A DNA stretch of 64,000 nt, from the NCBI GenBank assembly GCA_002346545.1, contig DEAA01000064.1, positions 1 to 64,000 of the forward strand. The letters run 5' to 3'. The position numbers were made by a program, and so were the translations under genes. The notes under the pieces were generated by a model. The model was not told where the DNA came from, made no database searches, and was given only the letters and a program-made list of their open reading frames with translations. The stretch is from Acidobacteria bacterium UBA2994. GTDB taxonomy: Bacteria; Acidobacteriota; Vicinamibacteria; Vicinamibacterales; UBA8438. Numbering within the stretch: position 1 is the first letter of the stretch; every line of letters begins with the position of its first letter. Shown here piece after piece: positions 1 through 64,000 of this stretch.

Positions 1-786
1 GTGCAGTGTGGTAGCTGGATGCCGTTCAACGTAACCTTCGACGACCCAACCGGGCGCCTCGCCTACCTGAGCGGTATTGGTTCAGGTGTGACGTTGTACC
101 CAGGGCAGTTGATGGCGTTCAACCAAGACGAAGCGACACGTGGCTTGGTGGATGACTATGACGTCACGTCAGACCTCAACCACAACTACTACAACGGGCT
201 TGAGCTCAGTATGCAGGCTCGTCTCCCGAATGGTGGCACCATCTTTGGTGGCTGGACGGCGCATCAGACCATCCAGGACACCTGTGGATTGCAGTCGAAT
301 CCAAATGGTGTGAACCAAGAAGACATCATTCGTGACGACGAAGATATCCTTCGCGGTGGTATGTTCTGTGACCAGAGCGCGTTGGGAATTCCTTTCCGGA
401 ACGACTTCAAATTGTTCGGCGCGTACCCGCTGCCGGGCGACTTTGAATTCAGCGGTTCCATCCAGATGTACTCGGGCGCCGAGCGTGAGCTTCGGTGGTC
501 AGTGCCGTCCAGTTACTACCCAGGTGGAAACCGGACGACGGGTTCGTCGATTCAGTTGTTTGCCCCAGGCACCAACTTCTTCGAGTACTGGACCCAGGTG
601 GATATCGCCCTTCGGAAGATCTTCCGCTTCGGTGGCTATGAGTCATCGGCGCAGATGGATATCTACAACCTCATGAACGCTGCAACCGTTGTTGACGAAA
701 TCGACAGCTACGGCAGCTCCTTTGGTCGCCCGACGCGTCTTCTGCAGGGTCGTATTCTGCGGACCGCGTTCCAGATCAAATGGTAG
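1..786 (+). CDS. TonB-dependent receptor, C-terminal part (5' end outside window)
   Basis: The frame is open from the first base, so this is the last 261 residues of a longer protein; the GTG at base 1 is not a real start. The sequence is rich in alternating polar and aromatic residues typical of outer-membrane beta strands (YNGLELSMQARLPNGGTIFGG, then DFEFSGSIQMYSGAE) and ends in FQIKW, an aromatic C-terminus as used for Bam-dependent barrel insertion. The spacing and the late IFRFGGYESSAQMDIYNLMN segment resemble the last strands of Oar/CarboxypepD_reg-type TonB receptors common in Acidobacteriota. It would import large or scarce substrates through the outer membrane; the substrate cannot be told. 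A good terminator follows 46 bases after the stop. Confidence 0.82.
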   Translation: MQCGSWMPFNVTFDDPTGRLAYLSGIGSGVTLYPGQLMAFNQDEATRGLVDDYDVTSDLNHNYYNGLELSMQARLPNGGTIFGGWTAHQTIQDTCGLQSNPNGVNQEDIIRDDEDILRGGMFCDQSALGIPFRNDFKLFGAYPLPGDFEFSGSIQMYSGAERELRWSVPSSYYPGGNRTTGSSIQLFAPGTNFFEYWTQVDIALRKIFRFGGYESSAQMDIYNLMNAATVVDEIDSYGSSFGRPTRLLQGRILRTAFQIKW

Positions 787-831
787 TACGGTAGGAATCT
801 TTCCACTCGGCTTCGGCTGGGTGTAGAGTGT

Positions 832-869
832 GGGCCGGTGGGGACACTCCCTGCCGGCCCTTTTTTTTT
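832..869 (+). terminator. Rho-independent terminator after the TonB receptor
   Basis: A 7-bp G+C stem (GGGCCGG at 832-838 with CCGGCCC at 854-860) is followed directly by nine T residues at 861-869. It closes the receptor transcript just before the next gene on the same strand. Confidence 0.9.
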
Positions 870-893
870 GCCGGCTGATACGTGCACCCTTCC

Positions 894-2183
894 ATGCCGA
901 TGTTGATCGATCGACGATCGTTTTTTGACCGTGCTCTGGCTCTGGGAGGAGCCTCCCTGCTTTCTTCCCGATTGGCGGCTCGTCAGCGCAGCGACGCTGA
1001 CAGTTTCCCATGGGGTCAGACTCGAGAGTCACTTCGTGCGCGCTTCGATGATCTCCGTCGCCACTTCGTTTTCGAGTACTACCCTTGGTATGGCAATAAA
1101 CCATTCAACCACTGGCAGCAGTGGGGACGAGTTCCACCGACTGACTTGGCCGGCAGTAGTATGCCGCTTCTCGGGGCCTACGACTCCCGGGCCGTTGCCG
1201 TTCTTGAGCAGCATGCGCGCTGGATCGCCGAGAGTGGCGTCGGCGTGGTTGACTTGAGTTGGTGGGGCGTTGGCAGCTATACCGACCGCGCCGTCTCGAT
1301 CGTGATGGACGTTATGCATGCTCACGACCTGAAGGTGACGTTCCACCTGGAGCCGTACGGCCCAGAGCGAGCTGAACAACTATTGGCAGACATCAGGTAT
1401 TTGCTGCGCGAATATGGCGAAAAGCGACGGTGGGACTGCTTCTATTTCAACCGACGTGACGACGGGCGGGAGGGGCCCGTGTTCAAGTTGTTCGCTACGA
1501 CCGTACCGTCACATCAGGTCGACTGCCATGGTGTGCGACAGCCGGTGGCGGAGTTCGTTGAAGACAGCCGGTGGCGGTGGGCGACTGACCGGGTTCATGC
1601 GGAGTTCAGATCGACCCATCCTGACCTGCTGATTCTGTCTGGTGATAGCTGGCATCCGGAGCGGGTTGCTGCGGCCGGCTTCGATGGGTTTGCGAACTAC
1701 GACCCCACCACGGCAACGAGCGCGTGGCTCGAGGCCGCGCTTGGTGCTTCACGCCGCGGGATGGTCTTTTCGTTCAACGTCAATCCTGGGTTTGACCTCA
1801 TTGAGCGCGTGCGAAGCCAGCAGGACCTCGTGCCGGGAGAGTGTTACACGCCGGTTCCGTTTTTTCCGACCACCTTTCACCTCAACTGGGATCGAGCCGA
1901 CGATCGCGAGCGTGCTGCCGGACTTGCGGACGCGCGGATCATCGAGACATTTGAGCAGAACCTCTGGTTACAAACGCACCCGTGGCTTGGAAACGTTAAA
2001 GCCGGGTTCTTTCTGACGTACATCACGTCGTTCAACGAGTGGCACGAGGGGACGCAGTTTGAGCCGATGCGGGCCCACGCCGATCTTACGCTGTCCGAGC
2101 AGAAGGTCGGTTATCACAACTCGGAGGACGGGTTTTATCGACTGCGTCGCTTGGCCGAATTGGTCGATCGCCTCGGGGCCTAG
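894..2183 (+). CDS. Secreted GH99-like glycoside hydrolase
   Basis: A 429-residue protein with a Tat-like N-terminus (IDRRSFF followed by a hydrophobic stretch with LGGASLL). The body matches the GH99-like/WbsX-type fold: FEYYPWYGNKPFNHWQQWG near the start, a VGVVDLSWWG strand, KVTFHLEPYG, and the late SFNEWHEGTQFEP segment that carries the acidic residues typical of this family. GH99 enzymes cleave alpha-mannosides, but GH99-like bacterial proteins are diverse, so the substrate is unknown. ATG at 894 is chosen; GTG at 882 and ATG at 900 are also in frame and none has a clear Shine-Dalgarno. The gene ends tail to tail with the next one, overlapping by 4 bases. Confidence 0.8.
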   Translation: MPMLIDRRSFFDRALALGGASLLSSRLAARQRSDADSFPWGQTRESLRARFDDLRRHFVFEYYPWYGNKPFNHWQQWGRVPPTDLAGSSMPLLGAYDSRAVAVLEQHARWIAESGVGVVDLSWWGVGSYTDRAVSIVMDVMHAHDLKVTFHLEPYGPERAEQLLADIRYLLREYGEKRRWDCFYFNRRDDGREGPVFKLFATTVPSHQVDCHGVRQPVAEFVEDSRWRWATDRVHAEFRSTHPDLLILSGDSWHPERVAAAGFDGFANYDPTTATSAWLEAALGASRRGMVFSFNVNPGFDLIERVRSQQDLVPGECYTPVPFFPTTFHLNWDRADDRERAAGLADARIIETFEQNLWLQTHPWLGNVKAGFFLTYITSFNEWHEGTQFEPMRAHADLTLSEQKVGYHNSEDGFYRLRRLAELVDRLGA

Positions 2184-2719
2184 CCACTGCCGAAACGCAG
2201 CGTAGTGGCAGTGGTTACCCGGTTTTGCCAAAACGGTGCAGGTCCGAAGATGCGCCGGCGGTCGACCGTGACTCGAACTGCGAGCCGGTCGTGGATCGGG
2301 AGCTCGATTCCACCTCCGACCTGCAGGGCTGCGCGCCGCTCAAATGATGATCCGAAACTGTCGACTGGTGATGGGCTGCGCACGTGCAGGTTAATTTGAG
2401 TTTGTCCTGCGAGCACTTGCACGAGTGGTCGAACACGCCAGACTGGGACCGATATTCTGGCAGAAGCCATGGTGCCGAGAATGCTTGCGTTGACGCCGAG
2501 GCCGAAAATGTCGTCGGTTTGAGTCGTCCGATCGAGTTCGAATCCTACCGCTAACCAAGACGTGGCGTGCCACCCGCCGCCGATGATCCATCCCGGTCCG
2601 ATCCCGCCGACCAGCGTGCTGGAATCGATCGCAGCAACGCCACCCACGACCTCGACCTGCCCTACGGATTGGGTTTGGGCGAGAGCTGGTAGGATGCTAA
2701 CGATCAAGATCAGAGACAC
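2180..2719 (-). CDS. Putative secreted outer-membrane barrel protein
   Basis: About 179 residues. The open frame runs upstream through the tRNA-Ser gene, but the part overlapping the tRNA cannot be coding, so GTG at 2719 (giving SLILIVSILPALAQ, a short signal peptide) is the most plausible start. The mature part has alternating hydrophobic strands and Gly-rich turns (VEVVGGVAAIDSSTLVGG, GWIIGGGWHATSWLAVGFEL) and ends in TTATTLRFGSG, like small OmpA/OmpX-type barrels. No family is recognised. The start lies only 5 bases beyond the 3' CCA of the tRNA, so it is probably co-transcribed with the tRNA, which would have to be cut from the precursor. Confidence 0.6.
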   Translation of the reverse strand: MSLILIVSILPALAQTQSVGQVEVVGGVAAIDSSTLVGGIGPGWIIGGGWHATSWLAVGFELDRTTQTDDIFGLGVNASILGTMASARISVPVWRVRPLVQVLAGQTQINLHVRSPSPVDSFGSSFERRAALQVGGGIELPIHDRLAVRVTVDRRRIFGPAPFWQNRVTTATTLRFGSG

Positions 2720-2724
2720 AAAAA

Positions 2725-2817
2725 TGGCGGAGAGAGTGGGATTCGAACCCACGGTAGGAGGATTACCCCTACACACGCTTTCCAAGCGCGCTCCTTCAAC
2801 CACTCAGACATCTCTCC
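2725..2817 (-). tRNA. tRNA-Ser(GGA)
   Basis: The minus strand folds as a class II tRNA of 93 bases including an encoded CCA. The acceptor stem is GGAGAGA with TCTCTCC, the anticodon loop reads CTTGGAAA (anticodon GGA), a long variable arm follows, and the T arm contains GGGTTCGAATCCC. Discriminator base G fits serine. Confidence 0.96.
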
Positions 2818-2870
2818 GCGAATGCACGTTAGCGGTAACAAAGTCTAACAGTCTCAAACAGGTTTGTGTC

Positions 2871-2899
2871 TTGATCAGCAGTAAGTGCCGACGTACACT
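2871..2899 (+). promoter_or_regulatory. Sigma-70-type promoter for the SRP RNA (and perhaps dnaX)
   Basis: TTGATC at 2871-2876 and TACACT at 2894-2899 are separated by exactly 17 bases, which puts transcription start near 2906, just before the SRP RNA. Confidence 0.65.
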
Positions 2900-2920
2900 G
2901 AAGGTTCTTCCCATGGCGAT

Positions 2921-3044
2921 GGGTCGCACCGTGGCTCGGACCCTGTGCAATTTCAGCCTGCGAACCGCGTCAGGGCCGGAAGGCAGCAGCGCTAAGTAGT
3001 CACTGAGATGTGCCGCAGGTCCTTCCGGGTCGCGGCTGGGACCC
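2921..3044 (+). ncRNA. ffs: Signal recognition particle RNA (4.5S, small bacterial type)
   Basis: The diagnostic domain IV core CAGGGCCGGAAGGCAGCAGC is at 2971-2990; the GGAA tetraloop and the asymmetric loop bind the Ffh M domain. Flanking arms pair: GGACCCUG near 2938-2945 with CAGGUCC near 3016-3022, and GGGUC at 2921 with GACCC ending at 3044. Ends are estimated from the pairing. With Ffh the RNA targets inner-membrane proteins co-translationally. Placement directly before dnaX is a common bacterial arrangement. Confidence 0.9.
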
Positions 3045-3068
3045 GCCACCCACCCGCCGTCACCGCAC

Positions 3069-4970
3069 ATGGCGTATCAGGTCATAGCCCGTAAGTGGCG
3101 CCCGCAACGTTTCGATGATGTGATCGGCCAGCCTGGCGTCACCCAGACGCTGCGCAACGCCATCACCCAGGATCGGCTGGCCCAGGCGTTCGTGTTCGCC
3201 GGTCCCCGCGGGGTCGGCAAGACGACGATCGCCCGCATTCTCGCGCGCGCCCTCAACTGTATGGACGGCCCCACCGAGTCGCCGTGTGGTACTTGTGACG
3301 CCTGTATCGAGATTGCCGAAGGACGCGATATCGATGTACTTGAGATCGATGCCGCGACCCACACCCAGGTCGACAATGTCCGGGAAGTGATCGTTTCCGG
3401 GCTGGCGATCGCCCCGGTGCGTGACCGGTTCAAAGTGTTCATCATCGACGAGGTGCACCAGCTCTCGGCGAGCTCCTTCAACGCCTTGCTCAAGTCGGTC
3501 GAGGAACCCCCGTCGCATGTAGTCTTTATGATGGCCACAACTCTCCTCGACAAGATTCCAGATACCATCCTGTCGCGGTCGCAAGTCTTCGAGTTCCGGA
3601 CCATCGGCACGGCGGCGATCACCGAACAACTCAAGACCATCGCCGCGAGCGAGAACGTTGCGATCGACGACTCGGGACTCACGTTGATCGCACGGTCGGC
3701 AGATGGAAGCATGCGCGACGCGCAGAGCGCGCTCGACCAGGTAATCGCCTTCGCTGGCGACTCGGCGAGTGCCGAAGAGGTGTCGGCTGTACTGGGTCTC
3801 GTGGGTCGGGACGCCGTGTTCGAAGTGGCCGAGACCGTAGCCGACGAGGCGGCGCCGAAGGTGTTCGAGCTGGCCGGGCGTTTCGTCGAATCTGGCTACG
3901 ACCTTCGGTCGGTCTGTCGGGAGCTGTCACGATTGGCGCGCGACCTCCTGGTGCTGAAGGTGGACCCGCGTCGGATCGACGATCCCGAGGTCGCGGCCGA
4001 CAATGAGCGGGCCCGGCTCGAGGCGCTGGCGGGACGGTTTTCACGTGAGGACCTGCTCCGAGGGTTCGAAGTCCTGTCGAAAGTTGAGTTTGAGATCAGA
4101 GGAGCGTCGCAGCCGCGCTATCACTTCGAGGTGGCGATGCTGCGCTGGATGCACCTACGCAACCTCGTGCCGCTGTCTGATTTGGTGGACGGGCTGGCAC
4201 GACAGCCGGCCCCTCAAGGCGGGGCCCCGCCAGTCGACCGTCGGCCTGCGGCGCCGACCGCGAGCCGCCCTGCTGCCGCGCTAGCCCCTTCCACCGCGCC
4301 GGCACGGCCCCGTTCGTCCGCCATGTCATCGTCCCCAGCGGCCGCGGCGCCGCCGGGTTCTCCGCCCGAGTCTGAACCGGGGCCGCCGCGGGCCGAGCCG
4401 TCCGGCCCGACTGGCGCCGAGGATGCGAAGGCCGCGTTTCTTGCTGAGCTCATGCGCACCAAGAAGTTCTTCCACGGTACGGTCGCGGCGCAGGCCCAGG
4501 CGGTTCGGGTTGAGACCGATGCGGTAACCTTCGATTTCAGCGACGGACAGCGCGCACTCGCGCAGCAGGTCGAGCGAAGCCGGACCTGGCTCGAGCCGTT
4601 GGCCACGCGTGTGATCGGCCGCAAGATGCGGGTCGCTACCAGGCAGGTGGCCGCGGCGCCGGCAGCGTCGACCCCGGCCGAAGCCGGACCTTCGGTGGAC
4701 CAGGCCGAGCAGCCGGCGCTCGGCGCCGACCCGGGGCCCGACCCTGCGGTCGAAGAGCCGCCACTCCCCGAGGAGCCACCGGATTTCGATTCTGGCACCA
4801 GAGGCGCCGCCCCCCTCCCGGCGGTTGCCCCGCCGCGACACATAAACCCTATGAAACCGACCGCGGACGACCTGGCCGACGACCTGCTGACGCAGGTGAT
4901 GGACGATGAGGCGGTGCAGACGATGCTCGAAGTGTTCCCCGCCGAGATCAAAGACGTTGAGGAGATATGA
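3069..4970 (+). CDS. dnaX: DNA polymerase III subunit gamma/tau
   Basis: A 633-residue clamp-loader ATPase. Walker [10 protein letters not shown] is at residues 45-53, the zinc-binding cysteines at 64, 73, 76 and 79 (CGTCDAC), Walker B with DEVH at 127-130, and SVEEPP near 143. Clamp-loader domain III follows, then a Pro/Ala-rich linker (about 375-460) and a C-terminal tau-like part. It loads the sliding clamp and links the polymerase cores. No A6G slippery heptamer was seen, so a frameshift-made gamma form is not supported. It lies 24 bases after the SRP RNA and heads a dnaX-ybaB-recR operon. Confidence 0.97.
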
Positions 4971-4983
4971 GCGAGCCGAGCCC

Positions 4984-5283
4984 ATGAACATCCAGAAGAT
5001 GATGCATCAGGCGCAGAAGATGCAGGAGGACCTACAGCGCCAGCTCCGTACCACGAAGGTCGAGGCTACCGCCGGCGGCGGCATGGTTACGGTAGTGATG
5101 AACGGAGTGAAAGAGATTCAAAGCATCACGATCGATCCCGAGGTAGTGTCGGCCGATGATGTCGAGATGCTCCAGGATCTGATCGTTGCCGCGGTCAGTG
5201 ACGCACAGCGTCGCGCGGATGAGCTCCTCCAGCAGCAGATGGGCGGCATGATGGGCGGCATGAACATTCCCGGCCTGACATGA
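4984..5283 (+). CDS. ybaB: YbaB/EbfC family nucleoid-associated protein
   Basis: A 99-residue protein: [20 protein letters not shown] helix, then [25 protein letters not shown] and a second helix with [20 protein letters not shown], ending in a Met/Gly-rich tail ([17 protein letters not shown]). This is the usual YbaB dimer fold that binds DNA. It starts 13 bases after dnaX, and its stop overlaps the recR start as ATGA. The dnaX-ybaB-recR order is conserved in many bacteria. Confidence 0.95.
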
Positions 5284-5876
5284 GCGAGATCGAACCGCTC
5301 GTCCGGTTGACCGAAGAGCTCCAGAAGCTCCCGAGCATCGGCGCCAAGAGCGCGCAGCGCCTGGCCTTTCATCTCCTCAAACAGCCGCGGGAGGATGTGG
5401 ATCGGCTTCGCGCCGCGCTCCACGATGTGAAGGAGCGGGTGACGTACTGTTCGGTATGCTCGAACATCACTGACCGCGATCCCTGTTTCTATTGTACCGA
5501 TCCCGGACGAGACCGGCAGCTGATCTGCGTGGTCGAAGATCCTCACAACGTGGCGGCGGTCGAGAAGACAGGGGATTTCAAGGGCGCCTATCACGTGCTC
5601 ATGGGCGCGCTGTCTCCGCTCAAAGGGGTAGGGCCCGACGACCTGCATATAAAGGGTCTGTTGCAGCGGGTGGGCAGCGACCAGGTGCGGGAAGTGATTC
5701 TCGCCACCAACCCGAACGTCGAAGGTGAAGCGACCGCCATCTATCTGGCCAAGCTGCTGAAGCCGCTCGGCGTGCGGGTCAGCCGCATCGCCATGGGCGT
5801 ACCGGTAGGGAGCGATCTTGAGTACGCGGACGAGATCACGATGTTGAAGGCCATGGAGGGGCGCCGGGAAGTATGA
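5280..5876 (+). CDS. recR: Recombination mediator RecR
   Basis: A 198-residue protein. The N-terminal helix-hairpin-helix ([20 protein letters not shown]) is followed by a zinc finger with Cys 57, 60, 69 and 72 (YCSVCSN and CFYC) and a Toprim domain starting at [18 protein letters not shown]. RecR with RecO/RecF helps load RecA on gapped DNA. The start overlaps the ybaB stop by 4 bases, so translation is coupled. Confidence 0.97.
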
Positions 5877-5890
5877 GTCGTCGTCCGGCT

Positions 5891-6598
5891 TTAGGATTTA
5901 GGCTTTGGGAAGAGCTCGTCAAGCGCGAGCTTCGTCGCTGGCGAACGGCTGGCATTGGCGGCGGTCGCCAGATCTTTTCGTAGACGCGCGAGTCCCATCT
6001 CGTCGTCGACGTCGTACCAGCGATCGACGTAGCTCGCCGCTAGGCCGGCGGCGTCTGCCGCCTTCACTGTATCGTCCAGGGTGTGGTTGGTGCTCCAGCG
6101 AATGTCTCTGAATAGATCCGGTACCACGCTGTTTGTGTCTCCGGCCAGACCCATCAAGTAGTAGCCGCCATCCTCGGCTGGACCCAGGACCACCTGATCC
6201 GGCTGCCGCGACAGGCGACCGAGCGCGGTGCGGACCACTGAGATGGGTAAGGTTGGCAGGTCCGAGCCGATCATGACCACCGGTGAGAGGCCGTCGGCGA
6301 ACAGATCCTCGAACACACCGCGCTCACGCGCGCCTAGGTCGTCGCCGCGCTGTGGAACAAGCTCGTCCGGGCGCACGCCAGCCTCGTCGAAGCCCCGCGT
6401 TCCACCGCTCGTGGTGTAGGCAACCCGCACTACCGAGCCAGTCTTTCGGCATGCCTGCATCGTGTCATTCAGAAACGCGGTGTAGAGGCGGCGACGGCTG
6501 GTTTCCGAAGGCAGGATACTGGCCAGCCGTGACTTCGGTGCCCGAGGGCCGCGCGGTGCACGCGCCATCACGACCACCGCCCGGTGGGACGAGTTCAT
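5891..6598 (-). CDS. DUF2064 / TIGR04282-type glycosyltransferase
   Basis: A 235-residue GT-A-like protein. It begins VVVMARAPRGPRAPKSRLA, has the strand-and-acid motif VVMIGSDLPTLP, then GPAEDGGYYLMGLAG, and near the end YVDRWYDVDDEMGLARL. These are the hallmarks of the DUF2064 family, some members of which are named arsenosugar-type glycosyltransferases; the donor and acceptor here are unknown. The start overlaps the stop of the upstream membrane protein as ATGA, so the two are translated together and may act on one lipid-linked substrate. Confidence 0.85.
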   Translation of the reverse strand: MNSSHRAVVVMARAPRGPRAPKSRLASILPSETSRRRLYTAFLNDTMQACRKTGSVVRVAYTTSGGTRGFDEAGVRPDELVPQRGDDLGARERGVFEDLFADGLSPVVMIGSDLPTLPISVVRTALGRLSRQPDQVVLGPAEDGGYYLMGLAGDTNSVVPDLFRDIRWSTNHTLDDTVKAADAAGLAASYVDRWYDVDDEMGLARLRKDLATAANASRSPATKLALDELFPKPKS

Positions 6599-7644
6599 CG
6601 GCTCGGGCCGTCACCGGCCGCCGCGCGGTTTTCGGCGGAACCCACTGAGAGGCCCCGGCGAGCCAGCAGGACCCCGCCGATCGTCATCCACACGAGCATT
6701 CGGGCTTTTCGGACCAACGCCAGGGTGACGCCGGCGGCGGTGCCGAATTCGAGCAGCTCTGCAAAAGCGGAGGTGCCTGCTTCGTCGACCCCGATGCGCA
6801 TCGGGACCACCTTGAAGACCACGGCGATGAACCGGTTCACCGCCTCGAATACGAACGCGTCGAGGACAGTCGGCGCCACGGGGCTGATCAGCGACAGCAC
6901 CAGGAAGATCTCCAGCACCGCGAGCCCGTGGAACGTCAGTTCCCATGCCGTGAGCGCGGCCAACTGGCCGCCATGACGGGGGTAGCGGCTATAAATTCGG
7001 TCCTCGACGTCACGGACGCGAGCCGCCCAGCGTGCCGCCACGCCTGGGCCTCGTCTCGCCAGCAGGTTCAGGCTTCTGCTGGCGACCCGGACCCGGCGCC
7101 AGATCACGAGATGCACCAGGGTGACGAGCCCGATGATGGTGGCGATCACCCCTACGCTCGCTATCCACCAGGTATCGATGGTTCCGAGTCGAAGCAGCAG
7201 CGCGACGGCACCCCCGGCAATGACCAGGGCAGCCGAGAGCGTATAGAACAAGTTCTCGACTGCGAGTGCCGGCAACGTCCGTTCGACTGGTTCGCGGTCG
7301 GCGACGTACAACGCCTTGGCCGGCTCGCTGACGAGGATGCTCAGGAAGGTCAGATTGCCGAGGGTGTCTCCCGCCACCACCGCTTGAAACGCCGGTCTCA
7401 GATTCAGTTGGTGGGAGCCCTCGAGGCAGCGGCGCCAGGCCATCCCACGAACCATGAACCTGAGACCGCCGAGGGCAAGGACTCCGAGAAACACCCAACC
7501 GAGTCGGCCGATCAGGATCGCGATTTCACCCAGGCCGGCGCGTTGGAAGGTGTAGACGAAGAGCGCCACTCCGGCCAGGCCGGCGACCACCCCGACCGGG
7601 GTGATACGACGCGAGGGGGCGCGAGAGGAAAACGTTGCGGTCAT
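6595..7644 (-). CDS. Lysylphosphatidylglycerol synthase TM-region / flippase-like membrane protein
   Basis: A 349-residue polytopic protein with about eight hydrophobic segments, beginning TPVGVVAGLAGVALFVYTF and including GWVFLGVLALGGLRFMVRGMAWRRCLEG. The motif pattern RFMVRGMAWR followed by GDTLGNLTF, and the late VPMRIGVDEAGTSAF, match the AglD/MprF N-terminal-like (UPF0104) family of predicted flippase-like proteins. It is coupled to the downstream glycosyltransferase by a 4-base overlap, which suggests a role in moving or modifying a glycosylated lipid. It is divergent from the gene at 7692. Confidence 0.8.
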   Translation of the reverse strand: MTATFSSRAPSRRITPVGVVAGLAGVALFVYTFQRAGLGEIAILIGRLGWVFLGVLALGGLRFMVRGMAWRRCLEGSHQLNLRPAFQAVVAGDTLGNLTFLSILVSEPAKALYVADREPVERTLPALAVENLFYTLSAALVIAGGAVALLLRLGTIDTWWIASVGVIATIIGLVTLVHLVIWRRVRVASRSLNLLARRGPGVAARWAARVRDVEDRIYSRYPRHGGQLAALTAWELTFHGLAVLEIFLVLSLISPVAPTVLDAFVFEAVNRFIAVVFKVVPMRIGVDEAGTSAFAELLEFGTAAGVTLALVRKARMLVWMTIGGVLLARRGLSVGSAENRAAAGDGPSR

Positions 7645-7655
7645 CCGCTGTGAAG

Positions 7656-7685
7656 TTGCGACGTCTAGAGCGGCCCCGGCATAAT
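7656..7685 (+). promoter_or_regulatory. Promoter close to the start codon of the DUF4203-like gene
   Basis: TTGCGA at 7656-7661 and CATAAT at 7680-7685 with an 18-base spacer. The predicted transcription start falls at about 7692, which is the ATG itself, so the mRNA may be leaderless. Confidence 0.45.
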
Positions 7686-7691
7686 GCCCGG

Positions 7692-8321
7692 ATGTTACTC
7701 GCGTCGCCCGAGGTGCCAGCGGCGATCATTCTACTTGCCGCCGGGTTGTTAGCCTGCTTTATGGGCTACCGGCTCTTCCGGTGGCTGCTGGGCCTGTACG
7801 GCTTTGTCGGTGGCGCCTACCTCACTTCGCTCTTCGTCAGCATGCCCGAGCCTTGGATGACGGCGGCCGCCGTCGTGACCGGCGGACTGATTGGGGCGCT
7901 GTTTCTGCTGGTGGCCTATTTGGCCGGGGTGGCTATTCTGGGCGCTGGTCTGGGGGCGCTCGCAGTCAGCCTCTTCTGGACGCCCGACGGGGGAAGTGCC
8001 GAGACCTGGGTAGTCATCGCAGCCTGCCTCGTCGGTGCTATCGCGGCGGTGTCGCTCCAGCGCTACGTCATCATCGTCGGTACTTCGTTAGGCGGCGCGT
8101 GGACGGCGCTGGTGGGGGCGCTGGCGCTCGGCGGGCACACCGAATCGGTGGCGGCGGCCGGCGGCGATCCCTGGCAGCTATATCCGATGGTGCCCGCCAA
8201 CGGGCAGGTCGGCTTCGCGATCGGCTGGTTCGGCTTCGGGTTGCTGGCGGCGCTGGTCCAGCTGCGGTGGTCGAGCCCGATGCGCCGCCGAAAACGACGC
8301 TCGTCCGAGGACGACAAGTAG
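7692..8321 (+). CDS. DUF4203-like multi-span membrane protein
   Basis: A 209-residue protein almost wholly made of membrane segments: AAIILLAAGLLACFMGYRLF, LLGLYGFVGGAYL, VVTGGLIGALFLLVAYLAGV, and further helices to LLAALVQL, ending in a basic tail (MRRRKRRSSEDDK) that should face the cytoplasm. The GYRLFRWLLGLYGFVGGAY segment is typical of DUF4203/TM198-like proteins, whose function is unknown. ATG at 7692 is chosen because the promoter-like -10 box lies only 6 bases upstream of it, which makes the upstream in-frame start unlikely. Confidence 0.72.
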   Translation: MLLASPEVPAAIILLAAGLLACFMGYRLFRWLLGLYGFVGGAYLTSLFVSMPEPWMTAAAVVTGGLIGALFLLVAYLAGVAILGAGLGALAVSLFWTPDGGSAETWVVIAACLVGAIAAVSLQRYVIIVGTSLGGAWTALVGALALGGHTESVAAAGGDPWQLYPMVPANGQVGFAIGWFGFGLLAALVQLRWSSPMRRRKRRSSEDDK

Positions 8322-8346
8322 CTCTTGCCCGGCCGCGGCCGGCGCG

Positions 8347-8375
8347 TTGACCAGGTCGGACCGGTCCACTAAAAT
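8347..8375 (+). promoter_or_regulatory. Sigma-70 promoter of tRNA-Asn
   Basis: TTGACC at 8347-8352 and TAAAAT at 8370-8375 with a 17-base spacer, the best consensus promoter in the window. The tRNA begins about 57 bases after the predicted start. Confidence 0.75.
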
Positions 8376-8438
8376 CAGAGGCTGGCCTGACACCAGGGTC
8401 GCCGCCTGGCGACGTCGGGCCGCGTAACTGCCAAGTGG

Positions 8439-8514
8439 TCCTCAGTAGCTCAATTGGCAGAGCATCCGGCTGTTAACCGGAGGGTTGCTGGTTCGAGTCC
8501 AGCCTGAGGAGCCA
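8439..8514 (+). tRNA. tRNA-Asn(GTT)
   Basis: A 76-base class I tRNA with encoded CCA. Acceptor TCCTCAG pairs with CTGAGGA; the D arm reads AGCTCAATTGGCAGAGC; the anticodon arm is CCGGCTGTTAACCGG with anticodon GTT; the T arm contains GGTTCGAGTCC. A 19-base part of this gene (8476-8494) recurs at 16554-16572. Confidence 0.97.
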
Positions 8515-8779
8515 ATTTCTTCAAGAAGTTAGAGGATCGGCCTGTTGGGGATTGGGCTCGCCGTGCCCCTTCTTGTGTCATCCCAGGGTCACTTTTCTGT
8601 TCAGGACGGCCACTGTAGGAATCAGGTGATTCACTTAGCTCGTTCTATAATCCAGCAACCAACATAAAACGAACCATGCCGCTTTCCTGTCCATCGCCGC
8701 GGCCGAGAGCCGGCCAGGCGAAGAAGACATGCGGTATGTTTTCGACCTCGCAACCAGGCGCTGATCTTCGTCTTCGCGG

Positions 8780-8959
8780 TTGGTGCGCCGCCTCATGCCG
8801 CCCTATCAGGCGACGGCACTCGGTCGGTTGAGATCGCCACTCCGCCACCATCCGGTCAAACGACGCCGTGTCAATCCGGCCGTCCACCTTGTCGACGCAC
8901 ATCGCATCGAGCCGGCTTTTGAGTCGGGCACATTCGGCCTGCGGTCCCTCAATCTTCGG
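8780..8959 (-). pseudogene. Remnant of a large serine recombinase (C-terminal region)
   Basis: About 60 codons on the minus strand read like the zinc-ribbon/coiled-coil region of large serine recombinases: ARLKSRLDAMCVDKVDGRID, then TASFDRMVAEWRSQ and LIGRHEAAHQ. Family members usually read DAMYxDKLDGRID and xxFFDRKxxEWR. No catalytic resolvase domain is found upstream, where the FkbM fusion gene begins on the other strand, and the downstream part loses similarity, so this is a decayed fragment. It lies 265 bases after tRNA-Asn, a common integration target. The stretch 8515-9031 otherwise holds nothing recognisable. Confidence 0.6.
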
Positions 8960-9031
8960 CGCCGCTAACCGCGTCCCGCCTCGTGCTACGCTCTTGCTCG
9001 TCCTGCACTGCTCGGTGACACCGGGTTTCGC

Positions 9032-11230
9032 ATGCGCATACTGTTCGTCCTCAAGCTCCCTTTGGTTCGCCACTTCGACGAGACGCTGGCCGCACTGGCT
9101 GACCGAGGCCATCAGATCTTTATCGCGCCGACCAAGTTCGGCGACGAGGAGCTGCTGCCGGAACGGTTGTCCGTGCATCCCAACTGCCGCGTCGTGTCGG
9201 GCGCCGCCAAGCGAACTCGAGCGGCCGTCGCTGCATCGGTCGTCCGCGCCACTCGCGACTACCTCCGCTATCAGGAACCGGCGCTCATTGGGGCGGAGGT
9301 GAACCGCCGGCGCGCTTTTGCCAGCCTTGTGCGCACGGTGTCACGTGGGACCCGCACGCTGCCAGCAGACACCCCGGATCTTGCCGTGGCCCTGAACACA
9401 CACGAGGTGTGGCGCCTGCGCGAGACGTTCGACGAGCTTGAACAGCTATTTCCACTGGATCCGGAGTTTGATCAGTTTTTCGCAGCCCAGCGTCCCGATC
9501 TTTTGCTGGTTACTCCGCTGGTTTCTTTCGGGGGTCTGCAGGCCGACTACGTGAAGGCGGCCCGTCGCCTTGGCGTGCCCAGCGCGTGCCTCGTCTTCAG
9601 CTGGGACAACCTGTCCAACAAGGGCATCATGCACGAGCGGCCCGATCGGACCTACGTCTGGAACGAGGTGCAACGTCGGGAGGCGGTCGAGCTCCACCAG
9701 GTGCCAGCCGACTCCGTCGTGGTGACCGGGGCGCCTCGATTTGATCCGTTTTTCGGTCGCACCTTATCGACAACGCGTGAAGCATTCTGCGAGTCGCTCG
9801 GGCTCGACCCGACGCGTCGTCTCGTTGCTTATCTCGGCTCATCACCTCTGGTTGCCGAGCGGGAGCCGGAACTGGTCGTGACCTGGCTCGATGCGTTACG
9901 GGGATCGAGCTCCGGCGCCCTCCGTGAGGCGCAGATTGCGATCCGTCGACATCCGCGCAGCAGGTCCATCTGGTCGGAGCACCCGGTGTTTCGCAAGAAG
10001 CACCCGGCTGCGGCCGGTTACCCCGGTGTGGCAATGACCCCGGCGAAGAGCGCAATGGGCGACCAGGCGCTCTACGATCTACTGTCGCACGCTGATGCGG
10101 TCGTTGGGCTAAACACCACCGCCGAGCTCGAAGCTGGGATTCTGGGGACGCCGGTGTACACCATTCGTGCGACAGATTTCGCCTCGGGACAGACCGGGTC
10201 TCACCATTTCCAGTACCTTCTCAAGGAACACGGTGGGTTTGTGGAGTGCGCCGCTGATCTCAACGAGCACATGGCGCAGCTTGAGGCCGGTCTGTCGGGG
10301 CGCTTCGATCGGGGCGCCATGCAGGCGTTCATTCGCGATTTCGTCCGGCCGCACGGATTGGAACAACCGGCGGCGCCGATCCTGGCTGATGACATTGAGG
10401 CGTGGGCGACTACAGTGGTCGGGACCGGGCGGGCGAGCGGCGGGCTTCCGTCCGAGCCCGGTCAGCTCAAGGAGGCGGCCGATGTTCCGACGGCCCCACC
10501 CGGCATGCCGGAACCCGAGAAAGTGCAGGTCGTGTACGCGAAGGCACCGCTGTTCATATTGGTGGAGACCCACGCCGAGCGCATGTGGCGGCTCGATCCG
10601 GGACGGAAGGAGCCGTGGACCGTCGAATGGTTCGACACACAGGTGCGCCGCGGCGATGTTGTGTATGACATCGGCGCGAACGTCGGCGTGTTCTCGCTCA
10701 TTGCCGCGGCGAATCTCGACGGACGAGGGACCGTGCTCGCCTTCGAACCGGGATACGCGACATACGCCCGTCTGTGTGAGAATATCCGGCTCAACAAATT
10801 CAACAGCCTGATTGTTCCGATGCCGGTGCCGCTGTCGGATCGCCCGGGGCTGCAGCGTTTCCGTTACAAGTCGCTCGAACCCGGACAGAGCCGACACAAG
10901 TTCGCCGCGGAGTCATGGGATCCGGCGACCACGTCGGTCAAGGCGTCCGACCAGGCGATGCTGGCGACCTCGCTGGATCAGGTCGTCTCACAGTACGGCG
11001 CGCCGATGCCGAACTTGATCAAGCTGGATGTGGATGGGGCCGAAGCGCTGGTGCTGCGGGGCGCCGGGGAAGCACTCCGGCATCGGGAGCTGCGGAGTGT
11101 GCTCGCGGAGGTCGATCCTGCTTGCGAGGACGAGGTGTTGCAGGTACTGAGCACCGCAGGCCTCAATCTGATCGATCGATTCCAGCGCAAGAAGAAGGCT
11201 GGGTCCTGGTACGGCATCTTCCGCCGCTAG
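9032..11230 (+). CDS. Fusion of a GT-B-like glycosyltransferase domain and an FkbM-family methyltransferase
   Basis: A 732-residue protein. Residues 1 to about 470 look like a GT-B fold: MRILFVLKLPLVRHFDETLA at the N-terminus, SCLVFSWDNLSNKG-like middle strands, VVTGAPRFDPFFG, and a C-terminal donor-site-like segment with ADAVVGLNTTAELEAGILG. After a linker near 480-500, residues from about 530 form an FkbM methyltransferase: VYDIGANVGVFSLIAA (SAM motif, about 541-556), VLAFEPG, and NLIKLDVDGAEALVLRG. FkbM enzymes O-methylate sugars or alcohols. A single protein may therefore add a sugar and methylate the glycan. It is probably for surface polysaccharide. The gene stands alone between a recombinase remnant and a hairpin. 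Confidence 0.75.
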   Translation: MRILFVLKLPLVRHFDETLAALADRGHQIFIAPTKFGDEELLPERLSVHPNCRVVSGAAKRTRAAVAASVVRATRDYLRYQEPALIGAEVNRRRAFASLVRTVSRGTRTLPADTPDLAVALNTHEVWRLRETFDELEQLFPLDPEFDQFFAAQRPDLLLVTPLVSFGGLQADYVKAARRLGVPSACLVFSWDNLSNKGIMHERPDRTYVWNEVQRREAVELHQVPADSVVVTGAPRFDPFFGRTLSTTREAFCESLGLDPTRRLVAYLGSSPLVAEREPELVVTWLDALRGSSSGALREAQIAIRRHPRSRSIWSEHPVFRKKHPAAAGYPGVAMTPAKSAMGDQALYDLLSHADAVVGLNTTAELEAGILGTPVYTIRATDFASGQTGSHHFQYLLKEHGGFVECAADLNEHMAQLEAGLSGRFDRGAMQAFIRDFVRPHGLEQPAAPILADDIEAWATTVVGTGRASGGLPSEPGQLKEAADVPTAPPGMPEPEKVQVVYAKAPLFILVETHAERMWRLDPGRKEPWTVEWFDTQVRRGDVVYDIGANVGVFSLIAAANLDGRGTVLAFEPGYATYARLCENIRLNKFNSLIVPMPVPLSDRPGLQRFRYKSLEPGQSRHKFAAESWDPATTSVKASDQAMLATSLDQVVSQYGAPMPNLIKLDVDGAEALVLRGAGEALRHRELRSVLAEVDPACEDEVLQVLSTAGLNLIDRFQRKKKAGSWYGIFRR

Positions 11231-11286
11231 GGCGGAGCTGTTCAAGCCCTCCGGAGACTTATGTGCTTTCCCCTCCCCCGCTTGGA

Positions 11287-11320
11287 AGCACGTCGCTGAC
11301 AGCGGGTTCAGTGACGTGCT
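11287..11320. other. Strong 13-bp hairpin downstream of the FkbM fusion
   Basis: AGCACGTCGCTGA (11287-11299) pairs with TCAGTGACGTGCT (11308-11320) through 12 Watson-Crick pairs and one G-U, with an 8-base loop. There is no T tract, so it could be a Rho-dependent end, an mRNA-stabilising hairpin or a protein site. The rest of the 11231-11512 gap shows nothing recognisable. Confidence 0.5.
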
Positions 11321-11512
11321 GCTGGGGCGTCCTGCCCTGTGTTGAGTTAGCGCCTCGCTCGTATTAGGGTCTGGCCGCATCTACATAGTCGTGAGCGGGA
11401 GATCCCTCACACACACTTGGCCCGTTGCCGGTTCTACGCTGCGAAGGGGTCTGTTGCGGCGTACTGAAGCGCCAATGAGTTCAGGTGTTTGTTCTTCAGG
11501 GGGGAGATAAAA

Positions 11513-11893
11513 ATGGCAGAGCCGACTGGTGAGTTCTCGATGAAAATGACAGGGCACTCAGAAGAAGCTATTCCGAGCGGCACTCGATTAACCTCTTACT
11601 GGGAAGGCACTGCGACTGGGTTCGGTACGGTGTTTGGCACCTTGACAGTCGATTTGTCCCACGATGACATCGCTGCGACATCTGGAACCTGTCGCTATGT
11701 CGCTGTGGCCTATCTTCCAGATGGTGGACGGGACGCGGGTGCCGCTGAGGGAACGTGGACCCAACATGCGGGGCGTAATGCGTGGACATTGCAGCTCACT
11801 GGGACCACTGCGAGTGGCCAGAAACTCCGTAGTGAGAGTGAGATCGATCTCGCCTCCAGAAGTTGGACCGGGAAGAATTTTGACGCCAGCTAG
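11513..11893 (+). CDS. Small protein of unknown function, calycin-like
   Basis: A 126-residue protein without signal peptide. ATG at 11513 is preceded by a good Shine-Dalgarno (GGGGGAGA, 5 bases away). The sequence is all beta-like, with SYWEGTATGFGTVFGTLTVD, GTCRYVAVAYLPDGG and AAEGTWTQHAGRNAWTLQ, which suggests a small barrel such as the calycin or allene-oxide-cyclase-like type; this is a fold guess only. Base composition is lower in GC than the flanking genes. It may be co-transcribed with the cupin gene 160 bases downstream. Confidence 0.62.
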   Translation: MAEPTGEFSMKMTGHSEEAIPSGTRLTSYWEGTATGFGTVFGTLTVDLSHDDIAATSGTCRYVAVAYLPDGGRDAGAAEGTWTQHAGRNAWTLQLTGTTASGQKLRSESEIDLASRSWTGKNFDAS

Positions 11894-12055
11894 AGGTGAA
11901 CGAATAGTCTTGTGCGGTCACTTTATTCCCGGTGAAGTTTGACCCTGAGAAGGTGTCAAAGCTTGTCGGTGTAGTAGTTCTTGGTGAAAGTTGTCTGGGG
12001 TGACCGGCTGGTACTTACCGTGTAAAGAGAGCTCGGTCACGATGAGGAGGGTAGA

Positions 12056-12529
12056 GTGGAACGATCTGCTGCATACGCGCTTGACGATCGAAGTATCCAG
12101 TGGGCACCGATCGAAGTGCCAGGCTGTGGCGTTTTAGAGAACTTTGAGTTTGCACCTTTAGCCGGAAGTACGAAATTCGAAGTGGTGGATTTTCTCGTTA
12201 AATTTCCACCCAAGAAAGAAGCTGATGGCCAAACCGTAAACCTCATCCACACGCATCGACACTGCGGAACATCAAACCTGTTTGTTGTCGCAGGTGAGCA
12301 GCACATTTATGAGCCCGACGGCACCCTCCGAGAAGTGCGACGAGTGGGTAGCTATACCGTTTCTCAGCCGGGAGATGTACATACAGAGTGTGGTGGTCCT
12401 GAAGGTGGCGTGGTGCACTACAGCATACGGGGAAAAGGCATGCTGTTCGAGTTCGTTGACGAAGACATGAATGTGTTGGGCGGGCTTAGCTTGGACGATC
12501 TTGTTGCAGCATGCGGAGGGGACACTTAA
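12056..12529 (+). CDS. Cupin-domain protein (cytoplasmic)
   Basis: A 157-residue protein starting at GTG 12056, with AGGAGG at 12045-12050. The cupin metal-site motif 1 is seen as HTHRHCGTSNLFVVAGEQH and motif 2 as YTVSQPGDVHTECGG. The pattern (His-x-His ... Glu in motif 1, His in motif 2) resembles the ChrR/acetylacetone or 2,4'-dihydroxyacetophenone dioxygenase-like cupins, some of which are iron dioxygenases. Substrate unknown. Like its upstream neighbour it is less GC-rich than the surrounding genes. Confidence 0.75.
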   Translation: MERSAAYALDDRSIQWAPIEVPGCGVLENFEFAPLAGSTKFEVVDFLVKFPPKKEADGQTVNLIHTHRHCGTSNLFVVAGEQHIYEPDGTLREVRRVGSYTVSQPGDVHTECGGPEGGVVHYSIRGKGMLFEFVDEDMNVLGGLSLDDLVAACGGDT

Positions 12530-12638
12530 GCGTGCCCCAGACTGTTTTTCGTCGCAATTAGAGACGCTTAATCTGGTGCGCTAGCAGCTTTCCTTTCGGT
12601 GCGGATCGTGCTGTATTCACTCTCACAAAGAGATTGCG

Positions 12639-14720
12639 GTGACTCGATTATCTCAGGCCCTCCTTGCCGTTGCGATGCTCGCCCTACCCGTTGTTGGCGG
12701 GTGGACGGTCGGGGCTGTGCCCCAACGCGCCAGCGACGAGCAGCTCCGGAACGCGGCTGATGACAACGCGAACTGGCTGATGTATGGGCGGACGTACGAC
12801 GAGCAACGGTTCAGCCCTCTCCAGCAGATTAACGAGGATACGGTCCGCCGACTTGGCCTGGTCTGGAGCCGTGAGCTGCCTACGACCCGAGGCGTCGAGG
12901 CCACACCAGTCGTCGTCGACGGTGTCATCTACACGACGGGGCCGTGGAGCATCGTCTACGCGTTCGACGCGAAGACGGGCGACCGCCTGTGGACTTATGA
13001 CCCCGACTCCGATCGCACCAGAGCCAGGCTCATCTGCTGCGACGTTGTGAACCGGGGCGTTGCTTTCTATGAGAACCGCGTCTATGTCGGGACCACCGAC
13101 GGTCGGCTGATCGCCGTTGACGCCGCCACCGGCGTCCAGGTGTGGGAAACGCTGACGATCGACTTGGACAAGCCGCTCGCCATTACCGGGGCCCCCAGAA
13201 TCGCCAACGGCTTGGTCGTCATTGGCAACGCGGGGGCCTAGTACGGCGTGCGTGGATATGTCTCTGCGTACGACGCAGAGACCGGCGGACTGGTGTGGCG
13301 AACGTACACCGTTCCTGGAAATCCGGCAGAAGGGTTCGAGAACGCGTCGATGCAGCGCGCCGCAGAAGCCTGGACCGGTGAATGGTGGCTGGCCGGTGGT
13401 GGGGGCACCGTGTGGGACGCGATCGTCTTCGACCCCGAGCTTGATCTCGTGTACGTAGGCACAGGAAATGCCGACCCCTGGTATCGCGATCTCCGCGGTC
13501 GAGGTGGCGACAACCTCTACGCCACCTCCATCCTCGCCCTGCACGCTGCTACCGGCGAATACGCGTGGCACTTCCAGCTAGTACCTGGCGACCACTGGGA
13601 CTACGATGCTACCCAGCCGCTGATGCTGGCAGATCTTGAGATCGACGGACGTCAGCGGCGTGTGATCATGCAAGCGTCGAAGAATGCCTTTTTCTACGTG
13701 CTGGATGCTGCCACCGGAGAATTTCTTTCCGGGACGCCGTATGCGCAGATGACCTGGGCGACCGGTATCGACTCTGAGACCGGTCGGCCGGTCGTAGCAA
13801 CAGCGGCGTACGATGGTATGGAACCGGTGATCGTGACCCCGGATCCTGGTGGGGCACACAACTGGTATCCGATGGCCTTTCATCCGACGACCGGGCTGGT
13901 CTATCTACCGGTGAAGGATGGCATGTTCTTCATCCATCCGCCCGACCCTGAATGGCAACCGGGCAAGAGAGCCTTTAATGCTGGGATCGAACCCGGCTAT
14001 GACGGTTCACTCCTGGAACAGCTATTGCTCAAGCCTCCCGCTCAAGGCAGGCTCGTGGCGTGGAACCCCGTGGCAGGGCGCGCAGACTGGACCGTTGATT
14101 TCCCGGTGGCCGAGAGTGGTGGCGTACTAGCCACGGCAGGCGGTCTCGTTTTCCAGGGACGTGCGGACGGGATCTTTGCGGCCTACCGCGCAACGGATGG
14201 CGACGTGTTGTGGGAGTTTGACGCGGGCACCGGGATCATGGCGCCTCCTGTTAGCTACCTCGTTGACGGCGTGCAACACATCACGCTTATGGTGGGATGG
14301 GGTGGAGCGCCCGGACTGATCAATCCGCCTGGAATGGGTCCCGTCAAGCCTGGTTATGGGCGCGTCTTAACCTTTGCGCTCGACGGCAACGCGTCGATGG
14401 AACCGAGGCCCTTTGGCCATACGGAGCCGCCTGTGCCGGCGCTCCCCGTAGAGGCATCCGCCGCGACCATTCGCGACGGACGAGAACTCTACGAGGGACT
14501 GTGTTTTGGGTGCCACGGTTTCGGTGCCATCGCCGGATCACTTCCAGATCTTCGATGCTCGTCTGCGAATGTGCATGCCCAGTTCGAGCAGATCGTCCTC
14601 GGCGGGCTGCGCGAGCAACGTGGGATGCCGAGATTCGACGACCTCATCGATGCCGAAGATGTCCGGGCGATCCAGCAATACATCCTGGAGAGATCCCACG
14701 CGAGCTCAGATGTCCCCTGA
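12639..14720 (+). pseudogene. Quinohaemoprotein alcohol dehydrogenase interrupted by one in-frame amber codon
   Basis: Two open stretches (12639-13241 and onward to 14720) are in one frame and together make a complete type II PQQ alcohol dehydrogenase of 693 codons. Features: signal peptide (ALLAVAMLALPVVGG), adjacent Cys 133-134 that form the family's vicinal disulfide (LICCDVVNRG), VGTGNADPWYRD with the metal-ligand Asn, GGDNLYATSILAL with the catalytic-site Asp, and a C-terminal cytochrome c domain with CFGCH (Cys 622, Cys 625, His 626). The TAG at 13239-13241 sits in GNAGA-stop-YGVRGYVSAYD, where relatives have Glu, the PQQ/Ca ligand. GAG to TAG would be a single change. It could be a true pseudogene, readthrough, or a sequencing error. 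It would oxidise alcohols in the periplasm and pass electrons to its haem. Confidence 0.85.
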
Positions 14721-14955
14721 GAACTAATTTGCGCCGCGCTCGATACCGAGAAGGCGAAGTCCGACTTCACGCCGGTCGTCGACGCCATCGGCCTCGGTGG
14801 TCAGTCCACCCCCAAACCACATCCCGCTATTGGGGCGGGTATTCGGTGTAGCGCTGAGGTGTGCGCCTTCTTGGCGCTTGGGTGCTCCAACTTCAACGCC
14901 TCTGCTCGTGCCGAACTGGTAGGATCCCGCCCCGACCAGATCCAAGGAGGGCTCG

Positions 14956-16494
14956 ATGGTGAACGACACGAAGCGCGCCGGGTTTCTCGACCGGTTCCTG
15001 AACACGATCGAGGTGGTCGGCAATAGGCTACCTGACCCGGCCGTCTTGTTCTTGGTCCTGATGGCGTCTGTCTGGGTCCTGTCCTGGCCCCTCTCGAACG
15101 TCGATTTCGGGGCACAGCACCCGGCGACGGGCGAGGCGATCCACGTACTGAACCAGTTCAGTCTGCCCGGTCTGGCCAATCTGCTCTCTACGATGGTCAA
15201 CACGTTCGTGACCTTCCCTCCATTGGGGGTGGTTCTGGTAGCGCTCTTGGGCATCGGCGTGGCGGAGCACACTGGGTTCATCGGCGCCCTGATCAAGACC
15301 GTGCTGCGCTTCACCCCGCAGAGGTTCCTCACCCCGGTGCTGATCCTGGTTGGCGTCGCTAGCCACTACGCGGTCGACGCCGGTTATGTGCTAGTCATTC
15401 CACTGGGCGGCGTGATCTTCTACGCGGCGGGCAGGCACCCCTTGGCCGGGATCGCAGCCGCGTTTGCCGGCGTGTCAGGCGGCTTCTCGGCCAATTTTTT
15501 GATTCCCAGTGGGCTCGACCCTTTGCTACAAGGGTTCACCCTGTCGGCTGCCCAGTTGCTCGACCCGGAGGCACAGGTCAGCATCGTCAACAACAATGTC
15601 TTCACGGCGGCGTCGACCGTTCTGATTACCATCATCGGTTGGTTCATCACCGACAAGATCATCGAGCCGCGTGTGAGCGGTCACACCATCGACGGGGACC
15701 CCGAGCAGATGCCCAAGATGGAGGAGGTGACCGCCGCCGAGCAGCGGGGTATGGTCGCGGGCATCGTCACCGCGCTCTTTGGAGCAGTGGCCTTGATCTT
15801 GTGGGCGGTGCCGACGGACTCGGCGTTGCGTTTCGAAGAGCAGATCACTTCCTTCCAGGCGCCGCTGATGCAGTCGATCGTGCCGCTGATCTTCCTCTTC
15901 TTCCTGCTCCCTGGCGTCGTCCATGGGTACGTCTCGGGTTCGGTCACCTCGCATCGAGACATCGTCAAGGGTATGTCGAAGTCGATGGAGACCATGGGCT
16001 ACTACCTGGTCTTGGCCTTCTTCTGCTCGCTGTTCATCTGGATGTTCGGGCAGTCAAACATCGGCATCCTGCTGGCTGTCAAGGGCGCCGATGCACTTAG
16101 AGAGTTCGCCCTGCCCGGCCCAGTGACGATCGTCGGCATCGTTCTCTTGGTGGGCTTCGTGAACCTTCTGGTCGGCTCCGCGTCGGCCAAGTGGGGGCTG
16201 ATCGCGCCGGTGGTGGTGCCGATGTTGATGCAACTGGGCATTTCCCCGGACCTCACGCAGGCCGCCTACCGCGTCGGCGATTCGTCAACCAACATCATCA
16301 CGCCTCTCATGCCGTACTTCCCGCTGGTCGTGGTTTTCTGCCAGCGCTACGTGAAGAACACAGGTATTGGTACGCTGGTCTCGCTCATGCTGCCGTATAG
16401 CATCGCGTTGCTCCTGGTGTGGTCGGTGCTGCTGGTCGTGTTCTGGGTCAGCGGTATTCCCCTGGGTTCGCAGTCCAGCTACGTGTATCCGTAG
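14956..16494 (+). CDS. AbgT-family transporter
   Basis: A 512-residue membrane protein with about 12 hydrophobic segments. The start RFLNTIEVVGNRLPDPAVLF, then PPLGVVLVALLGIGVAEHTG, and the loop VGSASAKWGLIAPVVVPM followed by RVGDSSTNIITPLMPYF are typical of AbgT proteins, which import p-aminobenzoyl-glutamate or export antifolates; the ligand here is not known. A clear AAGGAGG lies at 14944-14950, 5 bases before the ATG. It stands alone. The 235-base gap before it (14721-14955) holds no supported gene. Confidence 0.9.
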   Translation: MVNDTKRAGFLDRFLNTIEVVGNRLPDPAVLFLVLMASVWVLSWPLSNVDFGAQHPATGEAIHVLNQFSLPGLANLLSTMVNTFVTFPPLGVVLVALLGIGVAEHTGFIGALIKTVLRFTPQRFLTPVLILVGVASHYAVDAGYVLVIPLGGVIFYAAGRHPLAGIAAAFAGVSGGFSANFLIPSGLDPLLQGFTLSAAQLLDPEAQVSIVNNNVFTAASTVLITIIGWFITDKIIEPRVSGHTIDGDPEQMPKMEEVTAAEQRGMVAGIVTALFGAVALILWAVPTDSALRFEEQITSFQAPLMQSIVPLIFLFFLLPGVVHGYVSGSVTSHRDIVKGMSKSMETMGYYLVLAFFCSLFIWMFGQSNIGILLAVKGADALREFALPGPVTIVGIVLLVGFVNLLVGSASAKWGLIAPVVVPMLMQLGISPDLTQAAYRVGDSSTNIITPLMPYFPLVVVFCQRYVKNTGIGTLVSLMLPYSIALLLVWSVLLVVFWVSGIPLGSQSSYVYP

Positions 16495-16525
16495 CGGCCC
16501 CGACGTCCTGACGTCGCGGGCGCTA

Positions 16526-16550
16526 CGGGGGGACGGGTTGCTGCCCCCCG
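16526..16550. terminator. G+C hairpin between convergent genes
   Basis: CGGGGGG (16526-16532) pairs with CCCCCCG (16544-16550), 11-base loop, no T tract. Its position after the AbgT stop and before the end of the minus-strand PQQ gene suggests a weak or bidirectional terminator. Confidence 0.4.
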
Positions 16551-16553
16551 CTG

Positions 16554-16572
16554 ACCGGAGGGTTGCTGGTTC
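16554..16572 (+). repeat. 19-base fragment of tRNA-Asn (att-like direct repeat)
   Basis: ACCGGAGGGTTGCTGGTTC is identical to bases 8476-8494 in tRNA-Asn, spanning the 3' anticodon stem, variable loop and T-stem start, in the same orientation. Just upstream GCTG also matches the tRNA if the three bases TTA are skipped. It lies in a convergent intergenic gap, which fits a leftover attachment site. Confidence 0.7.
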
Positions 16573-16583
16573 CCGAGCGCACG

Positions 16584-18407
16584 CTACGGGAGCGCGAATG
16601 TCAGGATCGAGCCGGTCGCAATCACCGTCACGTACTGGGTGCCGTTCACCTCGTAGGTCAAGGGGCTCGACTGGATGGTGCTCTCCGCCATGTAGTGGAA
16701 CAACTGTCCGCCCGTCTCGGCGTGGAACCCGTAGAGGCCCCCGTCCTCGGTACCTTGAAAGACGACATCGCCAGCCGTGACGACGCTTCCGCTAGAGGCG
16801 CCGAAGGTCACCGAGGGCAGGATCTGCTGCCACATCTCTTCGCCACTGGCCGGTTCGTAGGCCGTCAGGGTCGTCGTTCTCGGGAACTCGGGGACCCGGT
16901 TGAGCTCATCGATGTCGAAGCCCGGCACATGGCCGCCGCCCTGTCCGAACTCCAGGCCTTCGCCGACCGGCTTTACGAGGAGCGACACGCCGGCGTTCTT
17001 GCCGGTGACATAGAGCAGGCCGGTTCGCGGGCTAAAGGAGGGCGCGCCAAAGCTCGAACCGCCGTGCGCGACGAGAAAGTGCTCGTCAGTGGCATAGGGC
17101 CAGTACATCGGTCGGGCCTTAGCCCGAAGCTCGGGGTCGTCGAAGTGGAGATACGTCGCGCAGAACGGCGTCATCTGGACGCCACGGGCGTTGTAGGGAA
17201 TTGGCTGGGTCGGGTAGACCACCTCCCCCGGCACGTTCGATCGGATCTCCACCGGGGTTTCGACCATCGGGTTGATTGGCTCTCCGGTGTCGCGGTGCCA
17301 CATGTACAGGAGGCAGTTCTTGCCAGCCGCGGCAATTCCCTTGATCGTCTCGCCGTTGGCATCGGTCACGTCGAATAGGGTCGGGCCGGTGATGTTGTCC
17401 CAGTCCCACAGATCGTGGTGGATCGTCTGGTAATACCAGCGGAGCGCGCCCGTTTCGAGATCCAGCGCGATCGTCGAGTTGGTGAACAGGTTCTTCCCGG
17501 CTCGTGCCGAGCCGTCGTAGGGAGGCATCGGGTTCGCAGCGTTGACATACACCAGGCCAAGCTCGGCGTCGATGGCCGGCTGTGTCCAGATGCCGCCCCC
17601 GGCGCGTTTACCGTAGCCCCAGGTCGGGTCGGCAATCTCGAAGCCCTCATCCTGCGGCCGCTGCGGGACCGTGTTGAACACCCACTTGATCGCACCGGTG
17701 TCGGCGTCGGCTGCGACGACGAGGCCACCCGGGATGTTGCCCTCGGAGATCGCCGAGCCGACATAGAGCGTCCCGTCGTGGTACGCCGGTGAACTGTTGA
17801 TGCGGTAGCGCATCGATAAGGCATCGAATCCGGGAGGATAGGTGTCCGGATACTTGTGTTGGAGGGCCAAGCTCAGCACCGGCAGGATGCCGTCGTCGCC
17901 GAACTCTTCGACGAGCTCGCCGGTTTCGGTATCGGTCGCCACCAACTGATCGCCATGGTAGGAGTAGATGCGACCGTCGACGTGCAGCGGACCGCGCACG
18001 GTGCCGCCGGTCATCCCCTCGACCTCGGTGGTCCAGACCGACTCGCCCGTGACCGCGTTGAGCGCCAGCACGGAGTCCCGGCCGTGCAGATACATCACGC
18101 CATCGACGACCAGCGGCGTGACTTGTCTTACGTTGATGGTGCTCGGCACGTCGAACGTCCACAGACGCTCGAGCTGACCCACGTTCGTCGTGTCGATCTG
18201 GTCGAGCTCCGAGAACCGCTGGTTGTAGCGATCGAGGTTGTTGCTTTCCCAGTTGGTCTGGCTCTGGCCGGCGATGATCGAGGGCGGATTACCCCCGGTA
18301 GTGATGCGTGCCTGCGCGTCTGCCGTGGTCGGGTACAGCCCGACGATGGTCGTGAGGGCGAGCATTGCCAGCGCTCGATAAAGCGGCAAGTTCTTGGATG
18401 GTCGCAT
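16584..18407 (-). CDS. PQQ-dependent dehydrogenase-type propeller protein
   Basis: A 607-residue periplasmic protein, with a signal peptide ending TTADAQA. ATG at 18407 is chosen because AAGGA lies about 9 bases upstream. Tryptophan-docking propeller motifs recur (LNAVTGESVWTTEVEG, ADADTGAIKWVFNT, LDLETGALRWYYQ, and the end GSILTFALP). No cytochrome domain is present. At the position where PQQ dehydrogenases have GDN, this protein has AGKNLFTNSTIALD, so the usual catalytic Asp seems replaced by Lys; activity as a dehydrogenase is therefore uncertain. It is followed upstream (same strand, 49 bases) by a GVW-family gene, probably one operon. Confidence 0.82.
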   Translation of the reverse strand: MRPSKNLPLYRALAMLALTTIVGLYPTTADAQARITTGGNPPSIIAGQSQTNWESNNLDRYNQRFSELDQIDTTNVGQLERLWTFDVPSTINVRQVTPLVVDGVMYLHGRDSVLALNAVTGESVWTTEVEGMTGGTVRGPLHVDGRIYSYHGDQLVATDTETGELVEEFGDDGILPVLSLALQHKYPDTYPPGFDALSMRYRINSSPAYHDGTLYVGSAISEGNIPGGLVVAADADTGAIKWVFNTVPQRPQDEGFEIADPTWGYGKRAGGGIWTQPAIDAELGLVYVNAANPMPPYDGSARAGKNLFTNSTIALDLETGALRWYYQTIHHDLWDWDNITGPTLFDVTDANGETIKGIAAAGKNCLLYMWHRDTGEPINPMVETPVEIRSNVPGEVVYPTQPIPYNARGVQMTPFCATYLHFDDPELRAKARPMYWPYATDEHFLVAHGGSSFGAPSFSPRTGLLYVTGKNAGVSLLVKPVGEGLEFGQGGGHVPGFDIDELNRVPEFPRTTTLTAYEPASGEEMWQQILPSVTFGASSGSVVTAGDVVFQGTEDGGLYGFHAETGGQLFHYMAESTIQSSPLTYEVNGTQYVTVIATGSILTFALP

Positions 18408-18456
18408 GGTCTCTGTCCTTGGCGTTACGTCTGAAGACGTCGGTCGGATGATCATG

Positions 18457-19500
18457 TCACTTGAGTTCGTCGGTGCGAGCTCCGAGCAGGATATTCAGGA
18501 GGCCGTAGTTTCCCTCGTGACAGGCGTACTCGAAGAGCGGTTCGTTGATGCGTTGCATCGGGTACGAGACCGTGAAGTCTTGCGTGAAGATGGTCGGGTC
18601 GTCGACCGTGTACTCGTATTGCAGCGTGTCGTCGTCGAGCCGTCGGAAGCGCTCGGTGAGCGTCATGGTCGAGCCGGTCCCGATCGCGACCCTGGAAGAA
18701 GGCTCGTAGCTGGCCCTTAGGTCGCTTAGGTTCGTCGTCACTACGACCAGCGTGTCGCCATCCCAGTGCCCTCGCGATTGCCCGGCCCATTGCTGGATCT
18801 TGTCGGAGATCTGGGGACGGTCGTCGAGTGGGACGATCCGGGCGTCGTGCACCATCTCGTTGTAGAGAACCACGGTATCCGGCGTCTGGAACAGCTGCAT
18901 GTAGTTGTTGTAGCCGCCCTGGATCATTGGAGGGCCGGAGTTGAAGCCGACAAGGCACCGTTCGGCGAGCCCCCGGTCTTCGGGGTGGTCGACGCCAGCA
19001 CCCACGGTCCGTACCCGTACGGGCCGGTTCATCGGCAGGTCCTCGAACGGGGAGCCGATCTGATGCAGCGATTCACCCCGAGGGGTCAGCGCGGGGAGTC
19101 GGCCATCGGGCGGATCGATGATCAGCGACGTCTGGTTCCCGGCCACATTGGTGCCGCGGTCGAACCAGAACTCGTTGTACCCGCCCACCGCTTGGCCACC
19201 GGCGGCGCCCTCGCCGCCTGCCGGTAACGGCTCGGTGCGTACTTCGCTGGGCGCGAGCCCAACGTTGCGACGTTCGGTCGCTCCCGTCTCGATTTCGGCG
19301 GCCTCTTCCTCGGTCAGGAACGCGCGATCGGAGAGATCCTCGGGACGCTCCAGCGGCGTTACCGTCCTAAAATCCCACACGCCTTGTAGGTCAGGTCGAC
19401 CATCAGGCGTTCTGGGCTGCGACCCTGTCTGGCCGGCCGCGGTCAGGGGTAGTGCTAACGCGAGTGCGACCGTCACCCTGGCAAGAACGCGAAACGTCAT
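18457..19500 (-). CDS. Secreted GVW-family protein of unknown function
   Basis: A 347-residue protein with a signal peptide (VALALALPLTAAGQ). A strong AAGGAGG lies 5 bases before the ATG. The mature part begins RTPDGRPDLQGVWDFRT, followed by SLIIDPPDGRLPALTPRG, a Cys-containing RCLVGFNSG, then SRGHWDGDTLVVVTTNL, LTERFRRLDDDTLQYEYTVD, and the C-terminal EYACHEGNYGLLNILLGAR. The same ordered motifs recur in three other proteins of this window. These proteins are common beside PQQ enzymes in Acidobacteriota, but no function is established. The conserved Cys and Trp/Asp-rich motifs may bind a ligand. Confidence 0.8.
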   Translation of the reverse strand: MTFRVLARVTVALALALPLTAAGQTGSQPRTPDGRPDLQGVWDFRTVTPLERPEDLSDRAFLTEEEAAEIETGATERRNVGLAPSEVRTEPLPAGGEGAAGGQAVGGYNEFWFDRGTNVAGNQTSLIIDPPDGRLPALTPRGESLHQIGSPFEDLPMNRPVRVRTVGAGVDHPEDRGLAERCLVGFNSGPPMIQGGYNNYMQLFQTPDTVVLYNEMVHDARIVPLDDRPQISDKIQQWAGQSRGHWDGDTLVVVTTNLSDLRASYEPSSRVAIGTGSTMTLTERFRRLDDDTLQYEYTVDDPTIFTQDFTVSYPMQRINEPLFEYACHEGNYGLLNILLGARTDELK

Positions 19501-19646
19501 GAGAACCTCCTTCGATACGATACCTTGAAGGAGAGCGCGCCGGCCGCCGTTGAGATCTTGGCCAGTAGGTTTCGAGTAGCGCCATCCTGCGCATCGAACC
19601 CGTGCCGGGGTCGTCGTCTGCGGGCTCTCCTACGGCGGTTACTGGC

Positions 19647-21593
19647 TCAATTCGTCGGTAGGGCGAAGGCGATGATCTCGTCGTTGGTGACGTCTGACCC
19701 GGTCAGCCCTCCACCCGTGCTGATGATGGTCACGAACTGTCGGCCATCCTCACCGAGGTAGGTGATCGGCGTCGCCTGAATCGATGACGGGAGCCGGAGT
19801 TCCCAGAGCTGCTCGCCGGTCGCAGTGGCGAAGGCGCGGAAGCGGAAGTCGTCGGTTCCGCCCACGAAGGTGAGTCCGCTTGCGGTCAGGATGACGCCGC
19901 CGGTGCTGGGGCGGCCGGTGTCCCGCATCCCGGAGGGGAGCATGTCGGACACTCCCAGGGTCTTGCGGTAGGCGATATCGCCCGTGGACATGTCCACCGC
20001 GACCAGCTCGCCCCAGGGCGTCGGCCCGCATGGGAGCTTCCGGTCAGCGTCGCCGAAACGACGCAGTCCCGCCAACGAGCCGGAGTTGAACCAGGTGCCG
20101 TTGGGCCGCTGAACCAGTTGCATCGGCTGAAACAGATTCGTGACGTTGGAGATGAACAGTCCCAGGTCAGGGTCGTAGGCCGGGCCCCAGTAGTTGATGC
20201 CGCCGGCTGGCCCCGGAGGCGAGATGCTGTAGCGGTTGACGGCAATCGGCATGTAGGGGCCGCCCAGCTTCATGTCGTTGTCGTCGACCATCCGTTCACA
20301 GTAGGCCTGGTGTTCCGGCTCGCCCGTGTAAAGGTTGTCGCGGGAGATGGTCATCTGCGCCAGCGGTTCCGGTTTGACCGGGAACGGCTGGGTGGGTGAC
20401 GCGAGCTCGCCGGCGAGGTCGCTCGGCGGTACCGGGCGCTCCTCGATGGGGATGATCGGTTCCCCGGTGACGCGATTGAGTGTAAAGAGGAGTCCCGACT
20501 TGTTGACCGCGAGGAGGGCTGGGATGGTTTCCCCATTCCGTTCCAGGTCAACCACCAGCGGCGCCGACTGCGCGTCGTAGTCCCAGATGTCGTGGTGCAC
20601 GAACTGGAAATGCCAGAGGTACTCGCCGGTCTCGGCGTTGACGGCCACGATCGAGGAGGAGAATAGGTTGTCGCCGGGGCGATCGACACCGACCCGGTCG
20701 TCGTTCGGGGCGCCAATCGGCATGTAGAGGATGCCGCGCTCGGCGTCGAGCGACATGTAGCCCCAGACGTTGACGCCTGACCGGTCTCTCGCGCTGTCTC
20801 CGGCCCAGGAGTCGTAGCCGAACTCGTCTGGCCTCGGTACCGTGTGAAATGTCCAGACCAAATCGCCTGTCCGCGCATCCCAGGCGCGCGTGTCTCCGGC
20901 CGGTCCCGTGCCGTTCGGGAATCCGCGTCCCTCGCCGGTGCCGGCGCCAGTGATCACCAGGTTCTTGTAGACGGCTGGCGCCGAGAGCAGCGAGTAACTG
21001 GCGTCGGTGAACGATCGCATCACCTCCGAGGTCTTCAGGTCGACTATGCCGTTATCGCCGAAGCCTGCGTTTAGGGTACCGTCGGCGGCCGTGATCGAAT
21101 AGAGGGCGCCAGAGCTCGCCCCAAAGATGAGCGAGGGCGGGATGCTTCCGTCGCCCGGCCAGTAGGCGATACCGCGGCGTGATGGGAGCGCGCCGTCAGG
21201 CAGATCGAACCGCCAGTGTTCCTCGCCGGTGGTGGCATCTAGAGCGATGACGGAGCCGTAGGGCGAGCCCAGATACATCATGTCGCCGATGACCAGTGGA
21301 ATCGACTGGTCTTCCCGCAGTCGTCCCTCGAACCCCTCCGGCTTGAGGTTGATGCTCCAGACCCGTTCGAGTGAGGTGACGTTCTCGGCCGTGATCTGGG
21401 TGAGCGGGCTGTACCGGTTGGCGCTCTGTACGTAGTTGGTGCTGGGCCAATCGGTCGGTCCGGGTCCCACGGTCTGGGCGGTCGCGTTGATACCGCTGAT
21501 GACCATCGAGAACACGGTGGCGTGTGCGAGTGAGCGAAGGGCGCGATCGAGCAACAGAGTTCTCCTTGAGGACTTGGTGGAATACGGTCGCAT
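19647..21593 (-). CDS. PQQ-dependent dehydrogenase (glucose/alcohol type propeller)
   Basis: A 648-residue protein; ATG at 21593 gives MRPYSTKSSRRTLLLDRALR followed by a hydrophobic stretch and a cut near INATAQ. PQQ-propeller motifs are clear: LDATTGEEHWRFDLPDG, WDARTGDLVWTFHTVP, VNAETGEYLWHFQFVHHD, and ATATGEQLWELRLP. The GDNLFSSSIVAV segment keeps the catalytic-site Asp, and GAGTGEGRG offers a candidate metal-ligand Glu. There is no cytochrome domain, so electrons must pass to a separate acceptor. PQQ synthesis genes are not in this window. It is a separate unit from the gene pair at 16.6-19.5 kb, with 146 bases between. Confidence 0.88.
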   Translation of the reverse strand: MRPYSTKSSRRTLLLDRALRSLAHATVFSMVISGINATAQTVGPGPTDWPSTNYVQSANRYSPLTQITAENVTSLERVWSINLKPEGFEGRLREDQSIPLVIGDMMYLGSPYGSVIALDATTGEEHWRFDLPDGALPSRRGIAYWPGDGSIPPSLIFGASSGALYSITAADGTLNAGFGDNGIVDLKTSEVMRSFTDASYSLLSAPAVYKNLVITGAGTGEGRGFPNGTGPAGDTRAWDARTGDLVWTFHTVPRPDEFGYDSWAGDSARDRSGVNVWGYMSLDAERGILYMPIGAPNDDRVGVDRPGDNLFSSSIVAVNAETGEYLWHFQFVHHDIWDYDAQSAPLVVDLERNGETIPALLAVNKSGLLFTLNRVTGEPIIPIEERPVPPSDLAGELASPTQPFPVKPEPLAQMTISRDNLYTGEPEHQAYCERMVDDNDMKLGGPYMPIAVNRYSISPPGPAGGINYWGPAYDPDLGLFISNVTNLFQPMQLVQRPNGTWFNSGSLAGLRRFGDADRKLPCGPTPWGELVAVDMSTGDIAYRKTLGVSDMLPSGMRDTGRPSTGGVILTASGLTFVGGTDDFRFRAFATATGEQLWELRLPSSIQATPITYLGEDGRQFVTIISTGGGLTGSDVTNDEIIAFALPTN

Positions 21594-21664
21594 TGTATGT
21601 TGACCGGCGACGTCGACACCGGTCTGTCGGGAACGCGGCCCAGTCCGAGGGCGTCCTATCAACC

Positions 21665-21868
21665 ATGGAGCTGTCGCGGGTGAAGCCGGTGGGCACGGTC
21701 GAGCGCCCGGCTGGTACGCCGGGCCGCCCGCGCCGCCATCCCCTGGGGGTGCGTATCGCGGCGGTGGTTGCCCTGGTCTCGTTCGTCACGGTGTCGATGG
21801 TGGCTACCGTCCTCAGTCTGGGCGCCTACTGCCTCACGTCAGGCACTGGCCCGGTGGCACTCTTTTGA
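21665..21868 (+). CDS. Small single-span membrane protein, hypothetical
   Basis: A possible 67-residue protein starting at ATG 21665. It has an Arg/Pro-rich N-terminus (GTVERPAGTPGRPRRHPLG) and one clear membrane segment (AAVVALVSFVTVSMVATVLS). This fits an inside-positive single-span protein. No family is recognised and no strong Shine-Dalgarno is visible. It is divergent from the PQQ gene and might be the first of three small plus-strand genes. Confidence 0.4.
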   Translation: MELSRVKPVGTVERPAGTPGRPRRHPLGVRIAAVVALVSFVTVSMVATVLSLGAYCLTSGTGPVALF

Positions 21869-21916
21869 GACGGGAGTGGGAACGGAGCGTCCCGCTAGCC
21901 TCGTTCTAGAGGGAGT

Positions 21917-22060
21917 ATGCCGTCTCCGGAGTATCTGGACGCCGTGGTTGTGTACTACTTCGCGGAGATGGGGAGGCTGCCCACGCCAGCGCGCAGTCGG
22001 ACCTTCAGCGCGGGCCAGCGACGTCTCTGCAGCTATGATCGGGCGACAGGCCCGATATGA
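21917..22060 (+). CDS. 47-residue small protein, translationally coupled to the next gene
   Basis: ATG at 21917 follows a purine-rich AGAGGGAG and opens a 47-codon frame (PSPEYLDAVVVYYFAEMGR at the start, ending RATGPI). Its TGA overlaps the next start as ATGA at 22057-22060, which is the coupling used elsewhere in this window. No family is recognised; composition is protein-like, but the length makes chance possible. Confidence 0.42.
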   Translation: MPSPEYLDAVVVYYFAEMGRLPTPARSRTFSAGQRRLCSYDRATGPI

Positions 22061-22482
22061 CTAAGATCTGGCGTCGTCACGCCGCGCGAGCCGTGCTTAC
22101 ACTGATTGCCGTCTCGGCCGTGATGGCTGTTGCCGCTGCGCAGGCGGACCGGGCGTTCGTGTTCTCACGTGTGTGCAACGTGCTTCCCGGTGGAAAGGCA
22201 GAAGCCGATCGTCTGGCGAGGGACATGGTGACGCTTGTTAACGAGCGCTATCCCGGCGCCGAGTTGACCACGCAGACCGGACGATGGATGACCGGTTTTC
22301 AGTCACTCGAGGTTCCGGTGGACCAGATCCGTTTCACCGAGCAGCACCCAGACCAGACCAGCCGCGAAGACTTCAACATGATCCTCCTCGGTGACGAGGA
22401 GTTCGTGGCCTTGCAGCGCCGGGTGGCCGACGTCGTGGATGCCGCCACCTGTACCGAGTCTCGGTTCCGCGTTCCGTCCTAG
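22057..22482 (+). CDS. Secreted small protein of unknown function
   Basis: A 141-residue protein with a signal peptide (RAVLTLIAVSAVMAVAAAQ). The mature part has AFVFSRVCNVLPGGKAEADR, a helix with LARDMVTLVNERYPG, then a strand-rich middle (TTQTGRWMTGFQSLEVP), and a Cys near the C-terminus (DAATCTESRF). The two Cys could form a disulfide in the periplasm. The pattern of alternating strand-helix-strand suggests a ferredoxin-like monooxygenase/ABM-type fold, but this is a guess. Confidence 0.62.
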   Translation: MTKIWRRHAARAVLTLIAVSAVMAVAAAQADRAFVFSRVCNVLPGGKAEADRLARDMVTLVNERYPGAELTTQTGRWMTGFQSLEVPVDQIRFTEQHPDQTSREDFNMILLGDEEFVALQRRVADVVDAATCTESRFRVPS

Positions 22483-22542
22483 ATCCTTATCTAGGTAGCT
22501 GGGCAGTCCGGTGGTCCGAGCGTGGTCTTTACCTCATTCCAA

Positions 22543-23454
22543 ATGAATCCCAACAAGGCCAGTCAGACAGCACGATTTGTGTCAAACGGCATCTACTGGG
22601 TGTCACAGCAGCCGCACCTCAAGAGAGAAGTGCCTCCCGAACTGGCCAGATATACCGCTGAGATCACCAGACGCCTGGAGATTGATCGGAGCATCTTTGG
22701 TGCCGATACCGCACGCAGGCTGCTTCTCTTCAAAGCCAAATTAATGCAGGTAGTCTCAATACCCGGCATCTATTTGCATCAGCTAATCCGGAAACGATAC
22801 ATCGAGTCTATTGCCAGCGAGACTCTTACGAAAGGAGTACGACAGCTCGTTGTGATCGGGGCTGGCTTCGACACACTTAGCCTCCGCCTCTCGGCGGAGA
22901 TACCAGGTTGTCGTGTCATTGAGGTCGACCACCCCGCTACGCAGCAGGTTAAGAGGGCTGCCCTTGAAGAGTTCCGCCTTCCAATAGGGCACTGCCATTT
23001 CGTTCCGGCAGATTTATCGGAGGAAAGTCTCACTTCAGCTCTTTCGCAGTCGCCCGCATATGACCCGACTGAGGCCACCCTCTTTATCGCCGAAGGACTC
23101 ACCATGTACTTGGATGAGTTAAAGATTCGAGCTTTGCTCGCTTCAATTGTCGCTCAAAATCAGACATCGAAGTTTCTCTTCACATATATGCAAGAAGCGA
23201 CACCGAAGAGGTATCACTTTCAGCACACGCGTCCAGCGACTCTGCTGTGGCTGGCTCTTAGAAACGAGCGTTTTACCTGGGGAATCAAGCCAGCGGCCTT
23301 GTCTGAATTTCTGGGTGACGCTGGTTTTAGACTGCAGGAGCACTGCACTTCGGAAGAACTCAGACTCAGGTTCTTGACAGAGGCCAACCACAGTGCGGTT
23401 CTTGCACTTGGCGAAAATATTGCTTTGGCTTCACAAGTACAGACTCACACGTAG
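22543..23454 (+). CDS. SAM-dependent methyltransferase of the leucine carboxyl methyltransferase family
   Basis: A 303-residue protein (ATG 22543; GTG 22522 also possible). The SAM motif is QLVVIGAGFDTLSLRLS, followed by CRVIEVDHPATQQVKR, where the Glu-Val-Asp positions the cofactor ribose, and FIAEGLTMYLDE, a hallmark of the LCM/TIGR00027 family. The LCM fold methylates carboxyl groups; many bacterial members are of unknown substrate. This gene begins a lower-GC stretch (22.5-31.8 kb). It is followed 13 bases later by an FAD oxidoreductase, so the two probably form an operon. Confidence 0.85.
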   Translation: MNPNKASQTARFVSNGIYWVSQQPHLKREVPPELARYTAEITRRLEIDRSIFGADTARRLLLFKAKLMQVVSIPGIYLHQLIRKRYIESIASETLTKGVRQLVVIGAGFDTLSLRLSAEIPGCRVIEVDHPATQQVKRAALEEFRLPIGHCHFVPADLSEESLTSALSQSPAYDPTEATLFIAEGLTMYLDELKIRALLASIVAQNQTSKFLFTYMQEATPKRYHFQHTRPATLLWLALRNERFTWGIKPAALSEFLGDAGFRLQEHCTSEELRLRFLTEANHSAVLALGENIALASQVQTHT

Positions 23455-23467
23455 CAATGTGCGGACT

Positions 23468-24853
23468 ATGAACATGCCAGAAGTTAACGATATTCAATCT
23501 CAATTGAATGCCACGAATGTGCATTCGCTCGTTGTGCCTCACTCAGAAGTGGAGATTCGTGAGGCGATCACCTTGGCGGCTACGCTGGATGTGCCGATGT
23601 CGGTCGCAGGTGGAAGGCACTCGATGGGTGGCCAACAGTTCGGAACAGACACGATCTGTCTCGATATGCGGTCCTACAATAAAGTTTCAGCTTTTGACCG
23701 AGAACAAGGTTTGATCGAGGTGGAGAGCGGCTTAATGTGGCCTGAGCTGATCGGCTATTTGCATGCTAACCAAAGTGGTGACGGGGTCACTTGGGCCGTA
23801 CGACAAAAGCAGACTGGGATCGACAATGTCTCTATCGGAGGATCGTTGTCCTCCAACATCCATGGCCGAGGTCTCAAATTCCCGCCCTTTATCAGCGATA
23901 TCGAATCGTTCAAGATCATTGACCATTCAGGCGACACCCATGTTTGTAGTCGACAAAACAATGCCGAACTCTTTTCGCTTGCCATAGGCGGCTATGGACT
24001 ATTTGGGGTAGTGACACACGTTACGCTTCGTCTTGTCCCAAGGCAGGCAGTAAAACGAATGGTCGAAGTGATCGCCGTTCGAAATTTACTCCAGAGAATC
24101 GATGCAGCCCTAGAGGAAGGGTTTCTCTATGGCGACTGTCAATATTCGATCAGCCTCCAAGGAGACGAAGAATTTCATCCAGGCGTATTCTCGTGCTACA
24201 AACCAGTCACGGACGGCAGACCTGTGTCAGGACAACAGAAGCAGATGTCAGGCGCAGATTGGGCACAGCTGTATCGGCTGGCGCGAAGCGACAAAGAGAA
24301 AGCCTTTAGCCATTATCAACAGTTCTATCTCGGAACGTCAGGCCAGATTTACTGGTCTGATATGCACCAACTGTCAAACGTGTTCGAGGGGTACAGCGCA
24401 GCAGTGGCTGGGAACCGGGAGACAGAGGTGATCACTGAGGTCTATGTCACACACAACTCGCTCATTCCCTTCATGGCCGACGTGCGGAGAGACTTCATTA
24501 AGCACCAGGTGGATATGACTTACGGGACGATCAGGTTCGTGGAACAAGACGCGGAGAGTTTTCTTCCGTGGGCGACTGAGTGCTCTGTTTGTATAGTCTG
24601 CAATCTCCACGTCACGCATACGGCAGAGGGAATCAACAAAGCGCGCGACGACTTTCGCCGAATCATTGATCGTGTTATCGAGCATGGTGGTCGATTTTTT
24701 CTGACCTACCATCGGTGGGCTACACGAGACCAAGTGGAGACGTGCTATCCGAAATTTCCGGCCTTCCTGAAGAAAAAGCTAGAGTACGACCCTTTCCTCC
24801 GTTTTCAGAGTGACTGGTACCGCTACTATGCCACCTTGTTCGAGACGCATTGA
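23468..24853 (+). CDS. FAD-linked oxidoreductase (VAO/PCMH family)
   Basis: A 461-residue protein starting at ATG 23468. The FAD-binding half has VPMSVAGGRHSMGGQQFG (Gly-rich pyrophosphate loop with the His used for covalent FAD in some family members), then DNVSIGGSLSSNIHGRG and AIGGYGLFGVVTHVTLRLVP. The C-terminal half is like sugar-alcohol/gulonolactone-type oxidases or DprE1 (TEVYVTHNSLIPFM, then YHRWATRDQVETCYPKF). The substrate is unknown; a polyol, lactone or lipid-linked sugar is possible. It overlaps nothing and is convergent with the patatin gene 46 bases away. Confidence 0.85.
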   Translation: MNMPEVNDIQSQLNATNVHSLVVPHSEVEIREAITLAATLDVPMSVAGGRHSMGGQQFGTDTICLDMRSYNKVSAFDREQGLIEVESGLMWPELIGYLHANQSGDGVTWAVRQKQTGIDNVSIGGSLSSNIHGRGLKFPPFISDIESFKIIDHSGDTHVCSRQNNAELFSLAIGGYGLFGVVTHVTLRLVPRQAVKRMVEVIAVRNLLQRIDAALEEGFLYGDCQYSISLQGDEEFHPGVFSCYKPVTDGRPVSGQQKQMSGADWAQLYRLARSDKEKAFSHYQQFYLGTSGQIYWSDMHQLSNVFEGYSAAVAGNRETEVITEVYVTHNSLIPFMADVRRDFIKHQVDMTYGTIRFVEQDAESFLPWATECSVCIVCNLHVTHTAEGINKARDDFRRIIDRVIEHGGRFFLTYHRWATRDQVETCYPKFPAFLKKKLEYDPFLRFQSDWYRYYATLFETH

Positions 24854-24899
24854 GTTCCGTTGCCACAATAAGGTTCGCATGTCTCTCGTATTTCTTACC

Positions 24900-27176
24900 T
24901 CAATCACAAGCACGATCGATTCTGGTGGTCTGTAAGGTGCCGCGGTCGATGCCGAACTGGCTGTGAATGTCCTCGCTCTTTAACGTTTCGAGAGTTGATT
25001 GATAGCCCAGTTCGACAAGCGCGTCTATTGCGTCCCACTCAAGCAACCCAAAATCAGAGACTGGCGGTTCGATGATCAGGTCAGCGCTCTTTCGGACTTC
25101 TGATCGATCTTTGGCAGAAGTGACTGTTGCGACACGACTGATGACCTGCAGAATGTTGAAGGGCTTGCGAGGCGTAGAGAATGGATTGAGGTGGTTCCAG
25201 AGGAGTCGCCAGCCACTAGGCAGGTCTTCATAGTCGCAAGCGACGGTGAGTTCGTTGCCTCGGCGACTAACGTCGACCACGATGGTGGGGCCCCTCTTGA
25301 GGCGATTCATGGTCTTCACTGGAATGTTCTCGATAACGCCACCGTCGACGAGCAACTGGCCATCTTTGACCATCGGAACGGAGATGCCTGGTAAGGCTGT
25401 CGTTGCTCTGATAGCGCGCCAAAGAGAGCCCGTGCGATGCACGGTTGTATCTGCTGTTGTGAGGTTGCAGGACACACAGAAATATGGAATCCACAGGTCT
25501 TCGATGGCGATGTCGCCAAAGCTGCGCCTTGTTGCGATGTCAAGTTTCGTCGGGTCAAGTAGAGACAAGAACGGTACTGTAAAAGAGTTAAGGGGCCTGG
25601 TCTCAAGAAAGACCTTGCGGGCATCTTCAATCATCGCTGAGATGCTGAGCCCCTGAGCAAAAGAGCCAGCCACCATTCCGCCGGAGCTTGCCCCTCCAAT
25701 CATGTCTATAGGTATGCCGATTTCCTGTAAAGCCTTGAGTACGCCTATATGGGCAAGACCTCTAGCGCCGCCGCCGCCCAGCACGATGCCAACGGCTCGA
25801 CCAGCGAGGTGCCTGGCGACTCTTTCCAGGTCGGCGTCATTGTCGAGCCGGCAATGGAGAAAGAGGTCGACACGTCGCCTGCTTAGCCATTGTGACGTGC
25901 CAGTGGGTAGTGCGCTGGCTGAAGGGTGCCTGATCACGAGAAAGCGCTGAGTGTGAACGCCGGTGTCTGCCTCCACGTGTTCAAGCAAGGCTTCGCAGTC
26001 GCTAAGAACAGGTGTGGCCGTACTGGAGCCCACCATCAAGATGAGGTCAGCACGTTCGATACAGCGCTTCGTCCATGGGGACGCCTCAGTGTCCGTCTGA
26101 TAAATAACGAAGCGGTTCAGTTCTTCGCAGTCGTCAAGTAAAGAGCTTAGACGGATAAACTGGGGATCTTCGTCTAGCATCCGACCAAGGCGCTTACCGC
26201 CAAGGTCTTCGCTGAAATGGTCTGGGTGAAGGCGCCGACTTGTCCCATGCGTTGCCAGAACGGACGTGAGACTCTCACAGAAACCATCGATAGAGACGTC
26301 TGAGCCAGCGGGCATCACCGCGACCGTTCGAATCTCGTTTCGATCAAGACCGCCTGCCGTCACCATTTGACGTAGGCGCTTGCTGAGAAGGCGACTCATG
26401 CTTATCCCGAGGGCTGGATGACGAGCAGACAACTCGTCAAAACGCTCCACGGGTACCTCGATGAGCTCGGAGTAACGTAACGCCACGGCCGTCGCACTAC
26501 GCACAGTTGTGCCCAGAACGGCCATCTCTCCCAAGACATCACCAGCTACAGCGTCGCCGAGTTCACGCGTGTCGTCTTCGTCGGCTCTCCTGACCTGAAG
26601 CCGACCAGCCATAACGATAAACATCGACGCAGCGTCTGCACCCTCGCGAAACAGGGCTTGGCCGCGCTCCAGCGAACACCAACGACTCGAGCGCTCCAAA
26701 TGCACAATCAGCTCTGGGTCATTAAAGCCAAGTAGCTTTGATAGCACCGAGACACAGCGATTATGCCGCGACCGAGCTCGAACCAGCGTAGTGAGTGCCC
26801 TAAGTGCAGATGGATGTGCGGCGATAAGCTCAAGTGCGGTGCCGCGCGGAATGGGAAGGACTTCACAGCTACTGGACGCAATCAGCGAGGCGATGCGCGG
26901 GTGTGCACTTAGCAGTTGCATTTCACCGGCGATATTTGGCGCACTAACCCGTCCAGTCTTGACAGGTTCTTGTGTAGGGGACGTGATGACAATATCAAGT
27001 TCCCCACGAAGCAAGATATATAGGTGTGTTGGAGAATCACCTTGCCTGCAAAGCGGTACCCCAGCACTAAGGGAGATACAGGGATAGTCTGACGCGAGCT
27101 TGTCACGCGATTCTTGGGTCAATTCTTCGACGATCGGAATTGTGGCCAGGACCGAGGCGATATCAGAGTCCAACAA
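24900..27176 (-). CDS. Patatin-like phospholipase with two cyclic-nucleotide-binding domains
   Basis: A 758-residue NTE-type protein. Two CAP_ED domains lie at about 15-130 (LCRQGDSPTHLYILLRGELD; GEMQLLSAHPRIASLIASSS) and 145-265 (FREGADAASMFIVMAGRLQV; GEMAVLGTTVRSATAVAL). A P-loop-like accessory region follows, then the patatin domain: GGGGARGLAHIGVL (oxyanion hole, about 464), GASSGG (catalytic Ser about 496) and VDGGVIENIPV (catalytic Asp about 609). It should hydrolyse phospholipid or lysophospholipid esters, possibly under control of a cyclic nucleotide. The start is TTG at 27176 with no good alternative. It is the last gene of a minus-strand set with the barrel, LolA-like and MMPL genes. 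Confidence 0.93.
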   Translation of the reverse strand: MLDSDIASVLATIPIVEELTQESRDKLASDYPCISLSAGVPLCRQGDSPTHLYILLRGELDIVITSPTQEPVKTGRVSAPNIAGEMQLLSAHPRIASLIASSSCEVLPIPRGTALELIAAHPSALRALTTLVRARSRHNRCVSVLSKLLGFNDPELIVHLERSSRWCSLERGQALFREGADAASMFIVMAGRLQVRRADEDDTRELGDAVAGDVLGEMAVLGTTVRSATAVALRYSELIEVPVERFDELSARHPALGISMSRLLSKRLRQMVTAGGLDRNEIRTVAVMPAGSDVSIDGFCESLTSVLATHGTSRRLHPDHFSEDLGGKRLGRMLDEDPQFIRLSSLLDDCEELNRFVIYQTDTEASPWTKRCIERADLILMVGSSTATPVLSDCEALLEHVEADTGVHTQRFLVIRHPSASALPTGTSQWLSRRRVDLFLHCRLDNDADLERVARHLAGRAVGIVLGGGGARGLAHIGVLKALQEIGIPIDMIGGASSGGMVAGSFAQGLSISAMIEDARKVFLETRPLNSFTVPFLSLLDPTKLDIATRRSFGDIAIEDLWIPYFCVSCNLTTADTTVHRTGSLWRAIRATTALPGISVPMVKDGQLLVDGGVIENIPVKTMNRLKRGPTIVVDVSRRGNELTVACDYEDLPSGWRLLWNHLNPFSTPRKPFNILQVISRVATVTSAKDRSEVRKSADLIIEPPVSDFGLLEWDAIDALVELGYQSTLETLKSEDIHSQFGIDRGTLQTTRIDRACD

Positions 27177-27293
27177 ATGTCTATGCCTTTAGTGGACGAT
27201 CGTAGTGAAACTATTAATGACCGAAAAGTTCTAGTGCCAGACCGTGACTCAAGCGAATGAAGAAGTCTTAGCTTCGAGACTCCTTAATGTAGA

Positions 27294-28577
27294 TTAAAAG
27301 TACACTCGCAAGGCCGCCTGCACGTAATCATCTTTTCGCAATCCGTAAAGAAACATGTCTGCAGACGAAATACCAGCGAAAGCTCGCATCTGTATGTTGA
27401 GACTCGACCGCTCTCCAAGGCGACGACTGGCATCAACCGAGAAAAGGCTTGCTCCGCTAAGGCGGTCTACTATGGCTCCTGCAAGAAACTGCGTAGCCTG
27501 GACATCATTCAACGACAATCTTGCTCCTACAAAAACGTCGTCCTCGATTGGCGTTAGTGCTTCAAGACCGCGCTCATCGTAAGAATATTCAGCGAGGATG
27601 CCGAGTTCTATACCCGTTGACCGAAGATTTGAGAGGGCATACTCAATGCCCGCGGTCACAGCTGCGAAGCGTGGCCCCTGACCCCAGCGATTTATGGCCT
27701 CCATCTTTAAGAGCCAACCGCTCGCCGTTAATTGAACTTCTAAGCCCGCTTGATCAATGTTTTCGTATGCCGGTACAACAGTCGAGAGTTGAGTGAGATC
27801 TGTGAGGACAGGTTCGTTATCACTGACCAGGGTGAGCGCCGCAATGCGCAGTGGACGATTGCCCACAAAGAACCTCGGCTCACGCGCAGTGCCGTGAAAA
27901 TGAGACACCGCAAGATCGAGCGGACCACGCGTGTGGCTCCAGCGAACTGCCAAATTTAGCTTGCCGCCCTCGACTATTGAGTTTTCACTGTCAAGAGGAA
28001 ACGGGATACTAGGCCGTCTGTCCTGACCAACGTAGTTGCGTTCTCTAAAACCGATCAGAGCGAACGTCTCTAGCAAGCCCCAAGAGTGGCTAGTCGAGAC
28101 ACTGACCATGGGTTGCCCAAGCTTTTCTTCGCCCTCGAAACTCTCGAGCAAGTCGATCTGATTGACAACATCAACAAGGTGCTTGGACTCAGTAACGCCC
28201 CAGAAAATCTTTCGTGCTCCAATACTGATCTCCCAAGAGTCCGAAAAATACTGCCAAGTAAGTTCACGAAAGTCCCAGTGGCTTCGATTGCTATCTTGCT
28301 GGTCCCATCGGAAAAATGGAACGATCGTGATGGCCTGTCGTGCGTTGTCCAGATCACGGTAAAATTCAGACTCGATCGCAATCGAAAGATTGGCAGTCTG
28401 GAGATTGTCTCTTAGTGCCGTTTCAGGGAAAAAGCGTCCCTCCACCGAGACGTGGCCCGTCAAGGGCTGGCCAGTCGACGAAGCGCCCAATAAAAGCCAG
28501 ACCGCACCGGTAGTGAGCGGAAGCGCTATCGCTGCGCGCCAGGAGGGCCACCTTCTGGCCGCACGGCTAACGGACAC
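27294..28577 (-). CDS. Outer-membrane beta-barrel protein of an MMPL/LolA-like transport set (DUF1302-like)
   Basis: A 427-residue secreted protein with a signal peptide (AAIALPLTTGAVWLLLGASS). The mature part is strand-rich and carries WQYFSDSWEISIGARKIFWG, then KLGQPMVSVSTSHSWGLLET and SVDASRRLGERSSLNIQMRAF, and ends in YVQAALRVYF with a C-terminal Phe, all signs of a barrel. The arrangement (KIFWGVTESKHLVDVVNQ) is like DUF1302-type barrels that sit beside RND/MMPL transporters. GTG 28577 overlaps the stop of the upstream LolA-like gene by 11 bases, so the two are coupled. Confidence 0.8.
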   Translation of the reverse strand: MSVSRAARRWPSWRAAIALPLTTGAVWLLLGASSTGQPLTGHVSVEGRFFPETALRDNLQTANLSIAIESEFYRDLDNARQAITIVPFFRWDQQDSNRSHWDFRELTWQYFSDSWEISIGARKIFWGVTESKHLVDVVNQIDLLESFEGEEKLGQPMVSVSTSHSWGLLETFALIGFRERNYVGQDRRPSIPFPLDSENSIVEGGKLNLAVRWSHTRGPLDLAVSHFHGTAREPRFFVGNRPLRIAALTLVSDNEPVLTDLTQLSTVVPAYENIDQAGLEVQLTASGWLLKMEAINRWGQGPRFAAVTAGIEYALSNLRSTGIELGILAEYSYDERGLEALTPIEDDVFVGARLSLNDVQATQFLAGAIVDRLSGASLFSVDASRRLGERSSLNIQMRAFAGISSADMFLYGLRKDDYVQAALRVYF

Positions 28578-29418
28578 GTCTTAAACTACTTTGTTCGAAG
28601 TCGCGATCGGTGAGATCTGCCTGGAAAACATAGTCACTCCAGACGAGGGTAGTGCTCTTTCCTGTTTGGTGATTCTCCATAAGCATCTCGTCAGGACGCC
28701 AGTATTGGTCAAGATGCCGACGGTAAGAGCTATAAACTAACGACTTAAGGAGCGCATCTTTTCGATCGAAAAACTCAATTTTCTCCACACGATATTCTTC
28801 TTGGTCATACCAGACGAGCTGTTTCGTATAGCCTGAGTTCGCATCGATAGGAGTTCGTTCGACGACAAAGGTCGCTCTGTCGTGAAAGACGTCGTCTCGG
28901 ATGTAGCTGTAAGTGAATTTGTCGACCTCTTGGGAGGCGAGGTCTTCATAAGAGAACTCACTCCCCATGAAGGGACCAGATTTATTGTTCGACGAGATTC
29001 GCTTCACCCGTTCTAGCGCAGGAAGAAAGAGCCACTGGTCGTCGGGGCCAGAGCGGTGAGTATGGGTCAGAAATGCCGTGCCGCGGACATCGCGTGGGCG
29101 ATCAAAAATGATCATGAGCTTGTCGCCATCAGCAACAACCTCTAAGAGGCGACTGCGTAAAGAGCGTCGACTTTCCTCGCCCTGACGATTACGAAGAACC
29201 ATTTCGAGCGTCGCAGTTATGCTGCCCCACCCAGCATCTCGTCGTTCTGCTTCTCTGGCGATGTCCTCGCCGTTCTGTTCGCCGAAAGACGATGTTGGAG
29301 TCAGAAGCCCTGTAATGGCCACCACTGAGAGTCCAGCCGCGAGGCGCCTGAGAACTCTTTGAAAAGCAACAAAAGTGAAGCAAGGCATTACAGGCCGTGA
29401 GTTAGTGCCTACAATCAC
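28567..29418 (-). CDS. LolA-like outer-membrane lipoprotein-sorting protein
   Basis: A 283-residue periplasmic protein. GTG at 29418 is chosen because AGGAGG (29425-29430) lies 6 bases upstream. After a signal peptide (LRRLAAGLSVVAITGLLTP), the body has the LolA-like pattern: ATLEMVLRNRQGEESRRSLR, DKLMIIFDRPRDVRGTAFLT, DDQWLFLPALERVKRISSNN and SGPFMGSEFSYEDLASQ. Proteins of this family accompany MMPL/RND transporters and are thought to carry lipid across the periplasm. It lies 37 bases after the MMPL gene and overlaps the barrel gene. Confidence 0.88.
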   Translation of the reverse strand: MIVGTNSRPVMPCFTFVAFQRVLRRLAAGLSVVAITGLLTPTSSFGEQNGEDIAREAERRDAGWGSITATLEMVLRNRQGEESRRSLRSRLLEVVADGDKLMIIFDRPRDVRGTAFLTHTHRSGPDDQWLFLPALERVKRISSNNKSGPFMGSEFSYEDLASQEVDKFTYSYIRDDVFHDRATFVVERTPIDANSGYTKQLVWYDQEEYRVEKIEFFDRKDALLKSLVYSSYRRHLDQYWRPDEMLMENHQTGKSTTLVWSDYVFQADLTDRDFEQSSLRRVR

Positions 29419-29455
29419 AGACAACCTCCTTAGAGTGCCGGCTACTGCTATGTGT

Positions 29456-31786
29456 TTATGCAGAAAAAGTCACAGTCTTGCGGTCAAGAAAAATCAGCAA
29501 AGGCGGTAAGAGTAGTAAATCAGCGAAAAGTGCCAAGACAATGACTAGTGAGGTAAGTTGGGCCATTCCGGCATTGAAGCCGAATGTTGACTGAGCCAGA
29601 ATCAAGAAGCCGGCGACCAAGACGATAGAGGTCACTACGAGGGCAGCACCGACGGTCGAGAAAGCGTAGCGGACAGCGCTCTCAGCATCGAGCTTTTGTT
29701 CGCGACGTGCTCGTAGATACTTGCTGAGGAAGTGAACGGTGTCGTCGACGATAATGCCGAGGCACATGCCTGTCACGATAGACAGGCCAAGATTGATCTC
29801 GCCAACAAGAAAGCCCCACAGTCCGAGAGCCATAAGAGCTGGAAGAAGATTGGGTACAAAGCTAATAACCCCATAGCGAAAACTGCGTAACATAAGCATC
29901 ATCGTAACGCCGATAAGACCAATGGCGACGAGAGTGCCAATCAGCATGCTACGGATGTTTCTGTCAGAGATATACGAGAACATCACGGCCGGTCCAGCGC
30001 CACGGGTAGTCATGGCGGAGGGTGCATTTTGCTCCAACCACGTTTCACCGGCCTCAACAAGAGCAATGAGCTCGCGGGACGTAATATTCTCCAGCGTGAC
30101 TGAGAACCGAGTGGCCGACTTGTCGATGTTTATTTGATTATTCAGGTCCAGGCCATAAGGTAGAGACATTTCATACACTAAGAGGTACTGTGCTGCCAAA
30201 GTGCGTTCTGTTGGCAGTCTGTACTGCTCAGGGTCGTCGCCATTCATGTTCTTATTTAAGCGGCGAAATATATCGCTAATGCTCGCGACGTGAGCGACTC
30301 CAGATTGTTGGCGATACCAGTTGGCAAAACGATCTACCGTATCGAGGTAGTCGGGTTCATTGATACCGCCGCTGTTGCCAGAGGAAAGAGAAAAGTCAAT
30401 CTGGTAAAGGCCACTCAGCCGTTCGGCAGCAAAATCTGAGTCCTGCCGAAACGTCGTGCTTGTGTCGAAATAGTTCACGAACTGATCGTTAAGCGTATTG
30501 AGTGGAACCATCGACATGAGGACGAGGGCCACCGCACTGGTGCCCCATAGAAGGGGTCGACGGTGGTCGATCACAAGGTCAGCAAGGCGGTCCATCAGTG
30601 AGGTCGCGTTCGAGGATGCGACACGCACCTTGACCGGAAGCGTTGCGATTAACGCTGGTAAAAATGTCATCGAAAGAAGCCACGCCAGGGCGACACCGGC
30701 AGCGCTGATATTGCCAAGGTCGTTCAGTGGTGGCACTTCGCTGAAGTTCATACTCAGAAGGCCGACGATCGTAGTGAGACTCGTCAGGAAAACAGGCTGC
30801 GCGTTGATGCGTAAGCTTTCTACGATGGCATCAGATTTACCGCGTCCGTGCCGCATCTCCTTAAGCATGGTGACCAAGATGTGGATGCTGTCGGCCACCG
30901 CCAAGGTCATGATCATGGTGATCGATGCGGTGGAAGGTGGCGTCAAGGACAGACCGGTCCACCCAGCAAGGCCGAGTGCTCCAAGAGCGGACATAAGTAC
31001 CAGCATCAATGTAGATGCTGTTGCGGCAAGTGAGCGGAGAAGAACAACAAGAGTCAGGACGATCACGAAGCCCATAAGTGGGATCAGCGTTGCCATGTCG
31101 CGCATCGCAGATTCTTGGAATGCGTTGTTCAACATGGCCATGCCGGTCAGACGCACACGATAGCCGGCGTGAGTGCGCTCGATGTCCGCCGCTATTTGTC
31201 TCGCGTGAGTGGCCGCTCGTGCGGTCTCATCGGTTGCAAGGCGTGGTAGTTGGAGGGTGACGCTAAGGCCAAGGACATCAGTTGTCGGCGGTACCAGCCG
31301 ATCGCGGAGCATGGGCTCGTTGAGAGCGATGTTTCGGATGGTCACGAGTTCTGCAGGAGTCTTGTTTGCAGAATCAATAACGAGAGGTTCGACAATTAGG
31401 TCATCGCCTTCAGCCCAGCTGTGCTGAAAAGTGGCTAAGGAATCAACGCGGATTGCGAATGGAATGCGCCATGCCTCTTCAGTGATGTTTTCAACGACAG
31501 TGAGTGTCTCGGTCGTGAATGCATCGTCGTGGTGGCTTGGTGGTTCAATAATGAAGAAAATATTGTCGTTTTTTGTGTAGATGTTTTCGACTTCATCAAA
31601 AGCTAAGAGCTGGGGGTTATCTGGCCCAAAAAAGACCCGATACTCGTCGATAAAGGTGAGGTGTCTCACCCCCGTCGCGGCTGCAATGACGAAGGCGAGT
31701 GAGACCGGTAGTACCAGCCAACGCCAGCGGACGACGCTTTTCGCATAGCGCTCAGCGGGAGATAGCGTGACAAGGTGTTCGGACAT
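29456..31786 (-). CDS. MMPL/RND-superfamily transporter
   Basis: A 776-residue inner-membrane protein with 12 predicted spans in two repeats, each opened by a single span and a large periplasmic loop. The first span is WLVLPVSLAFVIAAATG; the first repeat ends with the sterol-sensing-like core (MIMTLAVADSIHILVTMLKE), the second with GLSIVTGMCLGIIVDDTVHF. The acidic residues in the membrane (AVADSIH, VDDTVHF) are the family's proton-relay positions. Relatives export lipids or hopanoids. It heads the transport set that continues with the LolA-like protein, the barrel and the patatin. Its upstream region (31787-32019, 233 bases) shows no clear promoter. Confidence 0.92.
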   Translation of the reverse strand: MSEHLVTLSPAERYAKSVVRWRWLVLPVSLAFVIAAATGVRHLTFIDEYRVFFGPDNPQLLAFDEVENIYTKNDNIFFIIEPPSHHDDAFTTETLTVVENITEEAWRIPFAIRVDSLATFQHSWAEGDDLIVEPLVIDSANKTPAELVTIRNIALNEPMLRDRLVPPTTDVLGLSVTLQLPRLATDETARAATHARQIAADIERTHAGYRVRLTGMAMLNNAFQESAMRDMATLIPLMGFVIVLTLVVLLRSLAATASTLMLVLMSALGALGLAGWTGLSLTPPSTASITMIMTLAVADSIHILVTMLKEMRHGRGKSDAIVESLRINAQPVFLTSLTTIVGLLSMNFSEVPPLNDLGNISAAGVALAWLLSMTFLPALIATLPVKVRVASSNATSLMDRLADLVIDHRRPLLWGTSAVALVLMSMVPLNTLNDQFVNYFDTSTTFRQDSDFAAERLSGLYQIDFSLSSGNSGGINEPDYLDTVDRFANWYRQQSGVAHVASISDIFRRLNKNMNGDDPEQYRLPTERTLAAQYLLVYEMSLPYGLDLNNQINIDKSATRFSVTLENITSRELIALVEAGETWLEQNAPSAMTTRGAGPAVMFSYISDRNIRSMLIGTLVAIGLIGVTMMLMLRSFRYGVISFVPNLLPALMALGLWGFLVGEINLGLSIVTGMCLGIIVDDTVHFLSKYLRARREQKLDAESAVRYAFSTVGAALVVTSIVLVAGFLILAQSTFGFNAGMAQLTSLVIVLALFADLLLLPPLLIFLDRKTVTFSA

Positions 31787-32019
31787 CTGTCTGAGGTTTC
31801 AGCTGGCTCGTGATTCCAACCTGGATGGGAAGTTCGCGAAGGGTACCCCCGAGGCCACAACCAGTCTCTGGCGGTGTCGGTGGCTGAATCGGGCGGGAGT
31901 GAGTGTACCGATTCGTGTGGTTACCATGTCGAGATTGAAGTGACTCAGCACTTGTATGCCGTGAGGATGATATTTACGAACGCCGTCTGGGGAACGTTCA
32001 GTTTCAGGCACTTGAGTTG

Positions 32020-32661
32020 ATGTTGATGACATTTAGACCAATATCTAGAGCAGTGTTTCTGTTGGGTGCTGCCATGATGACCATGTTGGGCGACCCAGCC
32101 GAGGCCCAGACCTTTGAGAATAACGTGGATTCAGCGTTACTGCCGGGTGAAGTTTCGGTGGAGTATCGGGTGCTCGCGACCTCGCGCACCTCGACCATGG
32201 AGAACGAGCTGAACGAGGTGGCGGCCGAGGGGTTCAGGCTCCAGGGCGTGATGGGGGGCGACACTGCGTTTGGGGGCTCCCAAGTCGTATCGGTGGTTAT
32301 GCGCGGCGCCGACGCCGAGGGTGGCCGCTACTCCTACCGAGTGCTCGCGACGAACCAGACCTCCAGCATGCAGGAGGAGATGCAGGAGGTTGGACGCGAC
32401 GGCTACTTGTATCGAGGACAGACCGTCTATTCGTCGCTTTTTGGCAGAGATGAAGTCGTTGTGATCATGGAACGGGACGAGGCCGCTCCGCCAAGGCATT
32501 ACGACTATCAGTTGCTGGCGACGTCTCGCATCTCGACCCTTGAGACGGAGCTCAACGAGGTTGGGCAGGACGGGTTCCGATTGGTTGGCATCACCGTCGC
32601 CGTGACGGTCTTCGGGGGCGACGAAGTGGTGGTGCTCACTGAGCGTGTGGCTGACCGCTAG
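32020..32661 (+). CDS. Secreted protein with three DUF4177-like repeats
   Basis: A 213-residue protein with a signal peptide (AVFLLGAAMMTMLGDPAEAQ). The mature part has three repeats of about 55 residues: YRVLATSRTSTMENELNEVA, YRVLATNQTSSMQEEMQEVG and YQLLATSRISTLETELNEVG, each followed by a GFRL- or GYLY-type turn and a VVVxxER strand. This is the DUF4177 arrangement (strand, helix, strand) repeated. A start at ATG 32020 or 32026 fits; no Shine-Dalgarno is clear. Function unknown. It is convergent with the next gene, overlapping by 4 bases. Confidence 0.78.
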   Translation: MLMTFRPISRAVFLLGAAMMTMLGDPAEAQTFENNVDSALLPGEVSVEYRVLATSRTSTMENELNEVAAEGFRLQGVMGGDTAFGGSQVVSVVMRGADAEGGRYSYRVLATNQTSSMQEEMQEVGRDGYLYRGQTVYSSLFGRDEVVVIMERDEAAPPRHYDYQLLATSRISTLETELNEVGQDGFRLVGITVAVTVFGGDEVVVLTERVADR

Positions 32662-33839
32662 CGGGATAGATTCTCATACCACTTCAGGTTCGACGTACGG
32701 CCGCCGATGCAGACGATGTCCATCTGATAGTCGCGATTCATATCGACGGCCAGGCAGCCTGAGGGCGCCATGCCTTGATCGTCGACCACTTGGCGGGTCC
32801 AGCGGGTGTCGTCATCCTCGGCGCTCCAGAGATACAGGGTCTGGCCATCCCCGCGATCGCCGGCCACGATCTCGTCCCGGCCGTCGCCGTCGAAGTCGGC
32901 CGTCACGATGGTGTGACCGCCGTTGATGGTGCCAATCACCTGGCGCGACCAGGCCCCCTCGTCCTCTCGGTAGACTACGACCTGATCGCCGTGCCACGGC
33001 TCGATGGTGGCGACGTAGGTCTGGTCTCCGAGGCGTCCCGTCTCCACCTCGCTGGCGCCGCTGGCGGGCCACTCGGCGGGGGCGCCTTCCGTGATCCGCG
33101 TGCGTACCCAGTCACCGTCGATGAACTGATGCACATGGACCCCGAGGAAGCTGGCGCTGAACACGGCATCCCTGTCGGGGTCTTGCCACGGTTTGACCAG
33201 CAGTCCATGCACTACCCCTCCGTCTACGCCCGTGACCACGTGACGCGACCAGTCCTCCGGGTTGTACCAGTAGATCGGCGTGTCATCTCGGTAGTCTGGC
33301 GAGGTAGCGGCCAAGCCGGCGAGCGGCGAGTTGATCAGCACTTTCCGGCCGCTTCCGTCGATGTCGGCCCAGCGCAGGCGATGAGCGGTCGGTGCGCGGT
33401 CAATCTCGCGCATAGTCCAGCGGGCACGCGGGTCGCCGTCATGGGTCAGCAGTGACACGACCCCCAAGCTGTCGGCGTGCGTTGTCCCGAACTCGTGGGC
33501 GAGTACGAGCTCCGGAATGCCGTCGCCATCCAGATCGTGGGGCGCCAGATTGATCGATCGATTGAGTCCGTCGGCGATGAGATGGCGCTCCCACCCTGGG
33601 TTTTCGTACCAGGCCAGCTGGTCGAGGCCCACTGACAGCGCGATGACGTCGAGGCGACCATCCGCGTTCATGTCCACCACGATCGGTTGGTAACCGCCCC
33701 GCTCGAGTGTCGCGATGGTGTGGGTGCGGAAGCGCACGTCGTCGTTGGCTGTCTGTGCCGTAGCCTCAGGGGTGACGACGTGGGTGCCGACCAGGACGAT
33801 GGCGGTGAACGCCTGGCCGATCCGGTTGAGGGTGACCAT
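32658..33839 (-). CDS. Secreted FG-GAP/VCBS-repeat propeller protein
   Basis: A 393-residue protein. ATG at 33839 is preceded by AGGAG 6 bases upstream. A signal peptide (AFTAIVLVGTHVVTPEATAQ) is followed by repeated FG-GAP calcium-binding motifs: DMNADGRLDVIAL, DLDGDGIPELVLA, DFDGDGRDEIVAG and DMNRDYQMDIVC. Each motif holds the DxDxDG calcium loop. This fold is a seven-bladed propeller. Such proteins are usually extracellular binding or structural proteins; the ligand is unknown. Confidence 0.85.
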   Translation of the reverse strand: MVTLNRIGQAFTAIVLVGTHVVTPEATAQTANDDVRFRTHTIATLERGGYQPIVVDMNADGRLDVIALSVGLDQLAWYENPGWERHLIADGLNRSINLAPHDLDGDGIPELVLAHEFGTTHADSLGVVSLLTHDGDPRARWTMREIDRAPTAHRLRWADIDGSGRKVLINSPLAGLAATSPDYRDDTPIYWYNPEDWSRHVVTGVDGGVVHGLLVKPWQDPDRDAVFSASFLGVHVHQFIDGDWVRTRITEGAPAEWPASGASEVETGRLGDQTYVATIEPWHGDQVVVYREDEGAWSRQVIGTINGGHTIVTADFDGDGRDEIVAGDRGDGQTLYLWSAEDDDTRWTRQVVDDQGMAPSGCLAVDMNRDYQMDIVCIGGRTSNLKWYENLSR

Positions 33840-33929
33840 AAGCAACTCCTGGGAACGCTCAGGACGCTACCAGACCCTCCAGGTGTGAGGCAATGTCGCT
33901 TGCTTTGTGCCTGAGGTGAGTCACGCTCC

Positions 33930-33935
33930 TATAAT
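33930..33935 (+). promoter_or_regulatory. Perfect TATAAT -10 box before the DUF4097-like gene
   Basis: TATAAT lies 30 bases before the ATG at 33966. A poor -35 candidate (TTGTGC at 33905-33910) is spaced by 19 bases, so a -35 is not certain. Confidence 0.45.
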
Positions 33936-33965
33936 TCGAGGAATCTGGTCGACAGAGGGGGGTGG

Positions 33966-34841
33966 ATGGTGGCATGCGGACGAACCTTGATGGTCGCGGT
34001 CGGGTGGTGCGGCCTGGCTGCGGTGTCGGCGGCTCAGGAAAAGAGCTTCGAGCAGACCGTCGAATTTGTCGCCGGGAGCCGGCTGGAGCTTCAGAGCGAC
34101 GCGGGGAGTGTCCGGTTGACGGCCTGGGACCAGGAGCGCGTCGAGATTAGCGCTCGTATCGTGGCGCCGCCCGACGCCGCTTCTGCGCAGTCGGCGGTTG
34201 ACGGGACAACGGTGGAGGTTCGCGGCAACCGTCGCTCGCTGCGAATCCGTTCAAACTACTCTGGGGTCTCTCGCTCCGAACGTGGTTGGCGCGCAGGAGT
34301 GCCGCACGTGCATTACGAAATTCGCCTGCCGAGCCAGGTCGACCTCGAACTGAGCCTCGACCGCAGCGATACGACGCTCTCGGGTCTGGAAGGGCAGCTG
34401 ATCTTCGAGCTGGACCGGAGCGACCTCACGGTGGCCGAGCTGTCTGGCACCACCACGATCGTGCTCGACCGGGGCGGCCTCGAGGCGCGCGATCTGTCCG
34501 GTGTCGTCGCGCTGGACGTCGACCGGGGCGACAGGTTGCGGGTGGACGGCGTCGACGGAAGTCTCGACCTTGAGCTCGATCGCACGGATGCGGTCCTGAC
34601 AAGAGTCCGGCTCGATGGGGACTCGGCGGTCGGGATCGATCGCGGCGATTTGCTCCTAGAGCTGATGGCCGACCAACCGCTGTCCCTTGAGGTGCAGGGG
34701 ACTCGCCGGACCAGGGTCCAGGGCGGTGTGCGTCTCCATAGCGGGTCGGGGCTCGGCGAATACAGCGGCGCGATCGGTGGGGGCGGTGTCCGCTTACACA
34801 TCGATGCCGACCGCGGGGTCGTTCGCCTCGATACGAACTGA
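33966..34841 (+). CDS. Secreted DUF4097-like beta-helix protein
   Basis: A 291-residue protein with a signal peptide (VAVGWCGLAAVSAAQ). A run of Gly/Asp-rich repeats gives a beta-helix pattern: ELQSDAGSVRLTAWDQERVE, DLELSLDRSDTTLSG, IFELDRSDLTVAELSG, TTIVLDRGGLEARDLSG and ALDVDRGDRLRVDGVDG. The LDRxD pattern repeats at about 17-20 residue steps. This is the DUF4097 putative-adhesin type. A G-rich Shine-Dalgarno (GAGGGGGG) precedes the ATG. Function unknown; a role in envelope stress or adhesion is only a family association. Confidence 0.75.
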   Translation: MVACGRTLMVAVGWCGLAAVSAAQEKSFEQTVEFVAGSRLELQSDAGSVRLTAWDQERVEISARIVAPPDAASAQSAVDGTTVEVRGNRRSLRIRSNYSGVSRSERGWRAGVPHVHYEIRLPSQVDLELSLDRSDTTLSGLEGQLIFELDRSDLTVAELSGTTTIVLDRGGLEARDLSGVVALDVDRGDRLRVDGVDGSLDLELDRTDAVLTRVRLDGDSAVGIDRGDLLLELMADQPLSLEVQGTRRTRVQGGVRLHSGSGLGEYSGAIGGGGVRLHIDADRGVVRLDTN

Positions 34842-34892
34842 CAACGGACCCTAGGCCTTCGTGGCCCATGTCGCCTTTGAAGTTGCGGAAAT

Positions 34893-35086
34893 CTAACCGC
34901 TGACGAGACGTTCCAGGCTGGCACCCATCCTCTCCTCGGCGGCCATGCTGCGTCGCGTCAAGTTGTTGTTCTTGAGCGACCGAAAGCCCTTGTCGTGCAT
35001 AAACTGGAGCTGATCAACCAGGTCCTGACTGGCGTGGCGCTGGAATATGCCGGCATGGGGGTAGTCGAGTCCGAACGGCGATCCGG
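34893..35086 (-). pseudogene. Fragment of a TIM-barrel sugar-isomerase-like protein
   Basis: A minus-strand frame ending at the TAG (34893-34895) reads SPFGLDYPHAGIFQRHASQD followed by LVDQLQFMHDKGFRSLKNNN and SMAAEERMGASLERL. This matches the N-terminal part of hydroxypyruvate-isomerase-like TIM barrels (APHIGMFxxHAG ... QLxFxADxGFxAxxDN), but no start or C-terminal barrel is present. It is a relic of a gene whose rest is gone. The remaining bases of 34842-35272 hold nothing recognisable. Confidence 0.55.
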
Positions 35087-35272
35087 CACTGGTCTGCCAG
35101 GCAGCCGGGCGGGTGGCCGCCAGTCCGACAACCGGTTGGAGAAACCGTCGTCACTGCGTGTTTGTGGAGCCCCCTGTCCTGCGTCGCGAGTCTATTGTGC
35201 ATCGCAAGGTTGCCGAACGCCCGCTGGGTCACCCTTGACAGCGATTCTCCGAGCCTCGAAACTCCAGGCACC

Positions 35273-36052
35273 ATGAGCGAATCGACCCCCCTGGCGGGAA
35301 AGACCGGTCTCGTGTTCGGCGTCGCGAACAAGCGGAGCATCGCTTGGGCCATTGCGCAGGCCTGGGCCGAGGCCGGCGCGAACCTGATCTTTAACTACCA
35401 GGGCGAGCGGCTCCGGGGCAACCTCGAGCAGCTGACCTCGACGTTCGGCGAGGACGTGCCGATGTATCCCTGCGATGTCAGCAGCGACCAGGAGATCGAC
35501 GCGTTCTTCGAGCGAGTGCGGTCGCACACCGACCGGGTCGACCTGCTGTTGCATGCGGTGGCGTTTGCCCCGAAGGAGGCGCTCGAGGGCGATTTTCTGG
35601 GCACTACCCGCGAAGCGTTCGCCGCCTCTCACGACATCAGCGCCTATTCGTTGGTGGCGTTGTCCCAGCGGGCCGCACCGTTGATGACTGCCGGCGGCAG
35701 CATCATAGCCATGAGCTACTACGGCGCCGAGAAGGTCGTCCCGCACTACAACGTCATGGGGGTCGCGAAAGCGAGTCTTGAGGCGTCGACCCGCTATCTG
35801 GCCCGTGATCTTGGCGAGCGGCAGATCCGGGTGAATTGCATCAGCGCCGGACCGGTGCAGACGCTGGCGGCGCGTGGTATCTCGGGCTTCACCACTATGC
35901 TCAACCACTACAAAGAGCATGCGCCGCTCAAGCGGAGTTGCGACCCGGTCGAGCTGGGCAAGACCGGTGTGTTTCTGGCCAGCGATGGCGCCGCCGCCAT
36001 CACCGGGCAAACCATCTACGTGGACGGCGGCTACCAGATTATGGGGATGTGA
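35273..36052 (+). CDS. fabI: Enoyl-ACP reductase FabI
   Basis: A 259-residue SDR-type enzyme. The N-terminal nucleotide site is GLVFGVANKRSIAWAIAQAW, and the catalytic segment is SYYGAEKVVPHYNVMGVAK, with the Tyr-x6-Lys pair of FabI (YNVMGVAK). The C-terminus is typical: GQTIYVDGGYQIMGM. It reduces trans-2-enoyl-ACP in fatty-acid synthesis, using NADH. The ATG at 35273 is chosen by alignment to the family start. The next gene begins 3 bases after its stop. Confidence 0.96.
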   Translation: MSESTPLAGKTGLVFGVANKRSIAWAIAQAWAEAGANLIFNYQGERLRGNLEQLTSTFGEDVPMYPCDVSSDQEIDAFFERVRSHTDRVDLLLHAVAFAPKEALEGDFLGTTREAFAASHDISAYSLVALSQRAAPLMTAGGSIIAMSYYGAEKVVPHYNVMGVAKASLEASTRYLARDLGERQIRVNCISAGPVQTLAARGISGFTTMLNHYKEHAPLKRSCDPVELGKTGVFLASDGAAAITGQTIYVDGGYQIMGM

Positions 36053-36054
36053 TT

Positions 36055-37062
36055 ATGAGCATGCGTGTTCTCCTCTCGGTATCGGCGGTAGGTTTGTTCT
36101 TGGGCGTGGCGGCGCCCGCCGCCGCGCTGTGCCACCCTGACGGCGACGTGGAGTTCATCTGTGGACCGGTTAGTCCCGAGGACCTCGTGCTGGTGCCCGA
36201 TTCGCCGTGGGTGATCGCGGCCGGTATGGAGGACGACGGCTATCTCTATGCCATCGATCGACGGGATCTCAGCGTCGTGTCGCTGTTTCCCTCGGCCAGT
36301 TATCGCGCGAAACCGGATCCCCTCTACAGCGGGTGTTCACGCATGGTGACCGGTGGTTTCCGGCCCCACGGTCTTAGCCTCCGGGCGGGCGCCGGAGGTA
36401 GACACACCCTGTATGTCGTGCGCCACGGCGCCCGGGAAGCGATCGAAGTGTTCGAGCTCAATGCTCGGCCCGGTGTGCCGGCCCTGACCTGGCAAGGCTG
36501 CGCGGAGGCGCCCGACGGCGTGACCTTTAACTCGGTGACCGCGCTCCCAGAGCAGGGGTTTGCCGCGACGCACTTCAACCGTCCCGAGGGAGAGTTGTGG
36601 GAGTGGGCGCCCGGCGATGGGTGGACTGAGGTGCCCGGAAGTACCTGGAACGGCCCCAACGGTTTGGTATCGTCGCCGGACGGAGCGTGGTTCTACATCG
36701 GTGGGTGGGGAACCAACTCGCTGGTGCGGCTCTCGAGAGGGCGGACGCCGGTCGAGGTAGATACCGTGGAGGTTGGATTCCACATCGACAATGTGCGCTG
36801 GGCCCCCGACGGCTCGCTGCTGGCGGCAGGGCACCACTGGGATGACGATGCCGCCTTGGGCCGGTGTCTCCAGCAGGGTGACTGCGACGGCGTGACCTCG
36901 CGAGTGGCCCGGGTGGACCCCGAGACCCTCAGCGCCGAGGAGATCGTCCGTTATCCCTCGAACGACTACTTCCTGTTCGGCACCGTGGGACTGCAGGTCG
37001 GCGACGAGGTCTGGGTCGGCAGCATCGCCGGCTCGAACCGGATTGCCCGATTCCGCCGGTAG
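36055..37062 (+). CDS. Secreted SMP-30/arylesterase-like propeller protein
   Basis: A 335-residue protein starting at ATG 36055 (36061 also possible), with GGGG 8 bases before. A signal peptide (LLSVSAVGLFLGVAAPAAA) precedes a six-bladed-propeller body: SRMVTGGFRPHGLSLRAG, GVTFNSVTALPEQGFAATHF, WNGPNGLVSSPDGAWFYIGG and FHIDNVRWAPDGSLLAAGHH. The Asn/Asp metal-site positions (FNSV, GPNG, HIDN) fit the paraoxonase/SMP-30 group of lactonases or arylesterases. Substrate unknown. It is probably co-transcribed with fabI, although the functions are not obviously linked. Confidence 0.8.
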   Translation: MSMRVLLSVSAVGLFLGVAAPAAALCHPDGDVEFICGPVSPEDLVLVPDSPWVIAAGMEDDGYLYAIDRRDLSVVSLFPSASYRAKPDPLYSGCSRMVTGGFRPHGLSLRAGAGGRHTLYVVRHGAREAIEVFELNARPGVPALTWQGCAEAPDGVTFNSVTALPEQGFAATHFNRPEGELWEWAPGDGWTEVPGSTWNGPNGLVSSPDGAWFYIGGWGTNSLVRLSRGRTPVEVDTVEVGFHIDNVRWAPDGSLLAAGHHWDDDAALGRCLQQGDCDGVTSRVARVDPETLSAEEIVRYPSNDYFLFGTVGLQVGDEVWVGSIAGSNRIARFRR

Positions 37063-37266
37063 CTGCCGGTAGCCGGTATGGACGTCCAACCGGCTAACTT
37101 ACGGGCACTTGGCTGTACCCGCGGGGGTCGAGTGCCTCGGTGCCGAGGGGACTAAGTGCCTTCGCTGTTCCACAGTCTAGAGCCCACGTCCGGAACGGCG
37201 GGGTTCGTCCTTGTCCCCGCCTCTACTTCCCGTTAGGCTTACGATCCCACTCGCGAGAGGACAGAG

Positions 37267-37731
37267 ATGGCCAAGGTCACAATCACCGTCAACGGCAAGA
37301 CCCGTGCGGCGGAGGTCGAGCCGCGCATGCTGCTCGTGCACTTCCTGCGGGAACAGCTCAATCTCACCGGTACCCACGTGGGCTGCGATACCAGTCAGTG
37401 CGGCGCCTGCACCGTGCTCATCGATGGTCGGAGCGCCAAGTCGTGCACCGTGTTCGCCGTGCAGGCGGATGGGTCCGAGGTCACGACGATCGAGGGCCTC
37501 GCCGTTGCCGACGAGCTGCATCCGCTGCAGAACGGGTTCTGGGAGGAGCACGGACTGCAGTGCGGCTATTGCACGCCTGGCATGATCATGTCGGCCGCGA
37601 ATTTGCTGCAGGACAATCCGTCGCCTAGTGAGGAGGAGATCCGACACGGACTTGATGGCAACCTATGCCGGTGCACGGGTTATCAGCATATCGTCAACGC
37701 CGTGCAGCATGCGGCCGGGACCAAGGAGTAA
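37267..37731 (+). CDS. Molybdenum hydroxylase 2Fe-2S subunit (CoxS-like)
   Basis: A 154-residue iron-sulfur protein. The N-terminal plant-type cluster site is [16 protein letters not shown] with a further Cys at SCTVFAV, and the second cluster uses [10 protein letters not shown] and CRCTGY. This is the standard xanthine dehydrogenase/CO dehydrogenase small subunit, which passes electrons from molybdenum to FAD. A purine-rich GAGAGGACAGAG precedes the ATG. It heads a three-gene operon with the large and medium subunits, with 3 bases to the next ATG. Confidence 0.95.
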
Positions 37732-37734
37732 CCG

Positions 37735-40110
37735 ATGGCGGCATCACCAGTACTGCCGAAGTTGGTCGGGACCCGCGTCAAGCGCCGCGAGGATCCGAGG
37801 CTGATCCAGGGTAAGGCCACCTACGTCGATGACGTTAAGCTCGTGGGCATGTTGCACGTCGCCTTCAAGCGGAGCGACGTGGCTCACGGTCAGATCACCA
37901 ACGTCGATACGAGCGCGGCTGCCGGTATGCCCGGCGTCGAGGCGGTCTATACCGGCGCCCAGATTGCCGAGTTCGTCGGGCCGATGCCGATCGGCACGCC
38001 ATTCCCGTCACCCGATCACCATCCCGTGGCCGTGGACACGGTCCGCTATGTGGGTGAACCGGTGGCCGTGGTAGTGGCAACCGATCGCTACCTGGCGCGG
38101 GATGCGGCCGACGCTGTCGTCGTTGACTACAAGATGCTACCGGCGGTGGTCGATCCAGAGAAGGCCATGACCGGGGAGCCAGCGCAGATTCACGCTGACT
38201 TCGAGAACAACCTCGCGGTGGACTCCCTGCCGAGCGGCACCGGCGTGTCCGCCGATCTGCAGACGGTCGACAGCAGCGCCGTAGACGAGGCCTTCGCCAA
38301 GGCCGAGCAAGAAGGCGTCGTGGTGTCGCAGCGGATGGTCAACCAGCGGCTAGCCCCGACGGCGATGGAGCCGAGGGGGGTCGTGGCGCACTACGAGCCT
38401 GGCAAGGACTCGATGACCATCTGGTCGTCGACACAGAACCCCCACATCCTGCGTACGTTCATTGCCGGGATGAACGGGATGGGGCAGGACCAGGTGCGGG
38501 CGATCGCGCCTGAAGTCGGCGGTGGGTTCGGCGCCAAGATCAACATTTACGGCGAGGAGTACGTCGTCGCTGGTGTCTCCAAACAGCTCGGCGTACCGGT
38601 CAAGTGGGCCGAGGATCGCTCGGAGGCTTTCCTGGCCACCATCCATGGACGCGGCATCACCGGCTACATTGACATTGCCGCGAAGAAGGACGGCAAGGTG
38701 CTGGGGATGAAGCTACGCCTCATCGCTGACATCGGCGCCTACAATATGTTGCTTACGGCGGCGATCCCGACCCTGACCACGTTGATGGCGAACGCCACCT
38801 ACGACATCCCTGCCATCCGCACCACGCTGTACGAGGTGTTCACGAATAAGACGCCGACCGACGCCTACCGCGGAGCCGGACGTCCCGAGGCGACCTACTT
38901 CGTCGAGCGCGGCATGGACATGCTCGCGCGTGAGCTCGGCATGGACCCCGGCGAGGTGCGGCGACGGAACTTCATTCAACCGGACCAGTTCCCCTACGCC
39001 ACCCAGATGGGGGCGGTCTACGACTCGGGCGACTACGCGAAGGCGCTCGACAAGGCGCTGGAAGCAGCGAATTGGGATCAGCTCAAGGCCGAGCGTGATG
39101 CGGCCCGGGCCGAGGGCCGGCTCGTCGGGATCGGCCTGGCGATGTATGTCGAGGTGTGCGGTCTCGGACCGTCGGCCTCACTGCCGACCGGAGGCTGGGA
39201 ACATGGGCAGGTGACCATCGAGCGTGACGGTCGTATCAGCGCCACCACCGGGGCGTCACCGCATGGTCAGGGTAACGAGACCACCTTCGGCCAGATGCTT
39301 GCCGACCAGTTCGGCGTGCCGCTCGAGCACGTCACCATCCACCACGGTGACACCGGCGTGGTGAAGCAGGGCATCGGTACCTTCGGCAGCCGCTCTCAGG
39401 CGGTGGGGGGCACCGTCCTCCACATGGCGGGCGAGAAGGTCAAGGCGAAGATGGCCAAGTTCGCGGCCGCTCTGCTGGAGGTGCACGAAGACGACCTCGA
39501 GTTCGGCGACGGCAAGATCTCGGTCAAGGGCTCGCCCGACTCGAGCAAGACCATCGCCGAGGTCGCTGCCTACGCCTATGTGCCGGTGCCGCTGCCCGAG
39601 GGGCTGACCCCCGGTCTCAGCGAGGAAGCGTTCTGGGAGCCGGCCAACAACACCTATCCATTCGGGTGTCACATCTCGCTGCTCGAGATCGACCGGGACA
39701 CCGGCGAGCCGACGTTGCTTAAGCTGGTGGCGGTTGACGACGCCGGCAACCTCATCAACCCGCTCATTGTCGAGGGGCAGATCCACGGCGGTCTGGCCCA
39801 GGGCGTTGGCCAGGCCATGATCGAAGAAGTGGCCTACGGCGATGATGGGCAGCCGCTGACCGCTTCGTTCATGGACTACGCCATTCCGCGCGCGGCCGAC
39901 CTGCCGCGGTTCGAGCTCTCGGCCACCGTGACCCCGACCCCGGTCAATCCGCTTGGGGCAAAGGGCGTCGGTGAAGCCGGCACCCTGGGCTCGACCCCGT
40001 GCATCGTCTCGGCCGCCGTCGACGCGTTGTCCGAGTTCGGAGAGAAGCATGTCGACATGATGCTGCGGCCCGAGAAGCTGTGGCAGATCATCAACGGAGG
40101 ACAGTCGTGA
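37735..40110 (+). CDS. Molybdopterin-binding large subunit, form II CO-dehydrogenase-like
   Basis: A 791-residue catalytic subunit. The molybdenum-site motifs are EVGGGFGAKINIYGEE, DAYRGAGRPEATYFVERG and KGVGEAGTLGS with the active-site Glu. AYRGAGR at about residue 377 marks form II (the CO-oxidising form I has AYxCSFR), so CO oxidation is not supported; another aldehyde, purine or aromatic substrate is possible. No signal peptide is seen. It is coupled to the FAD subunit by a 4-base GTGA overlap. Confidence 0.93.
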   Translation: MAASPVLPKLVGTRVKRREDPRLIQGKATYVDDVKLVGMLHVAFKRSDVAHGQITNVDTSAAAGMPGVEAVYTGAQIAEFVGPMPIGTPFPSPDHHPVAVDTVRYVGEPVAVVVATDRYLARDAADAVVVDYKMLPAVVDPEKAMTGEPAQIHADFENNLAVDSLPSGTGVSADLQTVDSSAVDEAFAKAEQEGVVVSQRMVNQRLAPTAMEPRGVVAHYEPGKDSMTIWSSTQNPHILRTFIAGMNGMGQDQVRAIAPEVGGGFGAKINIYGEEYVVAGVSKQLGVPVKWAEDRSEAFLATIHGRGITGYIDIAAKKDGKVLGMKLRLIADIGAYNMLLTAAIPTLTTLMANATYDIPAIRTTLYEVFTNKTPTDAYRGAGRPEATYFVERGMDMLARELGMDPGEVRRRNFIQPDQFPYATQMGAVYDSGDYAKALDKALEAANWDQLKAERDAARAEGRLVGIGLAMYVEVCGLGPSASLPTGGWEHGQVTIERDGRISATTGASPHGQGNETTFGQMLADQFGVPLEHVTIHHGDTGVVKQGIGTFGSRSQAVGGTVLHMAGEKVKAKMAKFAAALLEVHEDDLEFGDGKISVKGSPDSSKTIAEVAAYAYVPVPLPEGLTPGLSEEAFWEPANNTYPFGCHISLLEIDRDTGEPTLLKLVAVDDAGNLINPLIVEGQIHGGLAQGVGQAMIEEVAYGDDGQPLTASFMDYAIPRAADLPRFELSATVTPTPVNPLGAKGVGEAGTLGSTPCIVSAAVDALSEFGEKHVDMMLRPEKLWQIINGGQS

Positions 40111-40961
40111 TTCCGTCCGCATTCGACTACGCACGGGCAACCTCGGTTGAGGACGCCGTCGCCAAGCTGGCCGAGGCTGGCGGCGCGGCCAAGCTGCTGG
40201 CCGGTGGGCACAGCCTGGTACCGATGATGAAGCTGCGGCTCAATGAGCCGTCGACACTGATCGACATCGCGCGGATCCCTGGACTCTCCGGAATCCGGGC
40301 CGATGGTGACGCCATCGAGGTGGGGGCGGCGACAGTGCACCACGAAGTCGCGACCTCCGACCTGCTCGCCGAACAGTGTCCCGCGCTCGCCGAGACCGCG
40401 GCAGCCATTGGCGACCCACAGGTGCGGAACCGCGGCACGCTCGGAGGCAGTCTGGCCCACGCCGACCCGGCCGCCGACTACCCCGCGGTCCTGCTCGCAC
40501 TCGATGCGAGCGTGCAGCTGCAGGGGGCCAACGGTACGCGCAGCGTCAACGCGTCAAATTTCTTCCAGGGCCTGTTCACGGTCGACCTGGGCGCCGACGA
40601 GATCATCACGGGCATCCGGTTCGCTCCGGCCAAGGTGGCCGCCTACGCCAAGCTCTACCAGAGGGCGTCCCGGTTCGCCATCGTCGGTGTGGCCGCGGCG
40701 CTTGAGGTGACTGACGGCAAGATCTCGTCCGCGAGACTCGGCCTGACCGGCGCGTCGACGCACGCGACTCGCATGAGCGCGTCCGAAGCGGCGCTGGTGG
40801 GCACCGACGCCACGGCCGAGGCGACCGCCGAGGCGCTGGGCGACCCGGGCGCCGGGATCGAGGATGTGAACGACGATCTGCACGCCAGCGAGGGGTATCG
40901 CCGGGCGATGGTGTCGGTGTTCACGCGCCGCGCCGTGGCCGCCGCGCTGGCCCGCGCGTAG
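40107..40961 (+). CDS. Molybdenum hydroxylase FAD subunit (CoxM-like)
   Basis: A 284-residue FAD-binding subunit starting at GTG 40107 with GGAGG 6 bases before. The FAD motifs are AKLLAGGHSLVPMMKLR and NRGTLGGSLAHADPAADY; the C-terminal CO_deh_flav domain carries KLYQRASRFAIVGVAAALEV. With the two genes before it, it forms the small-large-medium order usual for form II enzymes. The 219-base stretch after it holds no gene. Confidence 0.94.
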   Translation: MIPSAFDYARATSVEDAVAKLAEAGGAAKLLAGGHSLVPMMKLRLNEPSTLIDIARIPGLSGIRADGDAIEVGAATVHHEVATSDLLAEQCPALAETAAAIGDPQVRNRGTLGGSLAHADPAADYPAVLLALDASVQLQGANGTRSVNASNFFQGLFTVDLGADEIITGIRFAPAKVAAYAKLYQRASRFAIVGVAAALEVTDGKISSARLGLTGASTHATRMSASEAALVGTDATAEATAEALGDPGAGIEDVNDDLHASEGYRRAMVSVFTRRAVAAALARA

Positions 40962-41180
40962 GCAGGTGTGTAGATTTCCCGGCGATCCGCTCGTGTGGAC
41001 AGCGTTGCTCGGTCGGTCACAGCCCACCTGGCTGCCCCTTCCTCGCGCCTTGCCACACGGACGGCTTGCCTGGAAACCACCGCTTCGGGCCGTACCGGCT
41101 TGTCGCCGCCCCGTTGGCACTGCGGCAGCACCTGTGTAACGATCTGGTGATCTGTTGACGGTTTCGTGGAGTAATTGAAG

Positions 41181-42002
41181 ATGACAAGACGGTTGTGCGC
41201 GCTCGTTGGCGCAGCGGCGTTGATCCTGACCCTGGCTCCGTCCGGGGCGTTGGCGCAGGGAGACATCCCGCGCGCGTTTGATGGCAATCCGGACCTGAAC
41301 GGGGTCTGGCAGGTGATCGGGACCGCCCACTGGGACCTCCAGGACCACCCGGCTGGTCCGGGGCTGCCCGATATGGGCGCGATCGGCGCGATTCCGCCCG
41401 GTCAGGGCGTGGTCGTGGGCAACACCATTCCGTATCGACCCGAGGCACTTGAGCAGAAGCAGGGCAACTTCGAGAACCGGTTCACGGACGATCCGGAGAT
41501 CAAGTGCTTCATGCCGGGCGTGCCCCGGGCGACCTATCTGCCCTATCCGTTCCGCATCATCCAGGGCGACAAAAAGATCATGTTCATCTACGGGTTCTCC
41601 GATGCGAACCGGACGGTGCACATGGACAAGGAGAACCCGGAGCCCGCGCCTATCGACTCGTACATGGGACGCTCGCACGGGAGCTGGGATGGCGAATCGT
41701 TGGTCGTCGACGTGGCTGGCTTCAACGGGGAGTCCTGGTTTGACCGCGCCGGCAATTTCGCCAGCAATACCTTGCACGTGGTGGAGCGTTACACGCCGAT
41801 CAATGCCAACGCGTTGATGTACGAGGCGACCATCGAGGATCCGGCCGTGTTCACCGAGCCGTGGACCATCCGGATGCCGCTTTATCGTCGTCTCGAGGCA
41901 AACGCCCAGGTGCTCGAGTTTAAGTGTGTCGAGTACTCGGAGGATCTGCTCTACGGACATCTGCGCCGTGAGCCGACCCGCCCGGCGCCGGAAGATCGGT
42001 AG
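41181..42002 (+). CDS. Secreted GVW-family protein (short form)
   Basis: A 273-residue protein with a signal peptide (VGAAALILTLAPSGALAQ). It shares the family order: FDGNPDLNGVWQVIG, IKCFMPGVPRATYLPYPFRI, then RSHGSWDGESLVVDVAGFNG, LHVVERYTPINANALMYEAT and a late EFKCVEYSEDLLYG. The Cys in IKCFMPG lines up with RCLVGFN/RCITRG of the other copies. ATG 41181 is chosen over an upstream TTG. It comes directly before DUF6152 (67 bases) and probably shares its transcript. No function is established. Confidence 0.75.
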   Translation: MTRRLCALVGAAALILTLAPSGALAQGDIPRAFDGNPDLNGVWQVIGTAHWDLQDHPAGPGLPDMGAIGAIPPGQGVVVGNTIPYRPEALEQKQGNFENRFTDDPEIKCFMPGVPRATYLPYPFRIIQGDKKIMFIYGFSDANRTVHMDKENPEPAPIDSYMGRSHGSWDGESLVVDVAGFNGESWFDRAGNFASNTLHVVERYTPINANALMYEATIEDPAVFTEPWTIRMPLYRRLEANAQVLEFKCVEYSEDLLYGHLRREPTRPAPEDR

Positions 42003-42069
42003 ACGAACCCGGTCGCGGCCGCGAAGCGGGTAGAATCGGGGAAGACTACGAAGGTAGCGAGGTAGGACG

Positions 42070-42504
42070 ATGCGAAAGACGATAGCCACAGTGGTAGCCG
42101 GGATCGGACTCGGCGTGCTCGTGACCGGAGCGGCCGTGCAGGCGCACCACGCGTTTGCGGCGGAGTTCGATGCGGACAAGCCGGTCCGGCTCAGAGGCAC
42201 CATCACCAAGATGGAGTGGATCAACCCGCACTCGTGGATCCACATGGACGTCGAGAACGATGCCGGTGGCGTCGATAGCTGGATGATCGAGGCTGGGCCC
42301 CCGGGGGCGCTGGTGCGCCGCGGCTGGTCGAAGCAGTCGGTCACGCCCGGCATCGAGATTCTCGTTGAGGGCTATCAGGCGATCGACAGCGCGTTCCGGG
42401 CCAACGGCCGCGACGTGACACTGCCCGACGGCCGCCGTCTGTTCGCCGGTTCGTCCGGCACCGGCGCGCCGCGTGACGGTAGCGACCCGACCGAACCCGA
42501 ATAG
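42070..42504 (+). CDS. Secreted DUF6152-family protein
   Basis: A 144-residue protein with a signal peptide (VVAGIGLGVLVTGAAVQA) and the DUF6152 body: HHAFAAEFDADKPVRLRG, ITKMEWINPHSWIHMDVEND, then WMIEAGPPGALVRRGWSKQS. The many His at the new N-terminus after cleavage (AHHAF) and NPHSWIH are family features that may bind metal, though this is not proven. A TAGAAT -10-like box (42031-42036) and a GAGGTAGGA Shine-Dalgarno precede it. It is commonly found beside GVW-family and PQQ genes. Confidence 0.85.
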   Translation: MRKTIATVVAGIGLGVLVTGAAVQAHHAFAAEFDADKPVRLRGTITKMEWINPHSWIHMDVENDAGGVDSWMIEAGPPGALVRRGWSKQSVTPGIEILVEGYQAIDSAFRANGRDVTLPDGRRLFAGSSGTGAPRDGSDPTEPE

Positions 42505-42609
42505 GGTCCCGTTCACGGCGTTTTTCGACTTTCGGCGGTGGGAACCACGGAGATGTGGCCTCACCGCCGTTTCTCGATCTGGGAATTGGCAGAAAGTCGG
42601 CCTAAAGAA

Positions 42610-42717
42610 GCGGGCTTTGTGGAACGAAGCCTGCAGGGCGAGCAAGGCGCGCCCTGCGGCGTGGCTCGGGGCGAAGGGGGTCCCACTAACGCCGCGAGGG
42701 GCTTGGGGCGAAGCCCC
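42610..42717 (+). promoter_or_regulatory. Three stem-loops in the leader of the VOC-GVW genes
   Basis: The gap before the fusion gene folds as three stems: GCGGGCTT (42610-42617) with AAGCCTGC (42627-42634, one G-U); CAGGGCG (42634-42640) with CGCCCTG (42650-42656); GGGGCTT (42698-42704) with AAGCCCC (42711-42717). The last ends 6 bases before the Shine-Dalgarno. It could be an attenuator, a small structured repeat, or an mRNA stabiliser. Confidence 0.4.
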
Positions 42718-42734
42718 ATGGATGGAGGACAGTC

Positions 42735-44459
42735 ATGAGTGACAGACGATTGATTCTGGCCGTACTCGCGGGAGCGTTGCTCGTCAGCCCGGCCGCCGCG
42801 AGCGCCGCCGACTATCACCACGTCCACCTGACCGCGTCCAACGCCACCGAGGCGATCGGCTGGTACTCGCGGCATCTGGACTGCGAGCCGTTGTCAGATC
42901 GTGACGACGGCGTGGAGTGCGACGGAGTACAGATCGTCTTCGACTCGACGCCGACGCTTGGCAGCAGCCAGCGGACCGGCATCGATCACCTCTCGTTCTC
43001 CTATGAGGATCTGACCGCCAAGATGGCGGAGCTCGAGGGCGTCGGCGTTGGGGGCCGCGGCGTGCGGTTGCAGAGGTTCGACGACGGGGCGACGCTGCGC
43101 GACGTGCAAGGTCTCTTCAAGTACGGGTTCATCTTCGACCCCTGGGGAACCCGTATCGAGCTGGTCGAAGACAGCGACACCCTCGGGTTCCACCACATCC
43201 ACCTTGCATCGACCGACCCCGAGGCGACGCTGGACTGGTATCAGCAGACCTTCGGCGGTGAGCGCGCCCAGCTCAGGGACATGCTCGATGGGGTGATGCT
43301 GAACGACATCTGGCTGCTGGCGATGGAGCACACGGAAGGCCAGCCGGCCGCCACCGCCGGTCGCGCTATCGACCACATTGCGTTCGAGGTGGACGACCTC
43401 GACGCGCTGACCGGTCAGCTGCAGGGCGCCGGCATCTCGATCCTCGAGGCGCCCGGCGTGCCCGAGGGTGGCCGCACCGCGGCTCGGCGGGCGTTCGTGT
43501 CCGGGCCGGACAATGTGAGCCTGGCGCTGGTCGAGGCCGGGTTTGCGGGCGTGGACGTGGCCGTCGACCATGGCACCGACATCACCACCGAGCAGGTGGA
43601 GAACTACACCGTGCCCAGAACCCCATGGGGCGACCCGGACCTGCAGGCGGTCTGGACCGGTGACGCCGCGCACGGGATCCCGCTGGAGCGGCCAGAAGAG
43701 CTGTCCGACTCCGATGTGCTGACGCCGGAGCAGGCGGCGGCGCGTCGGGAGCGCGGCACGCTCGGCAGCATCTGGGGCTACGAGTCGGAGTGGCGTGACA
43801 CGACGCTCGGCTATGTGAAGTCTGCGCCGTCGCGGCAGGTGGCCATGGTCATCGATCCGCCGGACGGTCGCATTCCGCCGATGACGCCAGAGGCCCTGGC
43901 CGCTCGCAACGCCAACCGTCGCGACATGTCCGGGCGGACGCCGGTGGCTGGCCCCGAGGATCTGAGCATCTTCGTGCGCTGCATCACGCGCGGGCAGGTG
44001 CCGTCGCCGGGCATCTACAACAACGGCCTGCAGATCGTGCAAGGACCGGGGTATGTGGCGATCACGCAGGAGATGATTCACGAGACCCGCATCATCCCGA
44101 CGACGCCGACGCCGAGGCCCGGTCCGGATGTGACGGCGTATCGGGGGTACTCCCGGGGGCGCTGGGAGGGTGACACCCTGGTGGTGGAGATCACCAACTT
44201 CAACGAGGGGGGGTCGTATCGTGGTTCCAGCCCGGATCTGGTCATGACCGAGCGCTACACTCGCACCAGCCCAGACACGCTGCAGTATGCGTTCACGATG
44301 GACGACCCGTCGGTGTGGACGCAGCCCTGGACCGCCACCTTCACCTTCGTCCGTGACGAGACCCAGTACGAGCTGGTCGAGTATGCGTGCCACGAGGGCA
44401 ACTACGGCATGCCCAACATCCTGAGTGGCGCGCGGGCACGCGAGGCCGACGGTCAGTAG
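42735..44459 (+). CDS. VOC-VOC-GVW fusion protein, copy 1
   Basis: A 574-residue secreted protein with a signal peptide (LILAVLAGALLVSPAAASA). Residues 25-145 are one VOC (glyoxalase/extradiol dioxygenase-like) domain (ADYHHVHLTASNATEAIGWY; GIDHLSFSYEDL with His85; WGTRIELVED), and 150-275 a second (GFHHIHLASTDPEATLDWY; IDHIAFEVDDLD). A GVW-family domain follows from about 295 (GDPDLQAVWTGDA; LVVEITNFNEG; EYACHEGNYGMPNILSGAR). VOC domains bind metals and small organics; the activity of the joined protein is unknown. GGAGG lies 6 bases before the ATG. It is followed 23 bases later by a same-length paralogue. Confidence 0.82.
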   Translation: MSDRRLILAVLAGALLVSPAAASAADYHHVHLTASNATEAIGWYSRHLDCEPLSDRDDGVECDGVQIVFDSTPTLGSSQRTGIDHLSFSYEDLTAKMAELEGVGVGGRGVRLQRFDDGATLRDVQGLFKYGFIFDPWGTRIELVEDSDTLGFHHIHLASTDPEATLDWYQQTFGGERAQLRDMLDGVMLNDIWLLAMEHTEGQPAATAGRAIDHIAFEVDDLDALTGQLQGAGISILEAPGVPEGGRTAARRAFVSGPDNVSLALVEAGFAGVDVAVDHGTDITTEQVENYTVPRTPWGDPDLQAVWTGDAAHGIPLERPEELSDSDVLTPEQAAARRERGTLGSIWGYESEWRDTTLGYVKSAPSRQVAMVIDPPDGRIPPMTPEALAARNANRRDMSGRTPVAGPEDLSIFVRCITRGQVPSPGIYNNGLQIVQGPGYVAITQEMIHETRIIPTTPTPRPGPDVTAYRGYSRGRWEGDTLVVEITNFNEGGSYRGSSPDLVMTERYTRTSPDTLQYAFTMDDPSVWTQPWTATFTFVRDETQYELVEYACHEGNYGMPNILSGARAREADGQ

Positions 44460-44482
44460 GCAGATCCGGAAAGGAAATCCAG

Positions 44483-46207
44483 ATGGTGTTTCGACGTCCG
44501 AGTCTTGCGCTGGTAGCCGGCGCGCTGTTTCTCTCGCCCCTTGCGGCTGACGCTGCCGACTACCACCACGTGCATATCACCTCGTCGGACGCCACCGAGG
44601 CGGTGCGCTGGTATTCGCGTCACCTCGACTGCCAGCCCCTGTCGGACCGTGACGACTCGGTCGACTGCCAGGGCGTGCAGGTCACCTTTGATTCGCAGCC
44701 ATCGCTCGGGAGCAGCCAGCGGACCGGCATCGATCGTCTCTCGTTCTCCTACGCGGATCTCACCGCGAAGATGGGCGAGATCGAGTCGGTGGGGGTCGGC
44801 GGGGCCGGCGTCCGGTTGCAGCGGTTCCCGGACGGATCCACGCTGCAGGATCAGCCCGGGCTCTACAAGCATGGGTTCATCTTCGACCCGTGGGGCACCC
44901 GGATCGAGCTGGTCGAGGACAGCGACAGGATCGGGTTCCATTCCATCCATCTCAGCGCCACCGACCCCGCGGCGACACTGGCCTGGTACGAGGAGCACTT
45001 CGGCGGTGAGGCCGCGCAGCTCCGAGGGCAGATCGACGGTCTGCGGTTCGGCGACATCTGGCTCTTCGCGTTGCGGCACGAGGACGGGGTGCCGGCGGCC
45101 ACGACCGGTCGAGCCATCGACCACATCGCGTTCGAGCTCGAGGACGTCGACCGCGACAGTGTTCAGCTGGCCCAGGCCGGCGTCTCGTTCACCCAGCAGC
45201 CGGCGGTGCCGGAAGGTGGTCGCACCGGGGCCCGGCGCGGGTTCGTCGCGGCGCCCGACAATGTCAGCGTCGCGGTGGTCGAGGCCGGTTTCGCCGGGGT
45301 GGCCCGCTCGATGGACGACGTGGTCGACATCACGACCCAGCAGCGGGACTACACCGTGCCTCGCACCCCGTGGGGAGAGCCCGACTTCCAGGGGGTCTGG
45401 ACCGGCGACGCCGCCCACGGGATTCCGATGGAGCGCCCCCGGGACCTCACCGACACCGAGGTGCTGACGCCCGAGCAGGCGGCGGCGCGTCGCGAACGGG
45501 GCACGCTCGGCAGCATCTGGGGCTACGAGTCGGAGTGGCGCGATACGACCCTCGGCTACGTCAAGTCCGCGCCGTCACAGCAGGTGGCGATGGTGATCGA
45601 TCCGCCGGATGGGCGGATCCCCGATTTCACGCCAGAGGCTCAGGCCCGTCTGGCAAACCGGGTCGACACGTCCGGCGTGCGCCGGCTCGCGGCTGGTCCC
45701 GAGGATCTGAGCCCCTGGGTGCGCTGCATCACTAGGACCCTGATCCCGACCCCGCAGGTCTACAACAACGGTATGCAGATCGTGCAGGGGCCGGGCTACG
45801 TGGCCGTCCAGCGCGAGATGATTCACGAGACCCGGGTCATCCCCACCGAGCCGAAGCCGCACGTGGGCGAGTCGATCACCTCCTGGCTGGGCGATGCTCG
45901 CGGGCACTGGGACGGCGATACGCTGGTGGTGGAGATCAAGAACCTCAACGGCCGGGTGCCGTTCCGTGGGACCACCGACGCGCTCACGCTCACCGAGCGT
46001 TACACGCGCACCGGACCAGATACGCTGCAGTATCAGTTCACCATCGACGATCCGGAAGCGTTTACCCGCCCCTGGACCGGGATGTTCACCTACGTGCGTG
46101 ACGAGACGCAGTACGAGCTCGTGGAGTACGCCTGTCACGAGGGGAACTACGGGATGCCGAACATTCTGACCGGTGCTCGCGCTCGAGAGCAGGAAGAAGG
46201 CCGTTAG
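44483..46207 (+). CDS. VOC-VOC-GVW fusion protein, copy 2
   Basis: A 574-residue paralogue of the gene before it with the same length and domain order; ATG 44483 follows GGAAAGGAAA. Signal peptide LALVAGALFLSPLAADA, first VOC ADYHHVHITSSDATEAVRWY, second VOC GFHSIHLSATDPAATLAWYE, then GEPDFQGVWTGDAAHGIP and EYACHEGNYGMPNILTGAR. In the first VOC domain the position of His85 in copy 1 is Arg85 here (GIDRLSFSYADL), so a likely metal ligand is lost. In the second VOC domain HHIHL of copy 1 is HSIHL. The two copies may therefore differ in metal binding. It is convergent with the PQQ gene downstream. Confidence 0.82.
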   Translation: MVFRRPSLALVAGALFLSPLAADAADYHHVHITSSDATEAVRWYSRHLDCQPLSDRDDSVDCQGVQVTFDSQPSLGSSQRTGIDRLSFSYADLTAKMGEIESVGVGGAGVRLQRFPDGSTLQDQPGLYKHGFIFDPWGTRIELVEDSDRIGFHSIHLSATDPAATLAWYEEHFGGEAAQLRGQIDGLRFGDIWLFALRHEDGVPAATTGRAIDHIAFELEDVDRDSVQLAQAGVSFTQQPAVPEGGRTGARRGFVAAPDNVSVAVVEAGFAGVARSMDDVVDITTQQRDYTVPRTPWGEPDFQGVWTGDAAHGIPMERPRDLTDTEVLTPEQAAARRERGTLGSIWGYESEWRDTTLGYVKSAPSQQVAMVIDPPDGRIPDFTPEAQARLANRVDTSGVRRLAAGPEDLSPWVRCITRTLIPTPQVYNNGMQIVQGPGYVAVQREMIHETRVIPTEPKPHVGESITSWLGDARGHWDGDTLVVEIKNLNGRVPFRGTTDALTLTERYTRTGPDTLQYQFTIDDPEAFTRPWTGMFTYVRDETQYELVEYACHEGNYGMPNILTGARAREQEEGR

Positions 46208-46237
46208 CGTCCCGCCGAACGGGGTTGGGTCAAGACT

Positions 46238-46254
46238 GTGGCCGGACCGGCCAC
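46238..46254. terminator. Perfect palindromic hairpin between convergent genes
   Basis: GTGGCCG, loop GAC, CGGCCAC. A 7-bp stem with a 3-base loop lies between the ends of the VOC-GVW copy 2 gene and a minus-strand PQQ gene. There is no T tract, so it may be a weak bidirectional terminator. Confidence 0.4.
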
Positions 46255-46298
46255 GAGCGCCACCGCCGCGAGTTGGTGCGAGGCTGCCACGCTGCTGG

Positions 46299-48047
46299 TT
46301 ACCCCTCGGGCAGGGCAAAGATGAACAGGTTGTTGCCGATGCTTGGTCGGTGGTCAGGGTTCAGCCGGGCCAGTACACCGGTGTTTAGCGAGCGGCCGGT
46401 GCTGACCGCCACATACTGCTGGCCCTCGATGGCGTAGGTCACCGGAAACCCGGTCACTGGCGATCCGATGTTGATCTCCCAGAGCAGTTCTCCGGTGTCC
46501 TGGTCGATAGCCTTGAAGCGGCCATTCGAGTCGCCGAAGAACAGCAGGTGCCCGCCGGTGGCGACCACCGACATCGTGAAGGCCTCCTGATCGTGGCTCC
46601 AGGTGACCTCGCCGGTCTCCACCGAGATCGCCTCAATGGTGCCGAGTTGCTGTTCGCCAGGCGTGATCTGCGCCCGGACGTTTAGTGAGTACCAGCCGTT
46701 TCCGGAGTCGACCATGACCCGGCCACAGGTATGGCGGAGCGGCATGTACATGTGGTTCGTGAGGGGGCTATAGGCGCCTGCCTCCCAGTCCTTGCCGCCT
46801 TGCCAGATGGGGCACGCCATGACCTCTTGGCCGTTTCCCGTGAAGACCACCTCGGAGTTTTCGGTCACCGCACCGGTCGCTCCGTCGATATGACTTACCA
46901 CGTTCTGGCTGACCGACGGGGTTGCCCAGAGAAACTCGCCTGTCTCGCGATCGAGCGTGTAGATGATCCCGGTCTTGCCCGGGATGCCGGTGACCACCCG
47001 CCGGCGCTCCCCTGACTCCAGTCGCGGGTTGATCCAGGCGACTGCCTCCGGGTTCGGCGCCACCGCGGTGTCGACCAGGATCCGTTCGAACGGGTGATCC
47101 AGATCCCAGTGGTCGTTTAAGTGTTGGTAGTACCAGCGGATCTCGCCGGTGGTCCCGTCGAGCGCGAGTGTGGAGTTGTGGTACAGGTGCGTGTTAGTGA
47201 CGCCGCCCACCAGGAACTTTGGCGCGGGCGAGGTTACTGACGTGCCGATGTAGACGAGGTCCAGTTCGGGGTCGTAGCTCGGCACCATCCAGGCGCCCAC
47301 GTGCTTGCGCTCCTCGTAGGGCAGCCCTCCCCAGGTCTCGTCGCCAGGTTCCCCTGGGCGGGGGATGGTCCGGCGGCGCCACAGCTCCTCTCCAGTGCGC
47401 GCGTTGTGGGCGGTAATGACGCAGGCGTCTGGGCCAGAGTCCGGCATACAGCCCCGGCCAGAGTAGATCCTGCCATTGCCGATGATCGGACCGGATGACT
47501 GGTGGGCCGGTAGTTCCCGATAGTCGAGGATCTGAGTCTCCCACACTAGTTCCCCGGACGAGGCGTCGAGCGCGAACACGTAGTCGTCGGCGCTGGTGTC
47601 GATGATGAGGCCTTCGTAGATTGCCAGGTTGCGGTTGATCCTGGAGAGCATGGGGATGATGTAGTCGTCCAGATCGTCCGGCAGGTTCCGACGATACTCC
47701 CAGACGAGGTCGCCGGTGGCGGCGTCCAGTGCCTGGATGACGTCGCCCGGATTCGGCATGTACATCATGCCGTCGTAGACCAGCGGAGTGCCCTGGTTGC
47801 TGCCGTCGTTTAGCGCCCGGGTCCACACCATGCGCAGTTGGTCGACATTGCTCCGGTCGATCGTGTCGAGCGGGCTGTAGCCCCAGCCATTCAGGGTGCG
47901 CCGCCACATCGGCCAGTCTTCGGGCGCCGGGTTTTGCAGCATGGCGTCGGTCACCGGGACGAAGTCGGCCGGCTGGGCTGCGGCTGGGCCGGCCAGGACG
48001 GTCGTCACCAACAGGAGTGCGGCGGTCGCGCTACGGGTATGGGGCAT
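46299..48047 (-). CDS. PQQ-dependent dehydrogenase-type protein, HNST subgroup
   Basis: A 582-residue protein starting at ATG 48047 with a signal peptide (TAALLLVTTVLAGPAAA). Propeller motifs: LDAATGDLVWEYRRNLPD, LDASSGELVWETQILDY, NARTGEELWRRRTIP, LDGTTGEIRWYYQHLND and LDRETGEFLWATP. In place of the catalytic GDN segment it has TNTHLYHNSTLALD, so the usual Asp is missing; this subgroup may use another residue or bind PQQ without classic alcohol oxidation. Its Cys pair GRGCMPDSGPDACVIT is distinct. The upstream esterase is 20 bases away, so the two form an operon. Confidence 0.8.
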   Translation of the reverse strand: MPHTRSATAALLLVTTVLAGPAAAQPADFVPVTDAMLQNPAPEDWPMWRRTLNGWGYSPLDTIDRSNVDQLRMVWTRALNDGSNQGTPLVYDGMMYMPNPGDVIQALDAATGDLVWEYRRNLPDDLDDYIIPMLSRINRNLAIYEGLIIDTSADDYVFALDASSGELVWETQILDYRELPAHQSSGPIIGNGRIYSGRGCMPDSGPDACVITAHNARTGEELWRRRTIPRPGEPGDETWGGLPYEERKHVGAWMVPSYDPELDLVYIGTSVTSPAPKFLVGGVTNTHLYHNSTLALDGTTGEIRWYYQHLNDHWDLDHPFERILVDTAVAPNPEAVAWINPRLESGERRRVVTGIPGKTGIIYTLDRETGEFLWATPSVSQNVVSHIDGATGAVTENSEVVFTGNGQEVMACPIWQGGKDWEAGAYSPLTNHMYMPLRHTCGRVMVDSGNGWYSLNVRAQITPGEQQLGTIEAISVETGEVTWSHDQEAFTMSVVATGGHLLFFGDSNGRFKAIDQDTGELLWEINIGSPVTGFPVTYAIEGQQYVAVSTGRSLNTGVLARLNPDHRPSIGNNLFIFALPEG

Positions 48048-48067
48048 TTCGACTCTGCCAGGTTGGG

Positions 48068-49078
48068 TTAGTTCGAAGCGCGACGACGCCCAGACGGACG
48101 CTGTCCAAGTGCCCGTTGCATCACTTCGTACTGCACTCCGATGATTCGGCCGATCGACTGGATCCAGTAGTCGGCGTCGTGACGGCCAGCCATCTGCATA
48201 TAGTCGAACGGGATGTCGCGTTCCATCAAGATGCCGGCTAGCTCTCGCGCGCCGCTGATGAGGCGGTCTTCGGTGCCACAATCTAGGTAGATGTGAGGCA
48301 GTGCCTCCTGCGGCACCTGATCGATCAGGGTGAACGGGTCGTAGGCGTCGGCGTCCTCGGCGGTCACGAACTCGGTTCCCTCCGGGGTCCGTTCCACCTG
48401 GCTACTGAAGCCGTCGATGCCGATGAGCGGGTTCGGTTGTTGCCGCCGCCGTTCGCGTTCGGCCCGCTGTGCTTCGGTTAACTGCCGTCTCGGCTGGCGG
48501 GGTGGCTCCTCTCCACGCATCCGTCTTGAAACCTGCCGCGCATGCTCCAGCGCGCCGCTGGTGCTCCCGATGGAGATGAAGAGCTCAGGGTTGCGCAGAC
48601 CCAAGCTTATCGAGCCGTAGCCGCCCATGGAGAGTCCTGCGATCGCCCGACCCTCTCGTCTGGCGATCGTCCGGAAGTTCCAGTCCACGTGGCTCACCAC
48701 ATCCACCACGATGTGGTCTTCCCAGTTGTTGGTCTGGCCACCGGTGCTTTCGGCCCAGTTGGCGTACCACGAGTTCCCGCCGTCGGGCATCACCACGATG
48801 AGGTCGTCGTAGAGGCTGGCGTAGAACGGCGTGCCGTTGGCGAGTCCCCAGGCGGTGTAGTTCTGGGTCAGCCCGTGCAGGAGATACAGCACCGGATACC
48901 GTTCGGTCGACGCCGCATAGTCGCTGGGTAGCAGGATGTTGTATTTCATGTCGCGGTCGACGGCCGGGCTGTAGAACTCGACCGTCAGTAACTCCGGTGT
49001 CTGGGCCGTGGCTGGCTGACCCAGCCCCACCAGGACAACCGCCGTCACCGTTGTTACGAGCGCTCTCTTCAGAGTCAT
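48068..49078 (-). CDS. Secreted esterase-D-like serine hydrolase
   Basis: A 336-residue alpha/beta hydrolase of the Esterase D/tributyrin-esterase family with a signal peptide (VTAVVLVGLGQPATAQ). It has the oxyanion segment YPVLYLLHGLTQNYTAWG, the nucleophile elbow AGLSMGGYGS, the acid YLDCGTEDRLI and the catalytic His in GRHDADYW. An AGGAG Shine-Dalgarno lies before the ATG. A Pro/Arg-rich insertion (RMRGEEPPRQPRRQLTEAQ) sits between the nucleophile and acid. Such enzymes hydrolyse short acyl esters, for example acetylated or feruloylated sugars. It is the first gene of an operon with the HNST-type PQQ protein. Confidence 0.88.
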   Translation of the reverse strand: MTLKRALVTTVTAVVLVGLGQPATAQTPELLTVEFYSPAVDRDMKYNILLPSDYAASTERYPVLYLLHGLTQNYTAWGLANGTPFYASLYDDLIVVMPDGGNSWYANWAESTGGQTNNWEDHIVVDVVSHVDWNFRTIARREGRAIAGLSMGGYGSISLGLRNPELFISIGSTSGALEHARQVSRRMRGEEPPRQPRRQLTEAQRAERERRRQQPNPLIGIDGFSSQVERTPEGTEFVTAEDADAYDPFTLIDQVPQEALPHIYLDCGTEDRLISGARELAGILMERDIPFDYMQMAGRHDADYWIQSIGRIIGVQYEVMQRALGQRPSGRRRASN

Positions 49079-49145
49079 GTATTCTCCTGCCGGTTGCTGT
49101 CGCGTTCGCCCTTCATCTTAATCCCGTCAGTCCGAGGTGCATCCG

Positions 49146-50456
49146 TCAATAGGGGAGGCCGGTGCGCCAGTCACCAATCGCCAGCTCCCGGCTCGCGAAC
49201 TGGTAGATCACGAGCCGTTTGCCGGCCAGACGGTCTCGTCCCTGCTGCCGCTGAGCGGCCAGTAGCTGACGCGTGGCGTAGCTTCCGGCGTCGTTCTGAC
49301 GCAGCGCATCGAGGGGACGACCCAGGCGTAGGCTCAGCTGTTCGGTTAGACCCGCCGCGGTACCCCAACCAAGCGCCTCCAGTGAGTAGATGTTGGCGAA
49401 GCTATCCCCAAGTAACAGGATCTCGGCGGTGGGATCAGGTTGCCACCCCTGCCCTTCCGGATCCAGTACCTGCGTCAGCGTCACCCGTTCGGCCGCTCGG
49501 TCCGCTTGTGCCTGAGGCAGGTTCAGGAGCGCCAGCGTGTCGCCCTGGTTCCTTGCCTGGCGGGTGGCGGTCGAGTAGGTGCGTGGCGCTCCAGCCCAGT
49601 CGAGGTCGAGCGACTCGATGTGGTCTGCGAGTAGGTCACTGGCCAGGTCGACGCCGGCTGGGGTCCAGTGGGTATCGCTTCGAAGATACAGTGGGACGTC
49701 GTCGATCTGACGTGCCTGCCAAAAGTCCGCCGTCAGATCGACGATGTCGATGCCCTCCGCGCGCACCGCGTCCAACCAGGCCGCCTGCGAGGTGTTGCGC
49801 ATCGGTTCCACGGCGTTCTCTGCCCGCCGTACGTAGCGGTCGGGATAGATGGTGGGTTTGAGGGGCACCGGGACCACGACCAGCGCGATCCCGCGTGCCT
49901 GCAAAGCGTCGCGCAGCTCGATGAGTGCAGCCCGGGGATCTGGCTCGACGTCGGGGTCCGCCAGGAGACGGGCGGCCAGGCGTTCCGGTTCGAGAAACCC
50001 TGGCCCCGTCACATACTCCACGTCCGGGCGGTAGAACAGCCAGCCACCCCGGCCCGGATAGACAGACTCGGTCGAGCCACCCAGCCAGCTGGTGACGACC
50101 AGATTCACCATAGGCACCAGTGCGTCGATCAGCGGCGATCGTTCTTCCAGCGACGTTTCGTAGTCGGCGATGTTGACGCCGACACGCTCGTTGGCTAGCG
50201 CCAGCGCGTCGATCCAGCCGTCGACGGCGGCGACCGACGAGATCTCGTCCCAGACCGGGGGGAGGGTGCGCGGATCGAGCACGCTGGGCCAACGTCCGGG
50301 ATCGGCCCGCAAGTCCGCGATGGTGTGCCAGCCGAGCGTCCCAACCAGGAAAACGAGCGCGCCGGCCGTCAAGAGACGACTGACCGGGGCCGTTACCACG
50401 GTCTGGCCCACCTCGTTGCGCGCCTGGCGTTCCCGTTCCTCGGGTGTGGTCAGCAT
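49146..50456 (-). CDS. AlgJ/AlgX-like polysaccharide O-acetyltransferase component
   Basis: A 436-residue protein with one N-terminal membrane span (RLLTAGALVFLVGTLGWHTI) and a SGNH-like periplasmic domain. Motifs seen are GWLFYRPDVEYVTG, LVVVPVPLKPTIYPDRY, YLRSDTHWTPAGVD (catalytic Asp-x-x-His-like block: DTHW) and LLLGDSFANIYS (Ser nucleophile block). This is the AlgJ/AlgX arrangement that transfers acetyl groups to exported polysaccharide. It starts 2 bases after the AlgI stop. No polymerase or export genes of an alginate-type locus are in the window, so the glycan is unknown. Confidence 0.82.
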   Translation of the reverse strand: MLTTPEERERQARNEVGQTVVTAPVSRLLTAGALVFLVGTLGWHTIADLRADPGRWPSVLDPRTLPPVWDEISSVAAVDGWIDALALANERVGVNIADYETSLEERSPLIDALVPMVNLVVTSWLGGSTESVYPGRGGWLFYRPDVEYVTGPGFLEPERLAARLLADPDVEPDPRAALIELRDALQARGIALVVVPVPLKPTIYPDRYVRRAENAVEPMRNTSQAAWLDAVRAEGIDIVDLTADFWQARQIDDVPLYLRSDTHWTPAGVDLASDLLADHIESLDLDWAGAPRTYSTATRQARNQGDTLALLNLPQAQADRAAERVTLTQVLDPEGQGWQPDPTAEILLLGDSFANIYSLEALGWGTAAGLTEQLSLRLGRPLDALRQNDAGSYATRQLLAAQRQQGRDRLAGKRLVIYQFASRELAIGDWRTGLPY

Positions 50457-50458
50457 GG

Positions 50459-51871
50459 TCAGAAGATGAAGTAGATGAACGGGTTGAATGTCTGGCTAGC
50501 CATCAGGCTCACTGAGATGCCGAGCAGCACTAGGCACCACGCGGCCCTGAGGGGGGTCAGGGTGCGGGTGAAGTTCCAGGTCTGCGGCGCTGTCCACACC
50601 ACCAGCGCGGCGACGACCAGGGTCAGCGCGTAGTAGGGCTGATACAGAAGTCCGCCTACCAGCGCCGACTCGGGTGGGGTCGGGGCCAAGCCGACGAGCG
50701 CGGCCAGGTAGCCAAGCGCCACAGCGAGCGTCGGCGCACGGAAGAACACCCACGCCAGACAGACGATGGCGAACGTGACCGCCGTGGCGGCGGTGGCCGG
50801 CAGACGGCGATACAGGCTGGTCTTGCCGCGGCTCCGCTCGAACGCCAGCATGGCGCCGTGGATGCCGCCCCAGATGATGAAGTTCCAGGAGGCGCCATGC
50901 CAGAGACCGCCCAGCAGCATCACGGTCATGAGGTTCACGTAGGTGCGGAGCCGGCCCTTGCGGTTTCCGCCGAGCGGCAGATAGAGGTAGTCCCGCAGGA
51001 AGAACGAGAGTGACAGGTGCCAGCGCTGCCAGAACTCGGTGATCGACCGGGCCCGATACGGAGAGTCGAAGTTCTTCGGAAACACGAAGCCCAGCATCAG
51101 ACCGAGCCCGACCGCCATGTCGCTGTAGCCGCTGAAATCGAAGTAGATCTGGAACGCATACGCCACCAAGCCGTACCAGGCGTCGATGACATGCAGTGCG
51201 CCCGCTTCGAAGCAGGTGTCGGCGATCTTGCCAGCCGGGTTCGCCAGCATGACCTTCTTCGCCATGCCGCAGGCAACGAACGACACGCCACGCGCGAACT
51301 TGGCTACGGTGTGTTCCCGGCTGCGAAGCTGGTCGGACACCTCGCGGAACCTGACAATCGGACCGGCGACCAGCTGTGGGAACAGCGCCACGTAACAGGC
51401 GAAATCGATGATGTTCGAGAGCGGGCGCGCCTGACCGCGGTAGATGTCGATGGTGTAGCTCATCGACTGGAAGGTGTAGAAGCTGATGCCGAGCGGCAGC
51501 GTGACGCGAAAGAAGGTCTCCCACTGCAGGTGGTCGGCGCCCAACGCGCTCACCAGCACGTTGTAGTTCTCCAGTCCGAAGTTGAAGTACTTGAAGAATC
51601 CGAGCAGACCCAGGTTCGTGACGATGGAGACGGTCAGGGCGGCGCGGTGTCGTCGGGTGCGCGGCCCTGGTTCGCCCACCACTAGTCCGCAACCGTAGTC
51701 GACGAGCGTGCTGAAGAGCATGAGCAGCACGAACGCCGGGTTCCACCAGCCGTAGAAGACGTAGCTGAGCGACGCGAGCAGTAGGTGGCGTAGCCGCTGT
51801 GGCGCGAGGTAGTAGGCAGCCAGCGTGAGCGGCAGGAAGACGAAAACGAAGATGTATGAGGAGAAGACCAC
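50459..51871 (-). CDS. MBOAT-family O-acyltransferase, AlgI-like
   Basis: A 470-residue membrane protein starting at GTG 51871, with about 11 spans. The catalytic MBOAT block is MLLGGLWHGASWNFIIWGG, where the His in LWHGASW is the conserved active-site residue; other marks are LGLLGFFKYFNFGLENY and LPLGISFYTFQSMSYTIDIY. It moves acetyl groups across the inner membrane for the AlgJ-like partner. The two genes are 2 bases apart and form one operon. Confidence 0.93.
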   Translation of the reverse strand: MVFSSYIFVFVFLPLTLAAYYLAPQRLRHLLLASLSYVFYGWWNPAFVLLMLFSTLVDYGCGLVVGEPGPRTRRHRAALTVSIVTNLGLLGFFKYFNFGLENYNVLVSALGADHLQWETFFRVTLPLGISFYTFQSMSYTIDIYRGQARPLSNIIDFACYVALFPQLVAGPIVRFREVSDQLRSREHTVAKFARGVSFVACGMAKKVMLANPAGKIADTCFEAGALHVIDAWYGLVAYAFQIYFDFSGYSDMAVGLGLMLGFVFPKNFDSPYRARSITEFWQRWHLSLSFFLRDYLYLPLGGNRKGRLRTYVNLMTVMLLGGLWHGASWNFIIWGGIHGAMLAFERSRGKTSLYRRLPATAATAVTFAIVCLAWVFFRAPTLAVALGYLAALVGLAPTPPESALVGGLLYQPYYALTLVVAALVVWTAPQTWNFTRTLTPLRAAWCLVLLGISVSLMASQTFNPFIYFIF

Positions 51872-51930
51872 CGCGGTTGCCGGGGGACCAGCCCATCATA
51901 GCGCGGAAGCCGGTGCGCACCGTCACGCCA

Positions 51931-51936
51931 TATAAT
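51931..51936 (+). promoter_or_regulatory. TATAAT -10 box of the lipoprotein PQQ gene
   Basis: A perfect TATAAT lies 36 bases before GTG 51973. No convincing -35 is seen at 16-18 bases upstream. It lies in the divergent gap with the AlgI-like gene. Confidence 0.5.
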
Positions 51937-51972
51937 GCGGGCCTCGACGCGATATCTGACGGGAGGTTCTCC

Positions 51973-53844
51973 GTGACACGTGCGCACACCAATCCTGGCG
52001 GCCTGTTCATCGCCGTATTGTCGTGGCTCTGGCTCGCTGGGTGTGGCTCGCCAGGCCCTGGCGATACGGTCGGGGACGACGCGGCTCCTCCAACGGCTGC
52101 CGTCAGCGGCGACTGGCCCATGTATCGCTACGATCTCGCGGCGACCGGGTATTCGCCGCTTGGCGAGATCACCGTAGCGAACGTGTCCACGCTGACCGAG
52201 GCCTGGACCCATTCGCTGACGCCCGTTGATCCGGAGGCACGCGGACCGAACTCGCAGATGACGCCGATCGTGGTCGACGGGGTCCTCTATGGGACCGCGG
52301 CCGACCGGGTGGTGGCGCTTGATCCCGCCACGGGCGCCGAGTTGTGGAGACACGCGGTGGACGGGGCTCGTCCCTCGCGTCGCGGGGTTTCGTACTGGCC
52401 AGGTGGTGCCGGCCTCAAGCCTCGCATCATCTTTACCACGGGGCTCCATCTACGCGCCGTCGATGCCGCCACGGGCACTCCCGTCGAGGCGTTCGGCGCC
52501 GCCGGGCTGGTCGAGCTTGGCGTGCCCTACAACTCGGTGCCGATGGTGGCGGGCAACGTCGTCGTGGTTGGAGCCAACACCCCACCAGGGAGCATTGGTG
52601 GCATCGGGAATGCCCGGGCCTACGACGCTCGAACCGGGGAGAGGTTGTGGGAGTTCTCTTCGGTCGCACAGCCAGGCGAGCCTGGTCACGATACGTGGGA
52701 GGGAGATAGCTGGCAGGACCGGTTGGGCGCGAACGCCTGGCCGTTCTACTTTTCGATGGACGAGGAGCGGGGGCTGGTCTATCTCCCGCTGGCATCGCCG
52801 ATTCCTGGTGACTATGGCGGCGACCGGTCCGGCGACAATCTCTACGGCAACTCGGTGGTGGCAGTCGACGCCGAGACCGGCGCGTATCGTTGGCACTTCC
52901 AGACCATCAGACACGATCTTTGGGACGCCGACCCGCCGGCGCCGCCCGCGCTGTTCGACATCGGTGAGGTCCCAGCTCTAGGCGTGACCACCAAGTCGGG
53001 CTACCTGTACATCCTCAACCGGGAAACTGGCGAACCGATCTACGGGGTCGAGGACATCGACGTGGCCCCGAGTGATGTTCCAGGCGAGGAGACCGCGGAC
53101 ACCCAGCCGGTGCCGCTGCGGCCCACCGGCCTGTCGCGATTGACCTACGACTCGGCGGACCTCGTCACCGCGGAGATGACATCGGCCGAGCACGCGGCGG
53201 CCTGTGGGGAACTGGTGGGTTCGCTTGGTGAGATCTTCAACGCCGGACCGTTCACGCCCTGGGTCTATCGGGCCCCGGGTTCGCCGCTTCGCACGACGCT
53301 GTCGTTCCCGGGGCAGGTAGGCGGCGCTAACTGGGGCGGTGTGACCGTGGACCGCGAGACCGGCTATCTCCTCGTGACGACCCAGGACATGGGCGCGCTC
53401 GGCTTCGTCGAGGACGCGCCAGACGATCACCCGTTGGCCTATCGTCGCGGAACGATGCGACCCGGGAGCTTCACCGTTCGACTCGATGACACCACGCTGC
53501 CGTGCCAGGCGCCACCCTGGGGACGATTGACCGCGGTGGACGCGGCGACCGGCGACATCGCCTGGCAGGAGACGCTGGGGGTGACCGACTCGTTGCCGGA
53601 CGGGAAGCAGGCGACAGGGCGGCTGATACGCGCCGGGGCCATCACGACCGCCGGCGGACTCGCGTTCGTGGCCGGTACCGACGACAACCGGCTGCGCGCC
53701 TTCGAGACCGCGACCGGGCGTGAGGTGTGGACCGAGCGGTTGTCCGGGTTCGGCAACGCCAATCCGATGACGTATGCCGTCGACGGGAAGCAGTACGTGG
53801 CGGTGGCGGCGAACGATACACTCGTTGCCTACGCGCTGCCCTGA
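51973..53844 (+). CDS. Lipoprotein PQQ-dependent dehydrogenase
   Basis: A 623-residue protein. GTG 51973 is chosen because GGGAGG lies 6 bases upstream and gives a lipoprotein signal ([13 protein letters not shown], lipidated Cys24). Propeller motifs: [54 protein letters not shown] and [15 protein letters not shown]. The catalytic-site Asp is kept in [13 protein letters not shown]. No cytochrome domain. Being membrane-anchored, it may pass electrons directly to a membrane partner. It ends in convergent overlap (16 bases) with the CoA-transferase. Confidence 0.88.
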
Positions 53845-54992
53845 GGATCCCGCTGGGCGATCACGCCGGCGTCGAGGAGCGCCCCGATCTCGTCCGGCGT
53901 GAGTCCCCAATCACCGAGGGTTTCACGCGTGTGATCGCCGGGCGCTGCCGGCGCCCCGCGGACGGCGCTCGGCGTCCGGCTGAAGCGAGGCGCGGCGTTC
54001 GGCTGCCAGTGACCGTCCCGCTGCACGAACGTCTCCCGTGCCTTAAGATGCGGGTGCTCGGGCGCCTCGGCCATGCTGAGCACCGGCGCGAAGCAGGCGT
54101 CGGTGCCTTCCAGTCGCTCCACCCACTCGTCCCGCGTGCGTGTCTTGATCCGGGCGGCCAGTCTTGCCTTGAGTTCCGGCCAGTCGTCGGACCGCGTCGA
54201 CCGCGGCAGTTCGTCGGCGCTCACGCCCAGCAGGTCGAGCATCGTGTCGTAGAACCGCGGCTCGATCGGGGCGAGCGCGATGTGCTTGCCGTCGCTGGTC
54301 TCATACACATCGTAGAAATGGGCCCCGCCGTCAAGTGCGTTGTGCCGACGCTGGTCGTCCATCATGCCGGCGGCTCGGAACCCGTAGAGGCCGGTCATTA
54401 GCGACGCTGCGCCGTCGACCATCGCCGCGTCGACCACCTGCCCCTGGCCTGACGTACGGGCTTCCAGGAGCGCCGCGGTCACGCCCAGCGCCAGATAGAG
54501 CGCCCCGCCGCCGAAGTCGCCCACGAGGTTGAGGGGGGGGATCGGGCGGTCCTCGGTACCGATGGCGTGGAGGGCGCCCGTCAGTGCGATGTAGTTGAGA
54601 TCGTGACCAGCCGCCGTGGCCAGGGGACCAGCCTGACCCCACCCGGTCACTCGACCGTAGACCAGTCGCTCGTTGACAGCGAGGCACTCCTCAGGGCCCA
54701 GGCCAAGACGCTCGGTGACACCAGGGCGAAATCCCTCGATCAGCGCATCGGCGTCCCGGCAGAGGCGCAGTACGAGTGCGCGACCGTCAGGATGTTTGAG
54801 ATCGACCGCGGCCGACCGCCGGCTGCGATGGAGATAGGCGTGCTGGTTGGGTGTGCCGAGGCCCAGGCCGGACGGACTCAGCCGGTCCAGACGGAGCACG
54901 TCGGCCCCCAGCTCGGCCAGGAGCATGGCGGCCATCGGGCAGGGACCGATACCAGCCAGCTCGATGACCCGGACGCCGTCGAGGGGGCCCAC
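53829..54992 (-). CDS. Family III CoA-transferase / alpha-methylacyl-CoA racemase-like
   Basis: A 387-residue protein starting at GTG 54992. The N-terminus ([30 protein letters not shown]) and middle ([24 protein letters not shown] region) match CaiB/BaiF proteins; [14 protein letters not shown] followed by [13 protein letters not shown] is more like the alpha-methylacyl-CoA racemase (AMACR) branch, with His and Asp as catalytic residues in GHDLNY. It would act on CoA thioesters in the cytoplasm, for branched acid or bile-acid-like breakdown. The upstream cupin gene is 13 bases away, so they form an operon. Confidence 0.88.
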
Positions 54993-55005
54993 GCGGACGT
55001 CCCGT

Positions 55006-55443
55006 CTAACGGCGCCTGGAGGGTGCCCGGTATTCCTCGTCGGTGACCGGGTCCATCCAGTTGACGCCGCCTTCGTAGACGGTGATCTGGAGCACGTGCT
55101 CGTCGTGGGCCGCGCCGTGCCAGTGTTCGATGTCTGGTCCGGTCCACCACGGTTCGCCCGGGAGCATCTCGTAGATCGGCTCGTCCCGGACCTGCGTCAA
55201 TGCCCGGCCCTCTTCGACCATCAGCAGCTGGCCCCACTCGTGGGTGTGCCAGTTCGACCGAACCCCGGCGGGGAAGCGGAGTTTGATGGCGCCGAGGTTC
55301 TCATCGTCACCCCGGGTGGGGGCGCCGCCCATGAAGTTGCTCTGCCACGCGGAGATCGGTTCGCCGAGGGTGAGCACCGTGGTAACGGTTGCAACGGCCG
55401 CCGCGGCCAGAAGGAATCGAGGACGGGTGCGAAGTAGCTGCAT
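55006..55443 (-). CDS. Secreted cupin protein
   Basis: A 145-residue protein with a signal peptide ([20 protein letters not shown]). The cupin motif is [20 protein letters not shown] followed by the second motif [17 protein letters not shown], which gives the His-x-His and late His metal ligands. The extra-cytoplasmic location is unusual for a cupin dioxygenase and suggests a lyase or isomerase in the periplasm; substrate unknown. It is first in an operon with the CoA-transferase. The 55444-55602 gap is a divergent promoter region without a clear box. Confidence 0.75.
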
Positions 55444-55602
55444 GGGCGGCAGTATACCGCCTGCACGCGGATGCGCCTGAAGGTCGGGTTGCTATCCCAG
55501 GCCGGCGCCGAACCGACACCCGGCCATCGGCGTTGACGCCTCCGTGTTGAACGGTCCACAATGCCGCTCGCCATTCGCGGTCCCACTAGCATCGTAAAAT
55601 CC

Positions 55603-56613
55603 ATGAGTTCTCGCTTTTGCAGCGGTTGCAGACTTGTTGCCCTCGCGGTCGTACTGGTCGGTCCGTTTCCGAGCCCCACCGCACGCGCCCAATCTCCTGA
55701 CCATCGGACAGTAGATTTGACCTACCACATTGAGGTCGCGCCGCCGCTCCATCCCGGCCCGGTTTCGGTCTGGATCCCGCTGCCAGTCGAGGATGCCCAT
55801 CAATGGGTGATTTCGACAGAAGTCGAGTCCCCGGTCGACTACACCGTAGGGACCGAGTCCGAGTACGGGAACCGCATGCTGCATCTGCGGGTCGAGACGC
55901 TTACCGAGCCATTGCCCGTGACGCTACGATTTAGGGTCCGGCGTCACGAAGTGCGCGCCGAGTTCGATGGGGCTTCGACCACTCTCGGGCCTCCGCTGGG
56001 GCGTTGGTTGGAACCTGACCGGCTCGTGCCGCTCGACCAGCGGATCAGGACGATTGCGCTCGAGACCACCGATGGCGCTAGGACGCCGCTCGACCGTGCC
56101 CGGCGTGTCTATGACTACGTGGTCGATACGATGACCTACGACAAGAGCGGCACCGGGTGGGGGCGGGGCGACATCTACTGGGCGTGCGACGCACGTGCCG
56201 GTAATTGCACGGATTTCCACGCGCTGTTCATCGGTCTCAATCGGGCAGTCGGGATCCCGGCCACTTTCGAGATCGGGTTTCCACTGCCACCTGATCGGCG
56301 GGATGGTCAGATCGAGGGTTACCACTGTTGGGCGCAGTTCTTCCTCGACGGCGTCGGTTGGGTGCCGGTGGATACCTCAGAAGCCAATAAGTTTCCCGAA
56401 CTCCACGAGTACTTTTTCGGCGCGCATGACGCACACCGTGTTCTGTTCACGAAGGGACGGGACGTCACGCTGGCACCACGGCAGCAGGGTCCTCCCTTGA
56501 ACTACTTCATCTATCCTTACGTCGAAGTCGGGGGTCAGCCGTATGATGGAGTGACGCATCGCGTCAGGTTCACCGACGTCCCAGATGATGCAGCGAAAGG
56601 AGATCCACGATGA
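55603..56613 (+). CDS. Secreted transglutaminase-like (Cys-His-Asp) protein
   Basis: A 336-residue protein (ATG 55603; 55561 possible) with a signal peptide (VALAVVLVGPFPSPTARA). An N-terminal beta domain (TVDLTYHIEVAPPLHPGP; RRHEVRAEFDGAS) precedes the transglutaminase core: RAGNCTDFHALFIGLNRAVG (Cys), EGYHCWAQFFLDGVGW (His) and VPVDTSEA (Asp). Bacterial members are usually protease- or amidase-like. The role is unknown. The next gene overlaps its stop by 4 bases (ATGA). Confidence 0.85.
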   Translation: MSSRFCSGCRLVALAVVLVGPFPSPTARAQSPDHRTVDLTYHIEVAPPLHPGPVSVWIPLPVEDAHQWVISTEVESPVDYTVGTESEYGNRMLHLRVETLTEPLPVTLRFRVRRHEVRAEFDGASTTLGPPLGRWLEPDRLVPLDQRIRTIALETTDGARTPLDRARRVYDYVVDTMTYDKSGTGWGRGDIYWACDARAGNCTDFHALFIGLNRAVGIPATFEIGFPLPPDRRDGQIEGYHCWAQFFLDGVGWVPVDTSEANKFPELHEYFFGAHDAHRVLFTKGRDVTLAPRQQGPPLNYFIYPYVEVGGQPYDGVTHRVRFTDVPDDAAKGDPR

Positions 56614-57011
56614 TCCGGAATCTCGATTCCAGCACGGTACTTCTCGCGGCGGTCTCGCTAGCGGTCGTAATCGTCTTGGTGCCGGCGTCGGTCTTCGCGC
56701 AGAACGCCGAAGTAGCCGGCGCCTGGGTCCTGACCGTCGAGACCGACGTGGGCGGTACCACCAATCCGAGCATTACGTTGGAGCAGAATGGCTCGGCGTT
56801 GACGGGCCACTACTCGTCGGACACGCTGGGTGAGGCCGAGGTGACAGGTACCGTCGAGGGCCAGGAGGTGAGCTTTTCGTTCGATGCCGAAGCGGGCGGC
56901 TATGCTCTCGAGGTGAGCTACACCGGGACCCTGCAGGACGACGGGACGTTGTCCGGTGCGATGGATCTGGGCGGGCTCGCCAGCGGAACCTTCGTCGGGA
57001 AGCGGCAGTAG
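56610..57011 (+). CDS. Secreted calycin-like small protein
   Basis: A 133-residue protein, translationally coupled to the transglutaminase-like gene; AAAGGAGAT lies upstream of the ATG. After a signal peptide (AVVIVLVPASVFAQ) the body is all beta: VAGAWVLTVETDVGG, SITLEQNGSALTGHYSSDTL, GTVEGQEVSFSFDAEA, YTGTLQDDGTLSGAMDL. This recurring G-x-W and strand pattern suggests a small calycin-type barrel that binds a lipophilic ligand. Function unknown. It ends exactly at the convergent DinB gene. Confidence 0.7.
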   Translation: MIRNLDSSTVLLAAVSLAVVIVLVPASVFAQNAEVAGAWVLTVETDVGGTTNPSITLEQNGSALTGHYSSDTLGEAEVTGTVEGQEVSFSFDAEAGGYALEVSYTGTLQDDGTLSGAMDLGGLASGTFVGKRQ

Positions 57012-57524
57012 CTAGCGGCCGAGCTTGTCGTCCGGCGGTACGCTGGCCGGCGGCTGCACGCCGTTGAGCCTCGCATACACCAGCATCTGCCCATAGTGGT
57101 TGAAGCTGTTGAAGCTGTGGTACGCGATTCCGGCGGCCACGGCTGACCGCGGCATAGCCCCGAACGCCGTCGGCACTGGGTCAGACGCGTTGCCCGCGTT
57201 CAGATCCGCCACGGCTCGGCGCGCGTAGGCCAGCGCCTCTCTCAAGTAGGACACGCTCGCCTCTTTCGTCTCGAGGCCGTCTGGGCCGTTGTTGTGGGTG
57301 CCTGGTCCGTGCGGCGACCTTTCCTCCCTGACTAGCGCGGCGGTCATATAGATCATGGTGGCCGTGTGCCTGACCTGTTCCCCGAAAGTACGTGCGTTGC
57401 GAAAGTGCTCTCCGGTAGGAACGAAGCCGTAGCGGTTCGCTGGCATCGCTTCGGCCAGGGCAAGTACCTCGCGCTCCACTAGAGTGAGCTGATCGTCGAA
57501 CATCGTGGTCACGATGCAGAGCAT
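57012..57524 (-). CDS. DinB-family four-helix protein
   Basis: A 170-residue protein (ATG 57524; ATG 57503 equally likely). It has the DinB pattern: LTLVEREVLALAEAMPANRY, GEHFRNARTFGEQVRHTATM and late SFNSFNHYGQMLVYARLNG. The His in QVRHTATM and in SFNHYGQM would be two of the usual three metal ligands; HF in EHF may be the third. Family members include mycothiol/bacillithiol-dependent enzymes, but most, like this one, have no known substrate. Confidence 0.85.
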   Translation of the reverse strand: MLCIVTTMFDDQLTLVEREVLALAEAMPANRYGFVPTGEHFRNARTFGEQVRHTATMIYMTAALVREERSPHGPGTHNNGPDGLETKEASVSYLREALAYARRAVADLNAGNASDPVPTAFGAMPRSAVAAGIAYHSFNSFNHYGQMLVYARLNGVQPPASVPPDDKLGR

Positions 57525-57584
57525 GCCATGAATGGCGTTGCCGTTTCCGGAACGAGTCTGGTCCTGCTGTTGGCTCGGTATGGC

Positions 57585-58010
57585 TCAGGGACCGAGGAGC
57601 GGTTCGTAGCTCAGTGGGTCGAGCGGGGTAGCCCCGGCGGGCACCGAGTTTAGGCGGAGCAGGTAGGCCAGGACGTTCGTGTAGCTTTCACCGCGGGGAC
57701 GCACTCCGGCGGGAGGCATGCCGTCGCGCATCCTGACAAACAGATCACGAATACGGCGTTCGCCCCAGCGGTCTTCGAACCCTGGTCCGGATAACGCAGG
57801 TGCCCGACGAGGGAAGCCGTCGCTTGCCTCGTGACACTCCGCGCATCTACGGTCGTACTCGAGACGGCCGGCGTCTGCCTGGGCGGCGGTGTAGGTAGAC
57901 TGTGCGCCGATGGTGGCGGGGAGCGCGTTCCAGACCACCACTGTCAGACAGCATTTCACCATCAGCTTCAGCCCAAAACTTAGTTCGGGCGCTGTGGACT
58001 CTGGTGGCAT
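57585..58010 (-). CDS. Periplasmic monohaem cytochrome c
   Basis: A class I cytochrome c with the haem site RRCAECHEAS and the axial Met in RDGMPPAGVRP. Start is uncertain: ATG 58010 gives 141 residues, ATG 57962 gives MVKCCLTVVVWNALPATIGA as signal peptide, and GTG 58064 overlaps the ABC permease end. It could accept electrons from a PQQ enzyme. The C-terminal tail LLRLNSVPAGATPLDPLSYE is typical of sorbitol/aldehyde dehydrogenase-type small cytochromes. Confidence 0.82.
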   Translation of the reverse strand: MPPESTAPELSFGLKLMVKCCLTVVVWNALPATIGAQSTYTAAQADAGRLEYDRRCAECHEASDGFPRRAPALSGPGFEDRWGERRIRDLFVRMRDGMPPAGVRPRGESYTNVLAYLLRLNSVPAGATPLDPLSYEPLLGP

Positions 58011-58048
58011 GCTCGGACGCCGCCGCGGCGCTTCGCAGATAGCGAGGA

Positions 58049-58804
58049 TCACTGGTAGCGCCACGCGAGCAGGCGGCGTTCCAATCTGCTGGCCAGCGAG
58101 AATAGCGCGAGTACGCAGCCCATGATCACGATGATCAGGGCGATGGTGAGGCTGGTGTTGTAGGTGCTCTGGGCGAACTGTAGGAGATAGCCGAGGCCAC
58201 GGCTCGAGGCGACGAACTCGCCGACTACTGCGCCGGTGAAGGCGAAGCCCACGGCCACCTTGAAGTTGCCGAGCACCCAGGCGGTGACCGATGGGACGTA
58301 GACCTCGCGCACGAGCACCGACTGGCCGCCGCCGAGGGTGCGCACCCGTTCCACCAGGCGTTGGTCGACCTCTCGTACGCCGTTGTATACGGCGAAGAAG
58401 ATCAAGACCGCGACCAGGACCGTGGCCAGTGCCAGCTTCGATGCCAGCCCGATGCCGAGCCAGATCACGAAGAGCGGGGCGAGGATGACCCGCGGGATGG
58501 CGTTCAACAGGATCATCACCGGCTCTAGTAGCTCGGCGACGAATGGGAAGAGCGCGGCGGCGAAGCCGAGGGCGATTCCCAGGAGCAACCCGATCAGCAG
58601 GCCGGCGAAGGCGGCCAACGCGGTCGCGCCCAGGTGGGGCCAGATCTCACCCGTGGCAACCAGCTCGGCTAGCACCGCGGCCACCGTGGTCGGAGCGGGC
58701 AGATAGAACGGGTCGACCATGCCAGTGCGAGTTAGGGTCTCCCACACCACGAGCAGCGTCAGGCCGGCCAGCGCGCGTCTGGCTCCCTTCGGGAGGCGCG
58801 TCAT
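58049..58804 (-). CDS. ABC importer permease, NitT/TauT (SsuC-like)
   Basis: A 251-residue permease with six spans. ATG 58804 is chosen since it overlaps the ATPase stop by 4 bases (ATGA). The EAA-type motif is GIGLASKLALATVLVAVLIF followed by NGVREVDQRLVERVRTLGGG, typical of sulfonate/taurine/nitrate/thiamin-precursor importers. Together with the next two genes it forms an importer for a small organic or inorganic anion. Confidence 0.92.
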   Translation of the reverse strand: MTRLPKGARRALAGLTLLVVWETLTRTGMVDPFYLPAPTTVAAVLAELVATGEIWPHLGATALAAFAGLLIGLLLGIALGFAAALFPFVAELLEPVMILLNAIPRVILAPLFVIWLGIGLASKLALATVLVAVLIFFAVYNGVREVDQRLVERVRTLGGGQSVLVREVYVPSVTAWVLGNFKVAVGFAFTGAVVGEFVASSRGLGYLLQFAQSTYNTSLTIALIIVIMGCVLALFSLASRLERRLLAWRYQ

Positions 58805-59568
58805 GATTCCTTCTGCTCGCTGTCGGGGGCGCCGGTGAGCGCTTGCCACAGCCCGTTGACTGCCGCTGGAAACTCCGGATGCTGACGGACCTGCAGTAGG
58901 TCGCGAGGGCGCGGCAGTGCGAGCTTCAGCGCCGCGACCACGTCGGCGCGGGGGCCTTGGCCTAGGACGTAGACTTCGTCTGAGACACTCACGGCCTCTT
59001 CCAGGTCGTGGGTGACCAGCATTACGGTCAGCCCGTCCTTCTCGACCCAGGTCACCAGTTCCTGCGTTAGACGTGTCCGGACGATGGCGTCCAGCGACGC
59101 GAACGGCTCGTCCATCAGTAACAGCCGGGGCTCCAGCACCAGCACCTGTGCCAGCGCGGCGCGTTTGCGCTGGCCGCCGGACAGCTGGGCCGGGTAGCGA
59201 CTGCCGAGTCCGGTCAGACCGACCCGCTCCAGCCACGACGTGACCCGCCGGTCGATGTCATCGGGCGGCAGGTTGCGGATGCGTAGCCCTAGTCCGACGT
59301 TCTGGGCGACGGTCCGCCACGGCAGCAGTGCATCGTCTTGAAAGAGGAAACCGACCTCGGTCGGGGCGGCGTCGCAGTCAATCGTGCCGCCCAGCGGCTC
59401 GAGGAGCGAGGTCACCGCACGCAGTACGCTGGTCTTGCCAGAGCCGGATGGTCCGACCAAGCTGACGAAGCGGCCGGTGCCCACCTCGAGGCTCACCCCG
59501 TCGAGCACCGGCTCTTCGCCGTAGCCGACCGACAGGTCCCGGATGCGCAACATATCGTCGTGGGGCAC
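58801..59568 (-). CDS. ABC importer ATP-binding protein, NitT/TauT (SsuB-like)
   Basis: A 255-residue ATPase. Walker A GPSGSGKTSVL, Q-loop VGFLFQDDALLPWRTVAQNV, signature LSGGQRKRAAL, Walker B LLLMDEPFASLD and H-loop MLVTHDLEEA are all present. GTG 59568 is directly after the stop of the binding-protein gene; ATG 59553 is an alternative. Part of the SBP-ATPase-permease operon. Confidence 0.95.
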   Translation of the reverse strand: MPHDDMLRIRDLSVGYGEEPVLDGVSLEVGTGRFVSLVGPSGSGKTSVLRAVTSLLEPLGGTIDCDAAPTEVGFLFQDDALLPWRTVAQNVGLGLRIRNLPPDDIDRRVTSWLERVGLTGLGSRYPAQLSGGQRKRAALAQVLVLEPRLLLMDEPFASLDAIVRTRLTQELVTWVEKDGLTVMLVTHDLEEAVSVSDEVYVLGQGPRADVVAALKLALPRPRDLLQVRQHPEFPAAVNGLWQALTGAPDSEQKES

Positions 59569-60651
59569 CTAACCGGACAGTGCGCCTGGATCGAGCAGCG
59601 AGTCGAGTTCGACATCGCCTGGAGTGAGGAGGCCGGCCACTTCCTGCGCGCGTTGCACGCGCGCCGCCGCCTCTCGGTCGATCGCCACCGACTCCGGATA
59701 CAGCGACGTGCGATAGCGTTCGACGATCTCGCCGAGGTGGTCGAGATCGCCGCCGGCCACCAATGCACTTGGCAACGCGGAGAGTACGTCGGCGACCGGA
59801 AGCTGGCGGGTGTCCCGAAGACCCGCCGCGAGCGCCGCGGCCAGCCGCCGGATCTCGTCCAGCCGCTGATCCCGTTCATCCGCACGCACCGAGACACCCA
59901 TGAACTCGTAGGCGCCGCCGACGTGACGTTCGGCTTCGGTCAGGTCCATGAAGTTGACCAGTTCGCGTCCTCCGGCCTCGATCACCAGCGAGAGCGCCGG
60001 CTCCTGCAGCATCCCGGCGTCGACCTGCCCCAGTCGGAGGGCGTCGAACAGGTTGGTGCCGATGGCGGCGATGTCTACCGCGCTTGGGTTCACCCCGTTA
60101 CGGTCAAGGAGATAGAGCAGGAGGGCATGGTCGGCGTTGCCGAGGCCGGAGACCCCGACAGTGCGACCCGCGAGGTCGCTGACCGCGGTGATGGCCGTCG
60201 CCCGATCGGGGGCTACACCGAGCGCGAACAGTGGCAGCCGGCCGGTTGAGGCCACCCGCCTGATCGCGGCGCCGTTGGCCGCTGCCTGGAGGACGACATC
60301 GAACGAGGTGCCCGCATAGTCGACCGAACCTCCGACGAGTGCCTGCATCGCGGCGCTACCGCCGCGGGTGTAGACGAGCTCAGCAGCCAGTCCCCGGTCG
60401 GTGAAGTGACCACGGACCCGGGTGACCTCGTAGGGAATGACGCACAGGAGCTGGCCGCAAAAGGCCAGTCGGACTGAGGTCGAGCCGTCGGACGGCGGGT
60501 CTGCACACCCGCTCACGGCGATGACACCGGCGGCGCCCAGCAGTCCTTTGAGGGCGGTACGGCGGTCCCAGGCCACGCCCACGTCCGGCCAGCGCCGGTC
60601 CGCAGCCACCGCGCCCCGAAGAACGGGGTTCGTGGCTTCGCAGCAGCCCAT
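59569..60651 (-). CDS. ABC importer substrate-binding protein (Tat-type lipoprotein)
   Basis: A 360-residue NMT1/SsuA-type binding protein. The N-terminus carries DRRTALKGLLGAAGVIAVSGC, which is both a Tat signal (RR) and a lipobox (VSGC). ATG 60651 is far upstream of this; GTG 60576 would place the twin-arginine near the start and is more likely. The body has GQLLCVIPYEVTRVRGHF, GGSAAMQALVGGSVDYAGTS and TVGVSGLGNADHALLLYLLD, as in the ThiY/SsuA/NMT1 fold. Ligand unknown (thiamin precursor, sulfonate or similar). It heads the importer operon. Confidence 0.88.
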   Translation of the reverse strand: MGCCEATNPVLRGAVAADRRWPDVGVAWDRRTALKGLLGAAGVIAVSGCADPPSDGSTSVRLAFCGQLLCVIPYEVTRVRGHFTDRGLAAELVYTRGGSAAMQALVGGSVDYAGTSFDVVLQAAANGAAIRRVASTGRLPLFALGVAPDRATAITAVSDLAGRTVGVSGLGNADHALLLYLLDRNGVNPSAVDIAAIGTNLFDALRLGQVDAGMLQEPALSLVIEAGGRELVNFMDLTEAERHVGGAYEFMGVSVRADERDQRLDEIRRLAAALAAGLRDTRQLPVADVLSALPSALVAGGDLDHLGEIVERYRTSLYPESVAIDREAAARVQRAQEVAGLLTPGDVELDSLLDPGALSG

Positions 60652-60699
60652 GTCGTGGGTGGTCGGACGGGCCCAGGAATTGGGTCCGGCGAGCCTGTG

Positions 60700-61236
60700 C
60701 TAGCGGTTCACGTAGGCGTTTGCGAACTCCTTGAGGCGTTCGCTCCGCAGGCCAATCGTCTCGGCTTCGGTCATCGCGCGGTCCTGCGCCCAGCCGTCCT
60801 GCTGCACCCGCTTGATGAACCACATCGCACCGACGCGGTTGGCCGACGCGCAGTGGATGTAGGCCGGCTGGTTTGCCGGGTCGGCGATCGCGTTCAGGAA
60901 CTGCTCGGTCGTTTCGTCGCTTGGTGCGCGGAACGGGATGTGTATGTAGGTCAGGCCGGCCGCCGCGGCGGCGGCGCGGCTGCCGTCGATGTTGGCGCCT
61001 TCCTCCTCGGCCGTCCGGAAGTTGATCACCGAGGCGAAGCCCATTTCCTTCAGTGCGGGCATTGCCGCGGACGGGGTCGCCCCCGCGCAGGCCACGGTGG
61101 CGTCGATGCGTGTGTAGTTGCGGACGCCTTCAGGGGCTTCGTCCTGCGCGTTGACGGCCCAGCCGGCCGCGACGATCAACACAAGAACACTGCTTGCCAA
61201 CAGTGGGAGGCAAGCGGTCGTCAGGGGGCGTCGCAT
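60700..61236 (-). CDS. Secreted phosphatase-like protein of the DUF442 type
   Basis: A 178-residue protein. ATG 61236 is chosen over 61242 since it gives better spacing from GAGGAG. After a signal peptide (ASSVLVLIVAAGWAVNAQ) it has GFASVINFRTAEEEG and the active-site-like loop YIHCASANRVGAMW (Cys-x4-Arg), as in the DUF442/beta-lactamase-hydrolase-like and dual-specificity phosphatase-like family. It may be a periplasmic phosphatase or sulfurtransferase; the substrate is unknown. Confidence 0.78.
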   Translation of the reverse strand: MRRPLTTACLPLLASSVLVLIVAAGWAVNAQDEAPEGVRNYTRIDATVACAGATPSAAMPALKEMGFASVINFRTAEEEGANIDGSRAAAAAAGLTYIHIPFRAPSDETTEQFLNAIADPANQPAYIHCASANRVGAMWFIKRVQQDGWAQDRAMTEAETIGLRSERLKEFANAYVNR

Positions 61237-61444
61237 GGGCATTTCTCCTCGGTCTAGCCGCTGGCTCGGTCGCCCGCGGGAAGCAACTGATCGTGCCACG
61301 ATACCACGCCTGATTTCCCCTCCCGAGAGGTGTGCGAGGCCCCCCGAGCTGGCCGGTTTGGTCGCCGGCATGCGGTGGCGCGGTAGACCGGGCAGTTCGA
61401 CGTTGCCCGCGAGCAGGTCCGGATAGTCGCGTTGTCAGCTCTTG

Positions 61445-63592
61445 CTATTCAGCCAGCGGGTGCGGGCGGATCTGGAACTTCACCAGGTTGCCCGGCTCGG
61501 CCGGTCCTCCTTCGACGTGCCACGCGGCGTCGGCACCATAGGTGGCGTAGAGGCCGCGGCCCTTCCAGCCGCCGTCCGGGTCGTCTATGCGGCCGTCGAC
61601 GCCGCGGCTGTGGAAGCCCATCGGGTACGGCACCCGCATTACCACCCACTCACCGCTCTCGGGGAGCAGTGCGAGCAGCGAGTCAGAGCTTGAGCCGTTG
61701 GCGATCGGGATGTTGTCTCCGAGCCCCAGCGTGTTGAACTGGTCCACCCAGTTGTAATAGTGGAAGTCGGTGCCGATGTCGGTGCCCCGGAAGTTGGGCC
61801 CAGGCGCTTTGTAGAAGGTCCAGCCCTCGTCGCACTGTCGACCGTTGCGCATCTCCGGTCCGCCGAATACGGTGCACTTCGATCGGTCGAAACTGGCGAA
61901 GTGGCTGCTGCCGGCCAGTGCCGCCCAGAGCACGCCGTTGCGGTCAACGTCGAGCCCGCGTGTCCGGTAACCCTGCTCCGCCGGTACGCTATAGAACTCG
62001 GTGAGGCAGGTTTCCGGCGGGTCGTCGCCCTTCTCCATTCGGACCAGCTTGCCCGGGTAGTCATCCGACACGGCCCACACCGCATCGTCGAGCGGGTTGG
62101 TGATGACCGCGTAGGCCCCCACCAGGATACGGGTGTCGAGCGCGGGGTCGAAGGTGGCCTCCTGGTCGCGCCGGGCCGGCTCGTTCCACGGTCGAGTGAT
62201 CTTGCCATCGCCGTTGGTGTCGATGACGGTCGGGCACCAGCCCTGGGAGGCTCGCTCGTCGCCGGTCTCGTCATACATCTTCACGTCGAGCCAGCCGATA
62301 ACGTTCCGGTCGCCGCTGAAGTAGAGCGTGTCGTTGGCGTCCTCGGCGAACTGTAGGTGGTGGGTGCTGAAGCAGGTGTGAATCAGCACGAACTTCTGCT
62401 TCTCGGGGTCGAAGTAGCCGGTGTGTCGTCCTGCCCGAGTCATAGGGAAGTTCTGGGCGTAGGGGTTGTCCGACCCCTCCCGGCACCAGTTGGGGTTGTC
62501 GACCTCCTGCACGCGTGTGGTCAGCCAGACCCGTCCGTGCTGGTCGAGCATCGGGTTATGCGGGTTGGCCGGGTCTACCCAGATCGCTTCGGAGCCGAAG
62601 TCACGCCAGGGCTCGAACCCCTCCGTCTGGAACATCGACGGTATGGTGTCGCGGGGAACACGCAGCGGGATCTGGAGCATGGTCGATTGATGCACGTTGG
62701 GATCGGTGATGAGCAGGAAGTCGTTGCCGATGTCCACGCCGTAGATCGGACCGTTGGCGTTGACCGTCGGGTTCCGCTTGTCGGTGGCGATCTCGTCGTG
62801 CACGAAGGCGACGTTATTGCCCCAGTTCCACTGGGTGAGCACGACGTTACGCTCGATGCCTTGGGGACGCGGCGGCACCGGAGGCGCCTCCCCAGCCGCG
62901 ATCCGGCTGCTCCAGTCCGAGAGCATTGCCAGCCCGCGCTCACGGCCCCACTGTGTGATGAAGCTGGTCATCAGCGACCCGCGCTGGCCTCGCCGGGTGC
63001 GGTGGTCCCAGGCCGCCGCTGTTGAGTCGAACTGATCGAGGTCTGGCACCACTCGGGTCCGTTCGTTGCCGACCTGGTGGCAGCGCTGGCAGCCCTTGAG
63101 CACGTTGATCCACTCGCTCTGGCTTCCGAGGCGTTCGTTGATGCCGTTGCCGTCGACGCCGGTTCCTGGGAACTCGTGTGCCTCGGGTAGGTTAATGAGC
63201 GACAGCCAGTAGGTCGACGGGTAGACCTGCGCCGCTTCCTGCGGGGTCGCGGCCACGGTGGCCGTCAGCTCCAGTTCTGCGCCCGGCCGCGCTTCGGTAT
63301 GTCCCGAGTCGACCAGGCCATAGCCTCGGACCCAGACCTCGAAGATGACGTCGGGTAGCTCCGGCAGCAGGAAGCGGCCGTCGTCGTCGGTGACCACGAT
63401 CTTCCGGTAGACGGTCTCGAGCTCGTCGGTTTCGGCGATTACCCAGACGCCGGCCTCCGGGCCCACGCTGCTGGTTACCTGTCCCCGGATCACTCCGGTG
63501 TTTTCCTGGGCGTCTACTGCGACCCAGGACCAGGTCCCGAGTCCGACCGCTACCAGCCCAATCGCTGCGACGGATCCCACGATCTTATCCAT
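61445..63592 (-). CDS. Secreted protein with CarboxypepD_reg domain, haem c site and propeller
   Basis: A 715-residue secreted protein; AGGAGACGACG precedes the ATG. Signal peptide (VGSVAAIGLVAVGLGTWSW), then a CarboxypepD_reg-like beta-sandwich (GVIRGQVTSSVGPEAGVWVI, DDGRFLLPELPD), a single haem c site in LKGCQRCHQVGN (about 166-172), and a long C-terminal region with Vgb/SMP-30-type blades (VWLTTRVQEVDNPNW; LDVDRNGVLWAALAG; CPTVIDTNGDGKITRPW, an EF-hand-like DTNGDGK loop). It may be a haem-containing sensor, lyase or oxidoreductase; no known enzyme has this layout to my knowledge. Next to an ankyrin gene whose end is 30 bases upstream. Confidence 0.75.
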   Translation of the reverse strand: MDKIVGSVAAIGLVAVGLGTWSWVAVDAQENTGVIRGQVTSSVGPEAGVWVIAETDELETVYRKIVVTDDDGRFLLPELPDVIFEVWVRGYGLVDSGHTEARPGAELELTATVAATPQEAAQVYPSTYWLSLINLPEAHEFPGTGVDGNGINERLGSQSEWINVLKGCQRCHQVGNERTRVVPDLDQFDSTAAAWDHRTRRGQRGSLMTSFITQWGRERGLAMLSDWSSRIAAGEAPPVPPRPQGIERNVVLTQWNWGNNVAFVHDEIATDKRNPTVNANGPIYGVDIGNDFLLITDPNVHQSTMLQIPLRVPRDTIPSMFQTEGFEPWRDFGSEAIWVDPANPHNPMLDQHGRVWLTTRVQEVDNPNWCREGSDNPYAQNFPMTRAGRHTGYFDPEKQKFVLIHTCFSTHHLQFAEDANDTLYFSGDRNVIGWLDVKMYDETGDERASQGWCPTVIDTNGDGKITRPWNEPARRDQEATFDPALDTRILVGAYAVITNPLDDAVWAVSDDYPGKLVRMEKGDDPPETCLTEFYSVPAEQGYRTRGLDVDRNGVLWAALAGSSHFASFDRSKCTVFGGPEMRNGRQCDEGWTFYKAPGPNFRGTDIGTDFHYYNWVDQFNTLGLGDNIPIANGSSSDSLLALLPESGEWVVMRVPYPMGFHSRGVDGRIDDPDGGWKGRGLYATYGADAAWHVEGGPAEPGNLVKFQIRPHPLAE

Positions 63593-63622
63593 CGTCGTCT
63601 CCTGTCTCCTGAGTTCTTCGTG

Positions 63623-64000
63623 TCACTCCGTGCCCCGGTCGCTGATGCCCCCGAGGTTTCGAAGCAGAGTCACCGTCTCCGGCCAGGCCTTCTCCGTGTT
63701 GGCCACGAAGACACCCTCGGCCACCATCAGTGGTGTCCATCCCAGGGCGTTCCTGGCGTTTATATCGGCGCCCTCGTCGAGAAGGTACTGCACGATCTGG
63801 TTCGCTCCGATCATCGCGGCGCCGTGCAGCGCCGTGCTGCCGTGCCACCGCATGTCTCCACGGTCGCGCTGGGCATCGAGCTGCGCCAGGTTGAGCGGGT
63901 GCCGCAGGAGCAGTGTCAGCCCGTCGCCTTCGAGCTCGGTGTCGCCGAAGTCGGTGGCCGTATAGACGTCGCCGCCGAGCGAGTGCGCCAGTCGTACCGC
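63623..64000 (-). CDS. Ankyrin-repeat protein, C-terminal part (5' end outside window)
   Basis: The minus-strand frame stays open to the window edge, so the apparent ATG at 63853 is internal and 126 codons of the C-terminus are seen. Ankyrin motifs: GSTALHGAAMIGANQIVQYL, DEGADINARNALGWTPLMVA and LLRNLGG. Upstream are AVRLAHSLGGDVYTATDFGD and LTLLLRHPLNLAQLD. The stop is 30 bases before the 715-residue haem protein, so they may be one operon. Confidence 0.85.
   Translation of the reverse strand, partial: AVRLAHSLGGDVYTATDFGDTELEGDGLTLLLRHPLNLAQLDAQRDRGDMRWHGSTALHGAAMIGANQIVQYLLDEGADINARNALGWTPLMVAEGVFVANTEKAWPETVTLLRNLGGISDRGTE

Follow-up and report, generated by a model that had tools for sequence, protein, structure and literature searches.

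The closest described relatives of the reading frame reported here are the type II quinohaemoprotein alcohol dehydrogenases 1kv9, 1yiq and 1kb0. These give long alignments (676, 651 and 617.5 bits, respectively) and share with the frame a PQQ propeller, a vicinal Cys pair, a WD motif and a C-terminal cytochrome c domain. However, the frame differs from all three in displaying a stop codon at the metal-ligand Glu position, and a complete product is not expected. A second comparison is with bacterial nonsense pseudogenes and internal stops; in two reports (PMC7918605, PMC11017572) these likewise consist of a single internal stop in a gene that is otherwise constrained, and the former describes internal stops in constrained bacterial genes as widespread and in many cases short-lived. 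Here the stop falls on a metal ligand, and it was not found in any second genome. The account given in either report could cover the present case. Pyrrolysine recoding also places an amber codon inside a frame, but in this genome no synthetase scored over its cut-off, no CTA tRNA was seen and the relatives carry Glu or Asp. Literature searches on PQQ-dependent dehydrogenases in Vicinamibacterales, and on nonsense mutations in PQQ alcohol dehydrogenases of acetic acid bacteria, returned no reports.

The interrupted frame is situated on the forward (+) strand at positions 12639–14720 of the window (the whole stretch of 64,000 nt that was analyzed, which contains no ambiguous bases) and consists of 693 codons plus a terminal TGA. 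The sole stop ahead of the TGA is an in-frame TAG at codon 201 (13239–13241, +). The N-terminal 200 codons (12639–13238, +) carry a start that resembles a signal peptide by eye, the first part of the propeller and the vicinal Cys pair, C133-C134. A downstream open frame of 490 aa, with a GTG at 13248 (13248–14720, +), contains the remainder of the propeller, with the motif WDYD at residues 320–323 (W320-D321), and the cytochrome c domain with the haem-binding motif CFGCH at codons 622–626 (14502–14516, +); this downstream frame shows no signal peptide-like start. With X substituted for the stop, Pfam models PF01011, PF13360 and PF13442 all score above cut-off, with 265 bits for the PQQ propeller PF01011 and 38.3 bits for the cytochrome c domain PF13442, and the alignment with 1kv9 spans residues 37–687. 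Taken alone, the piece 5′ of the stop gives 96 bits for the propeller, and the piece 3′ of the stop gives 164.3 bits for the propeller and 38.9 bits for PF13442. Propeller and C-terminal cytochrome c domain thus form one chain only if the stop is replaced by X. The preliminary description had the frame complete but for one TAG, and the Cys pair, the cytochrome c domain, the haem motif and the absence of further stops agree with this. On the basis of domains, motifs and alignments the frame is a predicted type II quinohaemoprotein alcohol dehydrogenase. An AbgT-family transporter (14956–16494, +; 617.5 bits with Pfam) is found directly 3′ of it.

Codon 201 aligns with the Glu of the sequence GNGGAEYGVRG or GNGGAEFGVRG in 1kv9, 1yiq and 1kb0, as had been proposed from the window. 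In an alignment of 262 proteins, 246 of the 261 sequences other than the query cover this codon, and Glu is present in 243 and Asp in three. A wider contig search, from which 80 loci were kept, shows Glu in 73 and Asp in seven, and all 29 loci from relatives have Glu. A stop at codon 201 was found in none of the 246 aligned proteins and none of the 109 aligned loci. Within the same genome, five of six nearer relatives carry Glu (37–49% identity) and one carries Asp (37%), with no internal stops in the matched stretches of the six. Thirty distant paralogues in the genome display mixed residues (11 Asp, six Lys, one Glu and others), the alignments being unreliable at 23–32% identity. The acidic metal-ligand residue of the GAE-x-GVRG site is therefore absent here, with TAG in its place. 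Codon 201 is presumed to be equivalent to Glu177 of MxaF, as had also been suggested, by virtue of the GAE-x-GVRG motif shared with MxaF. Glu177 of MxaF is a first-shell Ca ligand according to PMC8028316.

Orthologues were sought in 40 genomes, and 37 gave some match. A full copy with 92% identity, Glu at codon 201 and no stop is found in G008, a genome of the same family but another genus (contig JAPYUM010000209.1, a 100% match to locus L110). A third genus, represented by G003, has a copy with 91% identity over residues 1–226, where a contig end cuts it, also with Glu and without a stop. Relative to these uninterrupted orthologues, the window copy as assembled carries a disabling lesion. A close copy was not found in the same-genus genome G001 (77% complete). 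Among 28 genomes of the family, a search at E ≤ 1e-180 showed copies in the window genome (G000) and G008, plus a copy of 54% identity in G010; a search with protein P0122, described below, adds G003, giving a close copy in 3 of the 28. The gene is accessory and patchy in the family. The presence of 91–92% identical copies (L014, L043) across three genera suggests either that the gene has recently been transferred horizontally or that there is a fault in the binning. When the short G008 and G003 contigs are compared with the window, and the gene with up to 45 bases beside it is set aside, two weaker blastn matches are left, one of 247 bases (67% identity) and one of 105 bases (73%).

The explanation favored here, at a probability of about two in three, is an ordinary and very recent nonsense lesion in an accessory type II dehydrogenase gene. 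The nonsense change would have arisen very recently in this lineage, whose genome contains PQQ-propeller genes in great number. Release factor 1 would end translation at the TAG, leaving a 200-residue product from which the haem domain, most of the propeller and part of the PQQ pocket are missing; this product would probably be inactive and degraded. The base is taken to be real, with little full-length protein made, and the loss would be tolerated because related enzymes are present. The preliminary description had offered a fresh lesion, a sequence error and readthrough side by side; the first two fit with the uninterrupted orthologues and the lack of a second stop, while readthrough by a dedicated tRNA found no support in a tRNA set that is incomplete.

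Two proteins point to a possible break in a relative near the same place. P0122, from a search with the N-terminal part, is 76% identical, but the likeness stops two residues past codon 201 and is followed by an unrelated eight-residue tail. P0242, from a search with the C-terminal part, is 456 aa long, 78% identical and begins near residue 238. The two may be halves of a relative's gene broken near codon 203, their origin in one species being a guess. P0122 was considered as evidence of a stop shared at codon 201 and was rejected, since it has Glu there. A search for the DNA of both proteins in 162 genomes of the order, at strict thresholds, gave just the G000 and G008 copies, plus G003 for P0122.

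The main rival to a recent lesion is an error of assembly or consensus, or a minority strain variant picked by the assembler, with the resident gene intact; it would look the same and is considered unlikely, although it is the most serious of the alternatives. The assembled genome comprises 82 contigs, sequence constraint is as strong 3′ of the stop as 5′ of it, and many putative bacterial pseudogenes are attributed to assembly errors in PMC11017572. Several observations argue against it, among them the lack of ambiguous bases noted above. The genome encodes a great many PQQ-propeller proteins, with 100 PF01011 and 179 PF13360 stretches in 4.1 Mb (one gene can yield several such stretches); four further PQQ-propeller genes are in the window itself, at 16584–18455, 19647–21662, 46299–48281 and 51856–53844. 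In a partial census (88 of 224 candidates scored), only one of the 100 matched PF01011 stretches contains a stop, namely the TAG of codon 201, so such errors do not appear common across the family. No paralogue found in the genome is nearer than 51% identity, which makes cross-assembly of paralogues unlikely. In addition, codon 201 differs from both orthologues at two positions, and a true difference would thus be needed besides the error. Two further stop-bearing stretches among the PF13360 matches listed were rejected, as they overrun true gene ends (ORF 51856–53844 and a gene on contig C53). A PQQ gene with pieces in different frames was also set aside: runs of N, either gaps in the assembly or withheld sequence, interrupt it, and it gives no evidence of decay. 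A second region with pieces in different frames is L206 (from the ORF list and tblastn).

Selection was assessed in comparison with the orthologues. Between the window copy and the G008 copy, dN/dS is 0.095 overall, 0.152 before the stop and 0.078 after it, and dS is 0.31 before and 0.47 after, the values being pairwise and covering both lineages. With a ratio as low as 0.078 after it, the stop must be either very recent, an error or tolerated. Over the 226 codons common to the three copies, synonymous and amino-acid changes number 25 and 14 for the G000 branch, 11 and 2 for G008, and 17 and 3 for G003. The G000 branch, which includes the stem here and in the private-residue count, thus has 14 amino-acid changes of 39, against 5 of 33 for the other two (Fisher two-sided p = 0.062, one-sided p = 0.041). 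Private residues number 37 in G000 (stem included), 11 in G008 and 11 in P0002. There are 23 listed differences at positions of at least 80% family conservation, and 17 are private to G000; at these 17 conserved columns G000 departs from the family residue at seven and matches it at seven, and at three neither side matches. These sequence comparisons give no clear sign of decay and do not prove relaxed selection after the lesion. Third-position GC in the window copy is 0.795 before the stop and drops to 0.673 beyond it (p = 0.001), whereas the fall in G008, from 0.825 to 0.787, is not significant (p = 0.30). Amino-acid constraint is no weaker 3′ of the stop. Together with the rise in dS across the stop, the GC drop in the window copy possibly reflects a mosaic history.

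The same constraint bears on a leaky stop, in which near-cognate tRNAs would read through at a low level and supply enough enzyme for the downstream half to be kept by selection. It is argued in PMC7918605 that internal stops occur widely in bacterial genes under purifying selection, and the dN/dS after the stop is low, but a very recent stop yields the same ratio. Across the stop, a stretch of 100 bases has a somewhat better fold than its shuffled versions (z = −2.40, with 5 of 200 shuffles as good), yet 3′ of the stop nothing about the folding stands out (z = −1.53, against −1.19 in the orthologue). The T that follows the TAG makes for a strong termination context, which counts against leakiness. 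Enzyme function would probably suffer from a non-acidic residue at the metal site, and the stop is shared by none of the aligned proteins and loci, although a gene of this kind would appear in pieces in a protein database. Readthrough of this kind is accordingly regarded as improbable, well below an assembly error.

Another explanation would be decoding of the TAG by a dedicated tRNA, either a suppressor or one for pyrrolysine. A search for a suppressor tRNA with a CTA anticodon, which the preliminary description had proposed, found none among 31 tRNA matches, a set that is incomplete, since none was named for Tyr, Trp, Asp or Ile, so that the assembly might lack a CTA tRNA as well. ARAGORN names 29 of the 31; the remaining two are cut by N, and their anticodon loops read as Arg and Pro in the covariance alignment. 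Release factor 1 is present (523.3 bits, cut-off 423.25), and the PylS model TIGR02367 gives two matches, of 29.5 and 25.8 bits, both far below the cut-off of 178.15. TAG is an ordinary terminator in this genome, ending 8 of 24 chosen open reading frames in the window as well as one relative on contig C53. With folding, tRNAs and PylS giving nothing convincing, no other internal stop in the partial PF01011 census, and Glu or in some cases Asp in the relatives, recoding by a dedicated tRNA is very hard to credit. It is just as far-fetched that the amber is decoded by a tRNA encoded in the unassembled remainder of the genome, with the inserted residue at the metal position and activity dependent on suppression. 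If the amber were decoded, it would to our knowledge be the first example in which a PQQ metal site is recoded, but the analysis yielded no support for decoding.

There remains the location of the stop, which had been put forward as special because it coincides exactly with a metal ligand. In this frame 155 codons are one base from any stop, 98 of them one base from TAG. About eight of the 155 are presumed to be PQQ-pocket residues (E87, C133, C134, codon 201, W259, K348, W409 and W554), so that a random nonsense change would strike the pocket about once in 20 times and codon 201 about once in 155, a position singled out after the fact. Because codon 201 is one of 155 single-step nonsense targets, and the stop recurs in no aligned protein or locus, the coincidence carries little weight. 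Thus some caution is in order: a stop at a catalytic residue draws attention, yet random nonsense change sometimes yields one. The lesion as such is of little consequence, with perhaps one accessory dehydrogenase, out of very many, turned off in this lineage.
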